DNA of 64,000 bases, from assembly GCA_040219235.1 (NCBI GenBank), contig JAVJSV010000011.1, positions 434,001 to 498,000 on the forward strand, written 5' to 3'. The stretch is from Rhodospirillaceae bacterium. GTDB lineage: Bacteria > Pseudomonadota > Alphaproteobacteria > Rhodospirillales > Rhodospirillaceae. Both the position numbers and the translations under genes were made by a program. Below the pieces are notes generated by a model. That model was not told the DNA's origin. It saw only the letters and a list, made by a program, of their open reading frames with translations, and did no database searches. Shown piece after piece: positions 1 to 64,000 of the stretch (position 1 is the stretch's first letter; the number at the start of each line of letters is the position of its first letter).

Positions 1-2
1 TG

Positions 3-1124
3 TTTTGGATACGTTGGTTTTCTCAGCCGCCGGGCGAGAACGTGCTGACCGATTACGCGTGGTATACCCCCGTTGACATTATTCAGGACGGGCCGAGTCC
101 GCCGCTGCCCACCACTGACGAACCTGTGTTTACGGAAGAAGCGCTGGCCGAAGCCCTGGCCTATGCGGAAGCGTTCGATAGCATTGCCTTTCTGGTCGCC
201 CACAACGGCAAACTGCATCTGGAACATTATGGCGAGGGCTATGACCGCAGCACCGTTGTTGATTCCCAATCCATGCACAAAGGCTTGCTGGGTGTGGTCG
301 CGACCATTGCCCTCGACCAAGGTTTTATTCCGTCCTTAGACACGCCCGCGTCCACTTATATTCCCGCCTGGGCGGAAGACGAGCGTCGTGACATTACGGT
401 GGGTCAGTTGCTGGAGATGACCAGCGGGCTTGCCCAGGCCGAATTTGGCACTTCACCTTTTGCGCCTGGTCAACGCTTGTTCTTTGGGGATGACCTCGAC
501 GGCCCCGTCAACGCGATGCCGTTGGCCTTTGAAACGGGTACAGCCTACGATTTTAATCACGTCAACAGTCAGGCGCTGCATGCCGTGCTCACCGGTGCGA
601 CCGGCATGACCTATGCTCAGTTTGTCCGCGCGTATTTGTGGACGCCCATCGGCGCTGGCTTTGCTCAGGTGCGATTAGACCACGACGGAGGCTCCGCGCG
701 CATTTTCTGCTGCGTGCAAACCCGCCCCATGGACTGGATGCGCATGGGCGTGATGCTCGCCAACGGGGGCCGCGTTGGCGACGCCCAGGTGATCTCGGAA
801 GAGTGGGTCACGCGGATGATGACCGGCAGCGCCCAGAATCCAAATTTTGGCTTTCACGTCTGGCTCGGCTCCCCCTACACCGGCACGCGCCTGGTCAGCG
901 AGATCAGCGGCCGCCGTGCGCCGGTGTCGGCCCCCTTTCTGGCCGATGACGTGATGTACGCAGAAGGCCGGGGTGGTCAGCGTCTGTATGTGGTGCCCTC
1001 GGCAAATTTGGTCGTCTATCGCACGGGGCGGATCGACTTCGCCTGGGATGATGCCAAAATTATCAACATCCTGTTGAGCGGCATGGCGCCGAGTGATGTT
1101 GCGCTCAATGCGGTTGAGGAGTAA
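3..1124 (+). CDS. Serine hydrolase, beta-lactamase/class C esterase family (5' truncated by window edge)
   Basis: The reading frame is open from the first bases of the window. A GTG at 42 could serve as a start, but the 13 codons before it (beginning FWIRWF) align with the matching part of the paralogue at 30297-31586 (FWRRFRDQP), so the gene almost certainly begins outside the window. The family is the penicillin-binding/class C beta-lactamase serine hydrolases. The SxxK nucleophile motif is SMHK, residues 77-80 counted from the GTG, and a Y-D-F-N-H-V-N stretch follows where the second (YxN-like) motif is expected. It is probably a periplasmic esterase or amidase; any signal peptide would lie upstream. 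The stop is 4 bases before the ATG of the next gene, so the two are probably co-transcribed. The substrate cannot be told from the sequence. Confidence 0.85.
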   Translation, partial: FWIRWFSQPPGENVLTDYAWYTPVDIIQDGPSPPLPTTDEPVFTEEALAEALAYAEAFDSIAFLVAHNGKLHLEHYGEGYDRSTVVDSQSMHKGLLGVVATIALDQGFIPSLDTPASTYIPAWAEDERRDITVGQLLEMTSGLAQAEFGTSPFAPGQRLFFGDDLDGPVNAMPLAFETGTAYDFNHVNSQALHAVLTGATGMTYAQFVRAYLWTPIGAGFAQVRLDHDGGSARIFCCVQTRPMDWMRMGVMLANGGRVGDAQVISEEWVTRMMTGSAQNPNFGFHVWLGSPYTGTRLVSEISGRRAPVSAPFLADDVMYAEGRGGQRLYVVPSANLVVYRTGRIDFAWDDAKIINILLSGMAPSDVALNAVEE

Positions 1125-1128
1125 CGCC

Positions 1129-1902
1129 ATGGTGAACCATGCAAGGGATTACGGTGCCCGGGGCCGGGTCGGCATTGCCGTGCCGCAGGCTAACCCAACT
1201 GTCGAGCCTGAAGTGGGGCTGCTTTTGCCGCCCAACACCACCTTGTTGACGTCACGTCTGACCAGCACCTGCGCTGAACCGAAAGAGCGTTACCGCGAAT
1301 ATTTCACGGGCCTGGAACAGACCATCGCCACCTACGACACCCTCAAGCTCGATGTGCTCGGCTTTGCCTGCACGGCCTCCACCTATCTTGTCGGTCGCGA
1401 CGAGGAAGATGAGGAACTGAAGCGTTTGTCCGACCTGAAAGGTTACCCGGTGATCTCGGCTGGCTTGGCCATTGAGCAGGCGTTGCGTCATATCGGCGCT
1501 AAGAAGCTGGCCATTGGCGCACCCTATCCGGAATGGTCGGTCAACATGAGCCGCGAGTATTGGAGGGGCCGGGGGTTTGATGTGGTCAACACCACACGCA
1601 TTGCCATCACGTCGGAGGATACCCGCGCCATTTATGAACTGCGTGCGCAGGATGCCTTGGCCACTTTACAAACCATCGACTACAGCGGGGCCGATGCCAT
1701 TCTGCTCACCGGCACCGGTATGCCCAGTTTATCGGCGGTGATTGCGTTGATGGACCGCACAAAAAAACCCGTCGTGTCCTCAAACCTGTGCCTGACCTGG
1801 GCCATGCGTTTGGCGCTGGATCTACCGGATGATGGCGATCCCGGCCCAGCCCCGCGCCATCCCTTGCTCAATGGCTGGCAAAACCAGATCGCCACACTCT
1901 AA
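1129..1902 (+). CDS. Arylmalonate decarboxylase / maleate isomerase / Asp-Glu racemase superfamily enzyme
   Basis: A 257-residue protein from the ATG at 1129, four bases after the preceding stop; an in-frame ATG at 1093 lies inside the upstream gene and is less likely. The N-terminal GRVGIAVPQANPTVEPE and the two half-sites FACTAST (Cys81) and LLTGTGMPSL (around Gly195) match the pseudosymmetric Asp/Glu racemase fold. Members decarboxylate arylmalonates or isomerise maleate through one or two active-site Cys residues. Cys is present at the first site, but the second site carries Gly. From memory, Bordetella arylmalonate decarboxylase has the reverse (Gly74, Cys188). The Tyr of its oxyanion region also seems kept (APYPEW, Tyr133). 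Cytosolic, no signal peptide. Decarboxylase, racemase and isomerase activity cannot be separated by reading alone. Confidence 0.8.
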   Translation: MVNHARDYGARGRVGIAVPQANPTVEPEVGLLLPPNTTLLTSRLTSTCAEPKERYREYFTGLEQTIATYDTLKLDVLGFACTASTYLVGRDEEDEELKRLSDLKGYPVISAGLAIEQALRHIGAKKLAIGAPYPEWSVNMSREYWRGRGFDVVNTTRIAITSEDTRAIYELRAQDALATLQTIDYSGADAILLTGTGMPSLSAVIALMDRTKKPVVSSNLCLTWAMRLALDLPDDGDPGPAPRHPLLNGWQNQIATL

Positions 1903-1910
1903 ACACCCTT

Positions 1911-1953
1911 ACTCTAACCAACTCTACTCTAACCAACTCTACTCTAACCAACC
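1911..1953. repeat. 15-bp tandem repeat, about 2.9 copies
   Basis: The unit ACTCTAACCAACTCT occurs at 1911-1925 and 1926-1940, followed by a partial third copy to 1953. It starts just after the stop codon of the decarboxylase-family gene. The rest of the spacer to 2090 shows nothing recognisable. No dyad or T-run is present, so it is not an intrinsic terminator. Confidence 0.9.
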
Positions 1954-2090
1954 ATCGGACACGATCGTATTGGACACCGCGTTGAACCACGCCCCTTGAT
2001 GAGGCCCGCTATATTCCTGAACCGGACCCTTGCTCCTAACGGCTGGTCGTGGTCCGTTATTACAAATCGCAAAATATCAATGAGGACGCT

Positions 2091-3050
2091 ATGCCGAACG
2101 ATCTTGTCATAAATCCCGAAGTCGGGTCCGACTCCTTGCAGCCCTTTGCCGCCGGAGACTTATTCCTTGGCGCAACCCTGCTGAACAACCCGGATGATGA
2201 CCACGCCGGTGATGGCCGCATCTTCCAGTTCGATAAAGAGGGTCATCAAAAAGCCGTTCTGCATGTGCCGGATACCACTCATTTGGTGAAGGGGCTGATG
2301 TTCGGTCCTGATGGCGTGCTGTGGGCTTTTGACTCCAGCGAACACATGATTGTGCAGGTCGGGCCAGACGGCAAACGCCTGCCCAACCCGTCCTACCCCG
2401 CGCGGCCCTGGTCCAGTGGCTTCTTTGATAAGGCGGGCAATCTGTTTTTATACGAGCACATCACCGGCACCATGTCGGACGTGCCGGAAAAGTACCGCCA
2501 GATGCAAAAATTATTGCCCGGCGAGTCCGAGAAAATTGGCGATGGCAATGTCTATAAGTTCGCGCCCGATGGCACATTGCTCGACACCTACGAGACGGAA
2601 ACGTCCACCAGTTTTGCAGGCTACCTCGGGGTCACCAGTTGCACCCTGCATCCCAGCGAAAAATACATCACCTACACCACCGAAACCTGCAAGCGCATCA
2701 TGCGCTACGATATCGTCAATCACACACAGATGGATGATTTGGTGCAACTGCCCGCTGATCAGCCCGAGTTTGTGTTCTGCCTCAACTACACCGCCGATGG
2801 TCTATTGCTGGTGACGCGCGGGCCGAAGATCGAAGTCATTGATGACGTCGGCAAAGTCGTCCGCACCCTTCCGCTGGAAGGCCGTGGCTGGGCCACTGTT
2901 AAAGAAAGCGTCGATCAGAAACACATTCTGGTGTCGTCCTTCTTCGGCGGCGTGCTGATGAAGATGGATAAGGACAGCGGCGAAGGGGTACTGACGCTTA
3001 AGTTGGATGTGGAACGCTCCTTGGCTGGTGTGGCGGAATTTCCGGGGTAA
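2091..3050 (+). CDS. SMP-30/NHL-like beta-propeller protein, function unknown
   Basis: A 319-residue protein starting at ATG 2091, chosen because a GAGGA sequence lies just upstream (2082-2086); an in-frame GTG at 2049 has no such site. The sequence alternates short strand-turn repeats such as GRIFQFDKEGH, GVLWAFDSSEHMIVQVGPDG, GNVYKFAPDG and RYDIVNHT, the pattern of six-bladed propellers of the SMP-30/gluconolactonase/NHL type. There is no signal peptide, so it should be cytosolic. It may be a lactonase or a sensor-like binding protein, but I see no catalytic signature that decides. It sits among small-molecule catabolic genes, ahead of a second propeller protein at 3545-4597. Confidence 0.7.
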   Translation: MPNDLVINPEVGSDSLQPFAAGDLFLGATLLNNPDDDHAGDGRIFQFDKEGHQKAVLHVPDTTHLVKGLMFGPDGVLWAFDSSEHMIVQVGPDGKRLPNPSYPARPWSSGFFDKAGNLFLYEHITGTMSDVPEKYRQMQKLLPGESEKIGDGNVYKFAPDGTLLDTYETETSTSFAGYLGVTSCTLHPSEKYITYTTETCKRIMRYDIVNHTQMDDLVQLPADQPEFVFCLNYTADGLLLVTRGPKIEVIDDVGKVVRTLPLEGRGWATVKESVDQKHILVSSFFGGVLMKMDKDSGEGVLTLKLDVERSLAGVAEFPG

Positions 3051-3064
3051 CGGATTCATCGCCC

Positions 3065-3520
3065 GTGCCTGAAATCTACATCGATGCCGATGCCTGCCCG
3101 GTGAAAGAGGAAGTGCTGCGCGTGGCGGAACGGCACACGCTCAACATACACGTGGTGGGCAATGCCTGGATGCGCCGCCCCGAAGGTCCCTTGGTTAATA
3201 AAGTGGTCGTGCCCGAAGGACCTGATGTGGCCGACGATTGGATCGCTGATCGCATCCAAACCAACGATATCTGCATCACCGGAGATATCCCGCTGGCCAG
3301 CCGTTGCCTGGAAAAGGGCGCGGCGGTGCTCGGCCATTCCGGCAAGCCGTTCACGCCCGACAGTATTGGTATGGCGCTGGCCATGCGCGATCTTAAGGCG
3401 CAACTGCGGGAAACCGGCGAAATCAAAGATCATCACGCCGGGTTTACCAAGGCGGATCGTTCGCGGTTTCTCTCGGCATTGGAAGAAATGGTCCGGGCGG
3501 TTAAGGTTGCCTCTCAATAA
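3065..3520 (+). CDS. YaiI/YqxD family protein (DUF188, UPF0178)
   Basis: A 151-residue protein with GTG start at 3065, 14 bases after the preceding stop. It opens with EIYIDADACPVKEEVLRVA, the hallmark of the DUF188/UPF0178 family, and keeps the later GDIPLASRCLEKG and DSIGMALAMRDL motifs and a C-terminal F-x-x-ADRSRFLSALEEM block. Length is normal for the family. The family has a PIN-like/NYN-like fold with conserved Asp residues (IDADACP) and is suspected to be a nuclease, but its role is not established. Cytosolic. It is a common housekeeping gene and its place between two propeller genes may mean nothing. Confidence 0.92.
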   Translation: MPEIYIDADACPVKEEVLRVAERHTLNIHVVGNAWMRRPEGPLVNKVVVPEGPDVADDWIADRIQTNDICITGDIPLASRCLEKGAAVLGHSGKPFTPDSIGMALAMRDLKAQLRETGEIKDHHAGFTKADRSRFLSALEEMVRAVKVASQ

Positions 3521-3544
3521 ATGTGTTTTGAGCGAGGATAAGTC

Positions 3545-4597
3545 ATGAGCGGCGACGGACAACCAGGATTTCTGTTCAACACCGGGCCAGCCGGGCGGTG
3601 CGACGATTACAAGGTCGGCGGCGCGATGATGCGCTGGAACCCGGTGCTCGAGAAATTCTGCATCTGGTACTACGGTCGCAGCACCGATTTTCCCGCAGGC
3701 ATGGCCCCGGCGCTGGGCTCTGGCTCTGTCGCACTGACCACGTCTGACGATGGCCTGAATTGGACGCGCACTGACGGTCCGCTCAAGGGCGGCGCGGTCA
3801 TGGTGCCCAACGATGATCCTAAAGCGTTCGACAGTGTGCATCTCGGCACCGGCGATATTGAGTGGCGCGATGGTCTGTGGCACATGTGGTATTATGGCGG
3901 CGATGACGGCACGCCGGACACCGATAACCCGACCTATAAATTTCCTGGCTACAACCTGCATGCGGGCTTGGCGGTCAGTGCAGATGGCCTCACCTGGAAA
4001 CGCCGTCCCGGCAACGCCTTCGGTGGCGCACTGGTGGGCAATGGCGGCGAAATTTACGGCGCGTTCCCCAATGTGTACCAACTCGGCAAGCGCACGATTT
4101 TGCAGGTCACGATCAAAGATAAAGAGTTCAAAGGCTGGATCACCCGTGTTTGGGCGTCCGAGGATTTAGAAAATTGGGATTACCTTGGCCCCATGACCTG
4201 GAGCGATGATCCCCGCTATTACGATTCCATGGGTGTCATCACCCGTCATGTGCTGCCCGGGATCGAAGGGGCGGGCGCGCCCTGGATGATGATTTACACG
4301 GCCGTCGATGGCCGACCTGAAAAGAAACAACAGCGCACCATTGCGGTGGCGGTGTCCGATGATGGTCTGTCCTGGCGGCGTCAGTTTGATGGTCCCGTGT
4401 TTACGGCAGCGGCGTCTGGCGCGTGGGATGACTACAACGTGGCCAACCCGCAGATTTGTGTGCGCGGCGATGAGTTATGGATGACCTACTTTGGTTTTGC
4501 TGATCCGGCCTTGCCCGGTGCGGCGGAACTGCGCGGGATTGGTCTTGCGGTTAGCAAAACCGGCGACCTGCGCAGTTTCGAGCGGATCAACACCTAA
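3545..4597 (+). CDS. Five-bladed beta-propeller, glycoside hydrolase-like (GH43/GH32 clan type)
   Basis: A 350-residue protein. Blade-like repeats carry the aromatic motif W-x-M-x-Y (GLWHMWYYGGDD, PWMMIYTAVDG, ELWMTYFGFAD) and SxDGLxW (TSDDGLNWTR, SADGLTWKR, SDDGLSWRR). These are the repeats of five-bladed propellers in glycosyl hydrolases of the GH32/43/68 clans and of related proteins without known activity. Acidic candidates are present (DDYKVGG near residue 20, GTGDIEWRDG near 100), but I cannot assign a catalytic pair. No signal peptide is visible, which is unusual for a polysaccharide-degrading enzyme and suggests a cytosolic substrate or a non-catalytic role. A convergent gene on the other strand begins 15 bases after its stop. 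Confidence 0.7.
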   Translation: MSGDGQPGFLFNTGPAGRCDDYKVGGAMMRWNPVLEKFCIWYYGRSTDFPAGMAPALGSGSVALTTSDDGLNWTRTDGPLKGGAVMVPNDDPKAFDSVHLGTGDIEWRDGLWHMWYYGGDDGTPDTDNPTYKFPGYNLHAGLAVSADGLTWKRRPGNAFGGALVGNGGEIYGAFPNVYQLGKRTILQVTIKDKEFKGWITRVWASEDLENWDYLGPMTWSDDPRYYDSMGVITRHVLPGIEGAGAPWMMIYTAVDGRPEKKQQRTIAVAVSDDGLSWRRQFDGPVFTAAASGAWDDYNVANPQICVRGDELWMTYFGFADPALPGAAELRGIGLAVSKTGDLRSFERINT

Positions 4598-4612
4598 ACG
4601 CGTTCTGCTGCT

Positions 4613-5206
4613 TCACTCTGCTGGCGGGTTCGGTACCCAGATTGATTTTTTGGGGGCCATCAGCAAGCGTCGCATCATCGGCTCGAAGTCGTCCAAGCTC
4701 ATAAATTCCGTATCCGGATCAAACGCAGGCATGTCATAGGCATCGCAAAAGCGCACCGCGTCTTCAAACCATGGGTGGTCGCGATATTGATCACGCAGGT
4801 TTTTATCCAGGCCGATGTTGCCGAAATAATAGTAGCCCTGAAAGGCATGATGATTGGCGATCAACCAGTGATTCTTTTCACTGATGAACGGCGCTAACAG
4901 GGTGGCGGCGAACTCGCCATGGTTAAATGGGGCCAATAAATCGCCGATATCGTGCAGCACACAACACACCACATATTCTTCGTCTTCGCCCGCCTGATGC
5001 GCCAGCGTTGCAGTTTGTAGGCAGTGGTCCAGCCGCGTGACTGTGTCAAAGCCCGGCGCTTCGGCGCGCGAGTCATCCAGCTCTTTCAGATGGGCCAGAA
5101 TCCGATCCACAAAGGCTTTGGTGAAGGCGGATTTCTGCAGTCCGGGGAGCACCCAGGGGGCAAATTGAGTGCCGCCTTTTGTTGGATCTGTATTTGGATC
5201 GCTCAC
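4613..5206 (-). CDS. HD-domain protein, PhnZ/MIOX-like mixed-valent diiron oxygenase candidate
   Basis: A 197-residue protein with an all-helical HD domain: His61 (RLDHCLQTA), His85-Asp86 (VLHDIGDLL), His96 (FNHGEFAA), His119/120 (IANHHAFQGYYYF) and Asp155 (FCDAYDMPAF). This spacing and the paired histidines around the WLIANHHAFQGYYYF stretch resemble the small HD oxygenases of the PhnZ and myo-inositol oxygenase type, which use a diiron cofactor to cleave C-P or C-C bonds, rather than ordinary HD phosphohydrolases. No PhnY, PhnW or other phosphonate gene lies nearby, so the substrate is open. It is transcribed towards the preceding gene; a GGAGGACC Shine-Dalgarno (on its strand) lies just before the ATG. 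Confidence 0.75.
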   Translation of the reverse strand: MSDPNTDPTKGGTQFAPWVLPGLQKSAFTKAFVDRILAHLKELDDSRAEAPGFDTVTRLDHCLQTATLAHQAGEDEEYVVCCVLHDIGDLLAPFNHGEFAATLLAPFISEKNHWLIANHHAFQGYYYFGNIGLDKNLRDQYRDHPWFEDAVRFCDAYDMPAFDPDTEFMSLDDFEPMMRRLLMAPKKSIWVPNPPAE

Positions 5207-5349
5207 GTGGTCCTCCTTGGCTCTGGGTCAACTGTATCACTTTAAACTGCTGTCCCAAGACCTCTGTGCTGTGCCGGGCTATGATTGGAACAGAGTCTGA
5301 GTTCTTCAGCCTTGCTGAGGACGTTTCGCCCCATTAGGGTCGCGACACT

Positions 5350-6396
5350 ATGACCTCTGATTCTCTTTTACCGTCACCGACTCGTGATGCGATTCTCGAT
5401 CATATCGCGCGCACCACCTTTTCCAGTTTGCCTGCTGAGGTGGTGGCGGCGACCAACGTGGCCATTGCCGACACTCTCGCCTGCGGCATGGCGGGCAGCG
5501 CAGAGTCCAAGGCCAGTATCGTCCGGCAACTGCAAATGTCTCACTTTGGTCTCGGCGGCGGACCAGTGTGGGGCACCGATCAGCTTTTGGCTCCCATCGG
5601 GGCGGGTGTGGCCAATGGTTATCAGGTGCATTGCCTAGATAATGATTGCCTGCATGAGGCTGCGGGTGTGGCGACCATGTCAGTGATCCTACCCGCCGTG
5701 TTTGATTACGCAGATCGCTTTGGCCGCGTGACCGGGGCCGATTTTATCACCGCCGTGAATATTGGGGCCGACGTTGCGGTACTACTGGGGCTGGCCGCCA
5801 CCAAAGACGCATATTTTTCTCGCACTGCTGTTTGTGGCGCGCTCGGCGCTGCTGCGGCCTTGGCTAAACTGGAAGGCTTTGATCGCCCCACCACCGCGGA
5901 ATATTTTGGCCTCGTTTACAGCCAGTTGTCCGGCACCCAGCAAGCGCAGACAGAATCTAGCATGGCGGTCAGCCTGCAAATCAGTTTTAGCGTGCGTAAT
6001 GTTCTGACGGCGCTGGATATGGCGCGCTATTACCTCACCGGGCCGGTGGATGTGTTTGATGGGCCTCATGGGTACTTTGAAGTGTTCGAAAGAGACGGTG
6101 ATCCCACACCGCATCTCGGTACGCTCGGTAAGGTCTGGCGCACCACGGAAATATCCTTCAGACCGGTCCCATCTGAGCGGGTATCGCACGCCTCGGAAAC
6201 GCCCATGAGTGCCGACATGAGTGCCGACCAACTTCGCGCCAAATTTATGACCTGTGCGGCAGCAGCCTCACACCCTTTGACCGTGGAGATGGCCGAACAT
6301 CTCTACACGCGCCTGCTTGCGCTTCACGACGAAAAAGAGGTTTCAGTGCTGAGTAACCTGGCCGCCGGATTTGACCTAGAGGATGCCCCCCAATGA
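5350..6396 (+). CDS. MmgE/PrpD family protein, internally shortened
   Basis: A 348-residue member of the MmgE/PrpD (2-methylcitrate dehydratase / aconitate decarboxylase) family. The N-terminal helical half is intact (RDAILDHIARTTFSSLP, DTLACGMAGS, LDNDCLHEAAGV, LAKLEGFDRP, KVWRTTEISFRPVPSERVSHA). Typical members have about 440-480 residues. Here the sequence passes from the FRPVPSERVSHA motif almost directly to the C-terminal MSADQLRAKF motif, missing roughly 100 residues of the second domain. A perfect 12-bp tandem repeat sits at the joint (6205-6228). The protein may be inactive or altered. It overlaps the next gene by ATGA at 6393-6396, so translation is coupled. Confidence 0.8.
   Translation: MTSDSLLPSPTRDAILDHIARTTFSSLPAEVVAATNVAIADTLACGMAGSAESKASIVRQLQMSHFGLGGGPVWGTDQLLAPIGAGVANGYQVHCLDNDCLHEAAGVATMSVILPAVFDYADRFGRVTGADFITAVNIGADVAVLLGLAATKDAYFSRTAVCGALGAAAALAKLEGFDRPTTAEYFGLVYSQLSGTQQAQTESSMAVSLQISFSVRNVLTALDMARYYLTGPVDVFDGPHGYFEVFERDGDPTPHLGTLGKVWRTTEISFRPVPSERVSHASETPMSADMSADQLRAKFMTCAAAASHPLTVEMAEHLYTRLLALHDEKEVSVLSNLAAGFDLEDAPQ
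6205..6228. repeat. 12-bp perfect tandem repeat at the PrpD deletion joint
   Basis: The unit ATGAGTGCCGAC occurs at 6205-6216 and again at 6217-6228, encoding MSADMSAD in frame. It lies exactly where about 100 residues of the normal MmgE/PrpD second domain are missing, so it may be a slippage or deletion scar. Confidence 0.9.
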
Positions 6397-7457
6397 CCTT
6401 CACCCGTTTTTCTGTGGCCTTAATCGCTGCTGTGGCGTTTTGCGCCGGCGTGATGACTCAGCTGCACGCGCCCGCGCCCGCGCATGCCCAAGCCCAAGAC
6501 CGGGACCGCAAGACCATGATCATCGGCGCGTTTACCTCTCCGGACACGCCGTGGGATTTGAATTGGCAAGAGGTGCAGGCCGCTTTTGATGCCAACGTCG
6601 ATTTGGGTTTGGATCTGGAACTCCTGGTGCGCGGCGAAACCGGCAGCTCGGAAGAACGCTTGAATTCCCTGCGCCGTAATCGCCTGCAGTTTGTCAGTTC
6701 CCCTATCGGCTCAGGCGCGGCGATGATTCCGGAACTGGCGGTGTTGCAGCTGCCGTTTCTCTTCAACTCCACGGCTGAAACCGATTTCGTGCTGGACCAA
6801 TACGCCTTGCCGCGCTTCCGGGAGATGTTCGCAGAAAAGGGCATCGTGTTGCTGCGTTGGACCGAAGCAGGCTCCAATCACATCTTCGGCGATCGCCCGT
6901 TCTTAACGCCAGGCGACGTGAAATCTTTTCCCATGCGGGTGCAAACCACCAAGGCGTCCTCCGTGTACTTCGAGGGCCTTGAGGCGGATGCGGTTTACAT
7001 GACGGCCAATGACACCCTGCAAGCGTTACAGACCGGTATGATCAAAGGCGGCGAGGCGGTCAGTCTGTATTATTGGATGACCGGTTTATATCGTGAGGCC
7101 CCGCACTTTACGTTGACCGAACACGCCATTGAGCCGGGCTCTATTCTGCTGAATGCCGGCTTCTGGAACAGCCTGACACCGGCGCAACAAAACCTGGTCA
7201 GCACCGCCTATCCGGACTCCCAGCGGGCCCGCAATCGGGTACGTGAGTGGATTACGCAGGTGGAGGCCGATCTGCCGGGGTTGGGTGTGAATCTGCACCG
7301 TCTTACCGCAGCACAGCGGGCGGCGTGGCGAGTCGACGCCCAGAGATCCTACCCGGCAATTCTCGATTCTATTGGCGGTACGGCGGAAGACATTTATGCC
7401 CTTGTGCGCGAGGGGCAGGCGGCGTACGCCCGTCAACAGCAAGACGCGAACCAATAA
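6393..7457 (+). CDS. TRAP transporter substrate-binding protein, DctP family
   Basis: A 354-residue periplasmic binding protein with a Sec signal peptide (hydrophobic core FSVALIAAVAFCAGV, likely cleavage after AHAQA, about residue 31-33). Family features are GSSEERLNSLRRNRLQF, ELAVLQLPFLFNSTAETDFVLD, the VLLRWTEAGSNHIFG segment and GDVKSFPMRVQTTKAS, where the conserved Arg that binds the substrate carboxylate lies in the FPMRVQ motif. DctP proteins deliver organic acids to DctQ/DctM membrane subunits, but neither is in the neighbourhood, so this binding protein is an orphan here. It overlaps the PrpD-like gene by four bases, which suggests that the ligand is linked to that enzyme's carboxylic acid substrate. 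Confidence 0.9.
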   Translation: MTFTRFSVALIAAVAFCAGVMTQLHAPAPAHAQAQDRDRKTMIIGAFTSPDTPWDLNWQEVQAAFDANVDLGLDLELLVRGETGSSEERLNSLRRNRLQFVSSPIGSGAAMIPELAVLQLPFLFNSTAETDFVLDQYALPRFREMFAEKGIVLLRWTEAGSNHIFGDRPFLTPGDVKSFPMRVQTTKASSVYFEGLEADAVYMTANDTLQALQTGMIKGGEAVSLYYWMTGLYREAPHFTLTEHAIEPGSILLNAGFWNSLTPAQQNLVSTAYPDSQRARNRVREWITQVEADLPGLGVNLHRLTAAQRAAWRVDAQRSYPAILDSIGGTAEDIYALVREGQAAYARQQQDANQ

Positions 7458-7476
7458 AAACCATCAGGAGAGCACT

Positions 7477-8313
7477 GTGGGACGTTTACAAGGCAAAGTC
7501 GCCATCATCACCGGCGCAGGCCGCAAAAAAGGGTTGGGCGAAGGCATCGCCCGGCGGTTTGCTGAAGAAGGCGCAACCGTCGTCATCACAGATATCGGCA
7601 AAGCCTCTGGCGATCATCTGCCCGCCAATCACATCGGCACGTCCGAGGAAATGGAGGAGGTTGCCGCCGCCTTGCGTGCGGAAACCGGTGGCGCCATTCA
7701 TACCATGGTGTGTGATGTGCGCTCGGAAGACGACATCAAACGCACTATTGCGGACACGGTCAGTCAGTTTGGCAAGCTGGACATCGTCGTCAACAATGCC
7801 GGCATTGGGTACATCATGAAGCCGTTGATGGAAATGTCGATGGACGAGTGGGACATCGTGCTCGACGTCAATTTGCGCGGACCATTTCTGTTTACCAAAC
7901 ACGCCGCGCTGCAGTTTGTGAATCAGGGCGACGGCGGACGCATCATCAACATCGCCAGCCAGGCGGCCAAAAGCCCAGCGCCGTTGCTGGTGCATTACAC
8001 TTCGTCCAAGCACGGCATGATCGGTCTGACCCGCACCGCTGCCGCTGAGTTGGGTGAGCATGGCATCACCGTGAATGCCGTATGCCCCAATCACGTCACC
8101 ACCGGACTGGGCGCGGCGCAAAATGACCGGCGCGGCAAAGTGCTGGGCACCGATACCGATGGCGTGTTGGATTTCCGCAAAGCCAAAATTCCCCTGGGCC
8201 GGGTCGGCCTGACGTCGGACACGGCGAATGCTTGCGTGTTTTTGGCCTCAGAGGAGGCGTCTTACATCACCGGCGAAGCCATGAACGTCTCCGGCGGCGA
8301 GGAAATGCATTAG
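7477..8313 (+). CDS. SDR family NAD(P)-dependent oxidoreductase
   Basis: A 278-residue classical short-chain dehydrogenase. Start GTG 7477 is chosen because it follows an AGGAGAG Shine-Dalgarno (7466-7472) and gives the normal N-terminus; the frame is open further upstream inside the preceding gene. The nucleotide-binding TGAGRKKGLGEG is at 12-23, NNAG at 106-109, the catalytic Ser near 161 (NIASQAA), and Tyr174/Lys178 in HYTSSKHG. The KKGLG insertion in the glycine motif is slightly longer than usual. It lies 20 bases after the TRAP binding protein gene and probably shares its transcript. Substrate unknown; an alcohol or ketone reaction is expected. Confidence 0.9.
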   Translation: MGRLQGKVAIITGAGRKKGLGEGIARRFAEEGATVVITDIGKASGDHLPANHIGTSEEMEEVAAALRAETGGAIHTMVCDVRSEDDIKRTIADTVSQFGKLDIVVNNAGIGYIMKPLMEMSMDEWDIVLDVNLRGPFLFTKHAALQFVNQGDGGRIINIASQAAKSPAPLLVHYTSSKHGMIGLTRTAAAELGEHGITVNAVCPNHVTTGLGAAQNDRRGKVLGTDTDGVLDFRKAKIPLGRVGLTSDTANACVFLASEEASYITGEAMNVSGGEEMH

Positions 8314-8318
8314 AGCTT

Positions 8319-9146
8319 TTAGGCCGGCGCTTCCAGTTCTTTCGGCATCGGGCGCTTCTTGATCAAAAAGTGTTTGGCGAACCGCAGTAGCGCTTTGCCG
8401 CGTGTGAGGAAGGCGATGGTCGCACCGTGTTTGGTGTTGGCCAGCACGCCCTCCACCAGCATCGGCGTCACCGTTTCAACCCGTTCGGCCAGAATGCCGT
8501 AGATAAACTGCATTCGCTTCCAGCGCTCGGGCGAGACTTCATTCTTGGCCTCTAACAGCATGTCGGTCAGCACAATGCCGGGGCTCATGGAGCCCACCAG
8601 CACAGGGCCGCCCTGGGTTTCTTTGATTAGGCTTTTGGTGAAGTAGCGCAGGCCAAACTTGCTCGCGCCGTACACACTCATGCCGGCGCTTTTGGCCCCG
8701 TCAGACCCGAACCCTTCAAAGGTATACAGCGCGCCATGGCCTTGCGCCGTCATACCGTTCAGCGCTACCCGGCAGCCGTACATCATGCCCACCAGATTGG
8801 TGCGCGGCACGCCGGTCATGTCGTCCGCTTGCAATGCGCCGATGTCGCGGTTGACGTTGATGGCCCCCGCATTGTTGATCCAAATATCCACCGTGCCAAA
8901 GGCGCTGACGGCGGCGTCCCATAGAGCTTGCACCTGGCGGATGTCGGTAATGTCGCAGGGTTGCCCAACAACCTTAGCCGCGCCAGTGGCAAAGTCTTTT
9001 AAGGCGGCAACCGCCGTATCCACAGACGCTTGACTGCGGCCCGAGACCATCACCGAATGTCCGCGCTTTAAAAAGTCACGCGCCAGGCCATGGCCGATGC
9101 CACGGGTGGAACCCGTCACAACAACGTGTTTGTTTGCATCACTCAT
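8319..9146 (-). CDS. SDR family oxidoreductase, NYC1/NOL-like branch (copy 1)
   Basis: A 275-residue SDR with TGSTRGIG at 11-18, NNAG at 91-94, the FEGFGSDG strand (Ser148) and Tyr159/Lys163 in VYGASKFG. The distinctive features are the GxGSxG stretch before the catalytic Tyr, the PGIVLTDML motif, and a tail in which the protein continues past the Rossmann core (VLANTKHGATIAFLTRGKALLRF). From memory this layout resembles plant NYC1/NOL chlorophyll b reductases. It is a clear paralogue of the SDR at 12242-13048. No chlorophyll genes are visible, so the substrate is not implied. A GGGAGACC Shine-Dalgarno precedes the ATG. It is divergent from the MFS gene at 9407, leaving a 260-base shared spacer. 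Confidence 0.88.
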   Translation of the reverse strand: MSDANKHVVVTGSTRGIGHGLARDFLKRGHSVMVSGRSQASVDTAVAALKDFATGAAKVVGQPCDITDIRQVQALWDAAVSAFGTVDIWINNAGAINVNRDIGALQADDMTGVPRTNLVGMMYGCRVALNGMTAQGHGALYTFEGFGSDGAKSAGMSVYGASKFGLRYFTKSLIKETQGGPVLVGSMSPGIVLTDMLLEAKNEVSPERWKRMQFIYGILAERVETVTPMLVEGVLANTKHGATIAFLTRGKALLRFAKHFLIKKRPMPKELEAPA

Positions 9147-9406
9147 GATTGGTCTCCCTTAGTCTCGGTCGGTCGCCGAAAAGCGCAGTGTCTGTTTGTA
9201 TGCGCCTGTCCCTATGAAGTGAAGCACGGTAAACGCGGACGGTCTCAGGTCCCCGCCCACGCCTAACCACATAGTGGACAGGTGGTGTAATCCAGACCTC
9301 GTCCGATCACCACCATGGCTAAGGTAGCGTTTAGCGTTTCTGGCCCGGAGTCTTTCCAGCGTTGTTATCGGCGGGCGGGAGCGCTCTTTGTTTTTGGGGA
9401 TACACA

Positions 9407-10729
9407 ATGCAGCCGGATAAAACCTGTCAGACTCTGGGGCCGATCTGGCTTGCACCGGGCATCAGCCGGTTAAATTGTGCGGCGTTTCTCTATGCGTCCT
9501 TTGTCAGCATTGCGTTCATCTCGCTGATCAATGTGTTGCAGGCTTACATCCTGACCGAGCATCTGGCCATTCCGGAAGCCGGGCAGGGCACGCTCACCGG
9601 CGATCTCGCGTTCTCGCAGGAATTGATCGCGCTGCTCCTCGTCGTCCCCGCTGGTATTTTGTCAGACCGCATTGGCCGCCGCCCTGTGTTTGTGTTTGGC
9701 GCGTTGATGCTGGCCGCCGGATTTGCCCTTTACCCCATCGCCACATCGGCTTTTGAATTGACCATCTATCGCTGCATCTATGCCGTGGGGACGGCCTGTG
9801 TGGCGGGCATGATTGGCACGGTCATTGCCGATTATCCCCAGGAAGTGTCGCGCGGCAAATTGATCGCCGCCTCCGGCGTGCTGAACGGCCTCGGACTGGT
9901 GGCTTTTGCAGGACTCTTTGGCCGCGTCCCTAAGATGTTCCGCGACGCTGGCACCACCGCTATTGAAGCGGGGCAATACACCTTTTGGATTATTGCGGGG
10001 ATCTGCGTGTTGTCTGCGGTGATCTTGCAGTTGGGCTTGAAGGGTGGGGCTGCCGCCCGCGTGGAAGAGCGGACTCCCCTCAAGCAGCTTGTGACAGCCG
10101 GATTTAAAGAAGCCCGCAACCCGCGCATCGCGTTGGCGTATGGCTCTGCGTTTGCCGCCCGGGCTGATCTGGTGGTGGTCGGGACCTTTGTCACTCTGTG
10201 GGCGGTGCAGGCGGGCAAAGTGGCTGGCCTGAGCACCGATGAAGCCCTGGCCAAAGGCACACTGATGTTTGTCATCGCGCAGGTCGCTGCCGTGATATGG
10301 GCACCCTTCATGGGTTTGATCATCGACCGCTTTAATCGCGTGACCGCTCAAGCGGTGGCGATGACTCTCGCCGGGGCTGGCTATCTCTCCATGGCGTTGG
10401 TCAGTTCGCCGCTCGATATTGCCATGTGGCCGGCCTTTGCGTTGTTGGGTGCGGGTCAACTGAGCGCGTTGTTTTCCTCTCAAGGCTTGATTGGTCAGGA
10501 AGCGCCACAGGGGGAACGTGGGTCCATTGTCGGCGTGTTTGGCTTTTGTGGCGCGATTGGCATTTTGTTCGCAACGGGTGTCGGCGGACGGCTGTTTGAT
10601 TCTATCGCGCCGTCGGCCCCGTTCGTGGTGATGGGTATTGCCAATGTCATTCTGTTGATCTGGGCAATTGCGGTGCGGCTCAAAGCGCCAGGGCTGATGT
10701 TGCGTAAGTCAGTTGAGGCAGACGCCTAA
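9407..10729 (+). CDS. MFS transporter (tandem copy 1)
   Basis: A 440-residue carrier with about twelve hydrophobic segments. Start ATG 9407 follows GGGGA (9396-9400); an in-frame upstream ATG at 9362 lacks a site. The MFS motif A is SDRIGRRPVFVFG, and a second half repeat carries IDRFNRVTAQ. The central loop holds KGGAAARVEERTPLKQL. It is a paralogue of the next gene: YASFVSIAFISLIN against YASFATIGFLTFIN, and GQEAPQGERGSIVGVFGFCGAIGI against GQEAPAKERGAIIGFFSGSGAIGI. The inner-membrane substrate is unknown; neighbouring SDR, PcaC-like and hydroxylase genes hint at an aromatic or terpenoid acid. Confidence 0.9.
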   Translation: MQPDKTCQTLGPIWLAPGISRLNCAAFLYASFVSIAFISLINVLQAYILTEHLAIPEAGQGTLTGDLAFSQELIALLLVVPAGILSDRIGRRPVFVFGALMLAAGFALYPIATSAFELTIYRCIYAVGTACVAGMIGTVIADYPQEVSRGKLIAASGVLNGLGLVAFAGLFGRVPKMFRDAGTTAIEAGQYTFWIIAGICVLSAVILQLGLKGGAAARVEERTPLKQLVTAGFKEARNPRIALAYGSAFAARADLVVVGTFVTLWAVQAGKVAGLSTDEALAKGTLMFVIAQVAAVIWAPFMGLIIDRFNRVTAQAVAMTLAGAGYLSMALVSSPLDIAMWPAFALLGAGQLSALFSSQGLIGQEAPQGERGSIVGVFGFCGAIGILFATGVGGRLFDSIAPSAPFVVMGIANVILLIWAIAVRLKAPGLMLRKSVEADA

Positions 10730-10779
10730 GCGTCTGTAAAAACGGGGACGGGCATGAGAACGAGAATGGGGAACACCTT

Positions 10780-12234
10780 ATGAGCGGTACGCTACACCAG
10801 GCTTACATTCGTCCCATGGGCGTACGCATTGATCTCGCCGATGGCATCAGCGCCAAAAATGGTTGGACGCTGATGTATGCGTCCTTCGCTACCATTGGCT
10901 TCCTGACCTTCATCAACACCGGGCAAACGTTTGTTCTGAATGCCAACCTTGGCATGTCGAGTGATGAGCAAGGCCGTATCACCGGTGCGCTGTCCTTCTG
11001 GAATGAAGCCATCACCATTGCTCTGGCTGCGCCCTTTGGTGTGCTGGCCGATCGCGTCGGACGCCGCCCCGTGTTTTGTTTTGGAATGATTGCAATGGCC
11101 TTTGGCTATGCCCTGTATCCTTATGCCGACAGTGTTGCGGATGTGTTTGTCGCCCGGACGATGTACAGTTTTGGCACCGCCGCCGCGGCGGGTATGATTG
11201 GTATTGTTGGGCAGGATTATCCGCGTGAGTATTCCCGTGGCAAACTGATTGCCTGGACCGGTGTGATGAACGCCCTTGGCGTGATTGTTACGGCCGTGGT
11301 GTTTGGGCGCATCATGTTCGGCGCATTGGAAGATGCGGGTATGACCGCCAAGCAACAAGGACTCTATACGTTTTGGTCTGTGGCCGTTGTTCTTCTGATC
11401 TCTGCGTGGATTTTGAAATGGGGTCTCAAGGGTGGCGTGCCACCGGAAGCGGAAGAGAAGCAGCCCATCAAGGATCTCTTTAAAAGCGGTTACATCAACG
11501 GTAAAAATCCGCGTATAGCGTTGGCCTATGCGTCCGCTTTTGTGGCGCGGTCCGACCTTGTGGTTATCGGCGCATTTACCAACTTGTGGGGCTCCGTCTA
11601 CGGGCAATCCCAGGGCATGTCGCCGGCTGAGGCAACCCGGGCAGGGGCGCTTATCTTTATCATTGCGCAGGTGTTTGGTTTGGTGTGGGCGCCGATCATG
11701 GGCGTGATCATCGATCGCGTGAACCGAGTGTCAGCCGTAACGTTTGGGATGGGCTTTGCCGCTATCGGATATGGCTCCATGTTCTTTGTCGATGACCCAA
11801 CCAACCCCATTTACTATCCGTTGTTTGGATTGCTCGGCATCGGGCAGATCAGCGCCTTCTTTGCCTCACAGGCGTTGATTGGCCAGGAGGCCCCTGCCAA
11901 AGAACGCGGGGCTATCATCGGCTTCTTCAGCGGCTCCGGGGCTATTGGAATTCTAGTAGCGACGTCGGTCGGTGGGATTTTGTTTGATACGTGGATGTTG
12001 GTTGGCCCCTTCATTTTTGTTGGGGCTCTGAACTTTATCATCTTTGCGTTCGGCCTTGTTGTCCGCATGAAATCTCCTGGCATGATGCCCGATGAAATCA
12101 AAGCCATGCGGGCCGCACGTTTAGAGGCATTGGCTGCAGACAAAGAGTCTGCCAGCGCCGCCCTGGCCGCCGCGCAACCGGTTGTCACCAGCGCTGACGA
12201 AACCAACGCCAGCGAAACCAAACGAGAGGACTAA
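10780..12234 (+). CDS. MFS transporter (tandem copy 2)
   Basis: A 484-residue carrier, 50 bases after its paralogue. MFS motif A is ADRVGRRPVFCFG, with IDRVNRVSAV in the second half. Compared with copy 1 it has a longer C-terminal tail of about 50 residues, charged and Ala-rich (MRAARLEALAADKESASAAL), likely cytosolic and possibly a coiled segment. Two adjacent diverged copies suggest either two related substrates or a heteromeric arrangement. It is followed after 7 bases by the NYC1/NOL-like SDR, with the GAGAGGA Shine-Dalgarno of that gene lying inside the last codons here. Confidence 0.9.
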   Translation: MSGTLHQAYIRPMGVRIDLADGISAKNGWTLMYASFATIGFLTFINTGQTFVLNANLGMSSDEQGRITGALSFWNEAITIALAAPFGVLADRVGRRPVFCFGMIAMAFGYALYPYADSVADVFVARTMYSFGTAAAAGMIGIVGQDYPREYSRGKLIAWTGVMNALGVIVTAVVFGRIMFGALEDAGMTAKQQGLYTFWSVAVVLLISAWILKWGLKGGVPPEAEEKQPIKDLFKSGYINGKNPRIALAYASAFVARSDLVVIGAFTNLWGSVYGQSQGMSPAEATRAGALIFIIAQVFGLVWAPIMGVIIDRVNRVSAVTFGMGFAAIGYGSMFFVDDPTNPIYYPLFGLLGIGQISAFFASQALIGQEAPAKERGAIIGFFSGSGAIGILVATSVGGILFDTWMLVGPFIFVGALNFIIFAFGLVVRMKSPGMMPDEIKAMRAARLEALAADKESASAALAAAQPVVTSADETNASETKRED

Positions 12235-12241
12235 CAGGCTG

Positions 12242-13048
12242 ATGGCTGTTGCAGTAATCACAGGTTCCACACGGGGCATCGGCTTAGGTCTGGCCCGAGA
12301 GTTCTTAAAGCATGGGCATAGCGTTGTGGTGTCCGGGCGCAGTCAGGCGGCGGTTGATGAAGCTGTGGCGTCCTTGGCCCCCCAGGTGTCTGGCGAGGCC
12401 CGGGCCATTGGTGTTCCCTGCGATGTTGGTGATCTCAGTCAGGTTCAGGCTCTGTGGGACCAAAGCGTGTCCGCGTTTGGCCGGGTAGATTACTGGATTA
12501 ATAATGCGGGCCTCATCCACGAATACAAAAATATTGCCGAGCTGCCGCCGGAAGAGTTTGCCCGTATTGTGCAAACCAATCTCACCGGCGTGATGCATGG
12601 CACCCAGGTGGCCAGTGCTGGCCTGCGCGGCCAAGACGGCGGCGGTTGGATTTACAATATGGAAGGCTTTGGCTCCGACGGCATGACCCGACCGGGTTTG
12701 ACCCTGTACGGCACCACCAAGCGCGCTACCACTTATTTTACAGGCTGTGCCGTGAAAGAACTGAAAGATACACCGGTTAAGGTGGGCTATCTGAACCCGG
12801 GTATTGTCATGACCGATCTCGGTATGGGTGATACCAAAGCGCTTCCCAAGGAAGAGCGCCGCAAGAAAAAATTTCTGATGCTCATTGGCGATACGGTCGA
12901 AGATGTCACGTCTGATTTGGTGGCGCGCATTCTTGCCAACACCAAACACGGCAAACGCATTGCCTGGATGACAACAGGAAAACTCTTAGGCCGCGTTCTG
13001 CTGTCGCCCTTCGTTAAGCGAGATCCCATGACCCCTGCGGGGTATTAA
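12242..13048 (+). CDS. SDR family oxidoreductase, NYC1/NOL-like branch (copy 2)
   Basis: A 268-residue SDR starting at ATG 12242 after GAGAGGA (12225-12231). TGSTRGIG is at 7-14, NNAG at 87-90, MEGFGSDG with Ser145, and Tyr156/Lys160 in LYGTTKRA. It shares with the SDR at 8319-9146 the SGRSQAxVDxAV segment, the QVQALWDxxVSAFG segment, the NPGIVMTDLG/SPGIVLTDML motif and the LANTKHGxxIAxxTxGKxL tail, so the two are paralogues flanking the MFS pair. NAD(P)H-dependent reduction of a carbonyl is expected; substrate unknown. It probably belongs to one transcript with the MFS genes and perhaps the PcaC-like gene that follows after about 90 bases. Confidence 0.9.
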   Translation: MAVAVITGSTRGIGLGLAREFLKHGHSVVVSGRSQAAVDEAVASLAPQVSGEARAIGVPCDVGDLSQVQALWDQSVSAFGRVDYWINNAGLIHEYKNIAELPPEEFARIVQTNLTGVMHGTQVASAGLRGQDGGGWIYNMEGFGSDGMTRPGLTLYGTTKRATTYFTGCAVKELKDTPVKVGYLNPGIVMTDLGMGDTKALPKEERRKKKFLMLIGDTVEDVTSDLVARILANTKHGKRIAWMTTGKLLGRVLLSPFVKRDPMTPAGY

Positions 13049-13141
13049 AATATGACCCCGGCTGGGGGCTGGACCGTTCTGTTTGACCTGAAGGTCTGTA
13101 CGCGCTTTGCTGCCTGAACACAATCAACAGGGAGGACTGTC

Positions 13142-13588
13142 ATGACAGACGAAGAGCGGTTCAAAGAGGGATTCGCCGTTCGTCGGGCCGTGCTTGGCGA
13201 TGATCACGTCGAGCGTACCCGTGATGGCCTGACGGCCTTCGATCAAGAGTTTGACGATATGCTGACGGAGTGGGCCTGGGGGTCGGTATGGACTCGCCCT
13301 GGTTTGGAACGCAAAACCCGTAGTCTTCTCAATATCGCGCTACTTGCGGCGCTTGACCGGCAACGCGAACTGGGGCTTCACGTCCAGGGCGCGTTGCGCA
13401 CCGGTTGCACCGAAGGCGAAATCAAAGAAGTGTTGTTGCACTGTACGGCGTATTTGGGTGTGCCTGCCGGCATTGCGGCTTTTAAGACCGCGAAGGAGGC
13501 GTTGGTCGCAGCGTCGGATGACGGTCAACCTGACCAGAAAACGGACGGTCAACCTGACCAGAAAGCGGATGGTCAAACTACGGACTAA
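13142..13588 (+). CDS. Carboxymuconolactone decarboxylase family protein, PcaC-like
   Basis: A 148-residue protein closely following the PcaC pattern: ERFKEGFAVRRAVLGDDHVERT, WAWGSVWTRPGLERKTRSLLNIALL, the LHVQGALRTGCTEGEIKEVLLH helix and YLGVPAGIAAFKTAKEAL. PcaC converts 4-carboxymuconolactone to beta-ketoadipate enol-lactone in protocatechuate degradation. No pcaB, pcaD or pcaGH is nearby, so a related lactone or an antioxidant-type role is possible. The last 25 or so residues are a low-complexity hydrophilic tail made of a repeated DGQPDQK(T/A) unit, absent from typical PcaC. A GGGAGGA Shine-Dalgarno lies just before the ATG. Confidence 0.85.
   Translation: MTDEERFKEGFAVRRAVLGDDHVERTRDGLTAFDQEFDDMLTEWAWGSVWTRPGLERKTRSLLNIALLAALDRQRELGLHVQGALRTGCTEGEIKEVLLHCTAYLGVPAGIAAFKTAKEALVAASDDGQPDQKTDGQPDQKADGQTTD
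13520..13578. repeat. 24-bp coding tandem repeat in the PcaC-like gene
   Basis: Two nearly identical 24-bp units (13520-13543 and 13544-13567) and an 11-bp partial third copy encode repeated DGQPDQK units at the C-terminus. The unit preserves frame. It looks like recent replication slippage. Confidence 0.88.
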
Positions 13589-13697
13589 CCAGAATCAAAC
13601 GCTTTCGAGACCTGGAAAGCCCTTGAGCCACAGCGCAAATGTCTGCAGCATTGGTAATATCGGATATAGACAAGACACAGTGAAGGACCCCGGACTT

Positions 13698-14936
13698 ATG
13701 CCGGATAGTGCTGCCCACGACCTATCCCCCAGCTTGGACGACATTTGCGCGCGCACCGAAGCGTTGGTGGAGGGATTTCGCGAACGCGCGCCAGCCACAG
13801 AAGCCCATCGGGTTCTGCCGCGCGAAACGGTCGACGAGCTTTACGACGCCGAGCTGCTGCAGTTGTTCGCGCCAAAGCGCTATGGCGGTTTGTCTTTGGA
13901 TTGGCCAGCGATTGTGCATGCCTCTCGCATTGCGGCGCGGGGCTGTGCTTCCACCGGCTGGCTGGTCAGTGTGGTGGGGGGACACATCGCCATTGTCTCG
14001 CGTTTGCCCAAAGCCTGCCAGGATGAAGTGTTTAAAGATGGCGTGCGCAAAATCATCACCACCGCCTCGGCGCAAACCACAGGCACCATCACCAAAGAAA
14101 AAGACGGCTATCGGCTCAATGGAGTCTGGCGGTTCGGCTCCGGCATTGACCATGCTGATTATGTGATGGTTACGGGGCGCTGCGACAATCACCCCAACCC
14201 GCCGGAGCCCAATGTGTTTCGCGCCACTGTGCCGCGCAGTGCGGTCGAAGTTGATGACACCTGGCAGGTGGCGGGGATGCGGGGCACAGGCTCCAAGGAT
14301 TTGCGGTTCGAGAACGTGTTTGTCGCTGACGAATGGGTGGTTACCTCGCCCGAATGCTTTGGCATGCACCCTGCGGGGGCTGACGTAAATCCAGAAGCCT
14401 ATCTGTTTGATGTGCCGTTTATGCCCTACTTCACCAACTGGATGATTGGGCCTTTGCTTGGTTGTGCGGAGGGGGCGTTTGATGCCTATGTGGCGGCAAC
14501 CCGTAAAAAGGTCGGTGCGATGAGCAAGATCACGGTGGCCGATCAACCCACTGTGCAAGAGCGCTTGTCGGAATCTTCAGCGGAGTTGGATTGCGCGCGC
14601 ATGATGTTTGATGCCATCACCAACACCTTACATAGTGCCGGGCTAGAGCGTCGGGCTCTAACGCCAGAAGAAAACGTGCAGATCAATCGTAACCGTGCGT
14701 ATCTGGCGCGGTTGTGTACCAACGCGATTTATCGTTTGGTGCGGGTGATGGGCGCGACCGGGATTTTTGATACCAACCCGGTGCAACGCCACTGGCGCGA
14801 TCTCTCCGTGATGGCCAGCCAGGTCAGCGTTAATTGGGATCAGAATATGACGGCCTACGGGCGCTATCTGTTGGGGCTCGATTACGACAAAGCCAAAACC
14901 GACCACGCCCCGTCTGAAACGAGCGCAAAAAAATAA
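13698..14936 (+). CDS. Acyl-CoA dehydrogenase-fold flavin monooxygenase (HsaA/DszC-like)
   Basis: A 412-residue protein from ATG 13698; the frame is open for 118 further codons upstream but overlaps the previous gene and is not family-like. The acyl-CoA dehydrogenase fold is seen in the helical N-terminus (LLQLFAPKRYGGLSLDW, ARGCASTGWLVSV), the central beta domain (GYRLNGVWRFGSGIDHADYVMV, VAGMRGTGSKDLRFENVFV) and the C-terminal helices (RLVRVMGATGIFDTNPVQRHWRDL). The GSGIDHAD stretch and lack of an obvious catalytic Glu favour the two-component FMNH2-dependent monooxygenases such as HsaA and DszC over true dehydrogenases. A flavin reductase partner is not in the window. Likely role: hydroxylation of an aromatic or terpenoid substrate. 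Confidence 0.8.
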   Translation: MPDSAAHDLSPSLDDICARTEALVEGFRERAPATEAHRVLPRETVDELYDAELLQLFAPKRYGGLSLDWPAIVHASRIAARGCASTGWLVSVVGGHIAIVSRLPKACQDEVFKDGVRKIITTASAQTTGTITKEKDGYRLNGVWRFGSGIDHADYVMVTGRCDNHPNPPEPNVFRATVPRSAVEVDDTWQVAGMRGTGSKDLRFENVFVADEWVVTSPECFGMHPAGADVNPEAYLFDVPFMPYFTNWMIGPLLGCAEGAFDAYVAATRKKVGAMSKITVADQPTVQERLSESSAELDCARMMFDAITNTLHSAGLERRALTPEENVQINRNRAYLARLCTNAIYRLVRVMGATGIFDTNPVQRHWRDLSVMASQVSVNWDQNMTAYGRYLLGLDYDKAKTDHAPSETSAKK

Positions 14937-14962
14937 GGGAGCGGTTCAACCGCCCCCTTATT
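14925..14962 (-). terminator. Intrinsic terminator for the parvulin gene
   Basis: A 15-base arm at 14932-14946 pairs with 14948-14962 with one mismatch. Read on the minus strand the hairpin is followed by an uninterrupted run of T (14931-14925), so it terminates transcription leaving the parvulin gene. The A-run on the plus strand doubles as the last AKK codons and stop of the convergent monooxygenase gene. Confidence 0.8.
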
Positions 14963-14993
14963 GTCGCGGCCCCTTATTGCCACACGTAAATTT

Positions 14994-15851
14994 TTATTGA
15001 GCGGGTGCGACCGGTGCTTCCGCGATGGGTGCAATTGAAATCGTGGCGCGTCCACGTAGTTCCGTCAGGATGGCATCTACGGCTTCGTCCGATAATGCGT
15101 TGCGTATTTCTACCCGCATCTCTTCAAAAGACGGTGGTGGTTTCATGCGGCGGTCTTCCACTTTAATGACGTGCCAGCCAAAATCAGTTTTTACCGGGGC
15201 TGAACTGACTTCGCCGGGTTGTAGGGCGTAAGCCGCTTCAGAAAACGGCGGCACCATCATGCCCCGGGTGAAATAGCCGAGATCGCCACCATTGGGGCCA
15301 GAAGGACCTGTCGAGCGTTCACGGGCCAGGTCTTCGAAGGTTGCGCCGTCTGACAGATCGCGCAGAATGGCTTCGCCTTCTTCCTGGGTTTCAACCAGAA
15401 TGTGACGGGCTCGAACTTCTTCGTCTTGCACATAGGTTTCCATGGTCTTGTCATAGGCTTCGCGAATGCGCGCGTCGTTCACCCGGTCTGAAATTTCATC
15501 GCGCAAGTACGCCTGACGCACCAGTTCGTCTTCAAGGCGTTGCAATTGCTCTTGCACTTGCGGGTCTTTTTCCAGCCCACGACCCTTGGCCGCAGCCATC
15601 ATCAGTTTTTGATCAATATAAAATTCAATCAGGCGCGGCAGGATCGAGGCCGTATCCATCTCAGCCGCATTTGGAATGCCCTGCTGAAAGGCGACAATGT
15701 CGGCAAAGGTGATGGGCGTGCCGTTCAGTTCAGCCACAACTGTTTCAGGCGATTGCGCGAGCGCAACATTAGAAAATGGTGCGTGCGCCCCTGCAGTCAT
15801 GCAGAGACTGAGGGCGAAAGCCGCCGTTTTAGCAAAGGTGCGAACGCGCAT
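14994..15851 (-). CDS. Parvulin-type peptidyl-prolyl isomerase, periplasmic (SurA/PrsA-like)
   Basis: A 285-residue protein with a Sec signal peptide (FAKTAAFALSLCMTAGAHA). A helical SurA-like N-terminal region (GTPITFADIVAFQQGIP, IDQKLMMAAAKGRGLEKD) is followed by a parvulin domain at about 145-240: VRARHILVETQEEGEAIL, ATFEDLARERSTGPSGPNGGDLGYFTRG, and FGWHVIKVEDRR. The HILV, GGDLG and GWHVI blocks are the active-site parts. It acts in the periplasm on folding of outer-membrane and secreted proteins. The next gene upstream on the same strand, an FKBP isomerase, ends three bases before its ATG, so the two isomerases form an operon. Confidence 0.93.
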   Translation of the reverse strand: MRVRTFAKTAAFALSLCMTAGAHAPFSNVALAQSPETVVAELNGTPITFADIVAFQQGIPNAAEMDTASILPRLIEFYIDQKLMMAAAKGRGLEKDPQVQEQLQRLEDELVRQAYLRDEISDRVNDARIREAYDKTMETYVQDEEVRARHILVETQEEGEAILRDLSDGATFEDLARERSTGPSGPNGGDLGYFTRGMMVPPFSEAAYALQPGEVSSAPVKTDFGWHVIKVEDRRMKPPPSFEEMRVEIRNALSDEAVDAILTELRGRATISIAPIAEAPVAPAQ

Positions 15852-15853
15852 AT

Positions 15854-16285
15854 CTATTCAATTCCTACAAGTTCGAGATCAAAGGTCAGGTCTTGGCCGG
15901 CCAAAGGGTGGTTGGCATCAATGGTTACTTCGGCGTCCTCAACCGCTGTCACAGTCACGGGCATGGGTTGGCCAGACTGTGTCATCATTTCGTACGTCTG
16001 TCCCACATCAACGTGGGCACCGTTCTCCGGAAACATCTCCCGGTCCAAGGTCTGCACCAGGTCTGCGTTGCGTTCGCCGTAAGCTTCATCGGCGGGCAGG
16101 GTCACGGTTTTGCTGTCGCCAGCGGCCATGCCGACCAACGCCGACTCAAAGCCGGGAATCAATTGACCTTCGCCCAGGTTGGCGCCCATGGGGTCGCCAC
16201 CAATGGAGGAGTCAAACTCGGTGCCATCCGAAAGGGTGCCGGTGTAATGGAAGGTAACGCTGTCGCCTGTTTTTGCCGTTGTCAT
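15854..16285 (-). CDS. FKBP-type peptidyl-prolyl isomerase, SlyD-like
   Basis: A 143-residue protein from the ATG at 16285 (N-terminus MTTAKTGDSVTFHYTG). The open frame extends 38 codons further upstream, but the FKBP domain starts here and a GAGAGGCACGGC sequence precedes it. The GTEFDSS, GEGQLIPGFESALVGM and LPADEAYGERN blocks followed by the insert-in-flap region (VDVGQTYEMMTQSGQP, VTAVEDAEVTIDANHPLAGQDLTFDLELV) define the SlyD type, which combines isomerase and chaperone activity. It lacks the His/Cys-rich metal-binding tail of E. coli SlyD. No signal peptide, therefore cytosolic, unlike its operon partner the periplasmic parvulin. Confidence 0.93.
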   Translation of the reverse strand: MTTAKTGDSVTFHYTGTLSDGTEFDSSIGGDPMGANLGEGQLIPGFESALVGMAAGDSKTVTLPADEAYGERNADLVQTLDREMFPENGAHVDVGQTYEMMTQSGQPMPVTVTAVEDAEVTIDANHPLAGQDLTFDLELVGIE

Positions 16286-16410
16286 GCCGTGCCTCTCGTG
16301 TCGTGCGGTGGGTCTGTAAGCCGAACCAACAAAAGTAAACGCCAGCACGGTTTGCTTGAAAAACGGCGGCAGCATAAGGGGGCATGAGGGAGAGTACAAG
16401 GGAAGCGCGG

Positions 16411-16447
16411 GAGAAGCCCAGGAGAAGCCCAGGAGAAGCCCAGGAGA
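16411..16447. repeat. 11-bp tandem repeat, three copies plus partial
   Basis: The unit GAGAAGCCCAG is repeated exactly at 16411, 16422 and 16433, with GAGA following. It lies in the 228-base spacer between the FKBP gene and the MscS gene. Confidence 0.92.
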
Positions 16448-16460
16448 CGGATAAATTGGT

Positions 16461-16500
16461 GCTGATCGCCGCTGATCACTGCTGATCAGTGCTGATCCAA
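16461..16500. repeat. 10-bp tandem repeat, four copies of GCTGATCnnn
   Basis: Four consecutive 10-bp units begin with GCTGATC at 16461, 16471, 16481 and 16491, differing only in the last three bases. The period equals about one helical turn and each unit contains a GATC. It lies 14 bases beyond the stop codon of the MscS-family gene (same-strand downstream side). Function unknown; phased sites could bind a protein or be simple slippage. Confidence 0.92.
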
Positions 16501-16513
16501 GGCAAGGCGTGCC

Positions 16514-17944
16514 TTATTCTTCGGGGGCGTTGTTTTTCAGCAGGTCTTCGCCGCCAGCCGCGCGATCCGCTTCAACGGCGTCAATAATGGGGTTGTCTGC
16601 CAGCGCCGCTTCCGGATCAACGGTTGGCGTCACCACTTCGGCTTTTGAGTCCTGCACGGGTTCGGACTTTTGCGCATCGGGTGAAGTGGGCGTGCTGCCG
16701 AATGCGAGGCCGCCCCCCTCTGGAACTTCCGTTAAACGAACGCGGTAAATGGGTTCCGGTAATTCAAAGCCACCGGCTTCCAGGGCTTCTTTCACTAACC
16801 GGATGGCTTTGCTTCGGGTCCGTGCGAAATGCTGGGTGTCTTGATTTACCCATGCCCCAAACCACAGGATCACATTTGAATCCCCCACGGACTCAATCCA
16901 ACCATCAGGTTCCGGATCCTTCAGAATTTCTGAAATGTCCGTCAGTACCGTGAGGCCCGTGCTCAAGGCGGCCTTTAAATCCGCGTCGGCGTTGACGCCC
17001 AATATAAACTCGAAGCGCCGTTCTGGGTTGCGCGTATAGTTGATGATTTCAGCCTTAAACACCACAGCGTTTGGAATACGAACGTGGTTGCCCTCGGGCG
17101 TAATTAAAATGGTCGCGCGGGAGCTCAGCCGCGCCACATGCCCCGTGTGCGGACCGATTTTAATGAGTTCGTTGGGCCGGAACGGTTGGCGCACGCTCAG
17201 CATAATACTGGCGATGTAGTTCTCGATGGTATCGCGCACGGCGAAACCCACCGCCAGACCAATAATCCCGGCGGCCCCCAACAACGTGCCCAGCAATGTG
17301 GTTGCGCCAATCAGGTCCAGGGCCAGCACCAGGCCTGCGGCGATAAAGACCAGGGTAATCAGTTGTTTCACAAGATCGGCGACAAAAGCGTTGGGCGTCA
17401 GCCTGGCCCACAGCCGGTCCATCCGTGCGACCAGCACGCCGATGGTGACCACCACCAAAAACACAATCAGGCCGACGCCCAACAACGGCAGCAACGCAAT
17501 TGTATCGTAGATCCTGGTTTTGAGCCGCTCAACGGCGGGGGTCAGGCGTTGGCCAACATCGTCGGCCACCTCAAGCTTATTGCGCAGGGTCACGGTTCCT
17601 TGCACACGATTGGCCAAACGCACAGCCTGTTGCTCTAAAGCTGGGTCAGCAACAACGCCAGACAGGGTGACCACGCCCGAGTCCACCGTCACGATAATGT
17701 TTTCTGTGCCGTCAATTTCCGCGAAGATGGCGCTCAGCCGATCCTTGATCGAATCATCACTGATGCTCTGATCACCAACCGCAATGGCGGTTTCGTTCTC
17801 GTCGGAGGCCGTTTGCGCCAGTGCTGGGGCCGTGAGCAAGATTTGGTCTGCCAGTAGCGATATGGACAAACCCACAAGCAGCGCCAGAGCAGCGCTCACG
17901 AAGCGCCCTGCGCTTTGTCTCAACCCGTCATTAACCCTACGCAC
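16514..17944 (-). CDS. MscS-family mechanosensitive channel with N-terminal BON domain
   Basis: A 476-residue inner-membrane protein. An N-terminal hydrophobic segment or signal (VSAALALLVGLSISLLADQI) is followed by a BON domain at about 60-125 (DRLSAIFAEIDGTENIIVTVDSG, VVTLSGVVADPALEQQAVRLA). Three or so transmembrane helices cover about 150-245, including the pore-lining, Gly/Ala-rich LLGTLLGAAGIIGLAVGFAVRD. The MscS beta domain carries PFRPNELIKIG, ITPEGNHVRIPNAVVF and INYTRNPERRFEF, then the cytosolic alpha/beta vestibule. The C-terminal 60 residues are acidic and low in complexity. BON domains are thought to bind membranes. Role: release of solutes on hypo-osmotic shock. Confidence 0.92.
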   Translation of the reverse strand: MRRVNDGLRQSAGRFVSAALALLVGLSISLLADQILLTAPALAQTASDENETAIAVGDQSISDDSIKDRLSAIFAEIDGTENIIVTVDSGVVTLSGVVADPALEQQAVRLANRVQGTVTLRNKLEVADDVGQRLTPAVERLKTRIYDTIALLPLLGVGLIVFLVVVTIGVLVARMDRLWARLTPNAFVADLVKQLITLVFIAAGLVLALDLIGATTLLGTLLGAAGIIGLAVGFAVRDTIENYIASIMLSVRQPFRPNELIKIGPHTGHVARLSSRATILITPEGNHVRIPNAVVFKAEIINYTRNPERRFEFILGVNADADLKAALSTGLTVLTDISEILKDPEPDGWIESVGDSNVILWFGAWVNQDTQHFARTRSKAIRLVKEALEAGGFELPEPIYRVRLTEVPEGGGLAFGSTPTSPDAQKSEPVQDSKAEVVTPTVDPEAALADNPIIDAVEADRAAGGEDLLKNNAPEE

Positions 17945-18038
17945 AGCACAAAACTCCTCTATTCATTATGAACGATGACGCTCTGGCAATGTTCCACCCT
18001 CAGTGTTAGCAGAAACGTCAGCTTAGACGGAGTAAGAT

Positions 18039-18749
18039 ATGACCATAAAACTATATGACTTGGCAGATGCCGAGGGCCGCCGCTTTTCTTCCAATTGCTG
18101 GCGCGTCCAGTTTGCCCTGGCCCACAAGGGCCTGAGCTATGAAACCGTCCCCACGCGATTCACGGATATCTCAAACGTTGGCAACGGCAGCCACAAAACC
18201 ATACCCGTTATTGAGGACGGTGGCACAGAGGTGTGTGACAGCTGGGTCATCGCCAATTATCTGGACGAGACTTATCCGGACTCACCGTCGCTGTTTGGCC
18301 CGGAGGGCAGAAGCGGCTCCGGCTACACCTTCAGCCAGTTTCTTCAGCAGTGGAGCCTGCGCGCCATCAGCTTCCCGCTGCTGCATGTGATCATCAAAGA
18401 CATTTATGACCGTCTTGATCCCGCCGATCAGCCCTATTTTCGCGAAAGCCGCGAAAAGCGTTTTGGTCAAACCCTTGAACAGATGGTCGAAAACCGCGAG
18501 GCCACGCTGGACGCCTTTCGCGGCGGTCTCAGCCCACTACGCGCCTGTCTGCAAGACCAGCCGTTTTTGTCGGGGTCTGCGCCCTATTATCCGGATTACA
18601 TCATCACGGCGGCGCTGCTCTGGCCCCGCGCCATGACACCGGTGAAAGTGCTGGACGATGATGATGTGCTGGTCCCCTGGTTTAGCCGCATGCTGAATTT
18701 GTATGAGGGGCTGGCGGGCAATCACCCGAAAGAATGGGATGGGGTGTGA
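18039..18749 (+). CDS. Glutathione S-transferase family protein, LigE-like
   Basis: A 236-residue GST. The N-terminal thioredoxin-like domain shows KLYDLADAEGRRFSSNCWRVQFALAHKGLSYE, a pattern with FS-x-N-CWR at the active-site loop close to that of bacterial beta-etherases of the LigE/LigP type, then the cis-Pro region KTIPVIEDGG and the glutathione gamma-Glu site DSWVIANYLDETYP. A helical C-terminal domain follows. LigE-type enzymes cleave beta-aryl ether bonds of lignin fragments with glutathione, but here this can only be a suggestion. It precedes an FAD monooxygenase by about 66 bases on the same strand. Confidence 0.88.
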   Translation: MTIKLYDLADAEGRRFSSNCWRVQFALAHKGLSYETVPTRFTDISNVGNGSHKTIPVIEDGGTEVCDSWVIANYLDETYPDSPSLFGPEGRSGSGYTFSQFLQQWSLRAISFPLLHVIIKDIYDRLDPADQPYFRESREKRFGQTLEQMVENREATLDAFRGGLSPLRACLQDQPFLSGSAPYYPDYIITAALLWPRAMTPVKVLDDDDVLVPWFSRMLNLYEGLAGNHPKEWDGV

Positions 18750-18815
18750 GGGTGGAGTTTTTAATGACCCATACGTGGTTGGCCATTTCCGCCGATGCGT
18801 GTATGTGAAGCGCCT

Positions 18816-20057
18816 ATGAGTACGTCCAAAGTTCTAACACCGCATATTCTGATTGTCGGCGCGGGCATCGCCGGGGCGACCATTGCCGCCGGTCTGCGGG
18901 GGCGGGGCTATTCCGTGGTGCAGCTGGAAGCGTCCAACCAACCGCTCGATACCGCCCGTGGCGATCATCTCGGCCCGCGCGTGGTGGAAACCCTGGCCGA
19001 GTGGAACATTCTTGAGGCGTTTTTTGCCGCCGGGGCGGAGAAGCGCCTGGGTGCGAAATGGTTGCTGCCCAACGGCGATCTGGTCCTGCACTCCCGCATG
19101 GATGATCTGCCGCTGCCGCACCCGTATTACATTGTGCTCAACCACGATCTCATCGCCACCACGGCGTTGGATCTGGCGCTCCATGATGCGCGTTATGACT
19201 ACACCCTGTTCCGCCCCGTCGCGGCCCGACAAATCACAGCAGGGCCAGACGCGCACGGCGGCGTCACTGAGGTTCACATCACAGCGCCCGATGGTACGCC
19301 CCGTGGCACGCCGGTCACCATCCGCCCGCAGATGACCATCGCCTGCGATGGCCGCTCCTCGAAAGTGCGCACCGCCTGTGGTTTCGACATCGCCAAAACC
19401 TACGATTACGAAAAGATGTTTGTGGTGTTATTTGGCCCGCGCGGCGAATTGCAAGACCCGCGCAATGAACTCTATTCTTATCTGTCCCGCAACGGCGGGG
19501 TCAGCCGCATCCCGCGCATGAACGGACAATGGAAGGTCGGGTTGTCGATCACCAAAGACGAAGTCGCGCGCTGGAAGACGACGACCTCAGACCAACGCAA
19601 AGCCCTGCTGGCTGCGCGCGCCCCGGTGCTGGGCGATCTGGAAACCGAGGTGGCCGGGTTCTATCCGGTCATGCGCCGCGAAACCGCCGACTGGGCCAAG
19701 GGCACCACCGTGCTGGTGGGCGATGCCTGTCACACCATTCATCCCACCCGAGGGCAGGGCATGAACTTTGGCGTTCGCTGCGCCGCGCAATTGTTTGACT
19801 ATCTCCCCGACCCCACTGACATGGCAGATGCGGCGCTGGTGACCCGGCAACTCAAAGCCTATGAGGCGGCGGTGAAACCTCTGACCGACGCCCAGCTTGA
19901 AGACAATCACCAAAGCGGATTGTATGCAGACTCCGCTGGTCCCGAGCGCCTTGAGGCGGAAGTGCCGGCACTGCGCGCCATCGCCGCCGATCCCGACGCG
20001 TATTTTCGCTATCGCATGACCATGGCCGGTTATTCCGACCGGCTCCCGCCTGTTTAA
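18816..20057 (+). CDS. FAD-dependent aromatic-ring hydroxylase-like monooxygenase
   Basis: A 413-residue flavoprotein from ATG 18816 (an in-frame ATG at 18795 lacks a ribosome site). The N-terminal dinucleotide fold is ILIVGAGIAGATIA (GAGIAG at 15-20), the DG motif is CDGRSSKVR near residue 190, and the GD motif is VLVGDACHTIHPTRGQGMNFG near residue 300. These mark group A monooxygenases (PHBH/UbiH type), which hydroxylate phenolic rings using NAD(P)H and O2. No signal peptide; cytosolic. Neighbouring GST and methyltransferase genes suit a pathway modifying an aromatic or polyketide-like compound. The substrate is not readable. Confidence 0.9.
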   Translation: MSTSKVLTPHILIVGAGIAGATIAAGLRGRGYSVVQLEASNQPLDTARGDHLGPRVVETLAEWNILEAFFAAGAEKRLGAKWLLPNGDLVLHSRMDDLPLPHPYYIVLNHDLIATTALDLALHDARYDYTLFRPVAARQITAGPDAHGGVTEVHITAPDGTPRGTPVTIRPQMTIACDGRSSKVRTACGFDIAKTYDYEKMFVVLFGPRGELQDPRNELYSYLSRNGGVSRIPRMNGQWKVGLSITKDEVARWKTTTSDQRKALLAARAPVLGDLETEVAGFYPVMRRETADWAKGTTVLVGDACHTIHPTRGQGMNFGVRCAAQLFDYLPDPTDMADAALVTRQLKAYEAAVKPLTDAQLEDNHQSGLYADSAGPERLEAEVPALRAIAADPDAYFRYRMTMAGYSDRLPPV

Positions 20058-20088
20058 TTCCGCTCCGTTCAAACGTTAAGGTTTTTGC

Positions 20089-20790
20089 ATGCCCCGAAAA
20101 ATTGACCCTGCTGTGCACTTCGATGATGAGATGTCTGTGCGCTACGATGCCTTTGTGCCGCGCTTGGTGCCCGACTATGCCCACCTTCATGAACTTGTTG
20201 TGGCGCAATTGGGTTTGGCTTTGGACGAGCATGCGCGTCTGTTGATTGTGGGGGCTGGTACCTGCACCGAAATTCTGACCCTGGCGGACTTTGATCCCAC
20301 CTGGACCTTTGTCGCCGTAGAACCCTCCGCACCGATGATCGACGTGGCCCGCGCGCGCATTGCAGACGCGGGATTAACGGATCGCGTCGCCTTTCATGTC
20401 GGCACCCTGGATACGCTCGCGGACCAAGGTCCGTTTGAGGCCGCCACCGCCATTCTGATGATGCAGTTTGTCCCGGTGGAGGAAAAAGCCGCGCTGTTTG
20501 CCGAGGTGGCTCAACGTCTTGCCCCAGGCGCGCCGTTCCTCATGGCCCATCCCATTGGTGATCCGGAGACAGACGAGCACGCGCTGGCCATGCAAGCCTG
20601 GCGGGATCATCTGGCCGAAGTGATGCCAGACCGCGTGGAAACTGTTTTTGGAACGGTTCAGGACACGCTTCATTTCGTATCCGATACCGCACAGACCAAC
20701 ATGCTGCACGATGTTGGTTTCGACGATGTCGTGCGCTTTCATTCCAAGCTGGTGTTCGGGGCCTGGGTGTCCGTCAAAAGCTCTCGCTGA
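20089..20790 (+). CDS. Class I SAM-dependent methyltransferase
   Basis: A 233-residue protein with an ordinary class I fold: LHELVVAQLGLAL leads to motif I LLIVGAGTCTEIL, followed by the acidic ribose-binding end of strand 2 (TFVAVEPSAPMIDVARAR), a VAFHVGTLDTL strand, ATAILMMQFVPVEEKAALFAEVAQRLAPGAPFLM and a late SKLVFGAWVSVKS strand. The AVEPS and MMQFV sequences resemble CmoA/type 12 small-molecule methyltransferases. It lies 31 bases after the FAD monooxygenase on the same strand, so O-methylation of a hydroxylated product is a reasonable guess. The convergent 2OG oxygenase ends 7 bases beyond it. Confidence 0.85.
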   Translation: MPRKIDPAVHFDDEMSVRYDAFVPRLVPDYAHLHELVVAQLGLALDEHARLLIVGAGTCTEILTLADFDPTWTFVAVEPSAPMIDVARARIADAGLTDRVAFHVGTLDTLADQGPFEAATAILMMQFVPVEEKAALFAEVAQRLAPGAPFLMAHPIGDPETDEHALAMQAWRDHLAEVMPDRVETVFGTVQDTLHFVSDTAQTNMLHDVGFDDVVRFHSKLVFGAWVSVKSSR

Positions 20791-20797
20791 AAGCGCG

Positions 20798-21607
20798 CTA
20801 ATTCTTCATCAGGACTTGATCAATCGCTGTATTGTGTTCCGTTCCGATGCAACGCTCCACATCAAACAGCGGCACGTTCAGCTCCACGACAAAATTAATG
20901 TAGCGCCGGGCAATCGGCGTTACACCTCGCACAGAAACGCCGTGCAATGAGTCCGGTGTGTTGAGAAAAAGAATCAGCCGGTTGGCCTCGTAGGGCACGG
21001 TGGTAACATGTTCAGCATCGCTATCCTCAACCGCCACATATTCAATATCATTGTATTGGCGAGTCTTTTTGAATTTATAAATCAGCAGATCACCGCCACT
21101 GCTGCGGTCGTCCGGATGACGCATATACAAAAGTCCGCTGATCAGTCTGATCGGCTTATCTGCATGAATCGCTCGAACACGCGATGGCTCTCGCACCGGC
21201 GTATTAAAACCGAACTGGCAATCCAAACCGACCTGAAAGTCAGTTCCGCTCATGCGCCACCCCGTACGCAGGGTCTCTAAGGGTGAGCCAATTCTATCTT
21301 CCAGGCCTGGGTAGTAGTGGTCAATATGAGGTCGGAACAGACCGATTAAGCGGCGATAAAACTCAGCACTCAGGTGCGTCGCAGAAAACGCGTGCCAGGC
21401 TTGATCCAGTGCCACGACTTGCATCGCCTGCGGGATCGCCAACAATTCTAAGGTGTTGTTGGCGGAGGACTCGTCGTATCTCATCTGCGGCGCAGTGTTA
21501 TACAAATGCTGATAGGCGTCAGGCGGCAGGCACCCCACTTTGCTCACATACGGAAAAGGCGCGTTGGCAATATCATTCTGAGATAGCCCATCAAGAATAC
21601 ACACCAT
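20798..21607 (-). CDS. 2OG-Fe(II) oxygenase superfamily protein
   Basis: A 269-residue protein with the double-stranded beta-helix signature of prolyl-4-hydroxylase-like oxygenases: IHADKPIRLISGLLYM (HxD metal ligands), SSGGDLLIYKF, ANRLILFLNTPDSLHGVS (distal His ligand) and ARRYINFVVEL, in which an Arg probably binds the 2-oxoglutarate carboxylate. All three metal ligands are present. The N-terminal half is helical and has no clear family label. Such enzymes hydroxylate amino acid side chains, peptides or small molecules. No partner is evident next to it; it converges on the methyltransferase gene. Confidence 0.85.
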   Translation of the reverse strand: MVCILDGLSQNDIANAPFPYVSKVGCLPPDAYQHLYNTAPQMRYDESSANNTLELLAIPQAMQVVALDQAWHAFSATHLSAEFYRRLIGLFRPHIDHYYPGLEDRIGSPLETLRTGWRMSGTDFQVGLDCQFGFNTPVREPSRVRAIHADKPIRLISGLLYMRHPDDRSSGGDLLIYKFKKTRQYNDIEYVAVEDSDAEHVTTVPYEANRLILFLNTPDSLHGVSVRGVTPIARRYINFVVELNVPLFDVERCIGTEHNTAIDQVLMKN

Positions 21608-21650
21608 ATCCCGAATGCCTTATGGATCCTCAAACTCAGACGTTACGGCC

Positions 21651-21938
21651 TCAGACGTTAATGTCAGAGATGCAGAAGTCTTTCACGTTGGGCAAAAACG
21701 TATTGCGAATCACGTCCACATGGGTGTCGTGCTTTTCATAGGCATCCCGTGCGGCTTGATCCTTAAAATCGCCAATCAAAATCCATTTGTAGGGGCTTTT
21801 TTCACCCACCGGCAGAGCATTCTGCTCGATCATCATGGCCTCAACGGTCGGCAGGCTGCCGAGGATTTTCATGGATTCAATAACAGCTTCTTCGTCGGAT
21901 CCGTCGTTGAGATTAAAAAGAACGCAATGGCGATGCAT
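21651..21938 (-). CDS. Dabb-domain (stress-responsive alpha/beta barrel) protein
   Basis: A 95-residue protein: MHRHCVLFNLNDGSDEEAVIE followed by LGSLPTVEAMMIEQNALP, SPYKWILIGDFKDQAARDAYEKHDTHVDVI. The VLFNL opening, the F-x-D-x-x-A-x-x-A-Y-x-x-H-x-x-H motif and the length fit the dimeric Dabb family. Members are found in stress response and some act as polyketide cyclases or small decarboxylases. No neighbour suggests a role. A 26-bp dyad in the spacer (21981-22006) may control it and the divergent Nudix gene. Confidence 0.85.
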   Translation of the reverse strand: MHRHCVLFNLNDGSDEEAVIESMKILGSLPTVEAMMIEQNALPVGEKSPYKWILIGDFKDQAARDAYEKHDTHVDVIRNTFLPNVKDFCISDINV

Positions 21939-21980
21939 GAGGAGGCTCCCTGAGATGTATCTGTGCTTGGTTTACGCATG

Positions 21981-22006
21981 TTAGGTTGAAGTGTCATTTA
22001 ACCTAA
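21981..22006. promoter_or_regulatory. Candidate operator: 7-bp dyad between divergent genes
   Basis: TTAGGTT at 21981-21987 is the perfect inverse complement of AACCTAA at 22000-22006, separated by 12 bases. It lies in the 130-base spacer between the Dabb gene (minus) and the Nudix gene (plus). Spacing and lack of a T-run favour a protein-binding site over a terminator. The binding protein is unknown. Confidence 0.4.
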
Positions 22007-22068
22007 GGCGGCGGCGCAGGCCTTACAAGTCTCCAGTAGGGTCTAAAGCCAGTTAAGGACCAGAGAGC

Positions 22069-22551
22069 ATGAAGTCTTTTTTCGCAACAGTCTTTCGCCG
22101 GTTGCCGGGCGGTCTGTTGCGCTATGGTTTGTTTCTCGCCAACGCCAAATTCAACCATGGCGCTGTCGGCGTGTATCAAGACGCGCAAGGCCGGGTGCTG
22201 GTGTTGCGCCATGTGTTCCGGCGATCCTACCCGTGGGGGTTTCCCTCAGGCTTCGTTGGTGTTGGCGAGGATGCCAGTACGGCAGCGCTGCGGGAGTTAA
22301 AAGAAGAAACCGGTCTCACGGCCACGGTTGACCATGTTGGTCCGACGCAGCTTGTCGCACCACGCCATTTGGAAACCGTGGTGTATGGACGCGCGGACTC
22401 GGCGCAAGAGTTAAAACTCAGCCCTGAGATTTTTGAAGCCCGTTGGGTTACGCCGGGTCAGGTGCCGGATGTGGTCGCCAGCGGTTTGCCGCCAGAGCAC
22501 CGGGCTATGTTGTCACAGCCATTCTCAGGCCCGCTGCCGTACAACACGTAA
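22069..22551 (+). CDS. Nudix hydrolase
   Basis: A 160-residue protein with a full Nudix box at residues 61-83: GFVGVGE, then seven residues, then RELKEETGL, which supplies the metal-binding Glu residues. The strand before it (YPWGFPSG) and the KFNHGAVGVYQDAQGRVLVLRH strand complete the fold. Nudix enzymes hydrolyse nucleoside diphosphate derivatives. The Arg/Phe-rich start (FFATVFRRLPGGLLRYGLFLA) is amphipathic and could contact the membrane. Substrate unknown. Confidence 0.92.
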   Translation: MKSFFATVFRRLPGGLLRYGLFLANAKFNHGAVGVYQDAQGRVLVLRHVFRRSYPWGFPSGFVGVGEDASTAALRELKEETGLTATVDHVGPTQLVAPRHLETVVYGRADSAQELKLSPEIFEARWVTPGQVPDVVASGLPPEHRAMLSQPFSGPLPYNT

Positions 22552-22579
22552 TACGCGCAAGAAAACCAGTTGTGCTTTC

Positions 22580-22605
22580 TTCTCTTTTTTATCCGCGAAA
22601 GAGAA
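22580..22605. promoter_or_regulatory. Inverted repeat upstream of the TonB receptor gene (distal)
   Basis: TTCTCTTT at 22580-22587 is inversely complementary to AAAGAGAA at 22598-22605, with a 10-base loop. It follows the Nudix stop by about 30 bases and could also be a weak terminator for that gene, although no T-run follows the second arm. Confidence 0.35.
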
Positions 22606-22630
22606 CCGTATTCCAATTTGCGCAACCTGT

Positions 22631-22650
22631 CTGTGGCGATCATGCCACAG
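22631..22650. promoter_or_regulatory. Candidate operator: 20-bp dyad upstream of the TonB receptor gene
   Basis: CTGTGGC at 22631-22637 and GCCACAG at 22644-22650 form a perfect 7-6-7 dyad around GATCAT, 118 bases before the receptor start codon. Size and symmetry fit the site of a dimeric helix-turn-helix repressor. It is not an obvious Fur box, being too GC-rich. Confidence 0.45.
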
Positions 22651-22767
22651 CTGGCGTAAATTTGTACGGACACAAAGACGTAAGCGTGCATCTAATCCTT
22701 CTCTGCGTATAGTCCCGCGCAACTGGGTGGTCCGCCTCACAGTTCATGACAAAAATGGAGAGAGACA

Positions 22768-24951
22768 ATGACTCGTTCAACACGAACATCTTATTTATTG
22801 GCCAGCACGGCCCTGGTCGCGCTCGCAGCGGCAACACCGTCACAGGCGCAGCAACTGGCGCTTGAAGAAATTGTCGTCACCGCGCAAAAGCGGTCGCAAA
22901 ATCTGCAGCAGATTCCCATTTCCATCACCGCCATCAGCGGCGATGAGTTGGACCGGATTGACCTCAACGAAATCCAAGATATCGCCATTCAAACCCCGTC
23001 ACTTGAATTCAGCCGGGCGGGTGGCGAAGCCCAACTTTACATTCGCGGTATCGGCACGAACATCTTTGGCGTCACGGTCGATCCCAGCGTTGCCGTCAAC
23101 CAAGATGGCGTTTACCTCGCTCGCACCCAGATGGGTCTCACTCAGTTTTTGGATGTTGAGCGCGTCGAAGTTCTGCGCGGCCCACAAGGCACACTCTATG
23201 GTCGCAATGCCACAGGTGGAGCCATCAATCTGATTTCTCGCAAACCGTCTGATGAAGTCGAAGGCTATGCCCAAGCCAACGTCGGCAACTTTGGCCGGTA
23301 TGAATTTGCTGGCGCGGTCAGTGCGCCCCTCAGCGACACCATCAAAACCCGTCTCGCAGCGCGTTTTATTGAAGATGACGGCTTCACCAAAGATCTTGAC
23401 CCCCGTGGCGCGGATGAGATCGACGATCAAAACCTGTTCGCCATGCGCGGCACCGTCGAATTTGACCCCAATGATGACGTAACGTTCACGGTCGTCGCCG
23501 ATTGGAGCGACTTTACCAGCCACAACCGCAGCGTTGTGCCGCGTGATAATCTCGGTCTGGCCGAAAGCCTTGGTGCGTTGCCGCAAGAGTTCGGTCAAAC
23601 CCGCAACGACCTCCCAACCTATTATGATTGGGAATCCGGTGGCATCACCGCCACATTGGATTGGCAGGTCACCGATGGCATTCAACTGAAGTCCATCAGC
23701 GCCTACAAAGAGTTTAAGGGCGATTTCCTGTTTAATACCGATGGCACCGAGATCGATGTCACCCGGTCCAACTTCCAGTACGACACCGATCAGTTGTCTC
23801 AGGAAATCCAACTCAGCTCCACCGACGATGGCCCGTTCCAGTGGATCGCGGGTGCCTACTACATCACTGAAAACAAGTACGGTGCGTTGGGTCTGGTGCG
23901 TGCGCCGTTGGGCCTCTCATTCATCATTCCCAATGATGACGAAGGCGAAGCCTACGCGGCCTATGTGGAAGGGTCTTATCAGATTTCTGACACCCTGAAG
24001 GCCACCGCCGGTGTGCGTTACTCGGACGAAAGCAAAGATGACGTCACCAGCGTTGGGGCCGTACAAGACCTGGACGGTCTGGATTCGATCCTGCCGGTTG
24101 GCAACTTTGGCGCCCCCCGTGAAGCCAGTGAAAGCTGGAATGCATGGACTCCGCGTTTCGTGTTGGAGTTTACACCCAACGACGACATGCTGTTCTATGC
24201 GTCTGCAACGCGTGGGTTTAAGTCTGGGGGCTTTAACGCCTTCGACCGCACACCGTCTTTCGATCCTGAGTTCATCTGGAGCTACGAAGTTGGTGCCAAG
24301 ACCGACCTGACCGATCGTGTGCGTTTGAATGCCTCAGGGTTTTACTACGACTACTCTGACCTACAGGTATCGACCTTCATCAACGGCCTGACGCTCACCA
24401 CCAATGCGGCGGAAGCAACGGTCAAGGGGGTCGAGTTTGAAGTGAAGACCCTGGTTACCGAAGAGCTTGAGTTCAACCTCACGGGCACTTGGTTGGATGC
24501 GGAGTACGATACATTCTTGTCGGCCCAGGGCATCAACACCGATGGCTCACCCCGGATTCGGGATCTGTCTGGCAACAGCCTGATCAATGCACCGGAATGG
24601 TCTATCAACGCCAACGCCAACTACACGGTTGATCTCAGCAATGGCGGAACGGTTGAAGTGTTTGGTCAGATCACCTACCGCGATCAAGTGTACTTCACTC
24701 AGTTCAACGAAGCCGCTGTCGGTCAGGATGACATCACATTGGTGGATGCCCGCATTGCTTACACCACCCCCGATGGCAGCTGGCAGCTTGGCGTCTACGG
24801 TAAGAATATCTTCGACAAAGAGTACTTCCAAAACGGGGTGCGCTTTACGTCGACGTCCGACCCTGCGACAGATACGTCAGCGATTGGTAACGCTTTGGGC
24901 TATCCGGCCCCCGGCGCACAATATGGCGTGCAGATGAACTACCGCTTCTAA
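22768..24951 (+). CDS. TonB-dependent outer-membrane receptor
   Basis: A 727-residue receptor. Signal peptide: YLLASTALVALAAATPSQAQ. The TonB box region follows (LEEIVVTAQKRSQNLQQIPISI), then the plug domain (about 35-150) with YIRGIGTNIFGVTVDPSVAV, VEVLRGPQGTLYGRNATGGAINLIS, and a beta-barrel of 22 predicted strands ending in the terminal aromatic F (YGVQMNYRF). TonB and ExbB/D drive import of ligands such as siderophores, vitamins, saccharides or aromatics. The subfamily resembles the large receptor class of sphingomonad-like and marine alphaproteobacteria that handle many carbon compounds. Two dyads in the leader suggest regulated expression. Confidence 0.95.
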   Translation: MTRSTRTSYLLASTALVALAAATPSQAQQLALEEIVVTAQKRSQNLQQIPISITAISGDELDRIDLNEIQDIAIQTPSLEFSRAGGEAQLYIRGIGTNIFGVTVDPSVAVNQDGVYLARTQMGLTQFLDVERVEVLRGPQGTLYGRNATGGAINLISRKPSDEVEGYAQANVGNFGRYEFAGAVSAPLSDTIKTRLAARFIEDDGFTKDLDPRGADEIDDQNLFAMRGTVEFDPNDDVTFTVVADWSDFTSHNRSVVPRDNLGLAESLGALPQEFGQTRNDLPTYYDWESGGITATLDWQVTDGIQLKSISAYKEFKGDFLFNTDGTEIDVTRSNFQYDTDQLSQEIQLSSTDDGPFQWIAGAYYITENKYGALGLVRAPLGLSFIIPNDDEGEAYAAYVEGSYQISDTLKATAGVRYSDESKDDVTSVGAVQDLDGLDSILPVGNFGAPREASESWNAWTPRFVLEFTPNDDMLFYASATRGFKSGGFNAFDRTPSFDPEFIWSYEVGAKTDLTDRVRLNASGFYYDYSDLQVSTFINGLTLTTNAAEATVKGVEFEVKTLVTEELEFNLTGTWLDAEYDTFLSAQGINTDGSPRIRDLSGNSLINAPEWSINANANYTVDLSNGGTVEVFGQITYRDQVYFTQFNEAAVGQDDITLVDARIAYTTPDGSWQLGVYGKNIFDKEYFQNGVRFTSTSDPATDTSAIGNALGYPAPGAQYGVQMNYRF

Positions 24952-24978
24952 GCGGCGTTGATCAGAACCGACATGAAA

Positions 24979-25041
24979 AACCGGGCCCATCCCCCTCAGC
25001 CCAACTCAACATGAGTTAATCCTGAAGGGATGGGCCCGGTT
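24979..25041. terminator. Bidirectional terminator with nested hairpin
   Basis: Arms 24979-24993 and 25027-25041 (AACCGGGCCCATCCC and its inverse complement) pair perfectly over 15 bp. The 33-base loop holds a second small hairpin (AACTCA/TGAGTT). It lies between the convergent receptor and PAS-protein genes. No long T-run follows, so it may act with Rho or as an mRNA 3'-end stabiliser. Confidence 0.6.
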
Positions 25042-25092
25042 GTGTGTCTGCTCTTTGCGGGAGGCGAAGACCAGACGGCTCACAGCCGCTCC

Positions 25093-25614
25093 TTAGCCGG
25101 TATTTGAATCCTGTTTCACCACCGAGACGGTGCACCCGACGATGTACCCAATATCGTCGTTATCAGGATTCAGGAGCGGCAAGTCCAACGCGACAAAATC
25201 AATGGGCGAAGTGTACTGCGGATCGGCCACCCCTTCCTGCAGGTGACAGCCGCCATCCGTCATGACCGGGGCAACGCGCGCGGCCCAATTCACTTCGGCA
25301 CGGGTGCCGTCCTGAAAGGTCATGGTCTCTCCGGTCAGGTCTTGGCCAAACAGCGCGGATACGGCAGAGCCGCAAAATTCAAAGGCAAAATTCTCCTCGT
25401 CGTACTTGTGCAAAACGGTCACATAGGGGGCTGCTTCGCCCAGCGCGGTCATTTTGAATTCCCCCCACCGCGGGGTTTGCCGTTTCTCTGCATGCGCTGT
25501 GGCCAGGGCCTTCCAATATTTGGCAACACCAATCAACGGCGCGGGCAAGCCGCCAACACGGGCGTTGGGCTTGGCGCTGGTCACCGCATCTAAATCCATA
25601 TCGAGATGGCGCAT
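25093..25614 (-). CDS. PAS-domain protein (PAS_5-like), standalone
   Basis: A 173-residue protein from the ATG at 25614, favoured because GGAG lies 9 bases upstream; an in-frame ATG at 25653 would add 13 residues. The pattern YWKALATAHAEKRQTPRWGEFKM, VLHKYDEENFAFEFCGSAVSALFGQDLTGETM, PIDFVALDLPLLNPDNDDIGYIVGCTV is that of short PAS proteins common in Rhodospirillales (PAS_5 family), which consist of a single sensor-like domain without an output domain. The ligand is unknown and the protein probably acts through a partner. It is divergent from the VOC/tannase pair. Confidence 0.7.
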   Translation of the reverse strand: MRHLDMDLDAVTSAKPNARVGGLPAPLIGVAKYWKALATAHAEKRQTPRWGEFKMTALGEAAPYVTVLHKYDEENFAFEFCGSAVSALFGQDLTGETMTFQDGTRAEVNWAARVAPVMTDGGCHLQEGVADPQYTSPIDFVALDLPLLNPDNDDIGYIVGCTVSVVKQDSNTG

Positions 25615-25753
25615 ATCCTTAGACTCCGCAGAACCACACATTTTTTTGTTCATACCAAGCATTAACGTTTTGAGGTCGAAACGGGTTGCACCAATGCATT
25701 GACTTTTTTGGGGCGCATACGCCACGCTGAGGCGCACCAACGAGGAGCGGGTT

Positions 25754-26293
25754 ATGGTTCGGACATTTATCGCGGCAATAGCCTGTAGTCTTGCCGTGTT
25801 GCCCAGTCTGGCGGTTTCGCAGACTCTCACCCCGGTGCGCCGCACCACCATTGTCACCGCCGATCCAGAGGCTTCCCTCCATTTCTATCGTGACCTTCTG
25901 GGCTTCACGGTTGAGTACGATGTGGCGGCCTCAGACTCCGGCCAGCTCTCGTTGCTGGCCCCTGGGGCCACGGAAGGCCGGGTCATTGCGCTGCGTTATG
26001 GTCCTAAACTGGGGGGCTCCATTGGCTTGTTCTGGACACCGGGTCTGCCACAACAAACCGCATGCCAATCCCCGGCCTTGCCGGGCGCGACTTCACTTCT
26101 ATTGCTCACCGATGATCTGCAAACCCTGCGCGCTAAATTAGATGCCGCAGGTGTTCCATCTGTCACACCGGGCACGTCTTATGATCAAAGCCGCGGCCCC
26201 ACCGATGTCTACGCGGTGTTTGATCCCAATTGTGTGCGGGTCAGCATCGCCGAAATCAAAAATGAAACGCTGGAAGAGAGTCAGAACAAATGA
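25754..26293 (+). CDS. Secreted VOC (glyoxalase/bleomycin-resistance fold) protein
   Basis: A 179-residue protein with a Sec signal peptide (FIAAIACSLAVLPSLAVSQ) followed by a vicinal oxygen chelate domain: RRTTIVTADPEASLHFYRDLLGFTVEYD, SLLLLTDDLQTLRAKLDAAGV, and DVYAVFDPNCVRVSIAEI. The usual first metal-ligand position (TTIVTAD) carries no His, and the last strand lacks the standard Glu at DPNCVRV, so metal binding is doubtful. VOC proteins are mostly cytosolic; an exported one is unusual. The stop overlaps the ATG of the tannase-family gene (ATGA at 26290-26293), which implies tightly coupled expression and perhaps a shared ligand in the periplasm. Confidence 0.85.
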   Translation: MVRTFIAAIACSLAVLPSLAVSQTLTPVRRTTIVTADPEASLHFYRDLLGFTVEYDVAASDSGQLSLLAPGATEGRVIALRYGPKLGGSIGLFWTPGLPQQTACQSPALPGATSLLLLTDDLQTLRAKLDAAGVPSVTPGTSYDQSRGPTDVYAVFDPNCVRVSIAEIKNETLEESQNK

Positions 26294-27897
26294 GACAGCT
26301 TTTCAGCATCTTTTTGGCGATGGTCTTGGGTGTCACCGCGCTACCGGCTGTTGCTCAACCTAGTGCCCAATCTTCTGACTCCTGCGCTGCCTTGCGCGCA
26401 CAGGATTTTACCAGCATCCCTGATGCCGCCACCGCGATCACGGGCACCGCGATCATTCCCGCTGCTGCGGATTTGCCCGAATACTGTCAGGTGCAGGGCA
26501 CCATTGCCCCGTCGATCAATTTTGAACTGCGTCTGCCCACGCAAACCTGGAACGAGAAATTTCTCATGCAAGGCTGCGGCGGCCTATGCGGCATCATCAA
26601 CATGGTAGCCGCCGACGATGCCCTGGCTCGCAACTATGCGGTCATCAATCAAAATATGGGCCATGTCAGTCAGCCCTTTGTGGCCACCTGGGCCTACAAC
26701 AACCTGCCCGGCGAGATCGACTTTGGCTTTCGCTCCACTCACATCACGGCGGTGGCCGCCAAAGTGCTGGTCGAAGCTTATTACGGCAAAGCGCCCGCGT
26801 ATTCCTACTTCAAAGGCTGCTCTACCGGCGGACGCCAGGCCATGGTGCAGGCGCAACGCTTTCCCTGGGACTTCGATGGCATCATCGCGGGTGCCCCGGT
26901 GCTCAATGAAATCGGCGATGGCATGTTGCATCTGGTGTGGTCGGGCCGCGCCAACTTAGATCAAAACAATACGCCCATTCTCACGCCCGATAAGTTGCCG
27001 CTGATCCGCGATGCGGTCATGGCCGCCTGCGATGCCAACGATGGTGTGGTCGACAACGTGTTGCAAGATCCGCGCACCTGCACCTGGAAACCGACTGATT
27101 TGCAATGTGAGGGATCAGACGCAACCAACTGCCTCACGCCTGCGGAAGTCGGCGCGGTCGAACGCATTTATGCGGGCGCGCACAATTCAGAAGGCGAGCG
27201 CATTTTTGCCGGCGGCATGTCCAAAGGCTCCGAGTATGAGTGGTCGCCGGCCTTTGTGGCGCAAGACCGCGCCCTGCCGGCTATTCTGAATCGCAATGGC
27301 ATGATCGGGCAGTTCGCGCGCTATCTGGCCTTCTGGCAGGATGGAGACGGACCGGGATCGGACCCCCTGACCTTCGATTGGGATCGCGATCCGCCGCGTC
27401 TGATGCTGACGGAAACGCTCTACAACGCGCAAAACCCCGACCTGCGCAAGTTCCGCGATGCGGGCAACAAGCTGGTGCTCTATCACGGCTGGGATGACCT
27501 TGAGATTCCGCCCGCCTTATCGGTGGATTATTATGAGACGGCGAGTAAAACGATGGGAGGATACGAGGCGACCCAGGAATTCTTCCGCCTGTTCATGATT
27601 CCCGGCATGGCCCATTGCCGACGCGGCCCTGGGGCCGATGCCTTTGATAGCCTCACGGCGCTTGAGCAGTGGGTTGAGCAGGGCAGCGCGCCTGATGCCT
27701 TAACGTCCTATCATTTGAAAACGCCGCAGGCGTATAATGGTCTGCCGCGCATCAGATATCCTTTGGCCGATGACGCTTACGACTGGTCCCGCCCCGTGTA
27801 TCCGTACCCCGCCTCAGCGGTGTATTCGGGCGAGGGCGACTGGAAAAAGCCAGAGAGTTGGGTGGCGACGGACAACGCAAACTCAGGTAAGGACTAA
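26290..27897 (+). CDS. Tannase/feruloyl esterase family protein, secreted
   Basis: A 535-residue protein with signal peptide (FSIFLAMVLGVTALPAVAQ). The catalytic nucleophile is Ser178 in GCSTGGRQ, the Asp lies in YHGWDDLEIPP and the His in IPGMAHCRRGPG. The Cys residues next to Ser and His (Cys177, and the C of AHC) are the neighbouring pair whose disulfide brings Ser and His together in this family (CS-D-HC motif). Further family marks are IDFGFRSTHITAVAAKVLVEAYYG and FDGIIAGAPVLN. It should hydrolyse esters of phenolic acids (gallate, ferulate or synthetic aromatic esters such as MHET) in the periplasm. Coupled to the upstream VOC gene. Confidence 0.92.
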   Translation: MRQLFSIFLAMVLGVTALPAVAQPSAQSSDSCAALRAQDFTSIPDAATAITGTAIIPAAADLPEYCQVQGTIAPSINFELRLPTQTWNEKFLMQGCGGLCGIINMVAADDALARNYAVINQNMGHVSQPFVATWAYNNLPGEIDFGFRSTHITAVAAKVLVEAYYGKAPAYSYFKGCSTGGRQAMVQAQRFPWDFDGIIAGAPVLNEIGDGMLHLVWSGRANLDQNNTPILTPDKLPLIRDAVMAACDANDGVVDNVLQDPRTCTWKPTDLQCEGSDATNCLTPAEVGAVERIYAGAHNSEGERIFAGGMSKGSEYEWSPAFVAQDRALPAILNRNGMIGQFARYLAFWQDGDGPGSDPLTFDWDRDPPRLMLTETLYNAQNPDLRKFRDAGNKLVLYHGWDDLEIPPALSVDYYETASKTMGGYEATQEFFRLFMIPGMAHCRRGPGADAFDSLTALEQWVEQGSAPDALTSYHLKTPQAYNGLPRIRYPLADDAYDWSRPVYPYPASAVYSGEGDWKKPESWVATDNANSGKD

Positions 27898-27963
27898 CTA
27901 CCGTTCTGTCCGCTAATCCATCAGTTGCCAGCACCCTAAGAAAGGCTGCAATCGCGCAAAATG

Positions 27964-29226
27964 TCAGTCTCGACGGCGGAGAACAACGAAGTCCTGCAAT
28001 GCGGCAATGCCATCTAGTATGGCGAGAACATCAAAATACTGCCCCCATTTTTCGATAATATACGGTCTCGAATGCCACGTGCTCCGGTAGTAATTGGAAT
28101 CCTCAATGTATCCATCAAGCGCGTGATCTACAGACAGATCAAGAAAGCCAGCTTTCTGGGCTTTCTGGTAAATCGCAGTTGATAGGCCAAGATGTCCGAT
28201 TTGTGCCTGCCCGGTCACAGACAGAAAAAGCAAAGCCCCAGGGCGTGTAACCCGGTGCAATTCTTGAAGCCATGCGAACTGCATCTCTTCCGTCAAGTGC
28301 GTGACGACAGAAGTGCCCACCACAAGATTAAATAAGCCGTCTGGCAATGATGTTGGGGGCTTGAGGGGCGCATGAATAAAGTATGCGCCAGATAAATTTT
28401 TACTGCACCAATTCACATTGTCTTCATCGATATCTAATCCGTAGACATCAGACTCCGTTCCGGCCATGAGATATCTCGTGAGACGACCAGCCCCACACCC
28501 CCAGTCGAGAATATTTGGGAAGTCTTTCCAATCGCGATCACTCTCCCGCAGAAAATTGCTGATATTATGAAAAATCGTGGCACCGCCCATGCCGAAGCGG
28601 GACACGCTATCGTCACCGACAACACGCTGTATGTTAGCCACCGGCGGCATAGGGAAAGCTTCTTTGTCAGGATTCATGAACCAAATGGCATGACGCCAAC
28701 GTGAGGGGACGTATGTCCCGGTCGGTGATGCGTCAATTCGAAAGAAGTCTGCCCGCTCAAGCGTTTCAAGATCCTTCGTTATTCGAGCGCGAAAGGCCGC
28801 GCCGTGGTGTCCGGTAAGGGCAAACCGCTCCTCGGTGCGCTGGTCAGCGATTGGGTATGTGACATCATCGCATTTTTGGCCGTTGATGAAGAAGGCCATG
28901 TTTTGCGTCAGACCATCTGGCGCAATCATGATGCCAGCCACTTCTACGCTGCCTTCTCGAACAAACAACTCTCCCACTTGTAAAGGTAAGTGTGCCGCGG
29001 CGGCGCGTTGAATCTCACGCGCTGTAATCAGCTCTGATACATCTGTGTTTTGGTCAACAGTATCGGCGTCAACATCGCTTGAGCATGGATTCGATCTGGC
29101 CTCCTTCTGCAATTGCTTAACAGCCAATTGCAAGCCTCGGAACGCTCGAATAAACCGGCGGCCGGGCGGAAACAGAGATACAAAAGACTCAGTCAAAGAT
29201 GGAGGCAAGGTACAGGGTGCTTTCAT
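27964..29226 (-). CDS. SAM-dependent methyltransferase with N-terminal accessory domain
   Basis: A 420-residue protein. The C-terminal half is a class I methyltransferase: motif I ILDWGCGAGRLTRYL at about 239-253, the acidic VYGLDIDEDNVNWC strand, LFNLVVGTSVVTHLTEEMQFAWLQELHRVTRPGALLFLSVTG and a long end region (DSNYYRSTWHSRPYIIEKWGQYF). The first 235 residues include a basic helical start and a strand-rich section (GELFVREGSVEVAGIMIAPDG). The DWGCGAGR and THLTEE wording recalls methyltransferases of surface-glycan clusters. Codons look more AT-rich than in the neighbours, and AT-rich spacer follows, which hints at acquisition. Confidence 0.8.
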   Translation of the reverse strand: MKAPCTLPPSLTESFVSLFPPGRRFIRAFRGLQLAVKQLQKEARSNPCSSDVDADTVDQNTDVSELITAREIQRAAAAHLPLQVGELFVREGSVEVAGIMIAPDGLTQNMAFFINGQKCDDVTYPIADQRTEERFALTGHHGAAFRARITKDLETLERADFFRIDASPTGTYVPSRWRHAIWFMNPDKEAFPMPPVANIQRVVGDDSVSRFGMGGATIFHNISNFLRESDRDWKDFPNILDWGCGAGRLTRYLMAGTESDVYGLDIDEDNVNWCSKNLSGAYFIHAPLKPPTSLPDGLFNLVVGTSVVTHLTEEMQFAWLQELHRVTRPGALLFLSVTGQAQIGHLGLSTAIYQKAQKAGFLDLSVDHALDGYIEDSNYYRSTWHSRPYIIEKWGQYFDVLAILDGIAALQDFVVLRRRD

Positions 29227-29352
29227 TGCAATGTTCGACGAGTCACTCGCCTTGTTTGCAAGAAAATGCAGATCCAGAGTTTATTGTACCTATGTGATAT
29301 TTCAACCTATCAGTTTATAAGCATCAATGGCAAGCTGTTTGGTGGTGGGCAA

Positions 29353-29949
29353 CTAACCGGCTCGTTTTCCCAACATCTTCATCGCTGCTAACCATAGCTG
29401 CCGCTTTTCGGCGCTGGCGGTGTCCACCATGCCGAACAGGCTGGTGCGAATGGGTTTGACCCCGACGAATTTCAGAATGTTGCGTTCCAGGTTTTTCAAG
29501 CTGTGGGCAAAAAAGAAAAACCGGTACGCGAGAGCGGGCATGCCCATGGTGATGATCACACGGCAACTGGTGCCTTTCATCAGCCGGCTGAATTCGCTGT
29601 AGCTTGGTTGCTCGCCGGGTGAGCTGGCGGCGAGGCTGGGCCGCAGCACTTGTTCCAGAAAGCCTTTGAGGATGGCGGGCAGTGTGCCAAGCCATAACGG
29701 ATAAATAATCACCAAATGCTCGGCATCGAGAATTTGCCCTTGGGCCTCCACCAATCCGACCGGCGTTGTGCCGGTCTTATAATCCTCCTGGGTCCGCAGC
29801 AGGGGAAACTCGAGCGTGGCCACATCAATGATCTTGACATGATGCCCCGCCGCTTTTGCCCCGTCCGCATAAGCCGCCGCCAGCGCATGGCACAGGTGCC
29901 CGCCGGCGGGGTCCGGGTGTCCTTGAAGAATGGCGATTCGTTGTCCCAT
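29353..29949 (-). CDS. NAD(P)H:quinone oxidoreductase-like flavodoxin-fold protein
   Basis: A 198-residue protein of the NQO1/MdaB/KefF flavodoxin-fold family: RIAILQGHPDPAGGHLCHALAAAYADGAKAAGHHVKIID, followed by LVIIYPLWLGTLPAILKGFLEQVLRPSLA, the FMN/FAD-contacting P-L-W-x-G-x-x-P loop. The end FVGVKPIRTSLFGMVDTASAEKRQLWLAAM is also typical. It reduces quinones or activates a partner antiporter by two-electron transfer, in the cytosol. No kef gene is nearby. Confidence 0.9.
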   Translation of the reverse strand: MGQRIAILQGHPDPAGGHLCHALAAAYADGAKAAGHHVKIIDVATLEFPLLRTQEDYKTGTTPVGLVEAQGQILDAEHLVIIYPLWLGTLPAILKGFLEQVLRPSLAASSPGEQPSYSEFSRLMKGTSCRVIITMGMPALAYRFFFFAHSLKNLERNILKFVGVKPIRTSLFGMVDTASAEKRQLWLAAMKMLGKRAG

Positions 29950-30008
29950 GCCAGAACGCTACGGCGCGCGGCATGATTTTTCTTTGATTGCCGTCAAGTC
30001 GGCCGAAA

Positions 30009-30172
30009 CCCTATAAAAACCGTGGGCAATAGCGTTCTAAGCCTTTGATTCTAAAAGTAAATTTCGTGCATGGGCTCGTTTAATTTTCGCCCAAGTCATT
30101 GTTTCTAAACACTTTCTCTCTGTTTTGAGGGGGGTGCATGGGCTCGTTTAGTCGGAACGAGCCCTATAAAAA
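30009..30172. repeat. Nested direct and inverted repeats in the 347-base intergenic region
   Basis: The only gene-free stretch above 300 bases (29950-30296). GTGCATGGGCTCGTTTA occurs at 30066-30082 and again at 30134-30150, 68 bp apart. CCCTATAAAAA occurs at 30009-30019 and 30162-30172, outside them. The second 17-mer also forms a dyad, GGGCTCGTT (30140-30148) with AACGAGCCC (30156-30164). No reading frame of quality is present. It may be a regulatory region for the serine hydrolase gene at 30297, with two operators about six to seven turns apart, or a degenerate repeat element. Confidence 0.75.
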
Positions 30173-30296
30173 ATAAGTCCACGACCTCTGTCTTGGTCGT
30201 TTTTTACTCAGGGGTTGATCATTTGCTGCGGTTTGCTCTGGCCAAGACCCGCTCTGCCCGGCAGCATGCAGCCCAACAACTGTATACATTCAGGGG

Positions 30297-31586
30297 ATGT
30301 TTTTTATGCGTAGATTTCTCATGGCTGGTCTTAGCGCAACGTTCGCGTTTGCTTCATTTCATGCCGGTGCTGAGCCTGACCCTCGTCCTGCGAATATGAC
30401 GCCGGAGCAAATCCAGGAGAAAATCGACTGGGTCAATGATGCTGAGAACAATAAGAACTTCGAATTCTGGCGCCGCTTTCGTGACCAGCCCGATGCCGGG
30501 GCCTTCCGCCAACCTCAGGACTGGTACAATCCCATGATCTTGGTGGCCGGGGGCAACACGCAGCCGTACTTCCCGCGTGCCAGCGCAGAGGATGCGCCGA
30601 CGATTTCCGCCGCGGCGCTAGAGACCGCGACTGAGTGGGCCATGGCGCGCGAGACACAAGCCTTTATCATCTATCATAAGGGCAAGATTGTGCATGAAGC
30701 TTACATGGACGGCGTCCATGATACCTTGCCCATTAGCTCTCACTCCTGGGTAAAAACGCTGCACGGCATTGTCGCGGGATTTGCTGTCGCGGATGGCGAT
30801 ATTGAAAGCCTGGATGATCCGGTCGAAAAGTACATTGAGGAATGGAAGGGCGATCCGCGCGGTAAGATCACTGTGCGTCAAACCCTGGAGAACACCACCG
30901 GTCTGACCAGCGACCTTGGCGCGCCCGATCAGCCATGGTCAGCCGGCACGCAGTTTGTCGAGGGTCAGGACGTCAATGCTGTCGTCTTGTCTTTGCCCTT
31001 GTCCGATGAGCCCGGCACGGTGTTTCGGCATAATAATCCCAACACGCAATTGGCAGGCATGATCATTCATCGCGCCACTGGCCAGAACTTCGCCGCGTAC
31101 CTGAGCGAGAAACTGTGGCGGCCCATGGGCGGGCAATGGGGCGCGCTGCGCTTGGATAAGGTCTATGGCAACGTCATCACGTACTGTTGCTACCTTTCTG
31201 CACCAGCGGATTGGATGCGCATTGCTCATCTCCTGAAAGAAGATGGCAAGCTTCCCGATGGCACACAGTTATTGCCCGAAGGCTGGGTCGACCAGATGCT
31301 GGAAGGCTCAGAGGCCAACCCCAACTACGGTTTCAAGATTTGGATCGACAACGAGTTCAAAGCCGACCGGCCCTACGACCCAATGTATCCGCTGGAATTC
31401 GCCAATAAGCACTCCGAACCCTTTGCCACCGATGACATGTTTTATCTGGATGGCGGCGGCAAGGTGCGCGTCTGGATCAGCCGTAAGCATGACCTGATTA
31501 TTCTGCGCAACGGTTATCCGCCGCCGCAGGGCATGGGCTTCGACGAGCCCTTCCTGCCCAACACCATCATCCGCGGTATTTTGTAG
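30297..31586 (+). CDS. Serine hydrolase, beta-lactamase/class C esterase family
   Basis: A 429-residue protein with a signal peptide (RRFLMAGLSATFAFASFHAGA); ATG 30297 or 30306 could be the start. The SxxK motif is Ser150-Trp-Val-Lys153 in SSHSWVKTLHG. The second motif region is PGTVFRHNNPNTQLAGMIIH, and TYCCYLSAPADWMRIAHLL and GWVDQMLEGSEANPNYGFKIWID are shared with the truncated gene at the window's left edge (FCCVQTRPMDWMRMGVML, NPNFGFHVWLG), so the two are paralogues. Periplasmic esterase or amidase; substrate unknown. It is followed by three short imperfect repeats and then a DUF1838 gene. Confidence 0.9.
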   Translation: MFFMRRFLMAGLSATFAFASFHAGAEPDPRPANMTPEQIQEKIDWVNDAENNKNFEFWRRFRDQPDAGAFRQPQDWYNPMILVAGGNTQPYFPRASAEDAPTISAAALETATEWAMARETQAFIIYHKGKIVHEAYMDGVHDTLPISSHSWVKTLHGIVAGFAVADGDIESLDDPVEKYIEEWKGDPRGKITVRQTLENTTGLTSDLGAPDQPWSAGTQFVEGQDVNAVVLSLPLSDEPGTVFRHNNPNTQLAGMIIHRATGQNFAAYLSEKLWRPMGGQWGALRLDKVYGNVITYCCYLSAPADWMRIAHLLKEDGKLPDGTQLLPEGWVDQMLEGSEANPNYGFKIWIDNEFKADRPYDPMYPLEFANKHSEPFATDDMFYLDGGGKVRVWISRKHDLIILRNGYPPPQGMGFDEPFLPNTIIRGIL

Positions 31587-31590
31587 GGTG

Positions 31591-31637
31591 TAGGGCGCGC
31601 GGTTTCTGGGGCGCGTGGCTTTAGGGCGCGTGGTTGC
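31591..31637. repeat. Three imperfect 15-16 bp direct repeats after the serine hydrolase stop
   Basis: The core GGGCGCG(C/T)GG(C/T)TT recurs with starts at about 31593, 31609 and 31624, directly after the stop codon. No stable hairpin with a T-run is formed. Confidence 0.75.
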
Positions 31638-31744
31638 ATCATTGTGCGTGCCGCTCATTTTGCTGAGTGAGTGGCGCTAAGTCCTGTGGTAAACATAGCC
31701 GCTTAAAATGTTACCGAGACCCAGAAGCCCAAGAAGGATTTTCT

Positions 31745-32605
31745 ATGCCCACACGACGCACCGCTCTCTTGGGATTTGGGGCCGCGAGCTTAGCCGCACC
31801 GGGCCTGGCGGTACCCGCTCTTAAAAAAGCTGCATTTGCCGCTGCTGGCACATACGATCTGTCTGACCCTGTTGATGCGGTCGAGGCTTACGCCCGGATG
31901 CGCGGCAATCTGGATGGGACCCCCGGGATGTGGTGGTATCGCGGCAACATGTTCGCCAAACGCCCCGATGACGTGGCCGAGCGTGTCTTAAAGATCGAAG
32001 GCTTTAGCTTCAATCGTCTGGCCCGCCGCGCTGATGGCACGTTCGATCAAATCATGGCCGAAGCGGGATTCTTTATTGACCCTGAGCGCGATGAAATCGT
32101 CGACAGTTGGGTGAACCCACTCAATGGCCGCACCTGTGAACCGGGGCATTACAAATCCAGCCAGACCATCGTTGTCGGCCCCGATGGCGTGTCCGGTTCC
32201 GAGGCGGCTGCCGTGCCGGTGCAGTTTACCGGCACGGTGGAAGCGCAGAGCCACAGCGGTCGCGTCTGGACCACGGAAAACATGGTCACCAAGCTGCCCA
32301 ATCCGCGCAGCGAAGCGGAAGACCCGCTGGCCTATTCCGGCCCAGTGATCACCTTGACCTCGCTGGCCTCGTTCACCGGTCAACTGGCGGATTTGAACAA
32401 TGAAGAGATGGCTTTTATGCCCGCCACACTGCACTTTCAAAACCTCTCGCCGTGGTTGCCGTGGATGAAGATGGGGCAAGACCCAGGGCTGACAACCTGG
32501 CAACTTCTGGGCACCAAAGTGCGTTCTCCTGACGATATGCCCGACCGCTTAAGTCGACGCTTAGAAGCTGACTATCCGGGGTGGCTCGACGATCCTGGCG
32601 TCTAA
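31745..32605 (+). CDS. DUF1838 family protein, Tat-exported
   Basis: A 286-residue protein from ATG 31745, which follows an AAGGATT site; an in-frame upstream start would put the export signal internally. The start MPTRRTALLGFGAASLAAPGLA is a twin-arginine signal. The mature part has MWWYRGNMFAKRPDDVAERVLKIEGFSFNR, FFIDPERDEIVDSWVNPLNGRTCE and YSGPVITLTSLASFTGQLADL, the wording of DUF1838, a family of unknown function found beside esterases and oxygenases. Tat export suggests folding, possibly with a cofactor, before export. The next gene begins 12 bases after the stop and is probably functionally linked. Confidence 0.8.
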   Translation: MPTRRTALLGFGAASLAAPGLAVPALKKAAFAAAGTYDLSDPVDAVEAYARMRGNLDGTPGMWWYRGNMFAKRPDDVAERVLKIEGFSFNRLARRADGTFDQIMAEAGFFIDPERDEIVDSWVNPLNGRTCEPGHYKSSQTIVVGPDGVSGSEAAAVPVQFTGTVEAQSHSGRVWTTENMVTKLPNPRSEAEDPLAYSGPVITLTSLASFTGQLADLNNEEMAFMPATLHFQNLSPWLPWMKMGQDPGLTTWQLLGTKVRSPDDMPDRLSRRLEADYPGWLDDPGV

Positions 32606-32616
32606 TTAATGGGAGT

Positions 32617-33390
32617 ATGATGATGCGTTTTCTGACGGCTACTTTGCTCGTAATTGGGATGCTTATCGCCGCGCCACAGCCGGGTGATGCTCAGGAAAAA
32701 CACCAGGAGAATACGGGTCCTAATATCAATGTGACCCGTGAAATTGTCGGCACGCTGCGGCTGCAAACCAAGTCCGACAAACGCTACCGGGGCGTTGAAG
32801 AATGGCGCTTGTTTGTCCATCCCGACGGCTCCCGCACGATGATGCTCAGCAAAGACTTTATTGCGGCCAATGCGCTGCAAATCATGACGGCCCATGTGGA
32901 TGCGAACTTTCGTCCCATAGATGTTTATGCCACCTACTGGGTACCCGGCGGCTACCGTGGGTCGATCCGGGTTGGGGTAGACGGCTCAAAGCTGCGGGCG
33001 GTCTCCGAAGGTCCGGCGGGTCCCTATGCTGAAGAAGTGAACGTGCCGGAGGAGATTTCCGTGGTCACCCATGGTGAGGCTATGAACGGCTGGTATTTGT
33101 GGCAGGGACAACGGGACGCTGACGGCAATCACCAGGCAACATATTATAATTTCAATCCGGCGGCGGATGGATCTGAATCGGTCCGTGGCCGATTGCATCC
33201 CGCGACGTTCAAATATTTAGGTAATGAAACCATCACGGTTCCTGCAGGCACCTTTGAGACGCAACGCTATTTACTGACCAACATCGAAATCTGGATCACC
33301 GGCGAGCATCGCATTCTGGTCAAACAAGCCATCACTGATGAAGACAAAGAATACGTGCTGACCCATCTCAAAGATGCCGTCGTTGATTAA
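32617..33390 (+). CDS. Exported protein of unknown function
   Basis: A 257-residue protein; three consecutive ATG codons (32617, 32620, 32623) follow GGGAG (32611-32615), the last having the best spacing. Signal peptide FLTATLLVIGMLIAAPQPGDAQ. The mature protein is strand-rich: GVEEWRLFVHPDGSRTM, RPIDVYATYWVPGGYRGSIRVGVDG, and a C-terminal FKYLGNETITVPAGTFETQRYLLTNIEIWITGEHRILVKQ similar in style to DUF3108-like beta-barrel lipocalin-type periplasmic proteins. No enzyme motif is visible. It probably shares a transcript with the DUF1838 gene and meets a convergent amidohydrolase. Confidence 0.7.
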   Translation: MMMRFLTATLLVIGMLIAAPQPGDAQEKHQENTGPNINVTREIVGTLRLQTKSDKRYRGVEEWRLFVHPDGSRTMMLSKDFIAANALQIMTAHVDANFRPIDVYATYWVPGGYRGSIRVGVDGSKLRAVSEGPAGPYAEEVNVPEEISVVTHGEAMNGWYLWQGQRDADGNHQATYYNFNPAADGSESVRGRLHPATFKYLGNETITVPAGTFETQRYLLTNIEIWITGEHRILVKQAITDEDKEYVLTHLKDAVVD

Positions 33391-33392
33391 AG

Positions 33393-34751
33393 CTACTTAC
33401 TGTTAGCCGGAATCTGCAAATCTGACCGGTCTATTTTAACACCGCCTTTGTAAACGGCAGCGATACGTTGTGTGTTGCGTATGTCTTCACTGGGGTCAGC
33501 CTCCAGCAGCACCATATCGGCCAGTTTGCCCGGTTCCAAGCTGCCGAGATCAGTCTCGCGCCCGAGATACTTGGCCGCGTTAAGCGTGCCGATTGTGATG
33601 GCCTCAAGGGGCGAAATTCCAGCCTCGACGATCAGTTCTAACTCGCGCTGGGTCAGCGGGCCAATCGGGCGATCTGTGCCGAGCGCAATGATCACGCCTG
33701 CGTCATGCAATCGCTTCACGTTTTCCATCGCGTAGGTCAGCGTCGTTTTAAACCAGCTTCCCCAGCCAATCGAGGCGTAGCGTGGACGCGCTTGGGTTCG
33801 GAGCTCCTCAATCTGTGCGGCTGTGTAAACCGCCTGAAACAAAGGTGCGTCTAAGAAACCCGGGTCGTCGACAAGCCGGGCGATGTTATCAAACACGGCC
33901 AGGGTGGACACCACGATTGTGCCACTGTCGGCCATCATCGGGACAAAGCTCTCGGACATGCGTCCTATGGCGACGGGATGTGCAAAGGTATCAACCCCAG
34001 CTGCCAGTGCGATACGGGCATGAGCTTCATCTGAAATATGAATGGTCGTGCGTACCCCCTTTGATGAGGCGTACTTGATAATCTCCGCCACGAGGTCGTC
34101 TGAAAACGTTGGTACCCAGGGGTTGGCACCCGCACCAAAACTTTCGTAAGTGATTTTCTGAAGATCCGGCTGCCGCGCAAAGTTGCGGTCTAGTCCCGCC
34201 TGACCGTTCGGCCAACTGTCGATCAGCACAGCGTTTGGTCCAGCGCCCCAACTGCCGGGGAACGTCACCGTGCTACCAGAGGCGAAAATCCGAGGACTGA
34301 GCAGTTTGCCCGAACGCTCGTCTCCACGAAGACCCATGATGTAGTCCGCTTGATTTCCAGCGTCATAAACAGTGGTCACGCCGCTGTAGAGAAAACTGTG
34401 CAACGCTGAAACACCGGCCTGGCGGTCTTCGAGCCGAGTCACCTCACCTGAGCTTGATGTCACCGGACTTCCCGGCACATGAATATGCACATCCATTAAG
34501 CCGGGAATGAGGAATTTCCCGCTCCCGTCTATGCGATCCGCAGAGCTGGATGCCGGCAACGAAGCCGCACGGATGGACACGATACGTCCATCCGCAACGA
34601 CAACGGTCTGGCCGGGTTGAGGGGCTGCGCCTGTGCCGTCGATGACTGTGACGTTCTCAAGGAACAGGGATTGAGCTGAGGCTGGCGCTGCGCCCACAAG
34701 GGCTGTCAGACCGCAGAAAACTGAAATCAGATGTCGTTGTCTTCGTCTCAT
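33393..34751 (-). CDS. Metal-dependent amidohydrolase, exported
   Basis: A 452-residue protein with a signal peptide (HLISVFCGLTALVGAAPASA). The amidohydrolase fold is marked by VTVIDGTGAAPQPGQTVVV, the metal ligands His89/His91 in LMDVHIHVPG, a Lys candidate for the carboxylated bridge (LQKITYESFGAG), later His residues in TTIHISDEAH and DTFAHPVA, the Asp of IALGTDRPIG, and the closing beta-sandwich GSLEPGKLADMVLLEADPSEDI. Such enzymes (imidazolonepropionase-like, prolidase-like) hydrolyse amide or lactone bonds. It is divergent from the first family-5 binding protein gene, so a peptide or amide substrate taken up by that system would fit. Confidence 0.92.
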   Translation of the reverse strand: MRRRQRHLISVFCGLTALVGAAPASAQSLFLENVTVIDGTGAAPQPGQTVVVADGRIVSIRAASLPASSSADRIDGSGKFLIPGLMDVHIHVPGSPVTSSSGEVTRLEDRQAGVSALHSFLYSGVTTVYDAGNQADYIMGLRGDERSGKLLSPRIFASGSTVTFPGSWGAGPNAVLIDSWPNGQAGLDRNFARQPDLQKITYESFGAGANPWVPTFSDDLVAEIIKYASSKGVRTTIHISDEAHARIALAAGVDTFAHPVAIGRMSESFVPMMADSGTIVVSTLAVFDNIARLVDDPGFLDAPLFQAVYTAAQIEELRTQARPRYASIGWGSWFKTTLTYAMENVKRLHDAGVIIALGTDRPIGPLTQRELELIVEAGISPLEAITIGTLNAAKYLGRETDLGSLEPGKLADMVLLEADPSEDIRNTQRIAAVYKGGVKIDRSDLQIPANSK

Positions 34752-34867
34752 CCTAACCCCCTATCCAACCGCTGCGTAAACTTGTTTGAGGTAAAGCCTT
34801 GAATGAACTGCGCGCAGAGTCAATCTTATGTCGAAGCCCGTTCACCTTTAGAGAGCTTAATATTCAC

Positions 34868-36403
34868 ATGTTCATTTATTCTTCATGTTTAGCTCAGTGC
34901 GGGAAATACAGCACCAGGTGGGTCATTATTGGGCTGGCTTTGGCTGTTGGCATGTTCGCCCCTTTAGCCTCGGCACAGACCCTAATAGTCGGCACGGCTT
35001 TCCTTGGTCCCAACCGGGGTCATGCCTATCAGGGCATCACCATGCCAGCCATCATGCCGTTGAATGCGATCTATGACACGCTGACAGTGGTGGAAGAAGA
35101 TGGGTCTATCGGCCCCAGTTTGGCGGTGTCGTGGCACAGTGAAGACGCGATCACCTGGACGTTTAAGCTGCGCGAGGGTGTTACCTTTTCCAACGGCAAG
35201 CCGTTCACCTCCGATGCCATTGTCCGCTCTGTCGGCCATATGCGCAGCCCAGAGGCGGGGCTGTGGACCATCAGTACAATGTTGTATCAAGTGGCCAGCG
35301 CGCGCGCTGTCGATGACCTGACGGTCGAGATCGAACTGAATGAACGTGATGCGCTGTTCCCCTTACATGCTGCGGTCTGGCGCATTCCAGAACCGGAGGC
35401 GTGGGAAACCCTGCCAAGCACCGAATACGAGGCAAATCCTGTTGGGACGGGTGCTTTTCAGGTGGAAGCTTGGACGGACTCTCGGGTCAACATGGTTGCG
35501 TTCAATGAGTCCTGGCGGGCTCCAAAGTTGGACGGATTGGTTTTTGTGGAAATCCCAGATCAAACGGCCAGGCTTCAAGCCATTCTTTCTGATGCTGTGG
35601 ATTTTGTTGTGGGTTTGGGCCCCGATGATGCCCCCTTTCTGGAAGCGGAAGGTGGGCGGCTTGCGCTACGCCATATGACCACGACCGTGTTTCTAGGTTT
35701 TCTAACCGTCAACGGCGGGCCGATTGTGGACCCGAGGGTCCGGCTTGCCCTCAATTATGCGATCGACCGCGAAGCGATGATCACTGCATTCTTGCAGGGA
35801 GAGGCAGAGCCTCTGGCCCAATTGGCCTATCCCGGTGCCTTTGGGTATGATCCCAACTTGCCGCCCTATGGGTATGATCCGGAACGCGCAAAGGCCCTGC
35901 TGGCGGAAGCGGGATACCCAGATGGTCTCGATTTGGTCGCGACTGTGGCCTCGCGCGTTGCCAATGATCTTCTGTATTTCCAGCAGGTGGCCTTAGACCT
36001 TGCTAAGATCGGCGTGAACATGGAATTACGGGGCAAGCCGCCGTTTCAGAATATGCAGGATCTGTTTTTTGGCAACACAACCGGCGAGGTCATCAGCATG
36101 ACCGTGCGGGGCGCCGATCCTCTCATGGCCTATCGCCACCGGGTCTGTCAGGGCATCTTGCCGGACCGTAGTCCCTACCATTGCGATGAAGCATTGCTGC
36201 CCGTGTTGGCTGAGGCACGGAACCAGGTCTCTGCCGAGGCCGCGTTGCCGTTTTATCGCCAGGTGATGGCCCACGAGCGGGAAAATCCGCCGGGCATTAT
36301 TCTCTGGCAAGGGATAGATTTTGACGGCCTGTCATCCCGTGTTACCGGCTATGCGCCGGTACAGGACGTGATGAACTTTGAAGACTTTGATTTGCTGCCG
36401 TAA
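34868..36403 (+). CDS. ABC transporter substrate-binding protein, family 5 (Opp/Dpp type), copy 1
   Basis: A 511-residue protein from ATG 34868; a TTG at 34799 would add 23 residues before the signal peptide (RWVIIGLALAVGMFAPLASAQ) and is less likely. SBP_bac_5 features: LNAIYDTLTVVEEDGSIGPSLAVSWHSEDAITWTFKLREGVTFSNGKPFTSDAIV, DPRVRLALNYAIDREAMI, and YGYDPERAKALLAEAGYPDGLD. It captures peptides or other amine-containing solutes in the periplasm. It converges on the OppC/OppB permease genes. Confidence 0.93.
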   Translation: MFIYSSCLAQCGKYSTRWVIIGLALAVGMFAPLASAQTLIVGTAFLGPNRGHAYQGITMPAIMPLNAIYDTLTVVEEDGSIGPSLAVSWHSEDAITWTFKLREGVTFSNGKPFTSDAIVRSVGHMRSPEAGLWTISTMLYQVASARAVDDLTVEIELNERDALFPLHAAVWRIPEPEAWETLPSTEYEANPVGTGAFQVEAWTDSRVNMVAFNESWRAPKLDGLVFVEIPDQTARLQAILSDAVDFVVGLGPDDAPFLEAEGGRLALRHMTTTVFLGFLTVNGGPIVDPRVRLALNYAIDREAMITAFLQGEAEPLAQLAYPGAFGYDPNLPPYGYDPERAKALLAEAGYPDGLDLVATVASRVANDLLYFQQVALDLAKIGVNMELRGKPPFQNMQDLFFGNTTGEVISMTVRGADPLMAYRHRVCQGILPDRSPYHCDEALLPVLAEARNQVSAEAALPFYRQVMAHERENPPGIILWQGIDFDGLSSRVTGYAPVQDVMNFEDFDLLP

Positions 36404-36438
36404 ACCGTTGCGCAGGTTCTAGTGGTCTTTGGCAGGGT

Positions 36439-37350
36439 CTAGCGATCCTTCGGGTCGAGCGCGTCGCGTAAACCATCGCCGATAAAGTTAAAGCAAAACA
36501 TTGTAATCGCCAGGAAGGTGGCCGGGATTAGCAGCAACCACGGTGCGGTCTCAATGCTGTTGGCCCCGCGTGAAATCAGCACGCCCCAGCTGGTCAGGGG
36601 TTCTTTCACGCCCAATCCCAAGAAACTCAGATAGCTCTCGACCAGAATGTTCGTGGGCACCAAGAGCGTCACATACACAATCACGGGGCCAACCACATTG
36701 GGCAAAACATGACGGCCTATAATGCTGGCGGGTCCGGCGCCGCTGGCCTTGGCGGCTTCGATGTATTCTTTCTGTTTTATGGACAGCGTTTGACCGCGCA
36801 CAATGCGGGCCATGGTCAGCCATTCGACACAGCCGATGGCGAGAAACACCAGATAGATATTGCGGCCAAAGATGGTCACGAGGATGATGATGAAAAACAG
36901 CAACGGCAGCGCGTAGAGCACGTCGATAAAGCGCATCATGGCGTTATCGGTGCTGCCCCCCACGTATCCTGCCGTTGCCCCGTAGATAACGCCGATAGAA
37001 AGCGCCACCGCCGTGGTCATGATGCCGATGATTAGGGAAACGCGGGCCCCCATCCAGGTCAGGACAAACATATCCTTGCCGGTATCATCGGTGCCGAACC
37101 AATGGCCGTTTTCCAGTGAGGGTGGGGCGCCAATATTCATCCAGTCTAGATCTTCTGCCGTGTAGGGACTTAACGAAGGCGCAAAGATGGCCCCTAGGGT
37201 GATGAGACCGAGGACGATCACGCCGGCCATGGCTGCTTTGTTTGCTTTGAAACGTCGCAGGGCATCTTGCCAGAGCGAGCGACCTTGCAAAGCGGTTGCG
37301 CTTTCCATCAAGGCCATTTGAGCGTCACGTTGTGCGGCGAAAAGAGCCAT
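36439..37350 (-). CDS. ABC transporter permease, OppC/DppC family
   Basis: A 303-residue inner-membrane protein with about six helices. After a cytosolic N-terminus (RRFKANKAAMAGVIVLGLITLGAIFAP) come the periplasmic loop GHWFGTDDTGKDMFVLTWMGARVSL, and the EAA loop EYIEAAKASGAGPASIIGRHVLPNV that contacts the ATPase. OppC type. Its start codon shares bases with the stop codon of OppB (37350), so translation is coupled. No OppD/OppF ATPase gene is found in the window. Confidence 0.95.
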   Translation of the reverse strand: MALFAAQRDAQMALMESATALQGRSLWQDALRRFKANKAAMAGVIVLGLITLGAIFAPSLSPYTAEDLDWMNIGAPPSLENGHWFGTDDTGKDMFVLTWMGARVSLIIGIMTTAVALSIGVIYGATAGYVGGSTDNAMMRFIDVLYALPLLFFIIILVTIFGRNIYLVFLAIGCVEWLTMARIVRGQTLSIKQKEYIEAAKASGAGPASIIGRHVLPNVVGPVIVYVTLLVPTNILVESYLSFLGLGVKEPLTSWGVLISRGANSIETAPWLLLIPATFLAITMFCFNFIGDGLRDALDPKDR

Positions 37351-38306
37351 CAGTTCATCTTCACTTTCGGGTCGAGGAGCCCATACATCAGGTCGACGAT
37401 CAAATTCAGAATGATCACGGCGACGGCGTAAACAACAACAATACCCAGTACCAACGGATAATCCCGGTTGATGGCACCCTGAATAAAGAACCGGCCCATG
37501 CCGGGCAGTTGGAAAATCTGTTCAATGACAACAGAGCCGGTGACCACAGATGCCGCAGCTGGTCCGATGTAACTCATCACGGGCAGGGCGGCGGACTTAA
37601 AGGCGTGAGTCCACACCACGTGTCGTTGCGGTAGTCCTTTAGCGCGTGCGGTGCGAATGTAATTTTGTCGAAGGGTCTCAATCATCGCCCCGCGTGTCAG
37701 TCGCGCCAGAATAGCGATCTGCGGCAGCGCCAAGGCAATCACCGGCATGATGTAGGGTGTAATGGGAGCCAAGAGCGGCATAGCCTCGGCCAGTCCGCCG
37801 CGCGGTTCTAAAGTCGCCACGGGCAGCACTTGCAGGATGACTCCGAAGATCAAACTCATCAGCGGCGCCATGACAAAACTTGGCACGGCGATTCCAGTCA
37901 TGGCGACACCCATCACAGCGTAGTCGGTAGAGGAGTTTTGCCGGAGCGCGGCCATGATCCCCAGGCTACACCCAATCATAATGGCCAACAGCATGGCCGA
38001 AATGCCGAGTTTCAAACTGACGGGCAAGCCGATGATCAACAGTTCCGTGACCGTGCGGTCGATGTAAATGATCGACGGCCCAAAATCGCCGTTGGCCACT
38101 TTCTTGAGATACAGTCCATATTGCACAATCACCGGTTTGTCTAAGTCATAGGCTGCTTGCAGATTGGCAATGATTTCTGGCTCTAAAGAAGCATCGTCGT
38201 CGAACGGCCCACCCGGTGCCAAATGCATCAGGAAGAACGACAGGGTGACAATCAAGAAAAGAGTTGGCGCTGCAATCAACAAGCGGCGCACCGCATAAGA
38301 CGTCAT
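37350..38306 (-). CDS. ABC transporter permease, OppB/DppB family
   Basis: A 318-residue inner-membrane permease: RRLLIAAPTLFLIVTLSFFLMHLAPGGPFD, the EAA loop NYIRTARAKGLPQRHVVWTHAFKSAALPV and IEQIFQLPGMGRFFIQGAINRDYPLVLGI, all standard for OppB. First gene of the permease pair. It lies 32 bases downstream of the Rieske oxygenase gene on the same strand, so the oxygenase, permeases and perhaps the two upstream binding-protein genes may form one transcript. Confidence 0.95.
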   Translation of the reverse strand: MTSYAVRRLLIAAPTLFLIVTLSFFLMHLAPGGPFDDDASLEPEIIANLQAAYDLDKPVIVQYGLYLKKVANGDFGPSIIYIDRTVTELLIIGLPVSLKLGISAMLLAIMIGCSLGIMAALRQNSSTDYAVMGVAMTGIAVPSFVMAPLMSLIFGVILQVLPVATLEPRGGLAEAMPLLAPITPYIMPVIALALPQIAILARLTRGAMIETLRQNYIRTARAKGLPQRHVVWTHAFKSAALPVMSYIGPAAASVVTGSVVIEQIFQLPGMGRFFIQGAINRDYPLVLGIVVVYAVAVIILNLIVDLMYGLLDPKVKMN

Positions 38307-38338
38307 AGTATATTTGCGATCTGGCTAGGTGGTTTCAT

Positions 38339-39481
38339 TTATTCGGCTGCTTCACGACTATGTATGGGTCGCTTCATGGGTACCGGCTCTAGCACCCAGT
38401 TTTTGGGGTCTTCGCGGCGTTTGGGCGACGGGATGACTTTGACCATTTCATCTGTGGTCTGTTGAGTTTTTAGATCCAGCGCCCGTCCAGCCAACTCCTG
38501 TTCTTTGACCCATTTACGAAATTCAATGCCGTGTTTGTCATTCTCTAATGCCAGTTCATCGGACAATGTTGGCGGCACCATAGCGGGTCGGATGAAGTCG
38601 ATCACTTTGGCATCTTCCTGGAACACCAGCAGGACGCGGTTGTGAGAGTCAGCATCGTATTTGTCATCGGTGAAGAAGTTGCGACCGTGACACCACCACA
38701 CTTTGGTGCGGTGCTCATCAATGGGTGTGTAGCCGGACACAATCATCTGCCACATGGGCGGCTTCAGATGCATTTCAATCCGAATAGACGGTGCGGGTTT
38801 GTAAATGCGTACCATGGTTTTGACATCGGGCCGGTCGTCGTCAATTTTTTCAGCCCAGACTCCGCGCTTGCTGACCGGCTTTGCAAAGGTGATGGATTCG
38901 ATCTTCTGCTCATCAATGTCGAGGTCGTAGTCATCAACAGTGGGTTTGCCCGGATTGCCGAAATCTGTGTGCACATAAAAGGCGTGAGTATGATCACAGC
39001 CATTCTCAATAGCGCGCACCCAGTTGGCCTCGAAGGTGAATGTGCCCTTTACAAACTTCCACTCGTCGCTTTCGCCCTGTTCCCAGGCGCCGTACTCTGG
39101 AAAGTAATCGGGCAATGAGGGGCGTTCGGCTTCAGGAGCATCGCCGAGAAAGACCCAGAGCCAGCCATATTTTTCAGCGACCGGGTATGAATCCACGCGG
39201 GCGCGTTTCGGAATATTGGCATCCGGCCCAAGAGAAGGGATTTCGACGCAATCGCCAGCGCCATTAAAGCGCCAGCCATGATAAGGGCATTCTACAGCAT
39301 CGTTGACCACTTTGCCCCGGCAGAGGGAGCCGCCACGATGAACGCAGACGTCGCTCAAACAATGCGCCGTTCCCGCACTGTCCCGAAAAATCACCAGGTC
39401 TTGTCCCAACATGCGGACGCCCTTAGGCGCGTCGGTGATGTCTTTGGTTTCTGCAGCCACATACCAGCAGTTTAGCAGCAT
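38339..39481 (-). CDS. Rieske non-heme iron oxygenase, alpha subunit
   Basis: A 380-residue oxygenase component. The Rieske 2Fe-2S motif is Cys46-x-His48 (CVHRGGSL) and Cys65-x2-His68 (CPYHGWRF). The mononuclear iron motif N-x2-D-x2-H-x4-H is complete: Asn160, Asp163, His166, His171 in ENGCDHTHAFYVH. It is of the PaO/VanA/TsaM type (homotrimer, no beta subunit) rather than the alpha-beta ring dioxygenases. Such enzymes perform O-demethylation, N-dealkylation or ring hydroxylation. The adrenodoxin-type ferredoxin at 48427-48744 is a possible electron donor; no reductase is visible. Confidence 0.95.
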   Translation of the reverse strand: MLLNCWYVAAETKDITDAPKGVRMLGQDLVIFRDSAGTAHCLSDVCVHRGGSLCRGKVVNDAVECPYHGWRFNGAGDCVEIPSLGPDANIPKRARVDSYPVAEKYGWLWVFLGDAPEAERPSLPDYFPEYGAWEQGESDEWKFVKGTFTFEANWVRAIENGCDHTHAFYVHTDFGNPGKPTVDDYDLDIDEQKIESITFAKPVSKRGVWAEKIDDDRPDVKTMVRIYKPAPSIRIEMHLKPPMWQMIVSGYTPIDEHRTKVWWCHGRNFFTDDKYDADSHNRVLLVFQEDAKVIDFIRPAMVPPTLSDELALENDKHGIEFRKWVKEQELAGRALDLKTQQTTDEMVKVIPSPKRREDPKNWVLEPVPMKRPIHSREAAE

Positions 39482-39550
39482 GGGTATTGTCCCTCTCTGG
39501 TCCAGATTAATCGGGACGGTTTACCGCCTTAATCTGGGCGGTTCACCGCA

Positions 39551-41146
39551 TTAGTTTGGGCGGTTCACCGCCATGTAACGCGACAGATAGTTGTTACCGG
39601 CGTTCTCGACCCAGCCATCGACATATGTTTTGACAAGGCGGCGGCTGACATAATGATAGACGGGGAGGATAACATAATCTTCCATCAAAACCGTCTCGGC
39701 TTTGTTCATGAGTTCATTGCGCTTTTGCTGATCGGAAATGGAATTTGCTTCTTTCATCAGGGCGTCAAACTCTGCGTTGTTGTAGCCGATAAAATTGCTC
39801 GGGTCGTCTGATCGCAACAGGTTCAGGTAGCCAGAGGCATCATTGAACGGCGAGAACCAGGCCCAGCGCATCACATCGTAGTCACCCGTGCGAGCCTTGC
39901 GGTTAAGGTTGCGAAACTCTGTGTCCATCAGGTCGGCGTTGACCCCAATGCTTTGCCACATGGATTTCATGGCGGATGTAATTTTGCGATTCTCTTCCTG
40001 GGTATCGTAAGCCAGCTCGAAGGTCAGTGGATTCTCCGGAGTGTATCCCGCTTCGGCCATCAGGCGCTTGGCTTCGGTCATGCGCTCGGACATAGGCATG
40101 GACGCAATAGAGGCGCGCGAAACTTCATACCCATCAACCACAGGCGAGACAAAGCTATAAGCCGGAACCACACCAGTATCGATCAAACGCTCGATCAGCG
40201 TCTCCCTATCAAAGGCCAAAGCCAGAGCTTTACGTACCCGAATATCATCAAAAGGTGCTTTTTTCGTGTTGATCAGGAAGTAGTAAATGCCAAGGGTTGG
40301 CGAAATGCGCAGCTCGTCCGCCATGTTCTCTTTGATCCAGTCCATTTGATCGGGCGGGAAGTTGAGAATGGCATCCAGTTCACCGGCTCTAAACCGGTTG
40401 AAGACCGTGTTCAGGTTTTGGGTTGGGTAGAAGTTAACGGTTTCGATTTGCACGTCGTCTGCGGCATAGAAGCTTGGGTTTTTCTTCAACGTCAGCCGTG
40501 TATTGGGAACCCACTCTTCAAGCGTATAGGCTCCATTGCTGACGAACTGTCCTGGCTTGGTCCAGTCATTGCCCAGCTCTTCCACCTTATGACGCGGCGA
40601 AGGCGTGGCGGAAAAGCTGTTCAGGGCTTGGGGCAACAAAGGGTTCGGAACCGAAAGCTCAATGCGCACGGTGCGGGCAGCGGGTGCGCTGACGCCTAAG
40701 CTTTCTGGGGACAGATCGCCGGAGTTGACTGGTCGACCGTTCTTTACGGAATAGAAAAACTGGGCATAGCGAGAGGCGGTCTCAGGTTTCATCAAGCGTT
40801 GCATAGACCACACCATGTCTTGCGCGGTCAGGGGCGTGCCGTCCGACCATTTCAGACCCTCGCGCATGGTGAATTCCCAAACGAGGCCATCATCCGAGAC
40901 GGTGTGGCTTTCGGCCAAACCATAGGTGAGTTGGCCGTTGGCATCCGGCGTCATCAGACCGACAAACAATTCGTTGAGGATCGGGACAGCTGTATTCCCG
41001 GTCGCTTTTTGCGGGTCAAGCGAGGACGGATCGCTGCCACCGGAGCGGTTCAGCACCATTTCTGCGGCAGCGGGTGTCGCCAGTGGTCCTGCCATCATCA
41101 TGACGCCGAGCATCACGGCACCAACACAACGCGTTACTATCTGCAT
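39551..41146 (-). CDS. ABC transporter substrate-binding protein, OppA-like, copy 2
   Basis: A 531-residue protein with signal peptide (CVGAVMLGVMMMAGPLATPAAA). OppA/MppA-type features: NRSGGSDPSSLDPQKATGN, VPILNELFVGLMTPDANGQ, VSDDGLVWEFTMREGLKWSDGTPLTAQDMVWSM, YYFLINTKKAPFDDIRVRKALALAFDRETLIERL and ENPLTFELAYDTQEENRKI. It is a close paralogue of the protein at 42393-43979 and more distant from the other two binding proteins in the region. A GGAGAG Shine-Dalgarno lies before the ATG. Probably feeds the OppB/OppC pair downstream. Confidence 0.93.
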   Translation of the reverse strand: MQIVTRCVGAVMLGVMMMAGPLATPAAAEMVLNRSGGSDPSSLDPQKATGNTAVPILNELFVGLMTPDANGQLTYGLAESHTVSDDGLVWEFTMREGLKWSDGTPLTAQDMVWSMQRLMKPETASRYAQFFYSVKNGRPVNSGDLSPESLGVSAPAARTVRIELSVPNPLLPQALNSFSATPSPRHKVEELGNDWTKPGQFVSNGAYTLEEWVPNTRLTLKKNPSFYAADDVQIETVNFYPTQNLNTVFNRFRAGELDAILNFPPDQMDWIKENMADELRISPTLGIYYFLINTKKAPFDDIRVRKALALAFDRETLIERLIDTGVVPAYSFVSPVVDGYEVSRASIASMPMSERMTEAKRLMAEAGYTPENPLTFELAYDTQEENRKITSAMKSMWQSIGVNADLMDTEFRNLNRKARTGDYDVMRWAWFSPFNDASGYLNLLRSDDPSNFIGYNNAEFDALMKEANSISDQQKRNELMNKAETVLMEDYVILPVYHYVSRRLVKTYVDGWVENAGNNYLSRYMAVNRPN

Positions 41147-41221
41147 CTTAACTCTCCTGCCGTTGTTCCCTTCAGAGGCGTATCCTATGAAGTATTGCGG
41201 TCGAGATTTAGAAACTTGAAT

Positions 41222-42295
41222 TTACCAATAGTGTATCCATCGGGCGCGTTCCGCGAACTGTTTGCCAGCCGCGCGTCGATCTTGCGGCAATTCGCCCTCC
41301 AAATACATCCCCGTATCGTAGCGCTCACGGTATTGATCAAACACGGGCCGGTACAGGGCCATATGCACATCGGGGATTCGGTGTTTTTCACGGAAATCCT
41401 TAATGGGCACGATGGTTTTTCTTTGGGTCTCAAAAGGCCCCGCTAATGCCAATTCTACGCCTCTCGGACCATAGATGGCTGAACGCCCTGGGCCGCCATA
41501 AGCGGTGTCTTGGAAGAACGATTTATTCTTTTTGCTGATGGTGACTGAGTTATTGGTGATCATGGTGTAGACGCTGTTGTGATAGGAGGTGAGTCGCATG
41601 TCGTCTGACTCAAATCCGCCGGTCGCCACCCGGCAGATAATCTCAGCGCCTTTCATAGCGAAGCAGCGAAACAACTCCGGCTCAAATTGAACCGCTGACA
41701 TAGCGATGTTGCCGATGTCTGTTTGGGCCACGGGAATAACCGCGTCCTCGCCGTACATCTCAATGAAGCGCGGGTACACATCGTAAATGTTTGTGGTGAA
41801 TTGTTCCGACCCTGGGAACATGCCGCGCACATTACGTTGTTTCCAATGCTGGGCGACGATGTTGCCGTCGGGGCCAATCAACACCATCAAGTGCAGAATA
41901 TGGCCGGGCCAGTTTACGGGGTCTTTGGCATAAGTCCCGAAAGCCACGTAGCAGCCATATTGTTTGGCCTTTTGTCCGATAGCTTCGGTTTCAGGTCCGG
42001 GGACTTCACGGCACACATTATAGTGCTGCTCGCGCGTCCAAGTGCTGAAGCCGGTGAGGGGAAACTCATGAAACAGTAGTAAATCGCTGGGGCCGCCGTA
42101 GCCATTGGCCGCATCAATGCTGTTGAGCATGTAGTTCAGATTTTCCTTCAGCGCGGGCTCCGGTTTGTCGCCGGGTACGCCATGCACTTCCGTCTGAACC
42201 ACTGAAATGGTGATGCGGTCTTTACGTAGTGGCACGGTGGGATAGGTGCCGTCTTCGCGCACCATAAGCTGAGATCCAGTCTGGTCTGTGGTCAT
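41222..42295 (-). CDS. Nitrilase/carbon-nitrogen hydrolase superfamily protein with Ser in place of catalytic Cys
   Basis: A 357-residue protein of the nitrilase fold, closest in style to aliphatic amidases: ITISVVQTEVHGVPGD, LLLFHEFPLTGF with the catalytic Glu77, AQHWKQRNVRGMFPG with the catalytic Lys152, and the segment IGNIAMSAVQFEPELFRCFAMKGAEII, where the family has the nucleophile Cys. Here the aligned residue is Ser200 (codon TCA), and the following acid is Val. A Cys eleven residues later (Cys211) is not in the nucleophile position. Also present: AIYGPRGVELALAGPFE. It may be a non-hydrolytic binding or regulatory protein, or use Ser. It sits between two OppA-like genes on the same strand. 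Confidence 0.85.
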   Translation of the reverse strand: MTTDQTGSQLMVREDGTYPTVPLRKDRITISVVQTEVHGVPGDKPEPALKENLNYMLNSIDAANGYGGPSDLLLFHEFPLTGFSTWTREQHYNVCREVPGPETEAIGQKAKQYGCYVAFGTYAKDPVNWPGHILHLMVLIGPDGNIVAQHWKQRNVRGMFPGSEQFTTNIYDVYPRFIEMYGEDAVIPVAQTDIGNIAMSAVQFEPELFRCFAMKGAEIICRVATGGFESDDMRLTSYHNSVYTMITNNSVTISKKNKSFFQDTAYGGPGRSAIYGPRGVELALAGPFETQRKTIVPIKDFREKHRIPDVHMALYRPVFDQYRERYDTGMYLEGELPQDRRAAGKQFAERARWIHYW

Positions 42296-42392
42296 CTTAT
42301 CTTCCCCTCATGTTTTATAGTCAGGCTAAGGCTCGCTGTTTCCTTCGGTCAAGAACTACACGGTGACATTCAGTGACACACGCAGACGCCTG

Positions 42393-43979
42393 TTATCGAT
42401 TAAGTGACAGATAGCGGGTGAGATTTGCACTACGCGCGTTATCGACCCAGCCTTGCACAACCGGGTTCACCAAGCGTCGCCCGGCATGAAAATAAAGTGG
42501 AATGATCGGCTGATCAGTGTTTAGGATCGCTTCGGCCTCGGCCAGTAAGGTTTCCCGTTTTTGCGGATCGCGTTCTGCATTGGCTTCTCGGTATTTCGCA
42601 TCAAAGACCGGGTTGCTGTAGCCGGTGACGTTGGCCCCGTTGGTAGATTCCAACAGCCCTAAAAACGTGGCGGCGTCATCAATAGGACCAAACCAGGTCC
42701 AGCGAATCATTTCGAAATTGCCCGTCCGGCCGTCTCGGTTCACATCAGACGCGCCAGTTGTGTCGGTATCGACCTTCGCACCAATCGCTTGCCACATGGC
42801 CGTGAGCGCTACCGCAATACGGCGGTTCTGCTCGATTGGGTCGGTTTTGAGCGAAAACGTCAGAGGGTTGTCTGGTCCATATCCGGCGTCTTGCAGCAGG
42901 GCGCGCGCTTCCGCCATGCGTTCGCCGATCGGCCTGTCTGCATACTCTGCGGGCGTGCCGTTATAGCCGTCGGTGATGGGGGGCACGATGTTGGTTGCCG
43001 CAGACGTGCCCGGCGGCAAGAGTCGCTGCACGATGGCGTCTCGGTCAATCGCCAAGGCCAGTGCGCGCCGCACGCGCGGATCATCAAAGGGGGCGTTGCG
43101 AATATTGGGCGCGAGATAATATATGCCCAACGCTGGCGTGATGTGCAGGGAGTCCGGCATGGTTTCGCGGATGCGATCAATTTGATCTGCCGGGAAATTC
43201 AGGATGACATCAAGCTCGCCCGCCCTAAACCGGCTGAGGCTCGTGCCCTGGTTCTCGGTGGGGTAAAAAATGACCTCATCAATGGCCACATTTTCGGCAT
43301 CGTAAAAGAAATCATTCTTAACCGCCCGGATGAAGGTGGCGGGCATCACTTCGGCCAGCTTATACGCTCCGTTGCTGACCATAACCTGTGGTCGCGTCCA
43401 ACCCCGGCCTTCCGCCTCAATAACATGCCGTGGCACCGGGGACGCTGCATTGGACGACATCAATTGCGGTAGATACGCCGTTGGTTGATTGAGTTTGACC
43501 ACAAGGGTGCGGGCGTCGGTAGCTTCAACGCCTAGAGCTTCCGGTGGCATCTCCCCTTTGTTGATGGCTTGAGCATTCACAATGGGAGACAGTTGAGAGG
43601 CAAACCGCGCCGCCGTTTCCGGCGTCAGCAGACGGCGAAAGGAATAGACAAAATCCTCTGCCGTAAGCGGGGTGCGATCAGACCACAAAGCATCCGGTCT
43701 CAAAGTGAATGTATAGGTCAATCCGTCGTCGCTGACCGTATAGGAGTCGGCGACGCCCGGGACCAGCTTGCCAGCGGCATCCAGAGTCATCAGTCCGGTG
43801 AATAGATCGTAGAGAATAACCGCAGCGCTATTGCCGACTGCCTTATGGGGATCAAGGGAGCGAGGCTCAGAATTGGTCCCGCGATGTAAGGTCGACGCCG
43901 TTGCTATGCTTTGTGTTGCAAGCAATAGAGCCAGCGTGAGGGTACCAAAAGTGCGGAAAAAAACGTTCATAAAGGCCAT
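42393..43979 (-). CDS. ABC transporter substrate-binding protein, OppA-like, copy 3
   Basis: About 528 residues from the ATG at 43979; in-frame ATGs at 43970, 44003 and 44054 are alternatives. Signal peptide FGTLTLALLLATQSIATA. Features match copy 2: HRGTNSEPRSLDPHKAVGN, VILYDLFTGLMTLDAAGK, WSDRTPLTAEDFVYSFRRLL, FPADQIDRIRETM, APFDDPRVRRALALAIDRDAIVQRL. The two OppA-like proteins flank the nitrilase-fold gene, and all three probably share a transcript. Ligand: peptide-like or amidated compound, inferred only. Confidence 0.92.
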   Translation of the reverse strand: MAFMNVFFRTFGTLTLALLLATQSIATASTLHRGTNSEPRSLDPHKAVGNSAAVILYDLFTGLMTLDAAGKLVPGVADSYTVSDDGLTYTFTLRPDALWSDRTPLTAEDFVYSFRRLLTPETAARFASQLSPIVNAQAINKGEMPPEALGVEATDARTLVVKLNQPTAYLPQLMSSNAASPVPRHVIEAEGRGWTRPQVMVSNGAYKLAEVMPATFIRAVKNDFFYDAENVAIDEVIFYPTENQGTSLSRFRAGELDVILNFPADQIDRIRETMPDSLHITPALGIYYLAPNIRNAPFDDPRVRRALALAIDRDAIVQRLLPPGTSAATNIVPPITDGYNGTPAEYADRPIGERMAEARALLQDAGYGPDNPLTFSLKTDPIEQNRRIAVALTAMWQAIGAKVDTDTTGASDVNRDGRTGNFEMIRWTWFGPIDDAATFLGLLESTNGANVTGYSNPVFDAKYREANAERDPQKRETLLAEAEAILNTDQPIIPLYFHAGRRLVNPVVQGWVDNARSANLTRYLSLNR

Positions 43980-44081
43980 ACGCTTTCTTGGGAAATTGGT
44001 CATATATGTATGATGTTTCGAAATGGGCTTGGTCCGCAAGAGGGGATCGCCCAAACTAGATCAGAATTTCACGTATAGGAG

Positions 44082-44873
44082 ATGATGATGACACGACGAG
44101 ATTTACTGGCAAGTGCCGCTATGACGGCTTTTGCCGCTAATACAGGCGCGCGCGCAGCGGTTGCGGCTGAGCGCAAGACATTCGTGCTTGTGCATGGGGC
44201 CTGGCATGGTGGGTGGTGCTGGAAGTACGTGCGCGACCCGCTGATTGCTGCTGGCCACGCTGTCTTTACGCCCTCCCTGACAGGACTCGGTGACCGCGTT
44301 CATCTGCGCAACCCAGAGGTCAACCTCAGCACACATGTGACAGACATCGTAAACTTGATCGAATTTGAGGAATTGGAGGATATTATTCTCGTCGGGCATT
44401 CCTATGCCGGGCATGTGGTCAGCCTGGTGGCCGATAAGGTCAAAGACCGCCTGCAGCATGTTGTGTATCTGGATGCGGTTCTGCCGACTGATGGTAAGCC
44501 GTTCTTACCTCCCGGTGTTGGAGAGGAACGCATGTCGGATGCCAAAGACGGCTATCTTATGGCCCACGCCGGGATGGCCTTTTTAGGCATCCCAGACGGG
44601 CATCCGCTGTATGACTGGGTTGAAACCAAGCTGGTTGAGCATCCGCTACCAACATTGATGGAAACCGTTGTTTATGAAAACGGCGGCCCCGCCGGCTTGC
44701 CGAAAACCTATGTCCGATGCACCCAGAATGCGCGTCAGATTGGCGAGAATGGCGATCCAGTCGAAACCATAACGGCGGCTGATCCGGAATGGACTTATCT
44801 GACTCTGGACACCGGACATGACTTGATGGTTACAGCTCCGGAAGAAACAGTTGAAATTCTTTTGTCGATATAG
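44082..44873 (+). CDS. Alpha/beta hydrolase, Tat-exported (hydroxynitrile lyase/esterase-like)
   Basis: A 263-residue hydrolase. Three ATG codons in a row (44082, 44085, 44088) follow AGGAG (44077-44081); the third has the best spacing. The start TRRDLLASAAMTAFAANTGARA is a twin-arginine signal. The body shows FVLVHGAWHGGWCWKYV, the nucleophile Ser107 in LVGHSYAGHVV and the catalytic His in LDTGHDLMVTAPEE. The short-lid architecture resembles plant methylesterases and hydroxynitrile lyases and their bacterial relatives, acting on small esters. Divergent from the OppA-like gene. Confidence 0.88.
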   Translation: MMMTRRDLLASAAMTAFAANTGARAAVAAERKTFVLVHGAWHGGWCWKYVRDPLIAAGHAVFTPSLTGLGDRVHLRNPEVNLSTHVTDIVNLIEFEELEDIILVGHSYAGHVVSLVADKVKDRLQHVVYLDAVLPTDGKPFLPPGVGEERMSDAKDGYLMAHAGMAFLGIPDGHPLYDWVETKLVEHPLPTLMETVVYENGGPAGLPKTYVRCTQNARQIGENGDPVETITAADPEWTYLTLDTGHDLMVTAPEETVEILLSI

Positions 44874-44908
44874 AGGGGACTAGATACTTAACGGGATGGT
44901 CACTTAAT

Positions 44909-44927
44909 GTTGCGAAACTTTTGCAAC
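44909..44927. terminator. Possible terminator hairpin between convergent genes
   Basis: GTTGC at 44909-44913 pairs with GCAAC at 44923-44927, and the intervening GAAAC/TTTT bases can extend the stem. It lies between the hydrolase stop and the convergent small-protein stop. No clear T-run follows, so this is weak. Confidence 0.35.
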
Positions 44928-44934
44928 GCCTAGC

Positions 44935-45300
44935 TTATTCGCCTGCTGCGAACTCATCCGCAAGTTTTTCCGGGTCCGTATTCAGGCTTTCGTCTTCGAG
45001 GGCCTCAAGTTCTTGATGAATGATGCGCAGAATGCGGGCGATGTAATCTGCATGCCACTGCTGCCGCTCTCGGGAGGCATCGTCATCGGGCCGGTAGGAA
45101 TCGATATTGGCTTTGGTCACCGGTACGCCATCTTCAAGCAGGCGCTCGACAGTGTCTAAGCGCTCGCGGGTGACAGCAAGCTCGGTGGCTACGGCCATAG
45201 TGATCGACAAAACACGTTCAACGGCAGGATCGTCAAAGAAATAAGGGCGTTTACCTTTTGATTTGGCGTTCGCAAGTTTGTTGACGTCAATATCGGCCAT
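44935..45300 (-). CDS. FFDDP/RERLDTVE small protein, copy 1 (function unknown)
   Basis: A 121-residue, highly charged protein with no signal peptide or membrane segment. The N-terminal half has KGKRPYFFDDPAVERVL, then TELAVTRERLDTVE near 39-52, then an acidic helical C-terminal half (RERQQWHADYIARILRIIHQELEALEDE). It is paralogous to the protein at 46729-47088: both share KGxRPxFFDDP, TExxVxRERLDTVE, and a helix ending in RI-hydrophobic-x-E. It looks all-helical and perhaps dimeric. In each copy the gene lies directly downstream of a methyltransferase of one particular family, so it may be a partner subunit or regulator. Shine-Dalgarno AGGAAC before the ATG. Confidence 0.8.
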   Translation of the reverse strand: MADIDVNKLANAKSKGKRPYFFDDPAVERVLSITMAVATELAVTRERLDTVERLLEDGVPVTKANIDSYRPDDDASRERQQWHADYIARILRIIHQELEALEDESLNTDPEKLADEFAAGE

Positions 45301-45334
45301 TGTGTGTTCCTATAGTTCCTTCTTTGTGTGCGAC

Positions 45335-46609
45335 TTATTTCCAACCGCCGAATAAATACCAGCGCTCGCCTTTATACTTGGAATCTTTCCCGTCGCCACA
45401 GTCTTTCGAAAGATCGGCAGGGTCACCGTTTCCATTCGCTCTCGGACCTTTATGCAACTCCGCTGAGTGACGTGACATGGTGCTTGACCACGGCTGGAAC
45501 TGTCCTTGCTCGATATCAGCTTCGGTGCCGCCTTCAAACATGTGCTCTTTAGAAAAGCCCGCTTTGGCCATAACGTCGAAGACATCCATGACATGCAACT
45601 TTGACCAAAAAGGCTCATTGTTGTACCAGGCATCCCAGTCGCGGGTGAATTGATCGTACAAAGACGTATCCGGCGTGAAATTAGGCTGCTCCACATTCAG
45701 GCAGAGCCCCCCAGGAGTCATCATCGCGTATATCTTTTTCATCATGCTTTGAAAGGCTGAAGTTGAGGTTTCATGCCAGAACATGGTGGTCTGTACCCAG
45801 TCGATGGAGTTGGGCTCGATATCCAGTGCGTCTCCATCAGCCTGAATAAAACGTACGTTTTTGTATTCCAGAGCTTGTGCTCGAGCGTGCCCCCAGCGCA
45901 ACATTGGCGCGCCAACATCAACTGCAATTACCTCAGCCTCCGGATAAGCTGCGGCGATTGGCAAGGTGTTGACTCCAATCCCTGCGCCCAAATCCAAAAT
46001 ACGACGCGGTTTGAAGTCCGGTGCATTTTGTTTCACGAAGTTCACAACAGCACGTCCGCCGCCATCTCCTCTTGACGACATCGACCCTGCGGTTGTGACA
46101 AAAATACCAGCTTCATAGTTCACGCCAGCAAGCACATCATCGTCTACAACGCCGGTGTGGTAACTGCCCGGCATGCAGTGATTGTCGACTGCCGCAAGAT
46201 AGCGCGGCACGGTCGTGTCTTTATTCAACAGGAGTGTATCTTTGCCTGTGTTATGCGCTTTGGCGTTGTTCACCAGATTGTCTAACTGGCGCAGAACCAC
46301 ATGCCGGCCAGCTTGTTGACGTTGTTCCATAGTATTGCGCCGAAGTGCGGCCCAAGATTGGTAGTGTGGATCTTTTCTCATCGCATCACGGACCTGCTGT
46401 CGTGTTTCCAGCGCTTTGCCTTGGGTTTTTTGAAATGCCGGCGCAACGCGTTTCTCAAAGGCGAGGCGATTCCCAGGGAATACCTGCTGATTGAGATGCA
46501 CATTGAGGTTGGTCAAAAAATTGAATCGCGCCGTTTCATCGTGGTCTACGGCAGGTGACAGAGGGTGTGTGCTAGAGCGGTCGTAGGTGGGTGGGAGTGT
46601 GCTGGCCAT
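45335..46609 (-). CDS. SAM-dependent methyltransferase with conserved N-terminal domain, module copy 1
   Basis: 424 residues from the ATG at 46609, which has AAGGA eight bases upstream; the ATG at 46630 has no ribosome site. An N-terminal domain of about 190 residues shares FExRVxPxFxKxQG, ETRQ, MRKxPxYQ, a D-x-HCMPGxY motif at 142-150 and a Gly/Ser-rich loop with the protein at 47099-48247. Then comes a class I methyltransferase: motif I RILDLGAGIGVNT near 203-215, AEVIAVDVGAPMLRWGHAR, WHETS and PGGLCLNVEQP, followed by a shared NEPFWS motif. The C-terminal 70 residues are polar. Cytosolic. The DNA-methyltransferase motif NPPY is absent. The substrate is unknown. Confidence 0.85.
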   Translation of the reverse strand: MASTLPPTYDRSSTHPLSPAVDHDETARFNFLTNLNVHLNQQVFPGNRLAFEKRVAPAFQKTQGKALETRQQVRDAMRKDPHYQSWAALRRNTMEQRQQAGRHVVLRQLDNLVNNAKAHNTGKDTLLLNKDTTVPRYLAAVDNHCMPGSYHTGVVDDDVLAGVNYEAGIFVTTAGSMSSRGDGGGRAVVNFVKQNAPDFKPRRILDLGAGIGVNTLPIAAAYPEAEVIAVDVGAPMLRWGHARAQALEYKNVRFIQADGDALDIEPNSIDWVQTTMFWHETSTSAFQSMMKKIYAMMTPGGLCLNVEQPNFTPDTSLYDQFTRDWDAWYNNEPFWSKLHVMDVFDVMAKAGFSKEHMFEGGTEADIEQGQFQPWSSTMSRHSAELHKGPRANGNGDPADLSKDCGDGKDSKYKGERWYLFGGWK

Positions 46610-46728
46610 AGCAGGTATCCTTGCCGTCATGCAGAGTATGAACTGCGAATTGTCAAGGAGTCTAATGCTCGCTCAACACGTGGCAAGGGGGTGCGCGCCG
46701 ACGCGTGCGCTGTATGACTTCGGCGCAA

Positions 46729-47088
46729 TTAGCGATCTGCGCTGATGTTGATGGCTTGCTCGTAGGTTTCCTCGGTGTCACCACGGGCCGTATCTTCAGT
46801 TTCTTCCTGAAACACATAAAAAATGCGGTCCAGCAATTCCTGACGCATGCGTTCCCGCTCTTCGGCGCGCTCGGGAGACGGCTCAAAGGTTTCAATGTCT
46901 TTTTCTAAAAAAACACCTTTTTGAGCTGCTACCGCTTCGACTGTATCAAGGCGTTCACGCATCACCCACATTTCTGTGATCATCGACATCATCATGGCGA
47001 TGAGCCGATCGTTCACCGGATCATCAAAGAATGTCGGGCGATGCCCCTTTGCGGTTTGCGGTACCTTGACTTTAGATGTCTCATTCAT
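46729..47088 (-). CDS. FFDDP/RERLDTVE small protein, copy 2 (function unknown)
   Basis: A 119-residue charged protein paralogous to the one at 44935-45300. It carries KGHRPTFFDDPVNDRLIAMMM, TEMWVMRERLDTVE at about 38-51, a variable KGVFLEKDIETFEPSPE linker and an Arg/Glu-rich helix (RAEERERMRQELLDRIFYVFQEE). No signal peptide. It begins 11 bases after the stop codon of the methyltransferase at 47099-48247, after an AGGAG Shine-Dalgarno, so the pair is co-translated from one transcript. Four Met residues in the MMMSM stretch suggest a buried helical face. Confidence 0.8.
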   Translation of the reverse strand: MNETSKVKVPQTAKGHRPTFFDDPVNDRLIAMMMSMITEMWVMRERLDTVEAVAAQKGVFLEKDIETFEPSPERAEERERMRQELLDRIFYVFQEETEDTARGDTEETYEQAINISADR

Positions 47089-47098
47089 GGGTATTCTC

Positions 47099-48247
47099 CT
47101 ATTTTTGGCCGACCATGAACCAGAACCCCATCATGTTTTTCTGAGCGGTGTTCGTAGATGTGACGGGGGCATGGCCAAAGGGTTCGAGATGTAGTTTAGT
47201 TGATCCTTCAGGCCATCCCGCGTCGGCCATTGCTTTCTCAAGGTCCATATCTCGATAGGTCGACCAAAAGGGTTCATTATTGTTATAGGTTTCGGCATCG
47301 AAAACGGTTTGCCGCCACAAGTCGAAGTTTTCGAATTGGCCAGCCTCTAAGTGGACCATCAGACCACCTGGTTTGAGCAGGCGTCGGGTTTCTTCCAGGA
47401 TACGGGGCACGGCTTTACGAGATGTCTCATGGAAGATGATACAGGAGACAACGAGGTCGAAAGACTCATCTTCAAAGTTTGTCTTTTCCGCGTTCTGCTG
47501 ACTGAAATGGATCGCTTTACCCAGAGACTCGGTTCTTGCATGTGCATACCTAAGTAATGCGGCGCCCAATTCGATGCCGTGTACTTCTGCGTCTGGATAT
47601 GCATCACAAAAGGGGACAGTGTTATTGCCGGTGGCGCAGCCCATATCGAGTATACGTTTGGGAGCGAAGCCGGGGTGCTCCCGTTTCAGATACCCAACAA
47701 TGGACTGGCCAGACCTGTCCCCCTGGGGGCCACCGCGACCGCTGCCATAGATGTAAGAGCCTTTATCGTAAATTGCACCTGCCGCGATATCGCCATCGCC
47801 CAGGTCCGTCGTGTACCCGCCCGGCATGCAGTGGATATCCAAGCTGTCGATGTATTTAGGAATTTCCATATCCGGATTTAGGGTCAGGCTGCCGAGGGTG
47901 TCGATGCTTTGCTTAGCCCGGACCATCATGTCGTCGATCTGACGGTTCAAAGAGTAAGTCACTGACGCCCACATCAATTCCTGGGCGGCGCGCTGGATGC
48001 TGAGGTGCGCCTGATAAAAGGGCTCCTTGCGCATCTCGGTTTTAATTTCCTGGCGGGTTTCAAAGGGTCGGCCCTGTTCTTTCTCGAATCGAGGTGTGAC
48101 TCGGTTCTCGAAAATGACCCGGCTCCCGTTGGACAGGTTACGAATGACACATTCCCGCAGGGTCCTTTGAAAGGCTTGCCTGGCCTTATCATCCGTTGAC
48201 CATTTGGGCGTGATGCCGTGGGTGGCTTGGGGTGGTGGTAGCAGCAT
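47099..48247 (-). CDS. SAM-dependent methyltransferase with conserved N-terminal domain, module copy 2
   Basis: A 382-residue protein with AAGGAG before its ATG. The N-terminal domain (1-190) carries FENRVTPRFEKEQG, ETRQEIKTEMRKEPFYQ, IPKYIDSLDIHCMPGGY (HCMPG at 139-143) and a Gly-rich loop, all shared with the methyltransferase at 45335-46609. The class I fold follows: RILDMGCATGNNTVPF near 198-213, AEVHGIELGAALLRYAHAR, SFDLVVSCIIFHETS, LLKPGGLMVHLE, then YNNNEPFWSTYRDMD. First gene of a four-gene minus-strand row, methyltransferase, small protein, methyltransferase, small protein. It is divergent from the ferredoxin gene at 48427. Substrate unknown. Confidence 0.85.
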   Translation of the reverse strand: MLLPPPQATHGITPKWSTDDKARQAFQRTLRECVIRNLSNGSRVIFENRVTPRFEKEQGRPFETRQEIKTEMRKEPFYQAHLSIQRAAQELMWASVTYSLNRQIDDMMVRAKQSIDTLGSLTLNPDMEIPKYIDSLDIHCMPGGYTTDLGDGDIAAGAIYDKGSYIYGSGRGGPQGDRSGQSIVGYLKREHPGFAPKRILDMGCATGNNTVPFCDAYPDAEVHGIELGAALLRYAHARTESLGKAIHFSQQNAEKTNFEDESFDLVVSCIIFHETSRKAVPRILEETRRLLKPGGLMVHLEAGQFENFDLWRQTVFDAETYNNNEPFWSTYRDMDLEKAMADAGWPEGSTKLHLEPFGHAPVTSTNTAQKNMMGFWFMVGQK

Positions 48248-48426
48248 GATCCAAACTCCTTTCTCTTCTCTGAGAAACTATAAGCTGCCTGCCTTGCGGA
48301 TAAAGTCCTTGTTTTCGGGCCTGTTCATTCTTGGAGAACGGCTAAGGGGTTGCCCGCAACCCTGCCTTTGGGGTACCAGCGCTCTCATAGTATTTGCCTT
48401 AGATATCAGGATCGGAGTTTTACCCC

Positions 48427-48744
48427 ATGGCAACCTTGAATGTCACCAACCGCGCTGGCGAACAAAGCCAAGTTGAAGCCAAGGCAGGCGCGACCTTGAT
48501 GGAAATTCTGCGCGACAACGATCTTGATGTTGAAGCCATTTGTGGCGGTTGCTGTTCTTGCGCCACATGTCACATTTTTGTCGATGCCGCCTGGGCCGAT
48601 AAACTGCCTCCTTTGTCGGAAGATGAGAAAGAATTGGTGGAAGAAACCGAGAGCTATCAACCCAACAGCTCGCGCCTCAGCTGTCAGGTCACGATGACAG
48701 ACGAGCTGGATGGCCTGACCATCGTTGTTGCGCCTGAAGAATAA
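48427..48744 (+). CDS. 2Fe-2S ferredoxin, adrenodoxin/putidaredoxin type
   Basis: A 105-residue ferredoxin. The cluster ligands are Cys39, Cys45, Cys48 (C-x5-C-x2-C within ICGGCCSCATCHIF) and Cys86 (RLSCQ). Extra Cys42 and Cys43 lie inside the loop. The acidic LSEDEKELVEETE helix is the partner-docking surface in this type. Adrenodoxin-type ferredoxins feed cytochrome P450s, Rieske oxygenases or iron-sulfur assembly. No P450 is in the window, so the Rieske oxygenase at 38339-39481 is the nearest candidate client. Its own reductase is missing. Confidence 0.93.
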   Translation: MATLNVTNRAGEQSQVEAKAGATLMEILRDNDLDVEAICGGCCSCATCHIFVDAAWADKLPPLSEDEKELVEETESYQPNSSRLSCQVTMTDELDGLTIVVAPEE

Positions 48745-48885
48745 AGAAGCGGCTGAGGTCCTAATCTGCGTCGTTGTGTTTTTGGATCTTCTCGCTGTTT
48801 GCGTTGTGCATGAGGAGGACTATATCCCCCTCACAGTAAAGGTCTTGGACGCCTGGCTTCAGTCATCACGCGGTTGGAACATGTA

Positions 48886-50412
48886 ATGCGGCTTCTTCTG
48901 GTTTTTGTTTTGGCGCTGCACACCAGTTTTGGGACGGTTGGAACAGCCGTCCGGGCAGATGAGAATATCCTCCGGTATGCGACCAAGGGCTTGCCGATCA
49001 ATTACGGCAATCCTTATCGCGCCAACGGCACCCCCTCTAATTTCATATGGCTTGGTATATTTGACGCGCTGACCCGGTTAGACCCAGATGGAAATCTGGT
49101 GCCTGCCTTGGCGACCTCCTGGGAAAACATTGATCCAAACACCTGGCAATTCCATCTTCGGCAGGGTGTCACGTTTTCAAACGGAGAGCCGTTTACGTCT
49201 GCAGCCGTTGTGGATACGATCATGTGGCTTAAAACCGACGAAGGTCGACGCTCCATTATTGGCAATGAAGTGCGCAGCATCACTTCGGCTGAAACTATTG
49301 ATAACCACACGGTTCTAATTCGCACTGACCCGCCTGATGCCATTTTGCCAAACCGTCTCAACGCGATGTTTGTCGTCGCACCGAAGGCATGGGCTGAACT
49401 TGGACCGGATGCGTATGCCAAAGATCCGGCAGGTACGGGCTCCTTTGTTGTGTCTGATTGGGGCGACACCTCTGGTGTTGCAGAGCTAACGGCGCGGCCT
49501 GAGTCCTGGCGTCCTCCATATGTTGATGGCGTGCGCATGACCAACCTGCCAGACAACGCGGCACGCATTCAGGCCCTACTGGCGGGCCAAATCGACATTG
49601 CTGGGAACATCAATATTGATGACATCGAATTGGTCGAACGCCTTGGATTTAAGACGGTGAATGCTCCGATTTTTGGGGTTATGAGCATGGCATTTCGCCT
49701 TGAAGAGGACAGAGAGACGCCACTTAAAGATATCCGTGTGCGCCAAGCGCTAAACTATGCGGTCGACAAACAGGCCATCGCGGACGCCTTATTGCTTGGG
49801 GTTACGGTACCAGGAGGGCAGCCCGCGGGTCGACGCACTTTTGGCTATAATCCAGATATCGAGCCTTATCCTTACGACCCAGACCAAGCCCGCGCTTTGC
49901 TGGCTGACGCTGGCTACCCAGATGGCTTCGACCTGACTTTTGCGGTGATGATCGAGCGCGTACCCGGTGACAGTTCGATCTATCAGACGGTGGCTGATTA
50001 TTTGTCTCAAGTTGGGGTGCGACTCAATCTGCAAACTGTGACGTTTCCAACATGGATCAATAATTATCTGCCGGGGACATGGAACGACAGTATTGACGGC
50101 TTTACGCTGTCTTGGAATGCGTTGCCCTACAACGATGTACTGCGCCCAATGGAGTATTTCTCCTGCCTCAAAGCGGTGCCATTCTATTGTGACGAGGTGT
50201 TGACGGCTAAGGTCTCTGCAGCGGCGGCGGCCATGGAGACCGAGTTGCGTCAGGAACGCCTCTTTGACTTGGCGCAGGAGTTTCATACCCGAGCGCCCAG
50301 TTTGTTCTTGGTGGAGATGTTTGACCTGTTCGCCCATGCACCAAATGTCAGCAATGTGCAGGTAGCTAATAAAGTTGTGATGTACGAGAACGTTAGGGTG
50401 AAGGCGGACTAG
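48886..50412 (+). CDS. ABC transporter substrate-binding protein, family 5, copy 4
   Basis: A 508-residue protein from ATG 48886; an in-frame TTG at 48874 would add four residues. Signal peptide LLLVFVLALHTSFGTVGTAVRA. SBP_bac_5 features: IFDALTRLDPDGNLVPALATSWENIDPNTWQFHLRQGVTFSNGEPFTSAAVVD, KDIRVRQALNYAVDKQAIADALLLG, and YPYDPDQARALLADAGYPDGFDL. It resembles copy 1 (34868) more than the OppA-like copies 2 and 3. The C-terminal region has two Cys (YFSCLKAVPFYCDEVL), also seen as CQGILPDRSPYHCDEALL in copy 1 and perhaps a disulfide. It converges on the GntR regulator gene. Confidence 0.93.
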   Translation: MRLLLVFVLALHTSFGTVGTAVRADENILRYATKGLPINYGNPYRANGTPSNFIWLGIFDALTRLDPDGNLVPALATSWENIDPNTWQFHLRQGVTFSNGEPFTSAAVVDTIMWLKTDEGRRSIIGNEVRSITSAETIDNHTVLIRTDPPDAILPNRLNAMFVVAPKAWAELGPDAYAKDPAGTGSFVVSDWGDTSGVAELTARPESWRPPYVDGVRMTNLPDNAARIQALLAGQIDIAGNINIDDIELVERLGFKTVNAPIFGVMSMAFRLEEDRETPLKDIRVRQALNYAVDKQAIADALLLGVTVPGGQPAGRRTFGYNPDIEPYPYDPDQARALLADAGYPDGFDLTFAVMIERVPGDSSIYQTVADYLSQVGVRLNLQTVTFPTWINNYLPGTWNDSIDGFTLSWNALPYNDVLRPMEYFSCLKAVPFYCDEVLTAKVSAAAAAMETELRQERLFDLAQEFHTRAPSLFLVEMFDLFAHAPNVSNVQVANKVVMYENVRVKAD

Positions 50413-50425
50413 CCGGGCCGAAATC

Positions 50426-51214
50426 TCAGTCGCTTTGGGACCATTTGAAACCTCCGAGTTCGCCGGGTTCCCGTACCAAGTGAATGCGATGCTGATAGAA
50501 ATCCGCGAGATAAACAGAATCGTGTCGCTGAACAGGCTGATAATTGGTATCGAAAACGATAAGCCTAATACGCACCAGGGGTGTTCCTACAGCGCAACCC
50601 AAGACATTTGCATCTTGCATGTCGGCCAACGTGGCCCCGATCAATTGGTCTGCGCTGAGGATGTTGATGCCCTTGCGCTCCAATATGCTCACCAAAGACA
50701 AAGTATCAATTTCAGCAACGTCGAGTTTAACCTCTAAGCTGGCAGGGAAGTAGGTTTTTGATCGACCGATGACCCTGCCCTGCATGACACGTGTTAGCGA
50801 GACGCAGGTGACTTCAGCACCAATATCCAACTGCAAGTCTGTCGCTGTATCGGCGTCCGCCGAGACCTGTTCGACCTTAAAATTGCGGGCTTGAGAGCGT
50901 TGCGCGAGTGAATCGATGCGTTTTAAGACTTGCCCCATGTCGCCAGTGAGTGGTGGTGTCGCATCATTGCCCGTGACAAATGTGCCGCGTCCTTGTTCCC
51001 GGCGCACCAGTTTATCTGTTGCCAGCAGATCAACGGCTTTACGAACTGTGATGCGTGAAACACCAAAGGTTTCGCAGAGCTCGGTTTCGGTTGGAAGTTG
51101 TTTTCCAGACCGATAGTTTCCGTTGTGAATCCAATCTCTCAGCGTCAGGTAGACTTGGTAGTACCGTGGAAGCTTTTGGCTCTCGGCAACAGTGTCGGCA
51201 GTTAAAGGCTTCAT
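50426..51214 (-). CDS. GntR family transcriptional regulator with UTRA domain (HutC subfamily)
   Basis: A 262-residue regulator. Winged helix-turn-helix at about 18-80: YYQVYLTLRDWIHNGNYRSGKQLPTE, LCETFGVSRITVRKAVDLLATDKLV, RREQGRGTFV. The C-terminal UTRA effector domain follows (VTCVSLTRVMQGRVIGRSKTYFP, LSLVSILERKGINI, GTPLVRIRLIVFDTNYQPV). HutC-type regulators usually repress nearby catabolic genes and release DNA on binding the substrate. It is the only transcription factor in the 30-53 kb region, so it is the likely regulator of the amine oxidase and binding-protein genes beside it. Preceded on the same strand by the amine oxidase. Confidence 0.95.
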   Translation of the reverse strand: MKPLTADTVAESQKLPRYYQVYLTLRDWIHNGNYRSGKQLPTETELCETFGVSRITVRKAVDLLATDKLVRREQGRGTFVTGNDATPPLTGDMGQVLKRIDSLAQRSQARNFKVEQVSADADTATDLQLDIGAEVTCVSLTRVMQGRVIGRSKTYFPASLEVKLDVAEIDTLSLVSILERKGINILSADQLIGATLADMQDANVLGCAVGTPLVRIRLIVFDTNYQPVQRHDSVYLADFYQHRIHLVREPGELGGFKWSQSD

Positions 51215-51306
51215 TGGGCCGCTGTCCCCTTGATCACAACTTTATTGCACGTTACGGCAAATCAGCCTTAGACACAGCCCCACGCGTGCAGGACTCACAA
51301 TTATTT

Positions 51307-52710
51307 TTACGCGCGGTCGAACACTTCAAATGCAGCACGTTCGCCAGATTCCATCGCGCCTTCCATCCCTTGCTGCAGGAGGGCTGTGTGCTCGCCTGCA
51401 AAGTGAAGACGTCCGTGAGGATTTGCGACGATGTTGCCGTATTTGGCGATTTGCCCTGGGGCGCGGTAAGCGAAGGTGCCGCGCGTGTAGGGGTCGCCGC
51501 TCCAATTGCGAACAGCAATGCCTTCGACGCGCCCTTCCATGCTGGGCCGCATGGCAGTTATCTCTCGCATTACGTAGGCCATGATGTCTTCATCGTTCCA
51601 CGTACGCAGGGTGTAATTCACAATGCCGTTCAGATAGACCCAGATATACTTGCCATTGGGCGTGCCCCAGTTATACGCGCGACCGATTGGTCCGTCTGAC
51701 CAGAGCGATGAGCCCAGACCATCAATTTCCCAAAACGGTTCATTCACTTTGAGATAGACGCTGGTGGCCTGCCCGTATGGGATATTTGATACGGCTTCTG
51801 CCTGCAGGGGCGGTAGGACGGGATCAAGTTTCAAAGTACGGAGCAGCGTCAGGGGGAGACTAGAGATCGTGTATTGTGCTCTCAAAACTTCGCCAGACGC
51901 TGTTGTTACTTCAACGCCATCGGCTGATTGGTTGATCGCAGCGACAGGCGTGTTCAGCCGCACGTCTCCTTTTAAAGCATTTGCCATGGCTTCTGGAACT
52001 TTGCTCATCCCACCGACAACCAAATTGAATGGCTCGCCCGTCATTTCAAAAGCCGATACGCGCGCTTTGCGCAGGTTCCAGAAATAAGACTCTGTGTGTA
52101 GGCTGTCAGACTGCGCAGCCAGTTGCAGATAGCGAAGATCTTCTGGACTTGCGCCGGCAGCAACGTAGTGGTCGTACAATGATTTGTCGTTGGCGTTGAA
52201 CTCTGCCTCTAGCCAACTGTCAAGCTCTGGGAGACCCGTCTCCTTCGGCATGAAGGCGCGGGTCAAGCCAAAGGGCGGAATATTTCTGGTTTTGTCGGGA
52301 AGCTGATTGACGCTGGCTTGAGGCCAGTCCGCTAAGGACACCCTTTGGCCTCCAGCATTAATCATGAAATTCAAACCCGCGATTTGCCAGGGTTCTAGCG
52401 TGAGGCCAAAGCGATCAACGGTGCTCATAATACGTGCGTACATGGGGCCGATTTCAGACCCGCCGCCTTCTGGCATTTCAGGCTTATCTGCCAGCGTGTA
52501 GACCCGCCCACCCACGCGGTCGCGTGCTTCCAGCACGGTGACGGACATTCCGAAATCTTCCAGTAATAGCGCTGCGTTGAGACCCGATAATCCGGCTCCA
52601 ATCACGATCACGTCTGATTTTGACTGCGCGTGTGCCTTAGATGCTGTGTGTGTCACTGCTGTCGCAGCGGCAGTCTGTAGCAGTGTTCTACGGTTGATCA
52701 TGTGCGCCAT
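51307..52710 (-). CDS. FAD-dependent amine oxidase family protein, Tat-exported
   Basis: A 467-residue flavoprotein from the ATG at 52710 (alternative 52701); upstream in-frame starts would bury the export signal. The start NRRTLLQTAAATAVTHTASKAHA is a twin-arginine signal. FAD-binding IVIGAGLSGLNAALLL (GAGLSG at 38-43), LEARDRVGGRVYT (61-73) and the C-terminal FAGEHTALLQQGMEGAMESGERAA are the flavin amine oxidase signatures. PLTLLRTLKLDPVLPPLQ and GQATSVYLKVNEPFW are also family-like. It oxidises an amine to an imine/aldehyde with H2O2 release, in the periplasm. With the GntR and binding-protein genes it suits amine or amino acid use. Confidence 0.92.
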   Translation of the reverse strand: MAHMINRRTLLQTAAATAVTHTASKAHAQSKSDVIVIGAGLSGLNAALLLEDFGMSVTVLEARDRVGGRVYTLADKPEMPEGGGSEIGPMYARIMSTVDRFGLTLEPWQIAGLNFMINAGGQRVSLADWPQASVNQLPDKTRNIPPFGLTRAFMPKETGLPELDSWLEAEFNANDKSLYDHYVAAGASPEDLRYLQLAAQSDSLHTESYFWNLRKARVSAFEMTGEPFNLVVGGMSKVPEAMANALKGDVRLNTPVAAINQSADGVEVTTASGEVLRAQYTISSLPLTLLRTLKLDPVLPPLQAEAVSNIPYGQATSVYLKVNEPFWEIDGLGSSLWSDGPIGRAYNWGTPNGKYIWVYLNGIVNYTLRTWNDEDIMAYVMREITAMRPSMEGRVEGIAVRNWSGDPYTRGTFAYRAPGQIAKYGNIVANPHGRLHFAGEHTALLQQGMEGAMESGERAAFEVFDRA

Positions 52711-52814
52711 CCCAATAGATTTGGCCAGGGCTGTTGGTATTACTTCGGTAAAGCGTAGGGCTAATCCACCGCATGAGGCAAGCAATGGTCTTAAATTTAT
52801 GATGAATTTAAGCC

Positions 52815-53810
52815 TTAGGAATTAACGCGTATCAACAGGGCAGGGCCGTACATGCGGTCAAGGATATCCCGCGCAGAATCCGGGTTGCCCAGATACCTTA
52901 GGGCCGTGGCTTCACGAATTGGGCGCTTGAGATTTGCCCAGAGACGGCAGAAAGGTCGCGCTGAGAAGATGTCACGTAATCGCGTATTTCTTCTGATATG
53001 CCGCTCTATTTCAACGGCACGGTCAGAGTTTGGAGTGCTGGGTGATCGGTCAGATTTTTTAAAAACCACATTCAGGTGTCCGGTTCCCGGCAAAATAGCC
53101 AAGTCTGTTGCCACTAATCCTGCCAGACTGCCTGCGTAAATCAGCCCGGTATGAGAAAAATTGTGGAGGTGTGCCAAATGGAACAACCGGTGGGGTCCAT
53201 GGTAGCGGGCCTCTACGTTGGGAACTTCAACAATAAGCACCCCCGACTCTGATAGCTGCTGGCCGAGCGCGCGCAAAACATTCACGGGATCAGCCAGATG
53301 CTCGAGCACATGGTGCAGGGTGATAACATCCCACGCAGAGCCGGTTTGAAGCGTGGCTTCCACGGTGCCGACATCGACATCAATTTCATAAGATGTATTG
53401 GAGAAGTCTGCGTATCCACGGTTTGGTTCAATGCCTTTGGCTTGAAATCCTGCCCGTGTCATCAGATAGATGAACTCTCCACCGCCAGACCCAATATCCA
53501 GCACTCGGCCTGCCGGTTGCGCATAGGGCAACAGACGGTCCAAACGCTCTAACGCTCGCAGGCCAGCCCGATAAACGTGTTTTGGTTTTGGCGTCATCAC
53601 GCCTTTATAATCAGAGCGGTAATTGTCCGAATAAAAGGCGTTCAGTTCCGCCGTTGTGGGTTGTGGATTGGTAAAAACATGTCCGCAGTTACGACAGAGA
53701 TCTGTCTTAAGTGGAGTATTATGACGGTCCTTCTGGCCAATACAAATAAGATTCGCAGACGAGCACAGTGGGCATGAGATCGATTGACCAATAAATGTGA
53801 GAGCGCTCAA
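52815..53810 (-). CDS. Zinc-ribbon class I methyltransferase
   Basis: A 331-residue protein. The start is a TTG at 53810 overlapping the TGA of the upstream acyltransferase gene (TTGA), with GAGG seven bases before. An N-terminal zinc ribbon has ISCPLCSSANL and LCRNCGHVFTNPQPT (two C-x2-C pairs, about 13-45). The methyltransferase core is GRVLDIGSGGGEFIYLM, KGIEPNRGYADFS, and WDVITLHHVLEHLADPVNVLRAL, then EVPNVEARYHGPHRLFHLAHLHNFSHTGL. This is the type that modifies sugars or lipids in surface polysaccharide pathways. Coupling to the LpxL-type gene and the nearby glycosyltransferase supports an envelope role. Confidence 0.87.
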   Translation of the reverse strand: MSALTFIGQSISCPLCSSANLICIGQKDRHNTPLKTDLCRNCGHVFTNPQPTTAELNAFYSDNYRSDYKGVMTPKPKHVYRAGLRALERLDRLLPYAQPAGRVLDIGSGGGEFIYLMTRAGFQAKGIEPNRGYADFSNTSYEIDVDVGTVEATLQTGSAWDVITLHHVLEHLADPVNVLRALGQQLSESGVLIVEVPNVEARYHGPHRLFHLAHLHNFSHTGLIYAGSLAGLVATDLAILPGTGHLNVVFKKSDRSPSTPNSDRAVEIERHIRRNTRLRDIFSARPFCRLWANLKRPIREATALRYLGNPDSARDILDRMYGPALLIRVNS

Positions 53811-54709
53811 TTTTTGACCTCGTCACGTGGCCACCTATTGTGCAGCCATAGCCATTGTCCTGGCTGGTTTCTCACCCAGCCCTCAATGGTTTGGTTGATT
53901 TTGAGCAGTACTTTCTTAACATCCTCTTCTGTATCCCCAGTATTTTCTGCGAACCAAGGTTGTTCGTAAGTCACGCGAAAATGGCAGCCATTCACACGTT
54001 CTGAATGCGCTGGGAGCAGAGCGCATCCGTACTTCAGGGCCAGTCGTGCAACGGCATCCCCCGTCATAGCATCCCGCCCAAAAAATGGGACTGAAACGCC
54101 GGTGTTCATTTTCTGATCAACGGCCATTTGAACAAAGCCGCCCTCTTTCAGCACGCGTATAATTTCACGCGCACCGCCTGCGCCTTTTTGAATTAACGCG
54201 CCGGTTCCGCTGCCGCGTGCATGTCTTAATAGATCTTCTATTAACGGGTTATTGGGTGCCCGGTAGACTAAGGATGGTGGCGTTACGGCCCATCCTATTG
54301 TTAAGGCGCTGACCTCCCAGTTTCCAATATGCGCTGAGAACATAATGACCGGCGCATCCGCGTTCGCGATCTCTTTAGCAAAATGCAATCCATCAACTTC
54401 GACATGTCCTTTTCCGCCCCTCCAAAGCCGTGACAAGGTCGCATACTCAGCCATGACACGGCCAAAATTATTCCAAACATTTTTTAGTGTTGCCCGACGT
54501 TCGCGGTCTGTCATGTCTGGCAAAGCCAAGGCTAGGTTCCGCTGGGCCGTGAGTTGGGCGCGACTGAGTGGCCCAAATAATTCCGCCAATTTTCCGCCAA
54601 TGGCCGACGCCATCGTGACGGGCAGCACGCGAAATAGACTGAAGGCGGCATAGGCCAGTGCTGCTTCGAGTCTGTGTTGAATTGGTTTAGCAAGGGCCTT
54701 GCGTGTCAT
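53807..54709 (-). CDS. Lysophospholipid/lipid A acyltransferase, LpxL/HtrB family
   Basis: A 300-residue inner-membrane-associated enzyme. Catalytic dyad motif H-x4-E is His127/Glu132 in MFSAHIGNWEVSAL; GGAREIIRVLKEGGFVQMAVDQKMNTGVSVPFFGRDAMTGDAVARLALKYGCALLPAH is the substrate-binding core, and the end (VRNQPGQWLWLHNRWP) is the canonical LpxL C-terminus. It transfers a secondary acyl chain to Kdo-lipid A or a similar lipid. Length is normal. It shares a TTGA overlap with the methyltransferase that follows it. Confidence 0.93.
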   Translation of the reverse strand: MTRKALAKPIQHRLEAALAYAAFSLFRVLPVTMASAIGGKLAELFGPLSRAQLTAQRNLALALPDMTDRERRATLKNVWNNFGRVMAEYATLSRLWRGGKGHVEVDGLHFAKEIANADAPVIMFSAHIGNWEVSALTIGWAVTPPSLVYRAPNNPLIEDLLRHARGSGTGALIQKGAGGAREIIRVLKEGGFVQMAVDQKMNTGVSVPFFGRDAMTGDAVARLALKYGCALLPAHSERVNGCHFRVTYEQPWFAENTGDTEEDVKKVLLKINQTIEGWVRNQPGQWLWLHNRWPRDEVKN

Positions 54710-54822
54710 GTTTTTTTATTCCGCTGATTTTGACCTTGCAAGGTCTGTCCATTCTTACGGTAAGTGTGCGATAGGGTACAGCCCGGATGCTGCCCAAAGA
54801 GATAGAAGTCAGATAGGACCTT

Positions 54823-55851
54823 ATGCGCCTACTTCATATTATTGCAGGTGGAGAACATGGCGGTGCAGAACGGTTCTTCGTTGATCTGGCCACAGCGTTG
54901 TCTGCCCGCGGTTATCAACAGCACGCTGTTTCGCGGCTTTATCCTGACAGGTCTCAGTCTTTGATTGAAGCCGGTTGCGGTGTGACGGTTGCCCGTATGG
55001 GCGGCCCATTGGATATGTTGTCTGGCTGGAGGGCTGCTCGAGCAGCCAGAAACTTCGGCCCTGATATCCTGCTGGCGTGGATGAATAGGGCTGCAGCGCT
55101 GGCACCGCGCGGACCATGGCGTATGGTCGGCAGGCTGGGAGGGTATTACAATCTCAAGTACTACGCTAAGTGCGATCATCTGATCTGCAACACACCGGAT
55201 TTGGTGCAACACTGTATCCGTAATGGCTGGGCTGAGGATCGTGTAGATTATATTCCTAACTTTTCTCCACGAATTGAAAATGTTGAGCCCGTGCAACGGG
55301 CCAGTGTGGCGACGCCGGAGAACGTTCCTGTCTTGCTGATTTTGGCCCGCTTGGAAGAGAGTAAGGCCATTGATGTTGCGATTGCAGCACTGGCAGAATT
55401 AACAGAGGTTTATCTCTGGGTCGCAGGCGAAGGGTCCTGTGAGCATGCGCTGAAGTCAAAAGCGATGTCTTTGGGAGTATCTGATCGCGTTAAGTTTCTG
55501 GGGTGGCGGCAAGACCGGGAGGCTTTGTTGGCCGCCGCGGATATTTGCTTGGTGCCGTCCCGGCATGAGCCCTTTGGTAATGTTGTGGTGAACGCTTGGG
55601 CTTCGGGTACGCCTTTGGTCGCGGCAGAAAGCCAAGGACCCAGATATTTAATCACCGATCAGGTCAATGGACTATTGGTGCCCGTTGATAACTCATCAGC
55701 TATGTCTGTCGCTGTGCGCCGGGTGTTATCTGATAAGGATCTAGCCAAGACATTGGTCTCAGGAGGTCAGGACGCCGTGAACGACAGGTTCTCAGAAAAT
55801 GTGGTGATCTCAGCGTATTGCCGGCTTTTTGAACGCCTCAGTTCGAGCTAA
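54823..55851 (+). CDS. Glycosyltransferase family 4 (GT-B)
   Basis: A 342-residue GT-B enzyme. N-terminal RLLHIIAGGEHGGAERFFVDLATAL is the acceptor domain glycine-rich motif; the C-terminal domain holds LLILARLEESKAIDVAIAAL, VYLWVAGEGSCEHAL, DRVKFLGWRQDREALLAAADICLVPSRHEPFGNVVVNAWASGTPLVAA. The E-x7-E donor-site motif reads Glu249-x7-Asn257, so the second acid is Asn. It likely transfers a sugar to lipopolysaccharide core or another glycan at the cytosolic face. Divergent from the acyltransferase gene, with 113 bases between. Confidence 0.9.
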   Translation: MRLLHIIAGGEHGGAERFFVDLATALSARGYQQHAVSRLYPDRSQSLIEAGCGVTVARMGGPLDMLSGWRAARAARNFGPDILLAWMNRAAALAPRGPWRMVGRLGGYYNLKYYAKCDHLICNTPDLVQHCIRNGWAEDRVDYIPNFSPRIENVEPVQRASVATPENVPVLLILARLEESKAIDVAIAALAELTEVYLWVAGEGSCEHALKSKAMSLGVSDRVKFLGWRQDREALLAAADICLVPSRHEPFGNVVVNAWASGTPLVAAESQGPRYLITDQVNGLLVPVDNSSAMSVAVRRVLSDKDLAKTLVSGGQDAVNDRFSENVVISAYCRLFERLSSS

Positions 55852-55921
55852 CTCTTCTTGAAACTGAGCGTAAGAGTATCTGATGATTTACCTGATCAAC
55901 TGTTCCGGGCATAGTTAATCC

Positions 55922-57673
55922 ATGTCAGAAGCCGTTGATGAGATTGTTCAAGCTGTAGACGAAGGTGAAGTTAATAATCACCTTGGCCTGATTGCAGCTA
56001 TGACCCGGGAGTTTATTGCCACCCGCGATGCGGACATAATGGCGAAAACGGGTCTTGAGCGAATCACGACGTATGTTGGGGCAGAGGCATCTTCTCTCTT
56101 TCTAATTGATGACGCTGGGAAGGAATTGGTGTGCTCGGCGTGCTTTGGTCCGGTCGATATTACGGGCCTTCGTATTCCCGCTGACGCAGGCATTGTCGGG
56201 CGCTCATATAAAGAAAATTCGGGCCAAATGGTTCGCGACGTCACAAAGGACGCTGATTTTGGCGCGATGGTTGATGAGCAGACGGGCTTCACGACAAGGT
56301 CAATTTTATGCGCGCCGCTCTCCTTGGGAGATGCATGTCTCGGATGCATCGAAATCATCAATAAAACCGGTGGGGCTGGCCTTTTCGACTCTGATGACCT
56401 GACCTTACTTGAAACGCTTGCTGGAGCTGCGGCGCTGGCGATTCACAACTTCCGCCTGACTCAGCAAGTTGTGACTCAAGAGCGCGAACGGCATGAACTT
56501 GAATTGGCCGCGCAAATTCAGCGGCAGTTGCTGCCGCCGAATGGAGGGCCAGAGTTCCCGGTTCACGGTATCAATATGGCTGCGCGAAGCGTTTCAGGGG
56601 ATTTTTACGACATTCTGCCGCTCTCTGACGGTCGCATCTGGTTCAACGTTGGGGATGTTTCAGGCAAAGGTATGAACGCCGCGCTCTTGATGGCGAAGAC
56701 ATCGAGCCTGTTTCGTTGTTTGGCAAAGGGGACGGATAATCCTGGGCGGCTCTTTGACGCCATCAATAACGAGTTATGCGAGACCGGAACCCACGGGCTG
56801 TTTGTAACGATGGCTGGAGGTTTGTTTGATCCGGCAACCGGCAAAGTCAGCATGGCAAATGCAGGTCATGAGCCCCCGCTTTTGCTGGATGGCTTCGGTG
56901 AGTCTTTTACGTTCTTTGAAGCTGAAGCACCGCCTCTTGGTATTATGAGCGGAATTGCAGGCCCAGAGGGTTATCCGACTCATGAAATAGAGCTTAATGG
57001 CGGGACTTTTTACATTTTTACAGATGGTCTGACAGAAGCCACTACATTTGGTGGGGGTATGCTTGGTATTGACGGTGCACGCGCCCTAATTCGCCAGCAC
57101 GCCGAGGAAAGCCCGGATCTTCAACTCAATTCAATTACTGGGGCAGTAAGATTACCTGGTCAGTCTCTCCGTGACGATTTGACGATGTTGATTATTAAAG
57201 ATACCGGCTATGAAGACGGGACGCGGGTTGCAGTTAAGCCCTTAGAAACAGACGATTCTCCGGTCGGTCAAATTCTCAGACTTCGCGTTCCAGCGAAAGC
57301 GGACCGGTTGAAAGTGATTCGTGCTGGAACCGAGCAAGCCGCAGCATATTGTGGGGCATCAGAAGCTTGGACCATTGATCTAGTTATGGCCGTTGATGAA
57401 GCGTGCCAAAATATCATCCGACACGCCTATACGGGAATGGATGAGCCTGGTGACATAGTGGTTGATTTTATTCGTAAGCAAGAGTGTCTGATCGTACATC
57501 TCATGGACTTTGCTGAACCCGTAGACCCCTCCAAGATCAAATCTCGTGACCTTGATGAGATCCGTCCCGGAGGACTCGGCGTTCACCTCATTAAATCTGT
57601 CACAGACGAGGCTATATTTGTTGAGCCCCCGCCTGGGGTTGGCAATTTATTTAAATTGACCAAACGTTTATAG
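55922..57673 (+). CDS. GAF - SpoIIE phosphatase - HATPase (RsbU/RsbW fusion) partner-switching regulator
   Basis: A 583-residue cytosolic protein with three domains. GAF sensor at about 25-180 (LERITTYVGAEASSLFLIDDAGKEL, GLFDSDDLTLLETLAG); a short coiled link (QERERHELELAAQIQRQLLPPN); PP2C/SpoIIE phosphatase at 215-425 with metal-binding Asp residues in SGDFYD (226-230), GDVSGKG (244-250), FTDGLTEA (366-373) and RDDLTM (417-422); and a serine-kinase HATPase domain at about 455-580 with N-box VDEACQNIIRHAY (491-503) and PGGLGVHLI (549-557). It can both phosphorylate and dephosphorylate a STAS partner. That partner is probably the next gene, 36 bases on. Confidence 0.92.
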   Translation: MSEAVDEIVQAVDEGEVNNHLGLIAAMTREFIATRDADIMAKTGLERITTYVGAEASSLFLIDDAGKELVCSACFGPVDITGLRIPADAGIVGRSYKENSGQMVRDVTKDADFGAMVDEQTGFTTRSILCAPLSLGDACLGCIEIINKTGGAGLFDSDDLTLLETLAGAAALAIHNFRLTQQVVTQERERHELELAAQIQRQLLPPNGGPEFPVHGINMAARSVSGDFYDILPLSDGRIWFNVGDVSGKGMNAALLMAKTSSLFRCLAKGTDNPGRLFDAINNELCETGTHGLFVTMAGGLFDPATGKVSMANAGHEPPLLLDGFGESFTFFEAEAPPLGIMSGIAGPEGYPTHEIELNGGTFYIFTDGLTEATTFGGGMLGIDGARALIRQHAEESPDLQLNSITGAVRLPGQSLRDDLTMLIIKDTGYEDGTRVAVKPLETDDSPVGQILRLRVPAKADRLKVIRAGTEQAAAYCGASEAWTIDLVMAVDEACQNIIRHAYTGMDEPGDIVVDFIRKQECLIVHLMDFAEPVDPSKIKSRDLDEIRPGGLGVHLIKSVTDEAIFVEPPPGVGNLFKLTKRL

Positions 57674-57709
57674 ATCACGCTAGACTGCCAGTTAACGCAA
57701 GGGGGATTT

Positions 57710-58042
57710 ATGGCGTTGGAAATTATAGAAAAAGACGGTGCGACGGTTGTGGCCCTGTCAGGAGACGTTGACCTTCAAACCTCGCCGCAAGTGCGACAGG
57801 GTTTGCTTGAGTGTCTTGAAACTCATGATCGTGTTGTCGTGGATATGTCAGAAGTGAATTACATCGATTCTTCTGGTGTTGCTAGCTTGGTCGAAGCTTT
57901 TCAGGTTTCGCGCAAGAAAGGCACCTTTTTTGCGCTTGCGCACGTGAGTCCGGCAGCAATGCGCGTATTGAGCCTGGCGCGCCTCGATAAAGTGTTCTCG
58001 ATCCACGAGAGCATTGAAGGCGCATTGGCATCGAACGGTTAG
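57710..58042 (+). CDS. STAS-domain protein: anti-anti-sigma factor or MlaB
   Basis: A 110-residue STAS domain: ALEIIEKDGATVVALSGDVDLQTSPQVRQGL, VVVDMSEVNYIDSSGVASLVEAFQVSRKKG. The DSSG motif (53-56) keeps the Ser (54 or 55) phosphorylated in SpoIIAA/RsbV-type proteins. The stop is five bases before mlaE, the place where E. coli has mlaB, whose product is a STAS subunit clamped to the MlaF ATPase. A GAF-SpoIIE-HATPase protein lies directly upstream. It may therefore be MlaB under phosphorylation control, or an RsbV for a sigma factor elsewhere. Position favours the first. Confidence 0.9.
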   Translation: MALEIIEKDGATVVALSGDVDLQTSPQVRQGLLECLETHDRVVVDMSEVNYIDSSGVASLVEAFQVSRKKGTFFALAHVSPAAMRVLSLARLDKVFSIHESIEGALASNG

Positions 58043-58046
58043 TCAT

Positions 58047-58847
58047 ATGACGGGCCGTGTTGCAGATAGTCTAGAACGCGTTGGTCGAGCCGCTGTTGCA
58101 GGCGTAGCTGAAGTTGGTTTTGCAGCGGTATTGTTTGCGCAAAGTCTGTTCTGGATGGTACTTGGCCACAAGCGGGCGCAACCTGTTCGTCTCACTATGA
58201 TTTTCGAGCGTGCGATGGAAGTTGGGATTGCCGCGGTTCCTATCGTCACTTTGATGTCGATCACCATCGGAATCATGCTTGCGATTCAGGGCATCTATAC
58301 TTTGTCCACTTTTGGCGCCGAGCAGCAGGTGACGATTGGGGTAGGCATTTCTGTCGTGCGAGAGTTCGGCCCCTTGATAACGGGGATTCTCGTTGCAGGT
58401 CGTACGGGTTCATCCCTTGCAGCGCGTATTGGAACGATGAGAATCAATCAGGAAGTCGATGCTTTGGAAGTCATGGGCGTGAATCCGGTGCGTTTTTTGG
58501 TGACGCCTGCGTTAGTTGCGATGACGGTTATGGTGCCGGTTCTGACCTTTTGGGCTGATTTGGTCATGCTTGCGGGAGCCGGTTGGTATATTTCAATCGA
58601 ACTTGGTATGAGCATGGGTGCGTACGTAGATAACTTGCGTGAGATTATCGTTGTTGATGATGTGATGCATGGCCTGGGTAAAAGCGTTCTCTTTGGTGTT
58701 TTGATTACGTTGGTCGGTGTCATTAACGGCGCGTTGGTCGAAGGGGGTGCGGAAGGTGTCGGTCGCATGACGACTCGCTCTGTGGTGCTTGCCATAAGCG
58801 CAATCATAGTCACTGACATGATTTTTGCATTCATAACGACGCGCTGA
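58047..58847 (+). CDS. mlaE: MlaE, ABC permease of phospholipid transport
   Basis: A 266-residue inner-membrane permease from ATG 58047; an in-frame start at 58014 overlaps the STAS gene. Typical MlaE/YrbE: LFAQSLFWMVLGHKRAQPVR, a long helix, QQVTIGVGISVVREFGPLITGILVAGRTGSSLAARIGTMRINQEVDALEVMGVNPVRFLVTPAL, and TTRSVVLAISAIIVTDMIFAFI. With MlaF and MlaD it moves phospholipids between inner and outer membranes, keeping outer-leaflet asymmetry. The next gene's ATG comes one base after the stop. Confidence 0.95.
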   Translation: MTGRVADSLERVGRAAVAGVAEVGFAAVLFAQSLFWMVLGHKRAQPVRLTMIFERAMEVGIAAVPIVTLMSITIGIMLAIQGIYTLSTFGAEQQVTIGVGISVVREFGPLITGILVAGRTGSSLAARIGTMRINQEVDALEVMGVNPVRFLVTPALVAMTVMVPVLTFWADLVMLAGAGWYISIELGMSMGAYVDNLREIIVVDDVMHGLGKSVLFGVLITLVGVINGALVEGGAEGVGRMTTRSVVLAISAIIVTDMIFAFITTR

Positions 58848-58848
58848 T

Positions 58849-59700
58849 ATGGCTGAACCCGCACTCTTAGAGGACCCGAACGTAGATAGTCCCCAGGCGG
58901 CACCAGATCGGGACGTCGTAATTGAAGTGCGTGACCTCGTCACACATTACGGTCCACGTGAGATTCTGCATTCTGTCAGTCTCGACGTTTATCAGGGCGA
59001 AACCTTGGTTATTATGGGCGGGTCTGGCTCGGGTAAAACCACATTTTTGAATGCACTTTTAGGATTGGTAAAGCCCACGTCAGGGTATGTTCGACTCCTG
59101 GGGCAAGATCTCAATGGAATTGATGGCGTGGCCCGGACGAAGTTGCGTCAGAAAATGGGCGTTGCGTTTCAGAGCGGTGCCTTGTTTACGTCAATGAACG
59201 TTCTTCAAAATATCATGCTGCCCTTGCGGGAACATACCACTCTTGACGAAACGACCATGCAAATTATGGCGCGGCTTAAGATGGAAGTGGTGAATCTGTC
59301 AGGGTTTGATAATCTGATGCCAGCCGAATTATCTGGAGGCATGATTAAGCGCGCGGCTTTTGCTCGGGCTATCGTTATGGATCCACGTGTTTTGTTCTGT
59401 GACGAACCGTCAGCTGGCCTTGATCCGGTTGTCGCATCCGCTATTGACGATCTCATTATTGATCTGCGCGATGCCATGGGCATGTCCATCGTTGTGGTGA
59501 CACACGAGCTTGAGAGCGCATTTAAGATCGCTGATCGCATTTGTGTGCTGGATCAGGGTAATATCTTAATGGTGGGGACGGTTGAAGAAGTGAAAGCCAG
59601 TGATAATGAGCGTATACAAAATTTGCTCAATCGCCGCACTGAAGAAGAAGTGCTGGACCCGGATGAGTATCTTCGCCGGTTAACAGCGGCAAAAGACTGA
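58849..59700 (+). CDS. mlaF: MlaF, ABC ATPase of phospholipid transport
   Basis: A 283-residue ATPase: Walker A GGSGSGKTT (57-65), Q-loop AFQSGALF, signature LSGGM (162-166), Walker B VLFCDEPSAGLD (182-193), H-loop VVTHELESAF. The variant LSGGMIKRAAFARAI and the EPSAGLDPVVA wording are of the MlaF type. A C-terminal extension past the core (EEEVLDPDEYLRRLTAAKD) is present, as in E. coli MlaF where it reaches over the partner subunit. Cytosolic face of the inner membrane, with MlaE and a STAS subunit (probably the protein at 57710). Confidence 0.95.
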   Translation: MAEPALLEDPNVDSPQAAPDRDVVIEVRDLVTHYGPREILHSVSLDVYQGETLVIMGGSGSGKTTFLNALLGLVKPTSGYVRLLGQDLNGIDGVARTKLRQKMGVAFQSGALFTSMNVLQNIMLPLREHTTLDETTMQIMARLKMEVVNLSGFDNLMPAELSGGMIKRAAFARAIVMDPRVLFCDEPSAGLDPVVASAIDDLIIDLRDAMGMSIVVVTHELESAFKIADRICVLDQGNILMVGTVEEVKASDNERIQNLLNRRTEEEVLDPDEYLRRLTAAKD

Positions 59701-59748
59701 GGGAACAGGGAAGGGGCGTCGGCGTATTAACGTCGTCTAGATAATGTC

Positions 59749-60738
59749 ATGAAAGACAGCAGTATTAACTACGTGGTTGTCGGCGGATTTGTGTCCGTCA
59801 TGATCGTCGTTTTCGTCGTCATCATTAGCATGCTTGCGGGAAGCACGGGATCGACCGACAAGTATTACACTGTTTACAGCAACGTGGGTGGTCTCAAGTT
59901 TGGAACCCAAGTGCTTTACGAGGGCTATCAGATTGGGCAAGTCGATAGTGTTGAGCCCATATTTGAAGATGGGAAAGTCCAGTTCCGCGTAAACATTGAA
60001 GTTCAGGAAGGATGGGTCATTCCCGATGACAGCGTTGCCAGAGCAACGGTGTCCGGCTTGTTGTCGGCGATGACGGTCGATATCGCCGGCGGAGATAGTG
60101 ACGTTAGACTGCCGCCCGGATCACAGATTCCCGGCGTTGCGCCGAGTAACTTTTTTGCAGCACTTTCTGAAATCGGTGCTGAATTTGGAGACCTGAGTCA
60201 GAACTCCATTAAGCCATTGATTGAGAGTCTTGGGTCTTACGTTACCCAACTAGGTGATGCGGCTGTCGATAACGCTGGACCAATGCTCGTGAACCTCAAC
60301 TCCATTTCAGCGGATCTCAATACAAAACTCCCCGAGATTTCGGCGAGTTTAACACGCACGGCACGTTTGATTGAGACCGATGTTATGGGTGAAGAAAATC
60401 GCGACAACCTGACAGCAGTATTAAGAAATTTTGAAGTGGCTTCATCGGATATGGCTGGCCTTGCAGCAGAACTTAATGAGACGCGGACGCTCATTCATGA
60501 GTCTGTAAAGCAGATCAATGCTGTTGTGTCTGAGAATGCAACGGATGTTAACGATTCCGTCAAGGACCTGCGTTACACCCTGGCGACCATCTCCCGGACG
60601 ATTGATGACATCACAGGGAACCTTGAGGCGAGCAGTCGAAATTTTGCAGAGTTTAGCCGCTCAATTCGCCAAAACCCTGGTCTATTGTTGGGTGGTTCGC
60701 CCCAGCAGGACGAATCCTTGGCAAATTCAGGTCGGTAA
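59749..60738 (+). CDS. mlaD: MlaD, MCE-domain substrate-binding subunit
   Basis: A 329-residue protein. One N-terminal transmembrane helix (YVVVGGFVSVMIVVFVVIISML) anchors a periplasmic MCE domain at about 38-115 (YYTVYSNVGGLKFGTQVLYEGYQIGQVDSVEP, VARATVSGLLSAMTVDIAGG). A long helical tail of about 200 residues (LVNLNSISADLNTKL, LAAELNETRTLIHESVKQINAV) follows, which E. coli MlaD lacks; long helical tails are seen in PqiB/LetB-related and Mycobacterium Mce proteins and may span the periplasm. It forms the hexameric lipid-binding ring above MlaE. Confidence 0.93.
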   Translation: MKDSSINYVVVGGFVSVMIVVFVVIISMLAGSTGSTDKYYTVYSNVGGLKFGTQVLYEGYQIGQVDSVEPIFEDGKVQFRVNIEVQEGWVIPDDSVARATVSGLLSAMTVDIAGGDSDVRLPPGSQIPGVAPSNFFAALSEIGAEFGDLSQNSIKPLIESLGSYVTQLGDAAVDNAGPMLVNLNSISADLNTKLPEISASLTRTARLIETDVMGEENRDNLTAVLRNFEVASSDMAGLAAELNETRTLIHESVKQINAVVSENATDVNDSVKDLRYTLATISRTIDDITGNLEASSRNFAEFSRSIRQNPGLLLGGSPQQDESLANSGR

Positions 60739-60749
60739 CGGAGAGCGGT

Positions 60750-61388
60750 ATGGCACATTCAGTACTTGTCCGATGTGGGTTGTTTGCTGAGATCAGGCGT
60801 GTTGGTTTTACTAGCATACTGGCAGTGGCGGTTGCATCCTGTTCGTCTCCGCCGGTTCCAACCGATACATTTTACAATCTAACGTCTGGGCGTTCTGTAG
60901 GCGTTGAGTCTCAGTCGAAGATATCTGCAGCCTTAGAGGTGCCGCCGTTTCGTGCTGAGGGCGTCATTAACGAGCGCGCCATCGTCTATCGCGAAACCGA
61001 AACTATTCAGAAGCAATATACGTATCATTATTGGTCTGAGCCCCCTGCTATCATGATTCAACGCAGTGTCATTGATGCGTTGCGGTCAGCGCAGGCATTT
61101 GATCAGGTCGCTGCACCGGAAATCCGCACTAATCGTGACTATGAGTTGACGGGAATTTTACGTCGTCTTGAGCATGTCGTTGGTGGGACCAGCAAGGTCG
61201 TTGTAGAGTTTGATGTGGGCTTACGCCGCATTCGGGGCAACGATTTGGTGTTTCTGAAGACCTATCGCACAGAAAGAGACACTGGTCGTGGAGTTGCCGC
61301 CGCTGTTAGTACAATGAGTGCGGCTCTTGATGATCTGTTGCGTGAAATGCTTGGCGATATTGACCAGGCCAGGATCTTAAGTCCCTAG
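60750..61388 (+). CDS. ABC-type transport auxiliary lipoprotein (PqiC/MlaA-substitute family)
   Basis: A 212-residue lipoprotein with lipobox LAVAVASC (acylated Cys31) after a short signal. The mature part has FYNLTSGRS, LEVPPFRAEGVINERAIVYRETE, YTYHYWSEPPAIMIQRSVIDALRSAQAFDQVAAPEIRTNRDYELTGILRRLEHV, the PqiC/ABC_trans_aux pattern. The KQYTYHYWSEPP stretch is the family hallmark. It is tethered in the outer membrane and probably works with MlaD in lipid passage. It ends the operon; a hairpin follows at 61393-61414. Confidence 0.88.
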   Translation: MAHSVLVRCGLFAEIRRVGFTSILAVAVASCSSPPVPTDTFYNLTSGRSVGVESQSKISAALEVPPFRAEGVINERAIVYRETETIQKQYTYHYWSEPPAIMIQRSVIDALRSAQAFDQVAAPEIRTNRDYELTGILRRLEHVVGGTSKVVVEFDVGLRRIRGNDLVFLKTYRTERDTGRGVAAAVSTMSAALDDLLREMLGDIDQARILSP

Positions 61389-61392
61389 TCGT

Positions 61393-61414
61393 AGGACCTG
61401 TGCAGTTAGGTCCT
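61393..61414 (+). terminator. Possible terminator after the lipid-transport operon
   Basis: AGGACCT at 61393-61399 and AGGTCCT at 61408-61414 pair over 7 bp with an 8-base loop, five bases after the lipoprotein stop. Only a short T-tract (TTTG) follows, so it is a weak candidate. A related GGGTCCTA word recurs at 61423-61430. Confidence 0.4.
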
Positions 61415-61522
61415 TTGTAACCGGGTCCTATGCAGCATTATCGTTCTGGTAGTTGTGACGATTGCCGCTCCCGGTTAGTATCCGCGCCTTTCCGGCCTGA
61501 ACTGCCGTTGTAGGAGTGCCCC

Positions 61523-62917
61523 GTGCGATTTGAGTCGACCCGTGGACAAGCCCCAAAGCTTGATTTCGACGATGTTTTACTGACTGGTTTAGCCAGAGAT
61601 GGCGGACTCTATTTGCCTAAGGCTTGGCCACAGCTTAGCGCCGCCGAGCTAAAGTCGTTCAGGGCGCTATCCTATGCTGATCTGGCCACTGAAGTGACCA
61701 AGCCATATTTAGCTGAATCAAATGTGGCTGATACTTTACCCGAAGTAATGAAACAGGCATATGCGTCTTTTGATCACCCGGCTGTCGCACCGATGGTGCA
61801 GTTGGCGCCAAATACATGGCTAATGGAGCTGTATCATGGGCCAACTCTGGCGTTTAAAGATTACGCCCTGCAGGTTGTTGGCCATCTGTTTGACCGCGTG
61901 TTGTCACAGAAGAAAGAGCGCATCACGATTGTTGGGGCGACATCTGGCGATACAGGCTCTGCGGCTATTGCAGCCTGCGCTGATCGCGATGCTGTTGATA
62001 TTATCATCTTACACCCCAAGGGCCGTGTTTCTGAGGTGCAGCGCCGTCAGATGACAACAGTGACTGCAGGTAATGTTCAAAACGTCGCCATCGACGGTAC
62101 ATTTGACGATTGCCAGGCGCTTGTTAAAGCGATGTTCAACGACCAGTCTTTTCGCGACGAGATGCATCTGTCGGCGGTCAATTCCATTAACTGGGCACGT
62201 ATTATGGCGCAGATGGTTTATTATTTTTATGGGGCGTTGGCTTTAGGTGCACCAGACAGGCCAATAGCATTTGCTGTACCGACCGGGAATTTCGGCAACG
62301 TGTTTGCCGGGTATTGTGCTGCTAAAATGGGATTGCCGATTAAGGCGTTTTTGGTCGGTTCAAACCGGAACGATATTTTGACCCGGTATTTTGAGACGGG
62401 TGCCATGACAACCGAGCAAGTTGTGCCGTCGCTCAGCCCCGCCATGGATATACAGGTCTCCTCTAATTTTGAGAGGCTTCTCTTTGAATCTTATGGACGC
62501 GACGGTAATGCCGTGAAGCGTTTGATGGATGGCCTTGCTCAAAGCGGATCTTACACTGTTGAAGATACCGCGCGCAGTGCTATCGACAAACAATTCGTCG
62601 GCAGTCGCTTGAGTGACGATGAGACCAAAGCCATGATGAAATCCATATACCATGAGACGGGTCTGCTGGTTGACCCTCACACGGCAATTGGTGTTGATGC
62701 GGCACGGAAGTCCACACTGGACCCCTCTGTTCCTAAGATCGTGCTATCGACGGCACATCCAGCAAAATTTCCGGATGCGGTTGAAGCGGCGACCGGTGTC
62801 CGCCCTGGTTTACCGCCCGCGATGGCCGATCTGTATGATCGCAAAGAACGCTATACAGAACTGCCCAATGATCTTTCACAAGTACAGGCGTTTGTCCGCG
62901 CCCACAGTCGAGTCTGA
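61523..62917 (+). CDS. thrC: Threonine synthase
   Basis: A 464-residue protein with GTG start at 61523 after a GGAG sequence (61512-61515). It is the long, gammaproteobacterial/yeast-like form of threonine synthase: RFESTRGQAPKLDFDDVLLTGLARDGGLYLP, the PLP-binding Lys112 in HGPTLAFKDYALQVVG, GATSGDTGSAAIAAC, LSAVNSINWARIMAQMVYYFYGAL, FAVPTGNFGNVFAGY and STAHPAKFPDAVE. It converts O-phosphohomoserine to threonine with PLP in the cytosol. Followed by the M16 peptidase gene, an arrangement common in alphaproteobacteria. Confidence 0.97.
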   Translation: MRFESTRGQAPKLDFDDVLLTGLARDGGLYLPKAWPQLSAAELKSFRALSYADLATEVTKPYLAESNVADTLPEVMKQAYASFDHPAVAPMVQLAPNTWLMELYHGPTLAFKDYALQVVGHLFDRVLSQKKERITIVGATSGDTGSAAIAACADRDAVDIIILHPKGRVSEVQRRQMTTVTAGNVQNVAIDGTFDDCQALVKAMFNDQSFRDEMHLSAVNSINWARIMAQMVYYFYGALALGAPDRPIAFAVPTGNFGNVFAGYCAAKMGLPIKAFLVGSNRNDILTRYFETGAMTTEQVVPSLSPAMDIQVSSNFERLLFESYGRDGNAVKRLMDGLAQSGSYTVEDTARSAIDKQFVGSRLSDDETKAMMKSIYHETGLLVDPHTAIGVDAARKSTLDPSVPKIVLSTAHPAKFPDAVEAATGVRPGLPPAMADLYDRKERYTELPNDLSQVQAFVRAHSRV

Positions 62918-62942
62918 GGCAAAGTAATTTGATGAACAGTTT

Positions 62943-64000
62943 ATGAGTGGAACTTCTCGCTTAAAAACAACGACCCTCGATTCAGGTTTGCGTGTCGTGA
63001 CAGATCTTATTCCCTCTGTTGAAACGACCGCGGTTGGAGCTTGGGTGGAGGCTGGTACGCGACATGAAACGCTCGAACTAAACGGTATTTCCCATCTGCT
63101 AGAGCATATGGCGTTTAAGGGTACACATCGTCGCACAGCGCTTCAGATTGCTGAGGATATGGATAACGTTGGAGGGCAGTTAAACGCCTACACGAGCCGC
63201 GACCATACGGCCTATTACGCTCATGTCTTGAAAGAAGACTTGCCGCTGGCAGTCGACATTCTCTCGGATATTTTGCTCAACGCGACTATGGATGAAGAAG
63301 AATTTGGGCGCGAGCAGCAAGTCGTGGTGCAGGAGATTTATCAATCAGAAGATACGCCCGATGATATTGTCTTTGATTGGTTGCAAGCAACGGCCTATCC
63401 GGAGCAAGCGCTGGGGTGGCCGGTGCTCGGCACTGTTGAGTCAGTTAACCGAATGACGGCTAACAACCTACAGCAATATATGTCTAGCCATTATCGGACC
63501 GGGAATATGGTTGTTTCTGCGGCCGGTCGCGTTGATCATGATGCCTTTGTTCAGAGCATTGCAGATGCCTTTGCGTCCTTACCACAAGGTGACGGCCCTA
63601 ACAGCCAACTTGCCCATTATGTGGGCGGTGATGTTCGCGCTGCTCGCCCAGTCGAACAATTGCATCTGGTTTTGGGCTTTGATGGCGTGGGGTATCACGA
63701 TCCCCATTATTATCCTTTATCGGCTTTGTCGGTGCTGTTCGGAGAAGGATTATCGTCTCGACTCTTCCAAGAAGTGCGAGAGAAGCGGGGTTTAGCCTAT
63801 TCAGTGTTTTCGTCGACCAATGCTTGTGAAGATTCGGGTGTATTTACGGTCTATGCAGGAACCAGCCTGGATCAGACCGAAGAATTGGTCACGGTTCTGA
63901 CCGAAGAAATTAAGAAAATGATGGGAGGGGCAACCGCTGACGAAATCAAACGTGCGAAAGCTCAACTCAAGGCCAGTTTGCTAATGGGGCTTGAAAGTAT
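62943..64000 (+). CDS. M16 family zinc metallopeptidase (mitochondrial processing peptidase-like), 3' truncated
   Basis: From ATG 62943 the frame is open to the window edge (about 352 residues). The inverted zinc motif HxxEH is His51-x2-Glu54-His55 (SHLLEHMAFKG), with a distal Glu candidate in EFGREQQVVVQEIYQSEDTPDD. The Gly-rich and substrate-binding parts of the second half follow (SVLFGEGLSSRLFQEVREKRGLAYSVFSS). It resembles the beta subunit of mitochondrial processing peptidase and the bacterial one-subunit forms of about 420 residues, so some 70 residues lie beyond the window. Likely role: degradation of signal or small peptides. Confidence 0.95.
   Translation, partial: MSGTSRLKTTTLDSGLRVVTDLIPSVETTAVGAWVEAGTRHETLELNGISHLLEHMAFKGTHRRTALQIAEDMDNVGGQLNAYTSRDHTAYYAHVLKEDLPLAVDILSDILLNATMDEEEFGREQQVVVQEIYQSEDTPDDIVFDWLQATAYPEQALGWPVLGTVESVNRMTANNLQQYMSSHYRTGNMVVSAAGRVDHDAFVQSIADAFASLPQGDGPNSQLAHYVGGDVRAARPVEQLHLVLGFDGVGYHDPHYYPLSALSVLFGEGLSSRLFQEVREKRGLAYSVFSSTNACEDSGVFTVYAGTSLDQTEELVTVLTEEIKKMMGGATADEIKRAKAQLKASLLMGLES

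Follow-up and report, generated by a model that had tools for sequence, protein, structure and literature searches.

Diverged pairs of a methyltransferase-like protein and a small, predicted helical partner point to an undescribed set of two-part enzymes in some bacteria

Introduction

The class I SAM-dependent methyltransferases NovO, CouO, RebM, AtmM and MitM share a Rossmann core and the SAM-binding motifs with the larger protein described here (MT), including a histidine at the position of the RebM HH pair. In contrast, none of them matches its N-terminal domain of about 190 aa, and we know of no small partner for any of these enzymes. Among the NCBIfam matches listed for the core of MT1, one of the two MTs described below, the best is NF043040 (CpaM, corrinoid protein-associated methyltransferase), with 62.2 bits against a cut-off of 180 and over residues 197–298 only.

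Small proteins that serve diversified enzymes are known from other systems. Trm112 partners several methyltransferases, in which it resembles the small protein of our locus (SP); its partners, however, act on translation components, while SP matches no Trm112 model and diverges with its own MT. MbtH-like proteins of NRPS systems are small, are required by and encoded beside members of a large diversified enzyme family, and can act in trans; the enzyme differs, and their likeness to SP would be one of analogy. Split borosin-type RiPP pairs consist of a precursor and a methyltransferase with a TP-methylase fold, and were rejected as a model because the Rossmann fold of MT places it among the class I methyltransferases. 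The initial annotation of the locus knew of no named system with this pairing, and the open-access PMC literature, as far as it was searched, likewise yielded neither a named system nor a description of the pair (e.g. 0 occurrences of ‘methyltransferase’ in the text of PMC10653915).

Locus organization and ancestry

The window, i.e. the whole stretch of 64,000 nucleotides that was analysed, contains the four ORFs in the minus-strand order MT, SP, MT, SP, all present as first annotated:

47099..48247, minus strand: MT1 (382 aa), methyltransferase with an N-terminal domain of about 195 aa and the SAM core from about residue 197 onwards (ORF; Pfam Methyltransf_25)
47663..48193, minus strand: N-domain of MT1, its row of the N-domain alignment (alignment)
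46729..47088, minus strand: SP1 (119 aa), predicted helical small partner (ORF; AF2)
45335..46630, minus strand: MT2 (431 aa), second family methyltransferase, of a clade different from that of MT1 (ORF; Pfam Methyltransf_25; tree)
46010..46540, minus strand: N-domain of MT2, its row of the N-domain alignment (alignment)
44935..45300, minus strand: SP2 (121 aa), small partner adjoining MT2 (ORF; alignment with SP1)

MT1 and SP1 are separated by 10 bp, and MT2 and SP2 by 34 bp. The SPs carry the motifs quoted for them, i.e. KGHRPTFFDDP / KGKRPYFFDDP and TEMWVMRERLDTVE / TELAVTRERLDTVE, and show 29 % identity, against 36 % between MT1 and MT2.

The two modules had been taken for a tandem duplication of one whole module, a view that the tree and the distance ranks contradict. 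In a 110-member tree, MT2 belongs to a clade of 14 members (support 100); MT1 is not among these, but genomes of another class are represented. Moreover, MT2 is farther from MT1 than are 47 of the 76 other paired MTs, and SP2 is farther from SP1 than are 42 of 76 SPs. The two modules descend from separate old lineages. An ordinary local duplication of an unremarkable methyltransferase operon, devoid of functional pairing, is suggested by two similar modules adjoining each other, but is scarcely credible considering that they belong to different clades and that the MT–SP pairing recurs in two bacterial classes. The same neighbourhood of two modules is preserved in L146, which is of another genus, and in the named MAGs L062 and L063.

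Conserved features of MT and SP

The MTs belong to the class I SAM-dependent methyltransferase superfamily, having a Rossmann core (Pfam Methyltransf_25/11) above the curated Pfam cut-off and the SAM motifs: Methyltransf_25 is matched with 77.8 bits by MT1 (E 1.1e-21, residues 199–295) and with 60.4 bits by MT2 (E 2.8e-16, residues 211–308), the cut-off being 27. The top Foldseek matches are class I methyltransferases, including NovO, CouO, MitM and RebM, and SpnF, a methyltransferase-fold cyclase, appears at rank 49. Among the best 25 of 52 NCBIfam families for MT1 (25 of 45 for MT2), no match reaches the cut-off of equivalogs such as CpaM, UbiE and BioC (for the last, 51.9 bits with MT1, cut-off 185). 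In PADLOC, the MTs match mad2 over the core only (residues 181–299 and 193–319) and the SPs match nothing; a role in anti-phage defence was rejected, the match being that of a generic SAM core. A viral scan found nothing.

The core match starts at residues 195–200 in MT1 and at about 198–212 in MT2, in agreement with the N-domain of roughly 190 residues first proposed. In MT1 this domain comprises predicted helices at 18–58, 65–72 and 76–117, followed by a conserved P130...H139-x-x-P142-G143 segment, and the MT N-domain has no convincing match in Pfam, NCBIfam or the PDB. The MT1 model is of moderate confidence, with a mean pLDDT of 63.3 and with residues 129–176, a stretch that includes H139, under 50. 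Across 160 members, a non-random sample, nearly complete invariance outside the SAM motifs is seen at five positions, namely P130, H139, H273 and E274 (160/160) and E325 (159 and one gap); at the SAM-motif positions, G203 is kept in 152, G207 in 157 and an acidic residue (D/E) at 226 in all 160. H273–E274 aligns with the HH pair of RebM (3bus).

SP1, modelled by AF2 with a mean pLDDT of 68.7, belongs to no Pfam or NCBIfam family, SP2 has only stray Pfam hits below cut-off, and the SP profile found no convincing match in the PDB. Trm112 was absent from a Pfam scan of 24 SPs, and the stray hits that the scan did give were to three further families (E 0.001 or above). The SP family as a whole does not share FFDDP; its best-kept positions are E39, R46 and E51 (SP1 numbering), of which only R46 and E51 are invariant in the 24 SPs.

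Copy number and pairing across genomes

The genome of origin (3.97 Mb) encodes 44 MTs and about 28 SPs, the latter number coming from a genome-wide profile. Considering that the window and the fetched stretches of this genome hold 44 MT and 26 SP homologues and that 22 of the 44 MTs have a same-strand SP within 166 bp (assigned by smallest gap), the pattern lies far beyond chance. The other 22 MTs are without an adjacent SP, and three genomes of a distant expanded family hold 64 MTs with 8 SPs, 42 with 7 and 42 with 7; therefore, an SP in cis is not required. One SP of the own genome is common to two MTs. The distribution is patchy, with strong expansion in some genomes: 11 of 41 genomes (own and related) contain 18–70 MTs. 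The scale had been overlooked at first, the modules of the window being two among dozens. Public annotation labels SP as a ‘hypothetical protein’ and MT either likewise or as a ‘class I SAM-dependent methyltransferase’, so that neither the pairing nor the expansion nor the new N-domain is apparent from it.

Among 385 genomes drawn from one class, own genome included, the MT N-domain was found in 25 and SP in 26 genomes, i.e. both in 23, MT only in 2, SP only in 3 and neither in 357 (Fisher p 1.3e-31). A second class of 321 genomes gave both in 6, MT only in 0, SP only in 2 and neither in 313 (p 1.9e-11). With five expanded genomes excluded, 27 SP hits out of 41 and 27 MT hits out of 44 were neighbours in the first class; in the second, the numbers were 11 SP hits out of 16 and 11 MT hits out of 14. 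Several of the non-neighbouring hits lie on short contigs or are weak. Hence, at the genome level SP is not usually found apart from MT, while at the locus level the association is weaker and some MTs and some SPs are clearly solitary. In the fetched loci 22 of 99 SPs are unpaired, some of them having been fetched for being alone. A wider SP profile detected SP-like frames near 3 of 40 unpaired MTs, of which one belongs to a neighbouring MT (L065), one lies at a contig start (L038) and one is weak (L125). Fusion of MT and SP was also rejected, as each of the long SP frames (L108, L119, L125 and L135) is a different frame from that of MT.

The divergence of MT and that of SP are correlated (r = 0.82; 77 pairs, matched one to one with a mild preference for a downstream SP), with 0 of 2000 permutations as high. 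SP tracks the N-domain of MT rather than its SAM core: the partial correlation is 0.51 for SP and N-domain given the core and 0.11 for SP and core given the N-domain (bootstrap 95 % interval of the difference, 0.20–0.58). The better tracking of the N-domain may merely reflect an evolutionary pace similar to that of SP. Together with the co-occurrence in two classes, this co-divergence supports, at the level of sequence, the physical or functional pairing initially suggested.

Neighbouring genes

Families more frequent around 40 target loci than around 20 controls, each with 0/20, were polysaccharide-deacetylase-like proteins (7), hydantoinase A (6), hydantoinase B (6), FAD_binding_4 oxidase (6), MmgE/PrpD (5), DUF1838 (5) and OYE (5); they were chosen after their recurrence, and none is decisive alone. 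A common pathway was rejected, given that LeuC (6/40 vs 3/20), ICL/PEPM and CaiB (each 3/40 vs 1/20) do not differ from the controls and that HyuA, HyuB, MmgE/PrpD and DUF1838 occur at 0 of 35 own-genome loci. Action on a metabolite imported by neighbouring transporters is a possible role.

Twin-arginine-type leaders

Twin-arginine-type leaders (RR-x-F/L, a hydrophobic stretch and A-x-A) were called in 47 of the 160 MTs, from five genera and with MT1 and MT2 outside this group. The rule used for the calls was home-made and picked out 18 of 305 other ORFs as well, and the group had been deliberately enriched in the set. The SAM motifs are kept in the leader-bearing MTs (G203 47/47, G207 46/47, D/E226 47/47), and the SPs inspected by eye next to these MTs are leaderless. 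Such Tat-type leaders are odd for a SAM enzyme, and export is a prediction; to our knowledge, there is no SAM outside the cytoplasm for exported MTs to meet. If the leader-bearing members were truly exported, one would have to ask what role a SAM-fold enzyme plays in a place in which SAM is unexpected.

Possible function

The pair comprises, judging from its sequences, a SAM-binding Rossmann core that retains its motifs, a new N-domain and a predicted-helical, co-diverging SP that is often adjacent. We favour, with a probability of about one half, an undescribed family of two-subunit class I SAM-dependent enzymes: the helical SP would dock on the N-domain, and diverse small molecules would be the substrates. 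A complex of MT and SP is inferred because the two co-diverge; SP would bind the N-domain and complete, stabilize or gate the active site, where H139 of the N-domain and H273–E274 and E325 of the core may act on the substrate. The reaction would be methyl transfer to a small molecule, with substrates probably differing among paralogues, which would often belong to catabolic gene sets. Because MTs outnumber SPs in expanded genomes, a single SP may there be shared in trans by several MTs.

Alternatively, the methyltransferase fold might be repurposed, with SAM bound or its pocket kept for another reaction, the invariant H139, H273, E274 and E325 serving as acid–base residues or metal ligands and the leader-bearing members being periplasmic. 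Two histidines and two glutamates conserved above the motif glycines, SpnF among the structural matches and leaders on 47 MTs all point this way; yet the SAM motifs persist in the leader-bearing group, H273–E274 lies at the RebM HH position, and the leader count carries the rule's background and the enrichment of the group, so that we consider this reading rather doubtful. An SP needed for making MT and staying outside the working enzyme, i.e. a factor for folding or assembly or, where MT bears a leader, a proofreading chaperone or hitch-hiker, would fit a small, predicted helical protein encoded near MT, fewer in number, and leaderless beside leader-bearing MTs. It appears unlikely, as SPs co-diverge with N-domains pair by pair, unlike a general chaperone, which the MTs would have in common, and as many SPs accompany leaderless MTs. 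That MT methylates its own partner is very improbable: the genetic pairing and the Lys/Ala-rich tails of eight SPs (seven in one family, one in another genome) would suit such a reaction, e.g. at these tails, but a tail scan found none on the other SPs of the fetched loci, and the conserved part of SP is the helical core. More speculatively, and with low confidence, the pairs could form a new two-subunit SAM-fold superfamily, 40–70 diverged paralogues per genome serving as a substrate-processing toolkit that is in part Tat-exported, with a His/His-Glu/Glu site working in the periplasm without SAM turnover or by chemistry other than methyl transfer.

Returning to the favoured two-subunit enzyme family, the dozens of diverged versions of the pair per genome in some bacteria suggest that two-part methyltransferase-like enzymes form a large set yet to be described, and, within the searches made, dozens of pairs in a genome of 3–4 Mb would mean that a sizeable share of metabolism is devoted to an unnamed reaction. 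Relatives are located on plasmids of Novosphingobium, Sphingobium and Sphingomonas strains and, therefore, genetic testing is feasible. On plasmid pJE1, the last base of MT is the first base of SP.

Gene order and domain content

The four ORFs lie on the minus strand in the order MT1, SP1, MT2, SP2, each methyltransferase (MT) beside a small protein (SP), confirming the order described in the initial annotation:

47099-48247, minus strand, MT1, methyltransferase ORF of 382 aa
46729-47088, minus strand, SP1, small-protein ORF of 119 aa
45335-46630, minus strand, MT2, methyltransferase ORF of 431 aa
44935-45300, minus strand, SP2, small-protein ORF of 121 aa

The intergenic gaps are 10 bp (MT1-SP1) and 34 bp (MT2-SP2). 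The C-terminal half of both MTs is a class I SAM-dependent methyltransferase core (Pfam Methyltransf_25, 77.8 and 60.4 bits; cut-off 27). Of the NCBIfam models listed (25 out of 52 for MT1 and 25 out of 45 for MT2), none reached its cut-off (best 62.2/180 bits). For the N-terminal ~190 residues (N-domain), Pfam gave nothing over cut-off and a profile search of the PDB no convincing match (best E 0.027). The SPs returned only stray matches in Pfam and NCBIfam and no convincing one in the PDB (best E 0.0046, a short stretch of uteroglobin fusions). Among the matches listed, no paper on the MT-SP pair was found in the open-access literature.

Occurrence and pairing of the two families

Searches of the genome from which the window comes (the own genome; 3.97 Mb in 21 contigs, 99.85 % completeness) gave 26 SP and 51 MT matches, 44 of the latter at E <= 8.1e-20. 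Profiles run on the window and 35 fetched stretches of this genome found 44 MTs and 26 SP ORFs (25 distinct), and the SP profile found 28 SPs genome-wide; these copy numbers are possibly slightly off, since several ends of contigs C4, C7, C16 and C21 fall in or beside family members and one SP sequence occurs three times, i.e. cut at the end of C7, at the start of C16 and within C7. Among 41 genomes (own and relatives), SP and N-domain occur in the same 11 and neither in the other 30. Seven of the 11 belong to the own genus (22-29 SPs and 39-55 MTs each); four other genera of the family, with one genome each, have SP/MT counts of 12/18, 38/70, 20/32 and 34/63. In a distant family of the same class, three genomes have MT/SP counts of 64/8, 42/7 and 42/7. 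Of the named records, four contigs of Rhodospirillaceae MAGs come closest (72-87 % identity), and relatives at 34-43 % identity are found on Novosphingobium, Sphingobium and Sphingomonas plasmids.

For the class, 385 evenly drawn genomes (the own one among them) were scanned with at most 9 or 12 candidates scored in each, which makes the counts minimum values. The N-domain was present in 25 and the SP in 26; 23 genomes had both, two MT only (E 6e-14 and 7e-10), three SP only (two weak matches, one genome 77 % complete) and 357 neither (Fisher p 1.3e-31). In a second class (n=321), both were present in six genomes, MT alone in none, SP alone in two (both weak) and neither in 313 (p 1.9e-11). 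A phylum-wide draw (n=398) gave the N-domain in four genomes, including the own one.

At the level of gene adjacency, counted by coordinates alone, the association is weaker. In the class draw, leaving out five genomes (the own genome G000 plus G069, G200, G298 and G376), 27 of 44 MT and 27 of 41 SP matches are neighbours. The second class has neighbours for 11/14 MT and 11/16 SP matches, and in G069, G200 and G376 an MT adjoins 18 of the 22 SPs despite 148 MTs in total. Half of the own genome's MTs (22/44) have a same-strand SP within 166 bp (downstream in 16, upstream in six), where simple arithmetic predicts well under one by chance. On plasmid pJE1, the last base of the MT is the first base of the SP. 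The claimed pairing is thus borne out by co-occurrence and frequent adjacency, and is real, widespread and specific.

Origin of the two modules

The initial annotation was wrong in reading the arrangement as a tandem duplication of a two-gene module, which is ruled out by a maximum-likelihood tree of 110 MTs (quick method, SH-aLRT support) and by distance ranks. MT1 groups with an orthologue of another genus (support 100) and next with the MTs of loci L017 and L020 (94 and 87), while MT2 falls in a separate 14-member clade (support 100) containing members of other families, of another class and of pJE1. When 77 one-to-one pairs are ranked by distance, MT2 is farther from MT1 than 47 of the 76 other MTs are, and SP2 farther from SP1 than 42 of the 76 SPs. 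MT1-SP1 and MT2-SP2 are therefore distinct, old lineages lying side by side. The identical four-gene order recurs in L062, L063 and L146.

Co-divergence, conserved residues and possible function

Over 77 pairs, SP distances are correlated with MT distances (r = 0.82; 0/2000 permutations as high), with r = 0.81 in an earlier run of 67 pairs, and the same module holds both the nearest MT and the nearest SP in 51/77 cases. The correlation is 0.83 for the N-domain (partial 0.51 given the core) and 0.76 for the SAM core (partial 0.11 given the N-domain), with a bootstrap 95 % interval of 0.20-0.58 for the difference of the partial correlations. Since the SP tracks the N-domain over the SAM core, this co-divergence suggests, without proving, that the SP contacts the N-domain.

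Among 160 MTs, P130, H139, H273 and E274 (MT1 numbering) are invariant, E325 is present in 159 (one gap) and the SAM-motif positions are nearly invariant; H273-E274 aligns with the catalytic HH pair of RebM. AlphaFold2 models, built from nine and eight sequences, were of moderate confidence. In the MT1 model (mean pLDDT 63.3), the N-terminus is helical and residues 129-176 are poorly defined; the SP1 model (68.7) has helices at 24-57, 62-66, 72-102 and 106-118. The best Foldseek matches, i.e. NovO, CouO, Plasmodium N-methyltransferases, Rv2258c, MitM and RebM, have TM-scores of ~0.4 by query length and so span roughly the SAM core.

Judged from sequence, the most likely reading, to which we give a probability of about one half, is that MT and SP form a putative two-subunit SAM-dependent enzyme. 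Two less likely readings remain serious alternatives, namely that the MT is a repurposed SAM fold and, with slightly lower probability, that the SP serves in folding or export. Some MTs start with a twin-arginine-type leader (e.g. MLDRRTLF...AxA) and retain intact SAM motifs; neither MT1 nor MT2 is among them. In the own genome, leader-bearing MTs are confined to one 14-member clade of the tree (13 by a looser rule, 12 by a stricter one that drops L039). The stricter rule is passed by 47 of the 160 MTs, from five genera of the family, a set including targeted fetches of further leader-bearing genes added after the tree was built, and by 18/305 other ORFs of own-genome loci. Tandem arrays of four to six leader-bearing MTs occur in several genomes of the family (L035:6072-11227; L193, L194, L195, L196), the one in the own genome adjoining FecR and a TonB receptor.

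Gene surroundings

In the window, the MT1-SP2 block is flanked by an alpha/beta hydrolase and a small ORF resembling a 2Fe-2S ferredoxin by eye (Pfam, nothing over cut-off). Further neighbours are SBP_bac_5 binding proteins, Opp permeases, a VanA-type Rieske oxygenase, a nitrilase-family protein, a GntR regulator and an amine oxidase. Another methyltransferase (Methyltransf_23; 52815-53810), which the family searches did not pick up, adjoins an amine oxidase ~4.6 kb from the pair.

Comparing 40 loci of other genomes with 20 control loci, for families chosen because they recur, hydantoinases A and B (HyuA, HyuB), a polysaccharide-deacetylase-like protein, an FAD_binding_4 oxidase, MmgE/PrpD, OYE and DUF1838 were each found at 5-7 of the 40 and at none of the controls. 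A catabolic setting is plausible. A single common pathway is not, as LeuC, ICL/PEPM and CaiB did not differ from the controls and HyuA, HyuB, MmgE/PrpD and DUF1838 were found at 0/35 own-genome loci. Another recurrent protein matches DUF3108 below cut-off at best (window 32581-33390; L021, L027, L029 with three, L030, L035, L105, L107; 0/20 control loci), although one of the four seeds used to search for it was in fact a regulator.

A Lys/Ala-rich tail resembling that of histone H1 is present on eight SPs (L168:6779-7384; L169:6720-7325; L170:10511-11071; also L127, L134, L137, L138 and L140). They include a solo SP with no MT alongside, kept in three genomes of one family, where it adjoins, by eye, a GMC oxidoreductase and an acyl-CoA dehydrogenase/CaiB pair. 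A similar N-terminal tail is found on a hydantoinase B-like protein near an MT-SP-MT cluster (L139:2-1267). At the start of contig C4 of the own genome, directly downstream of an SP-less MT, an ORF of Lys/Ala/Pro repeats extends past the contig edge (L018:1-242); it may represent the tail of a truncated SP.
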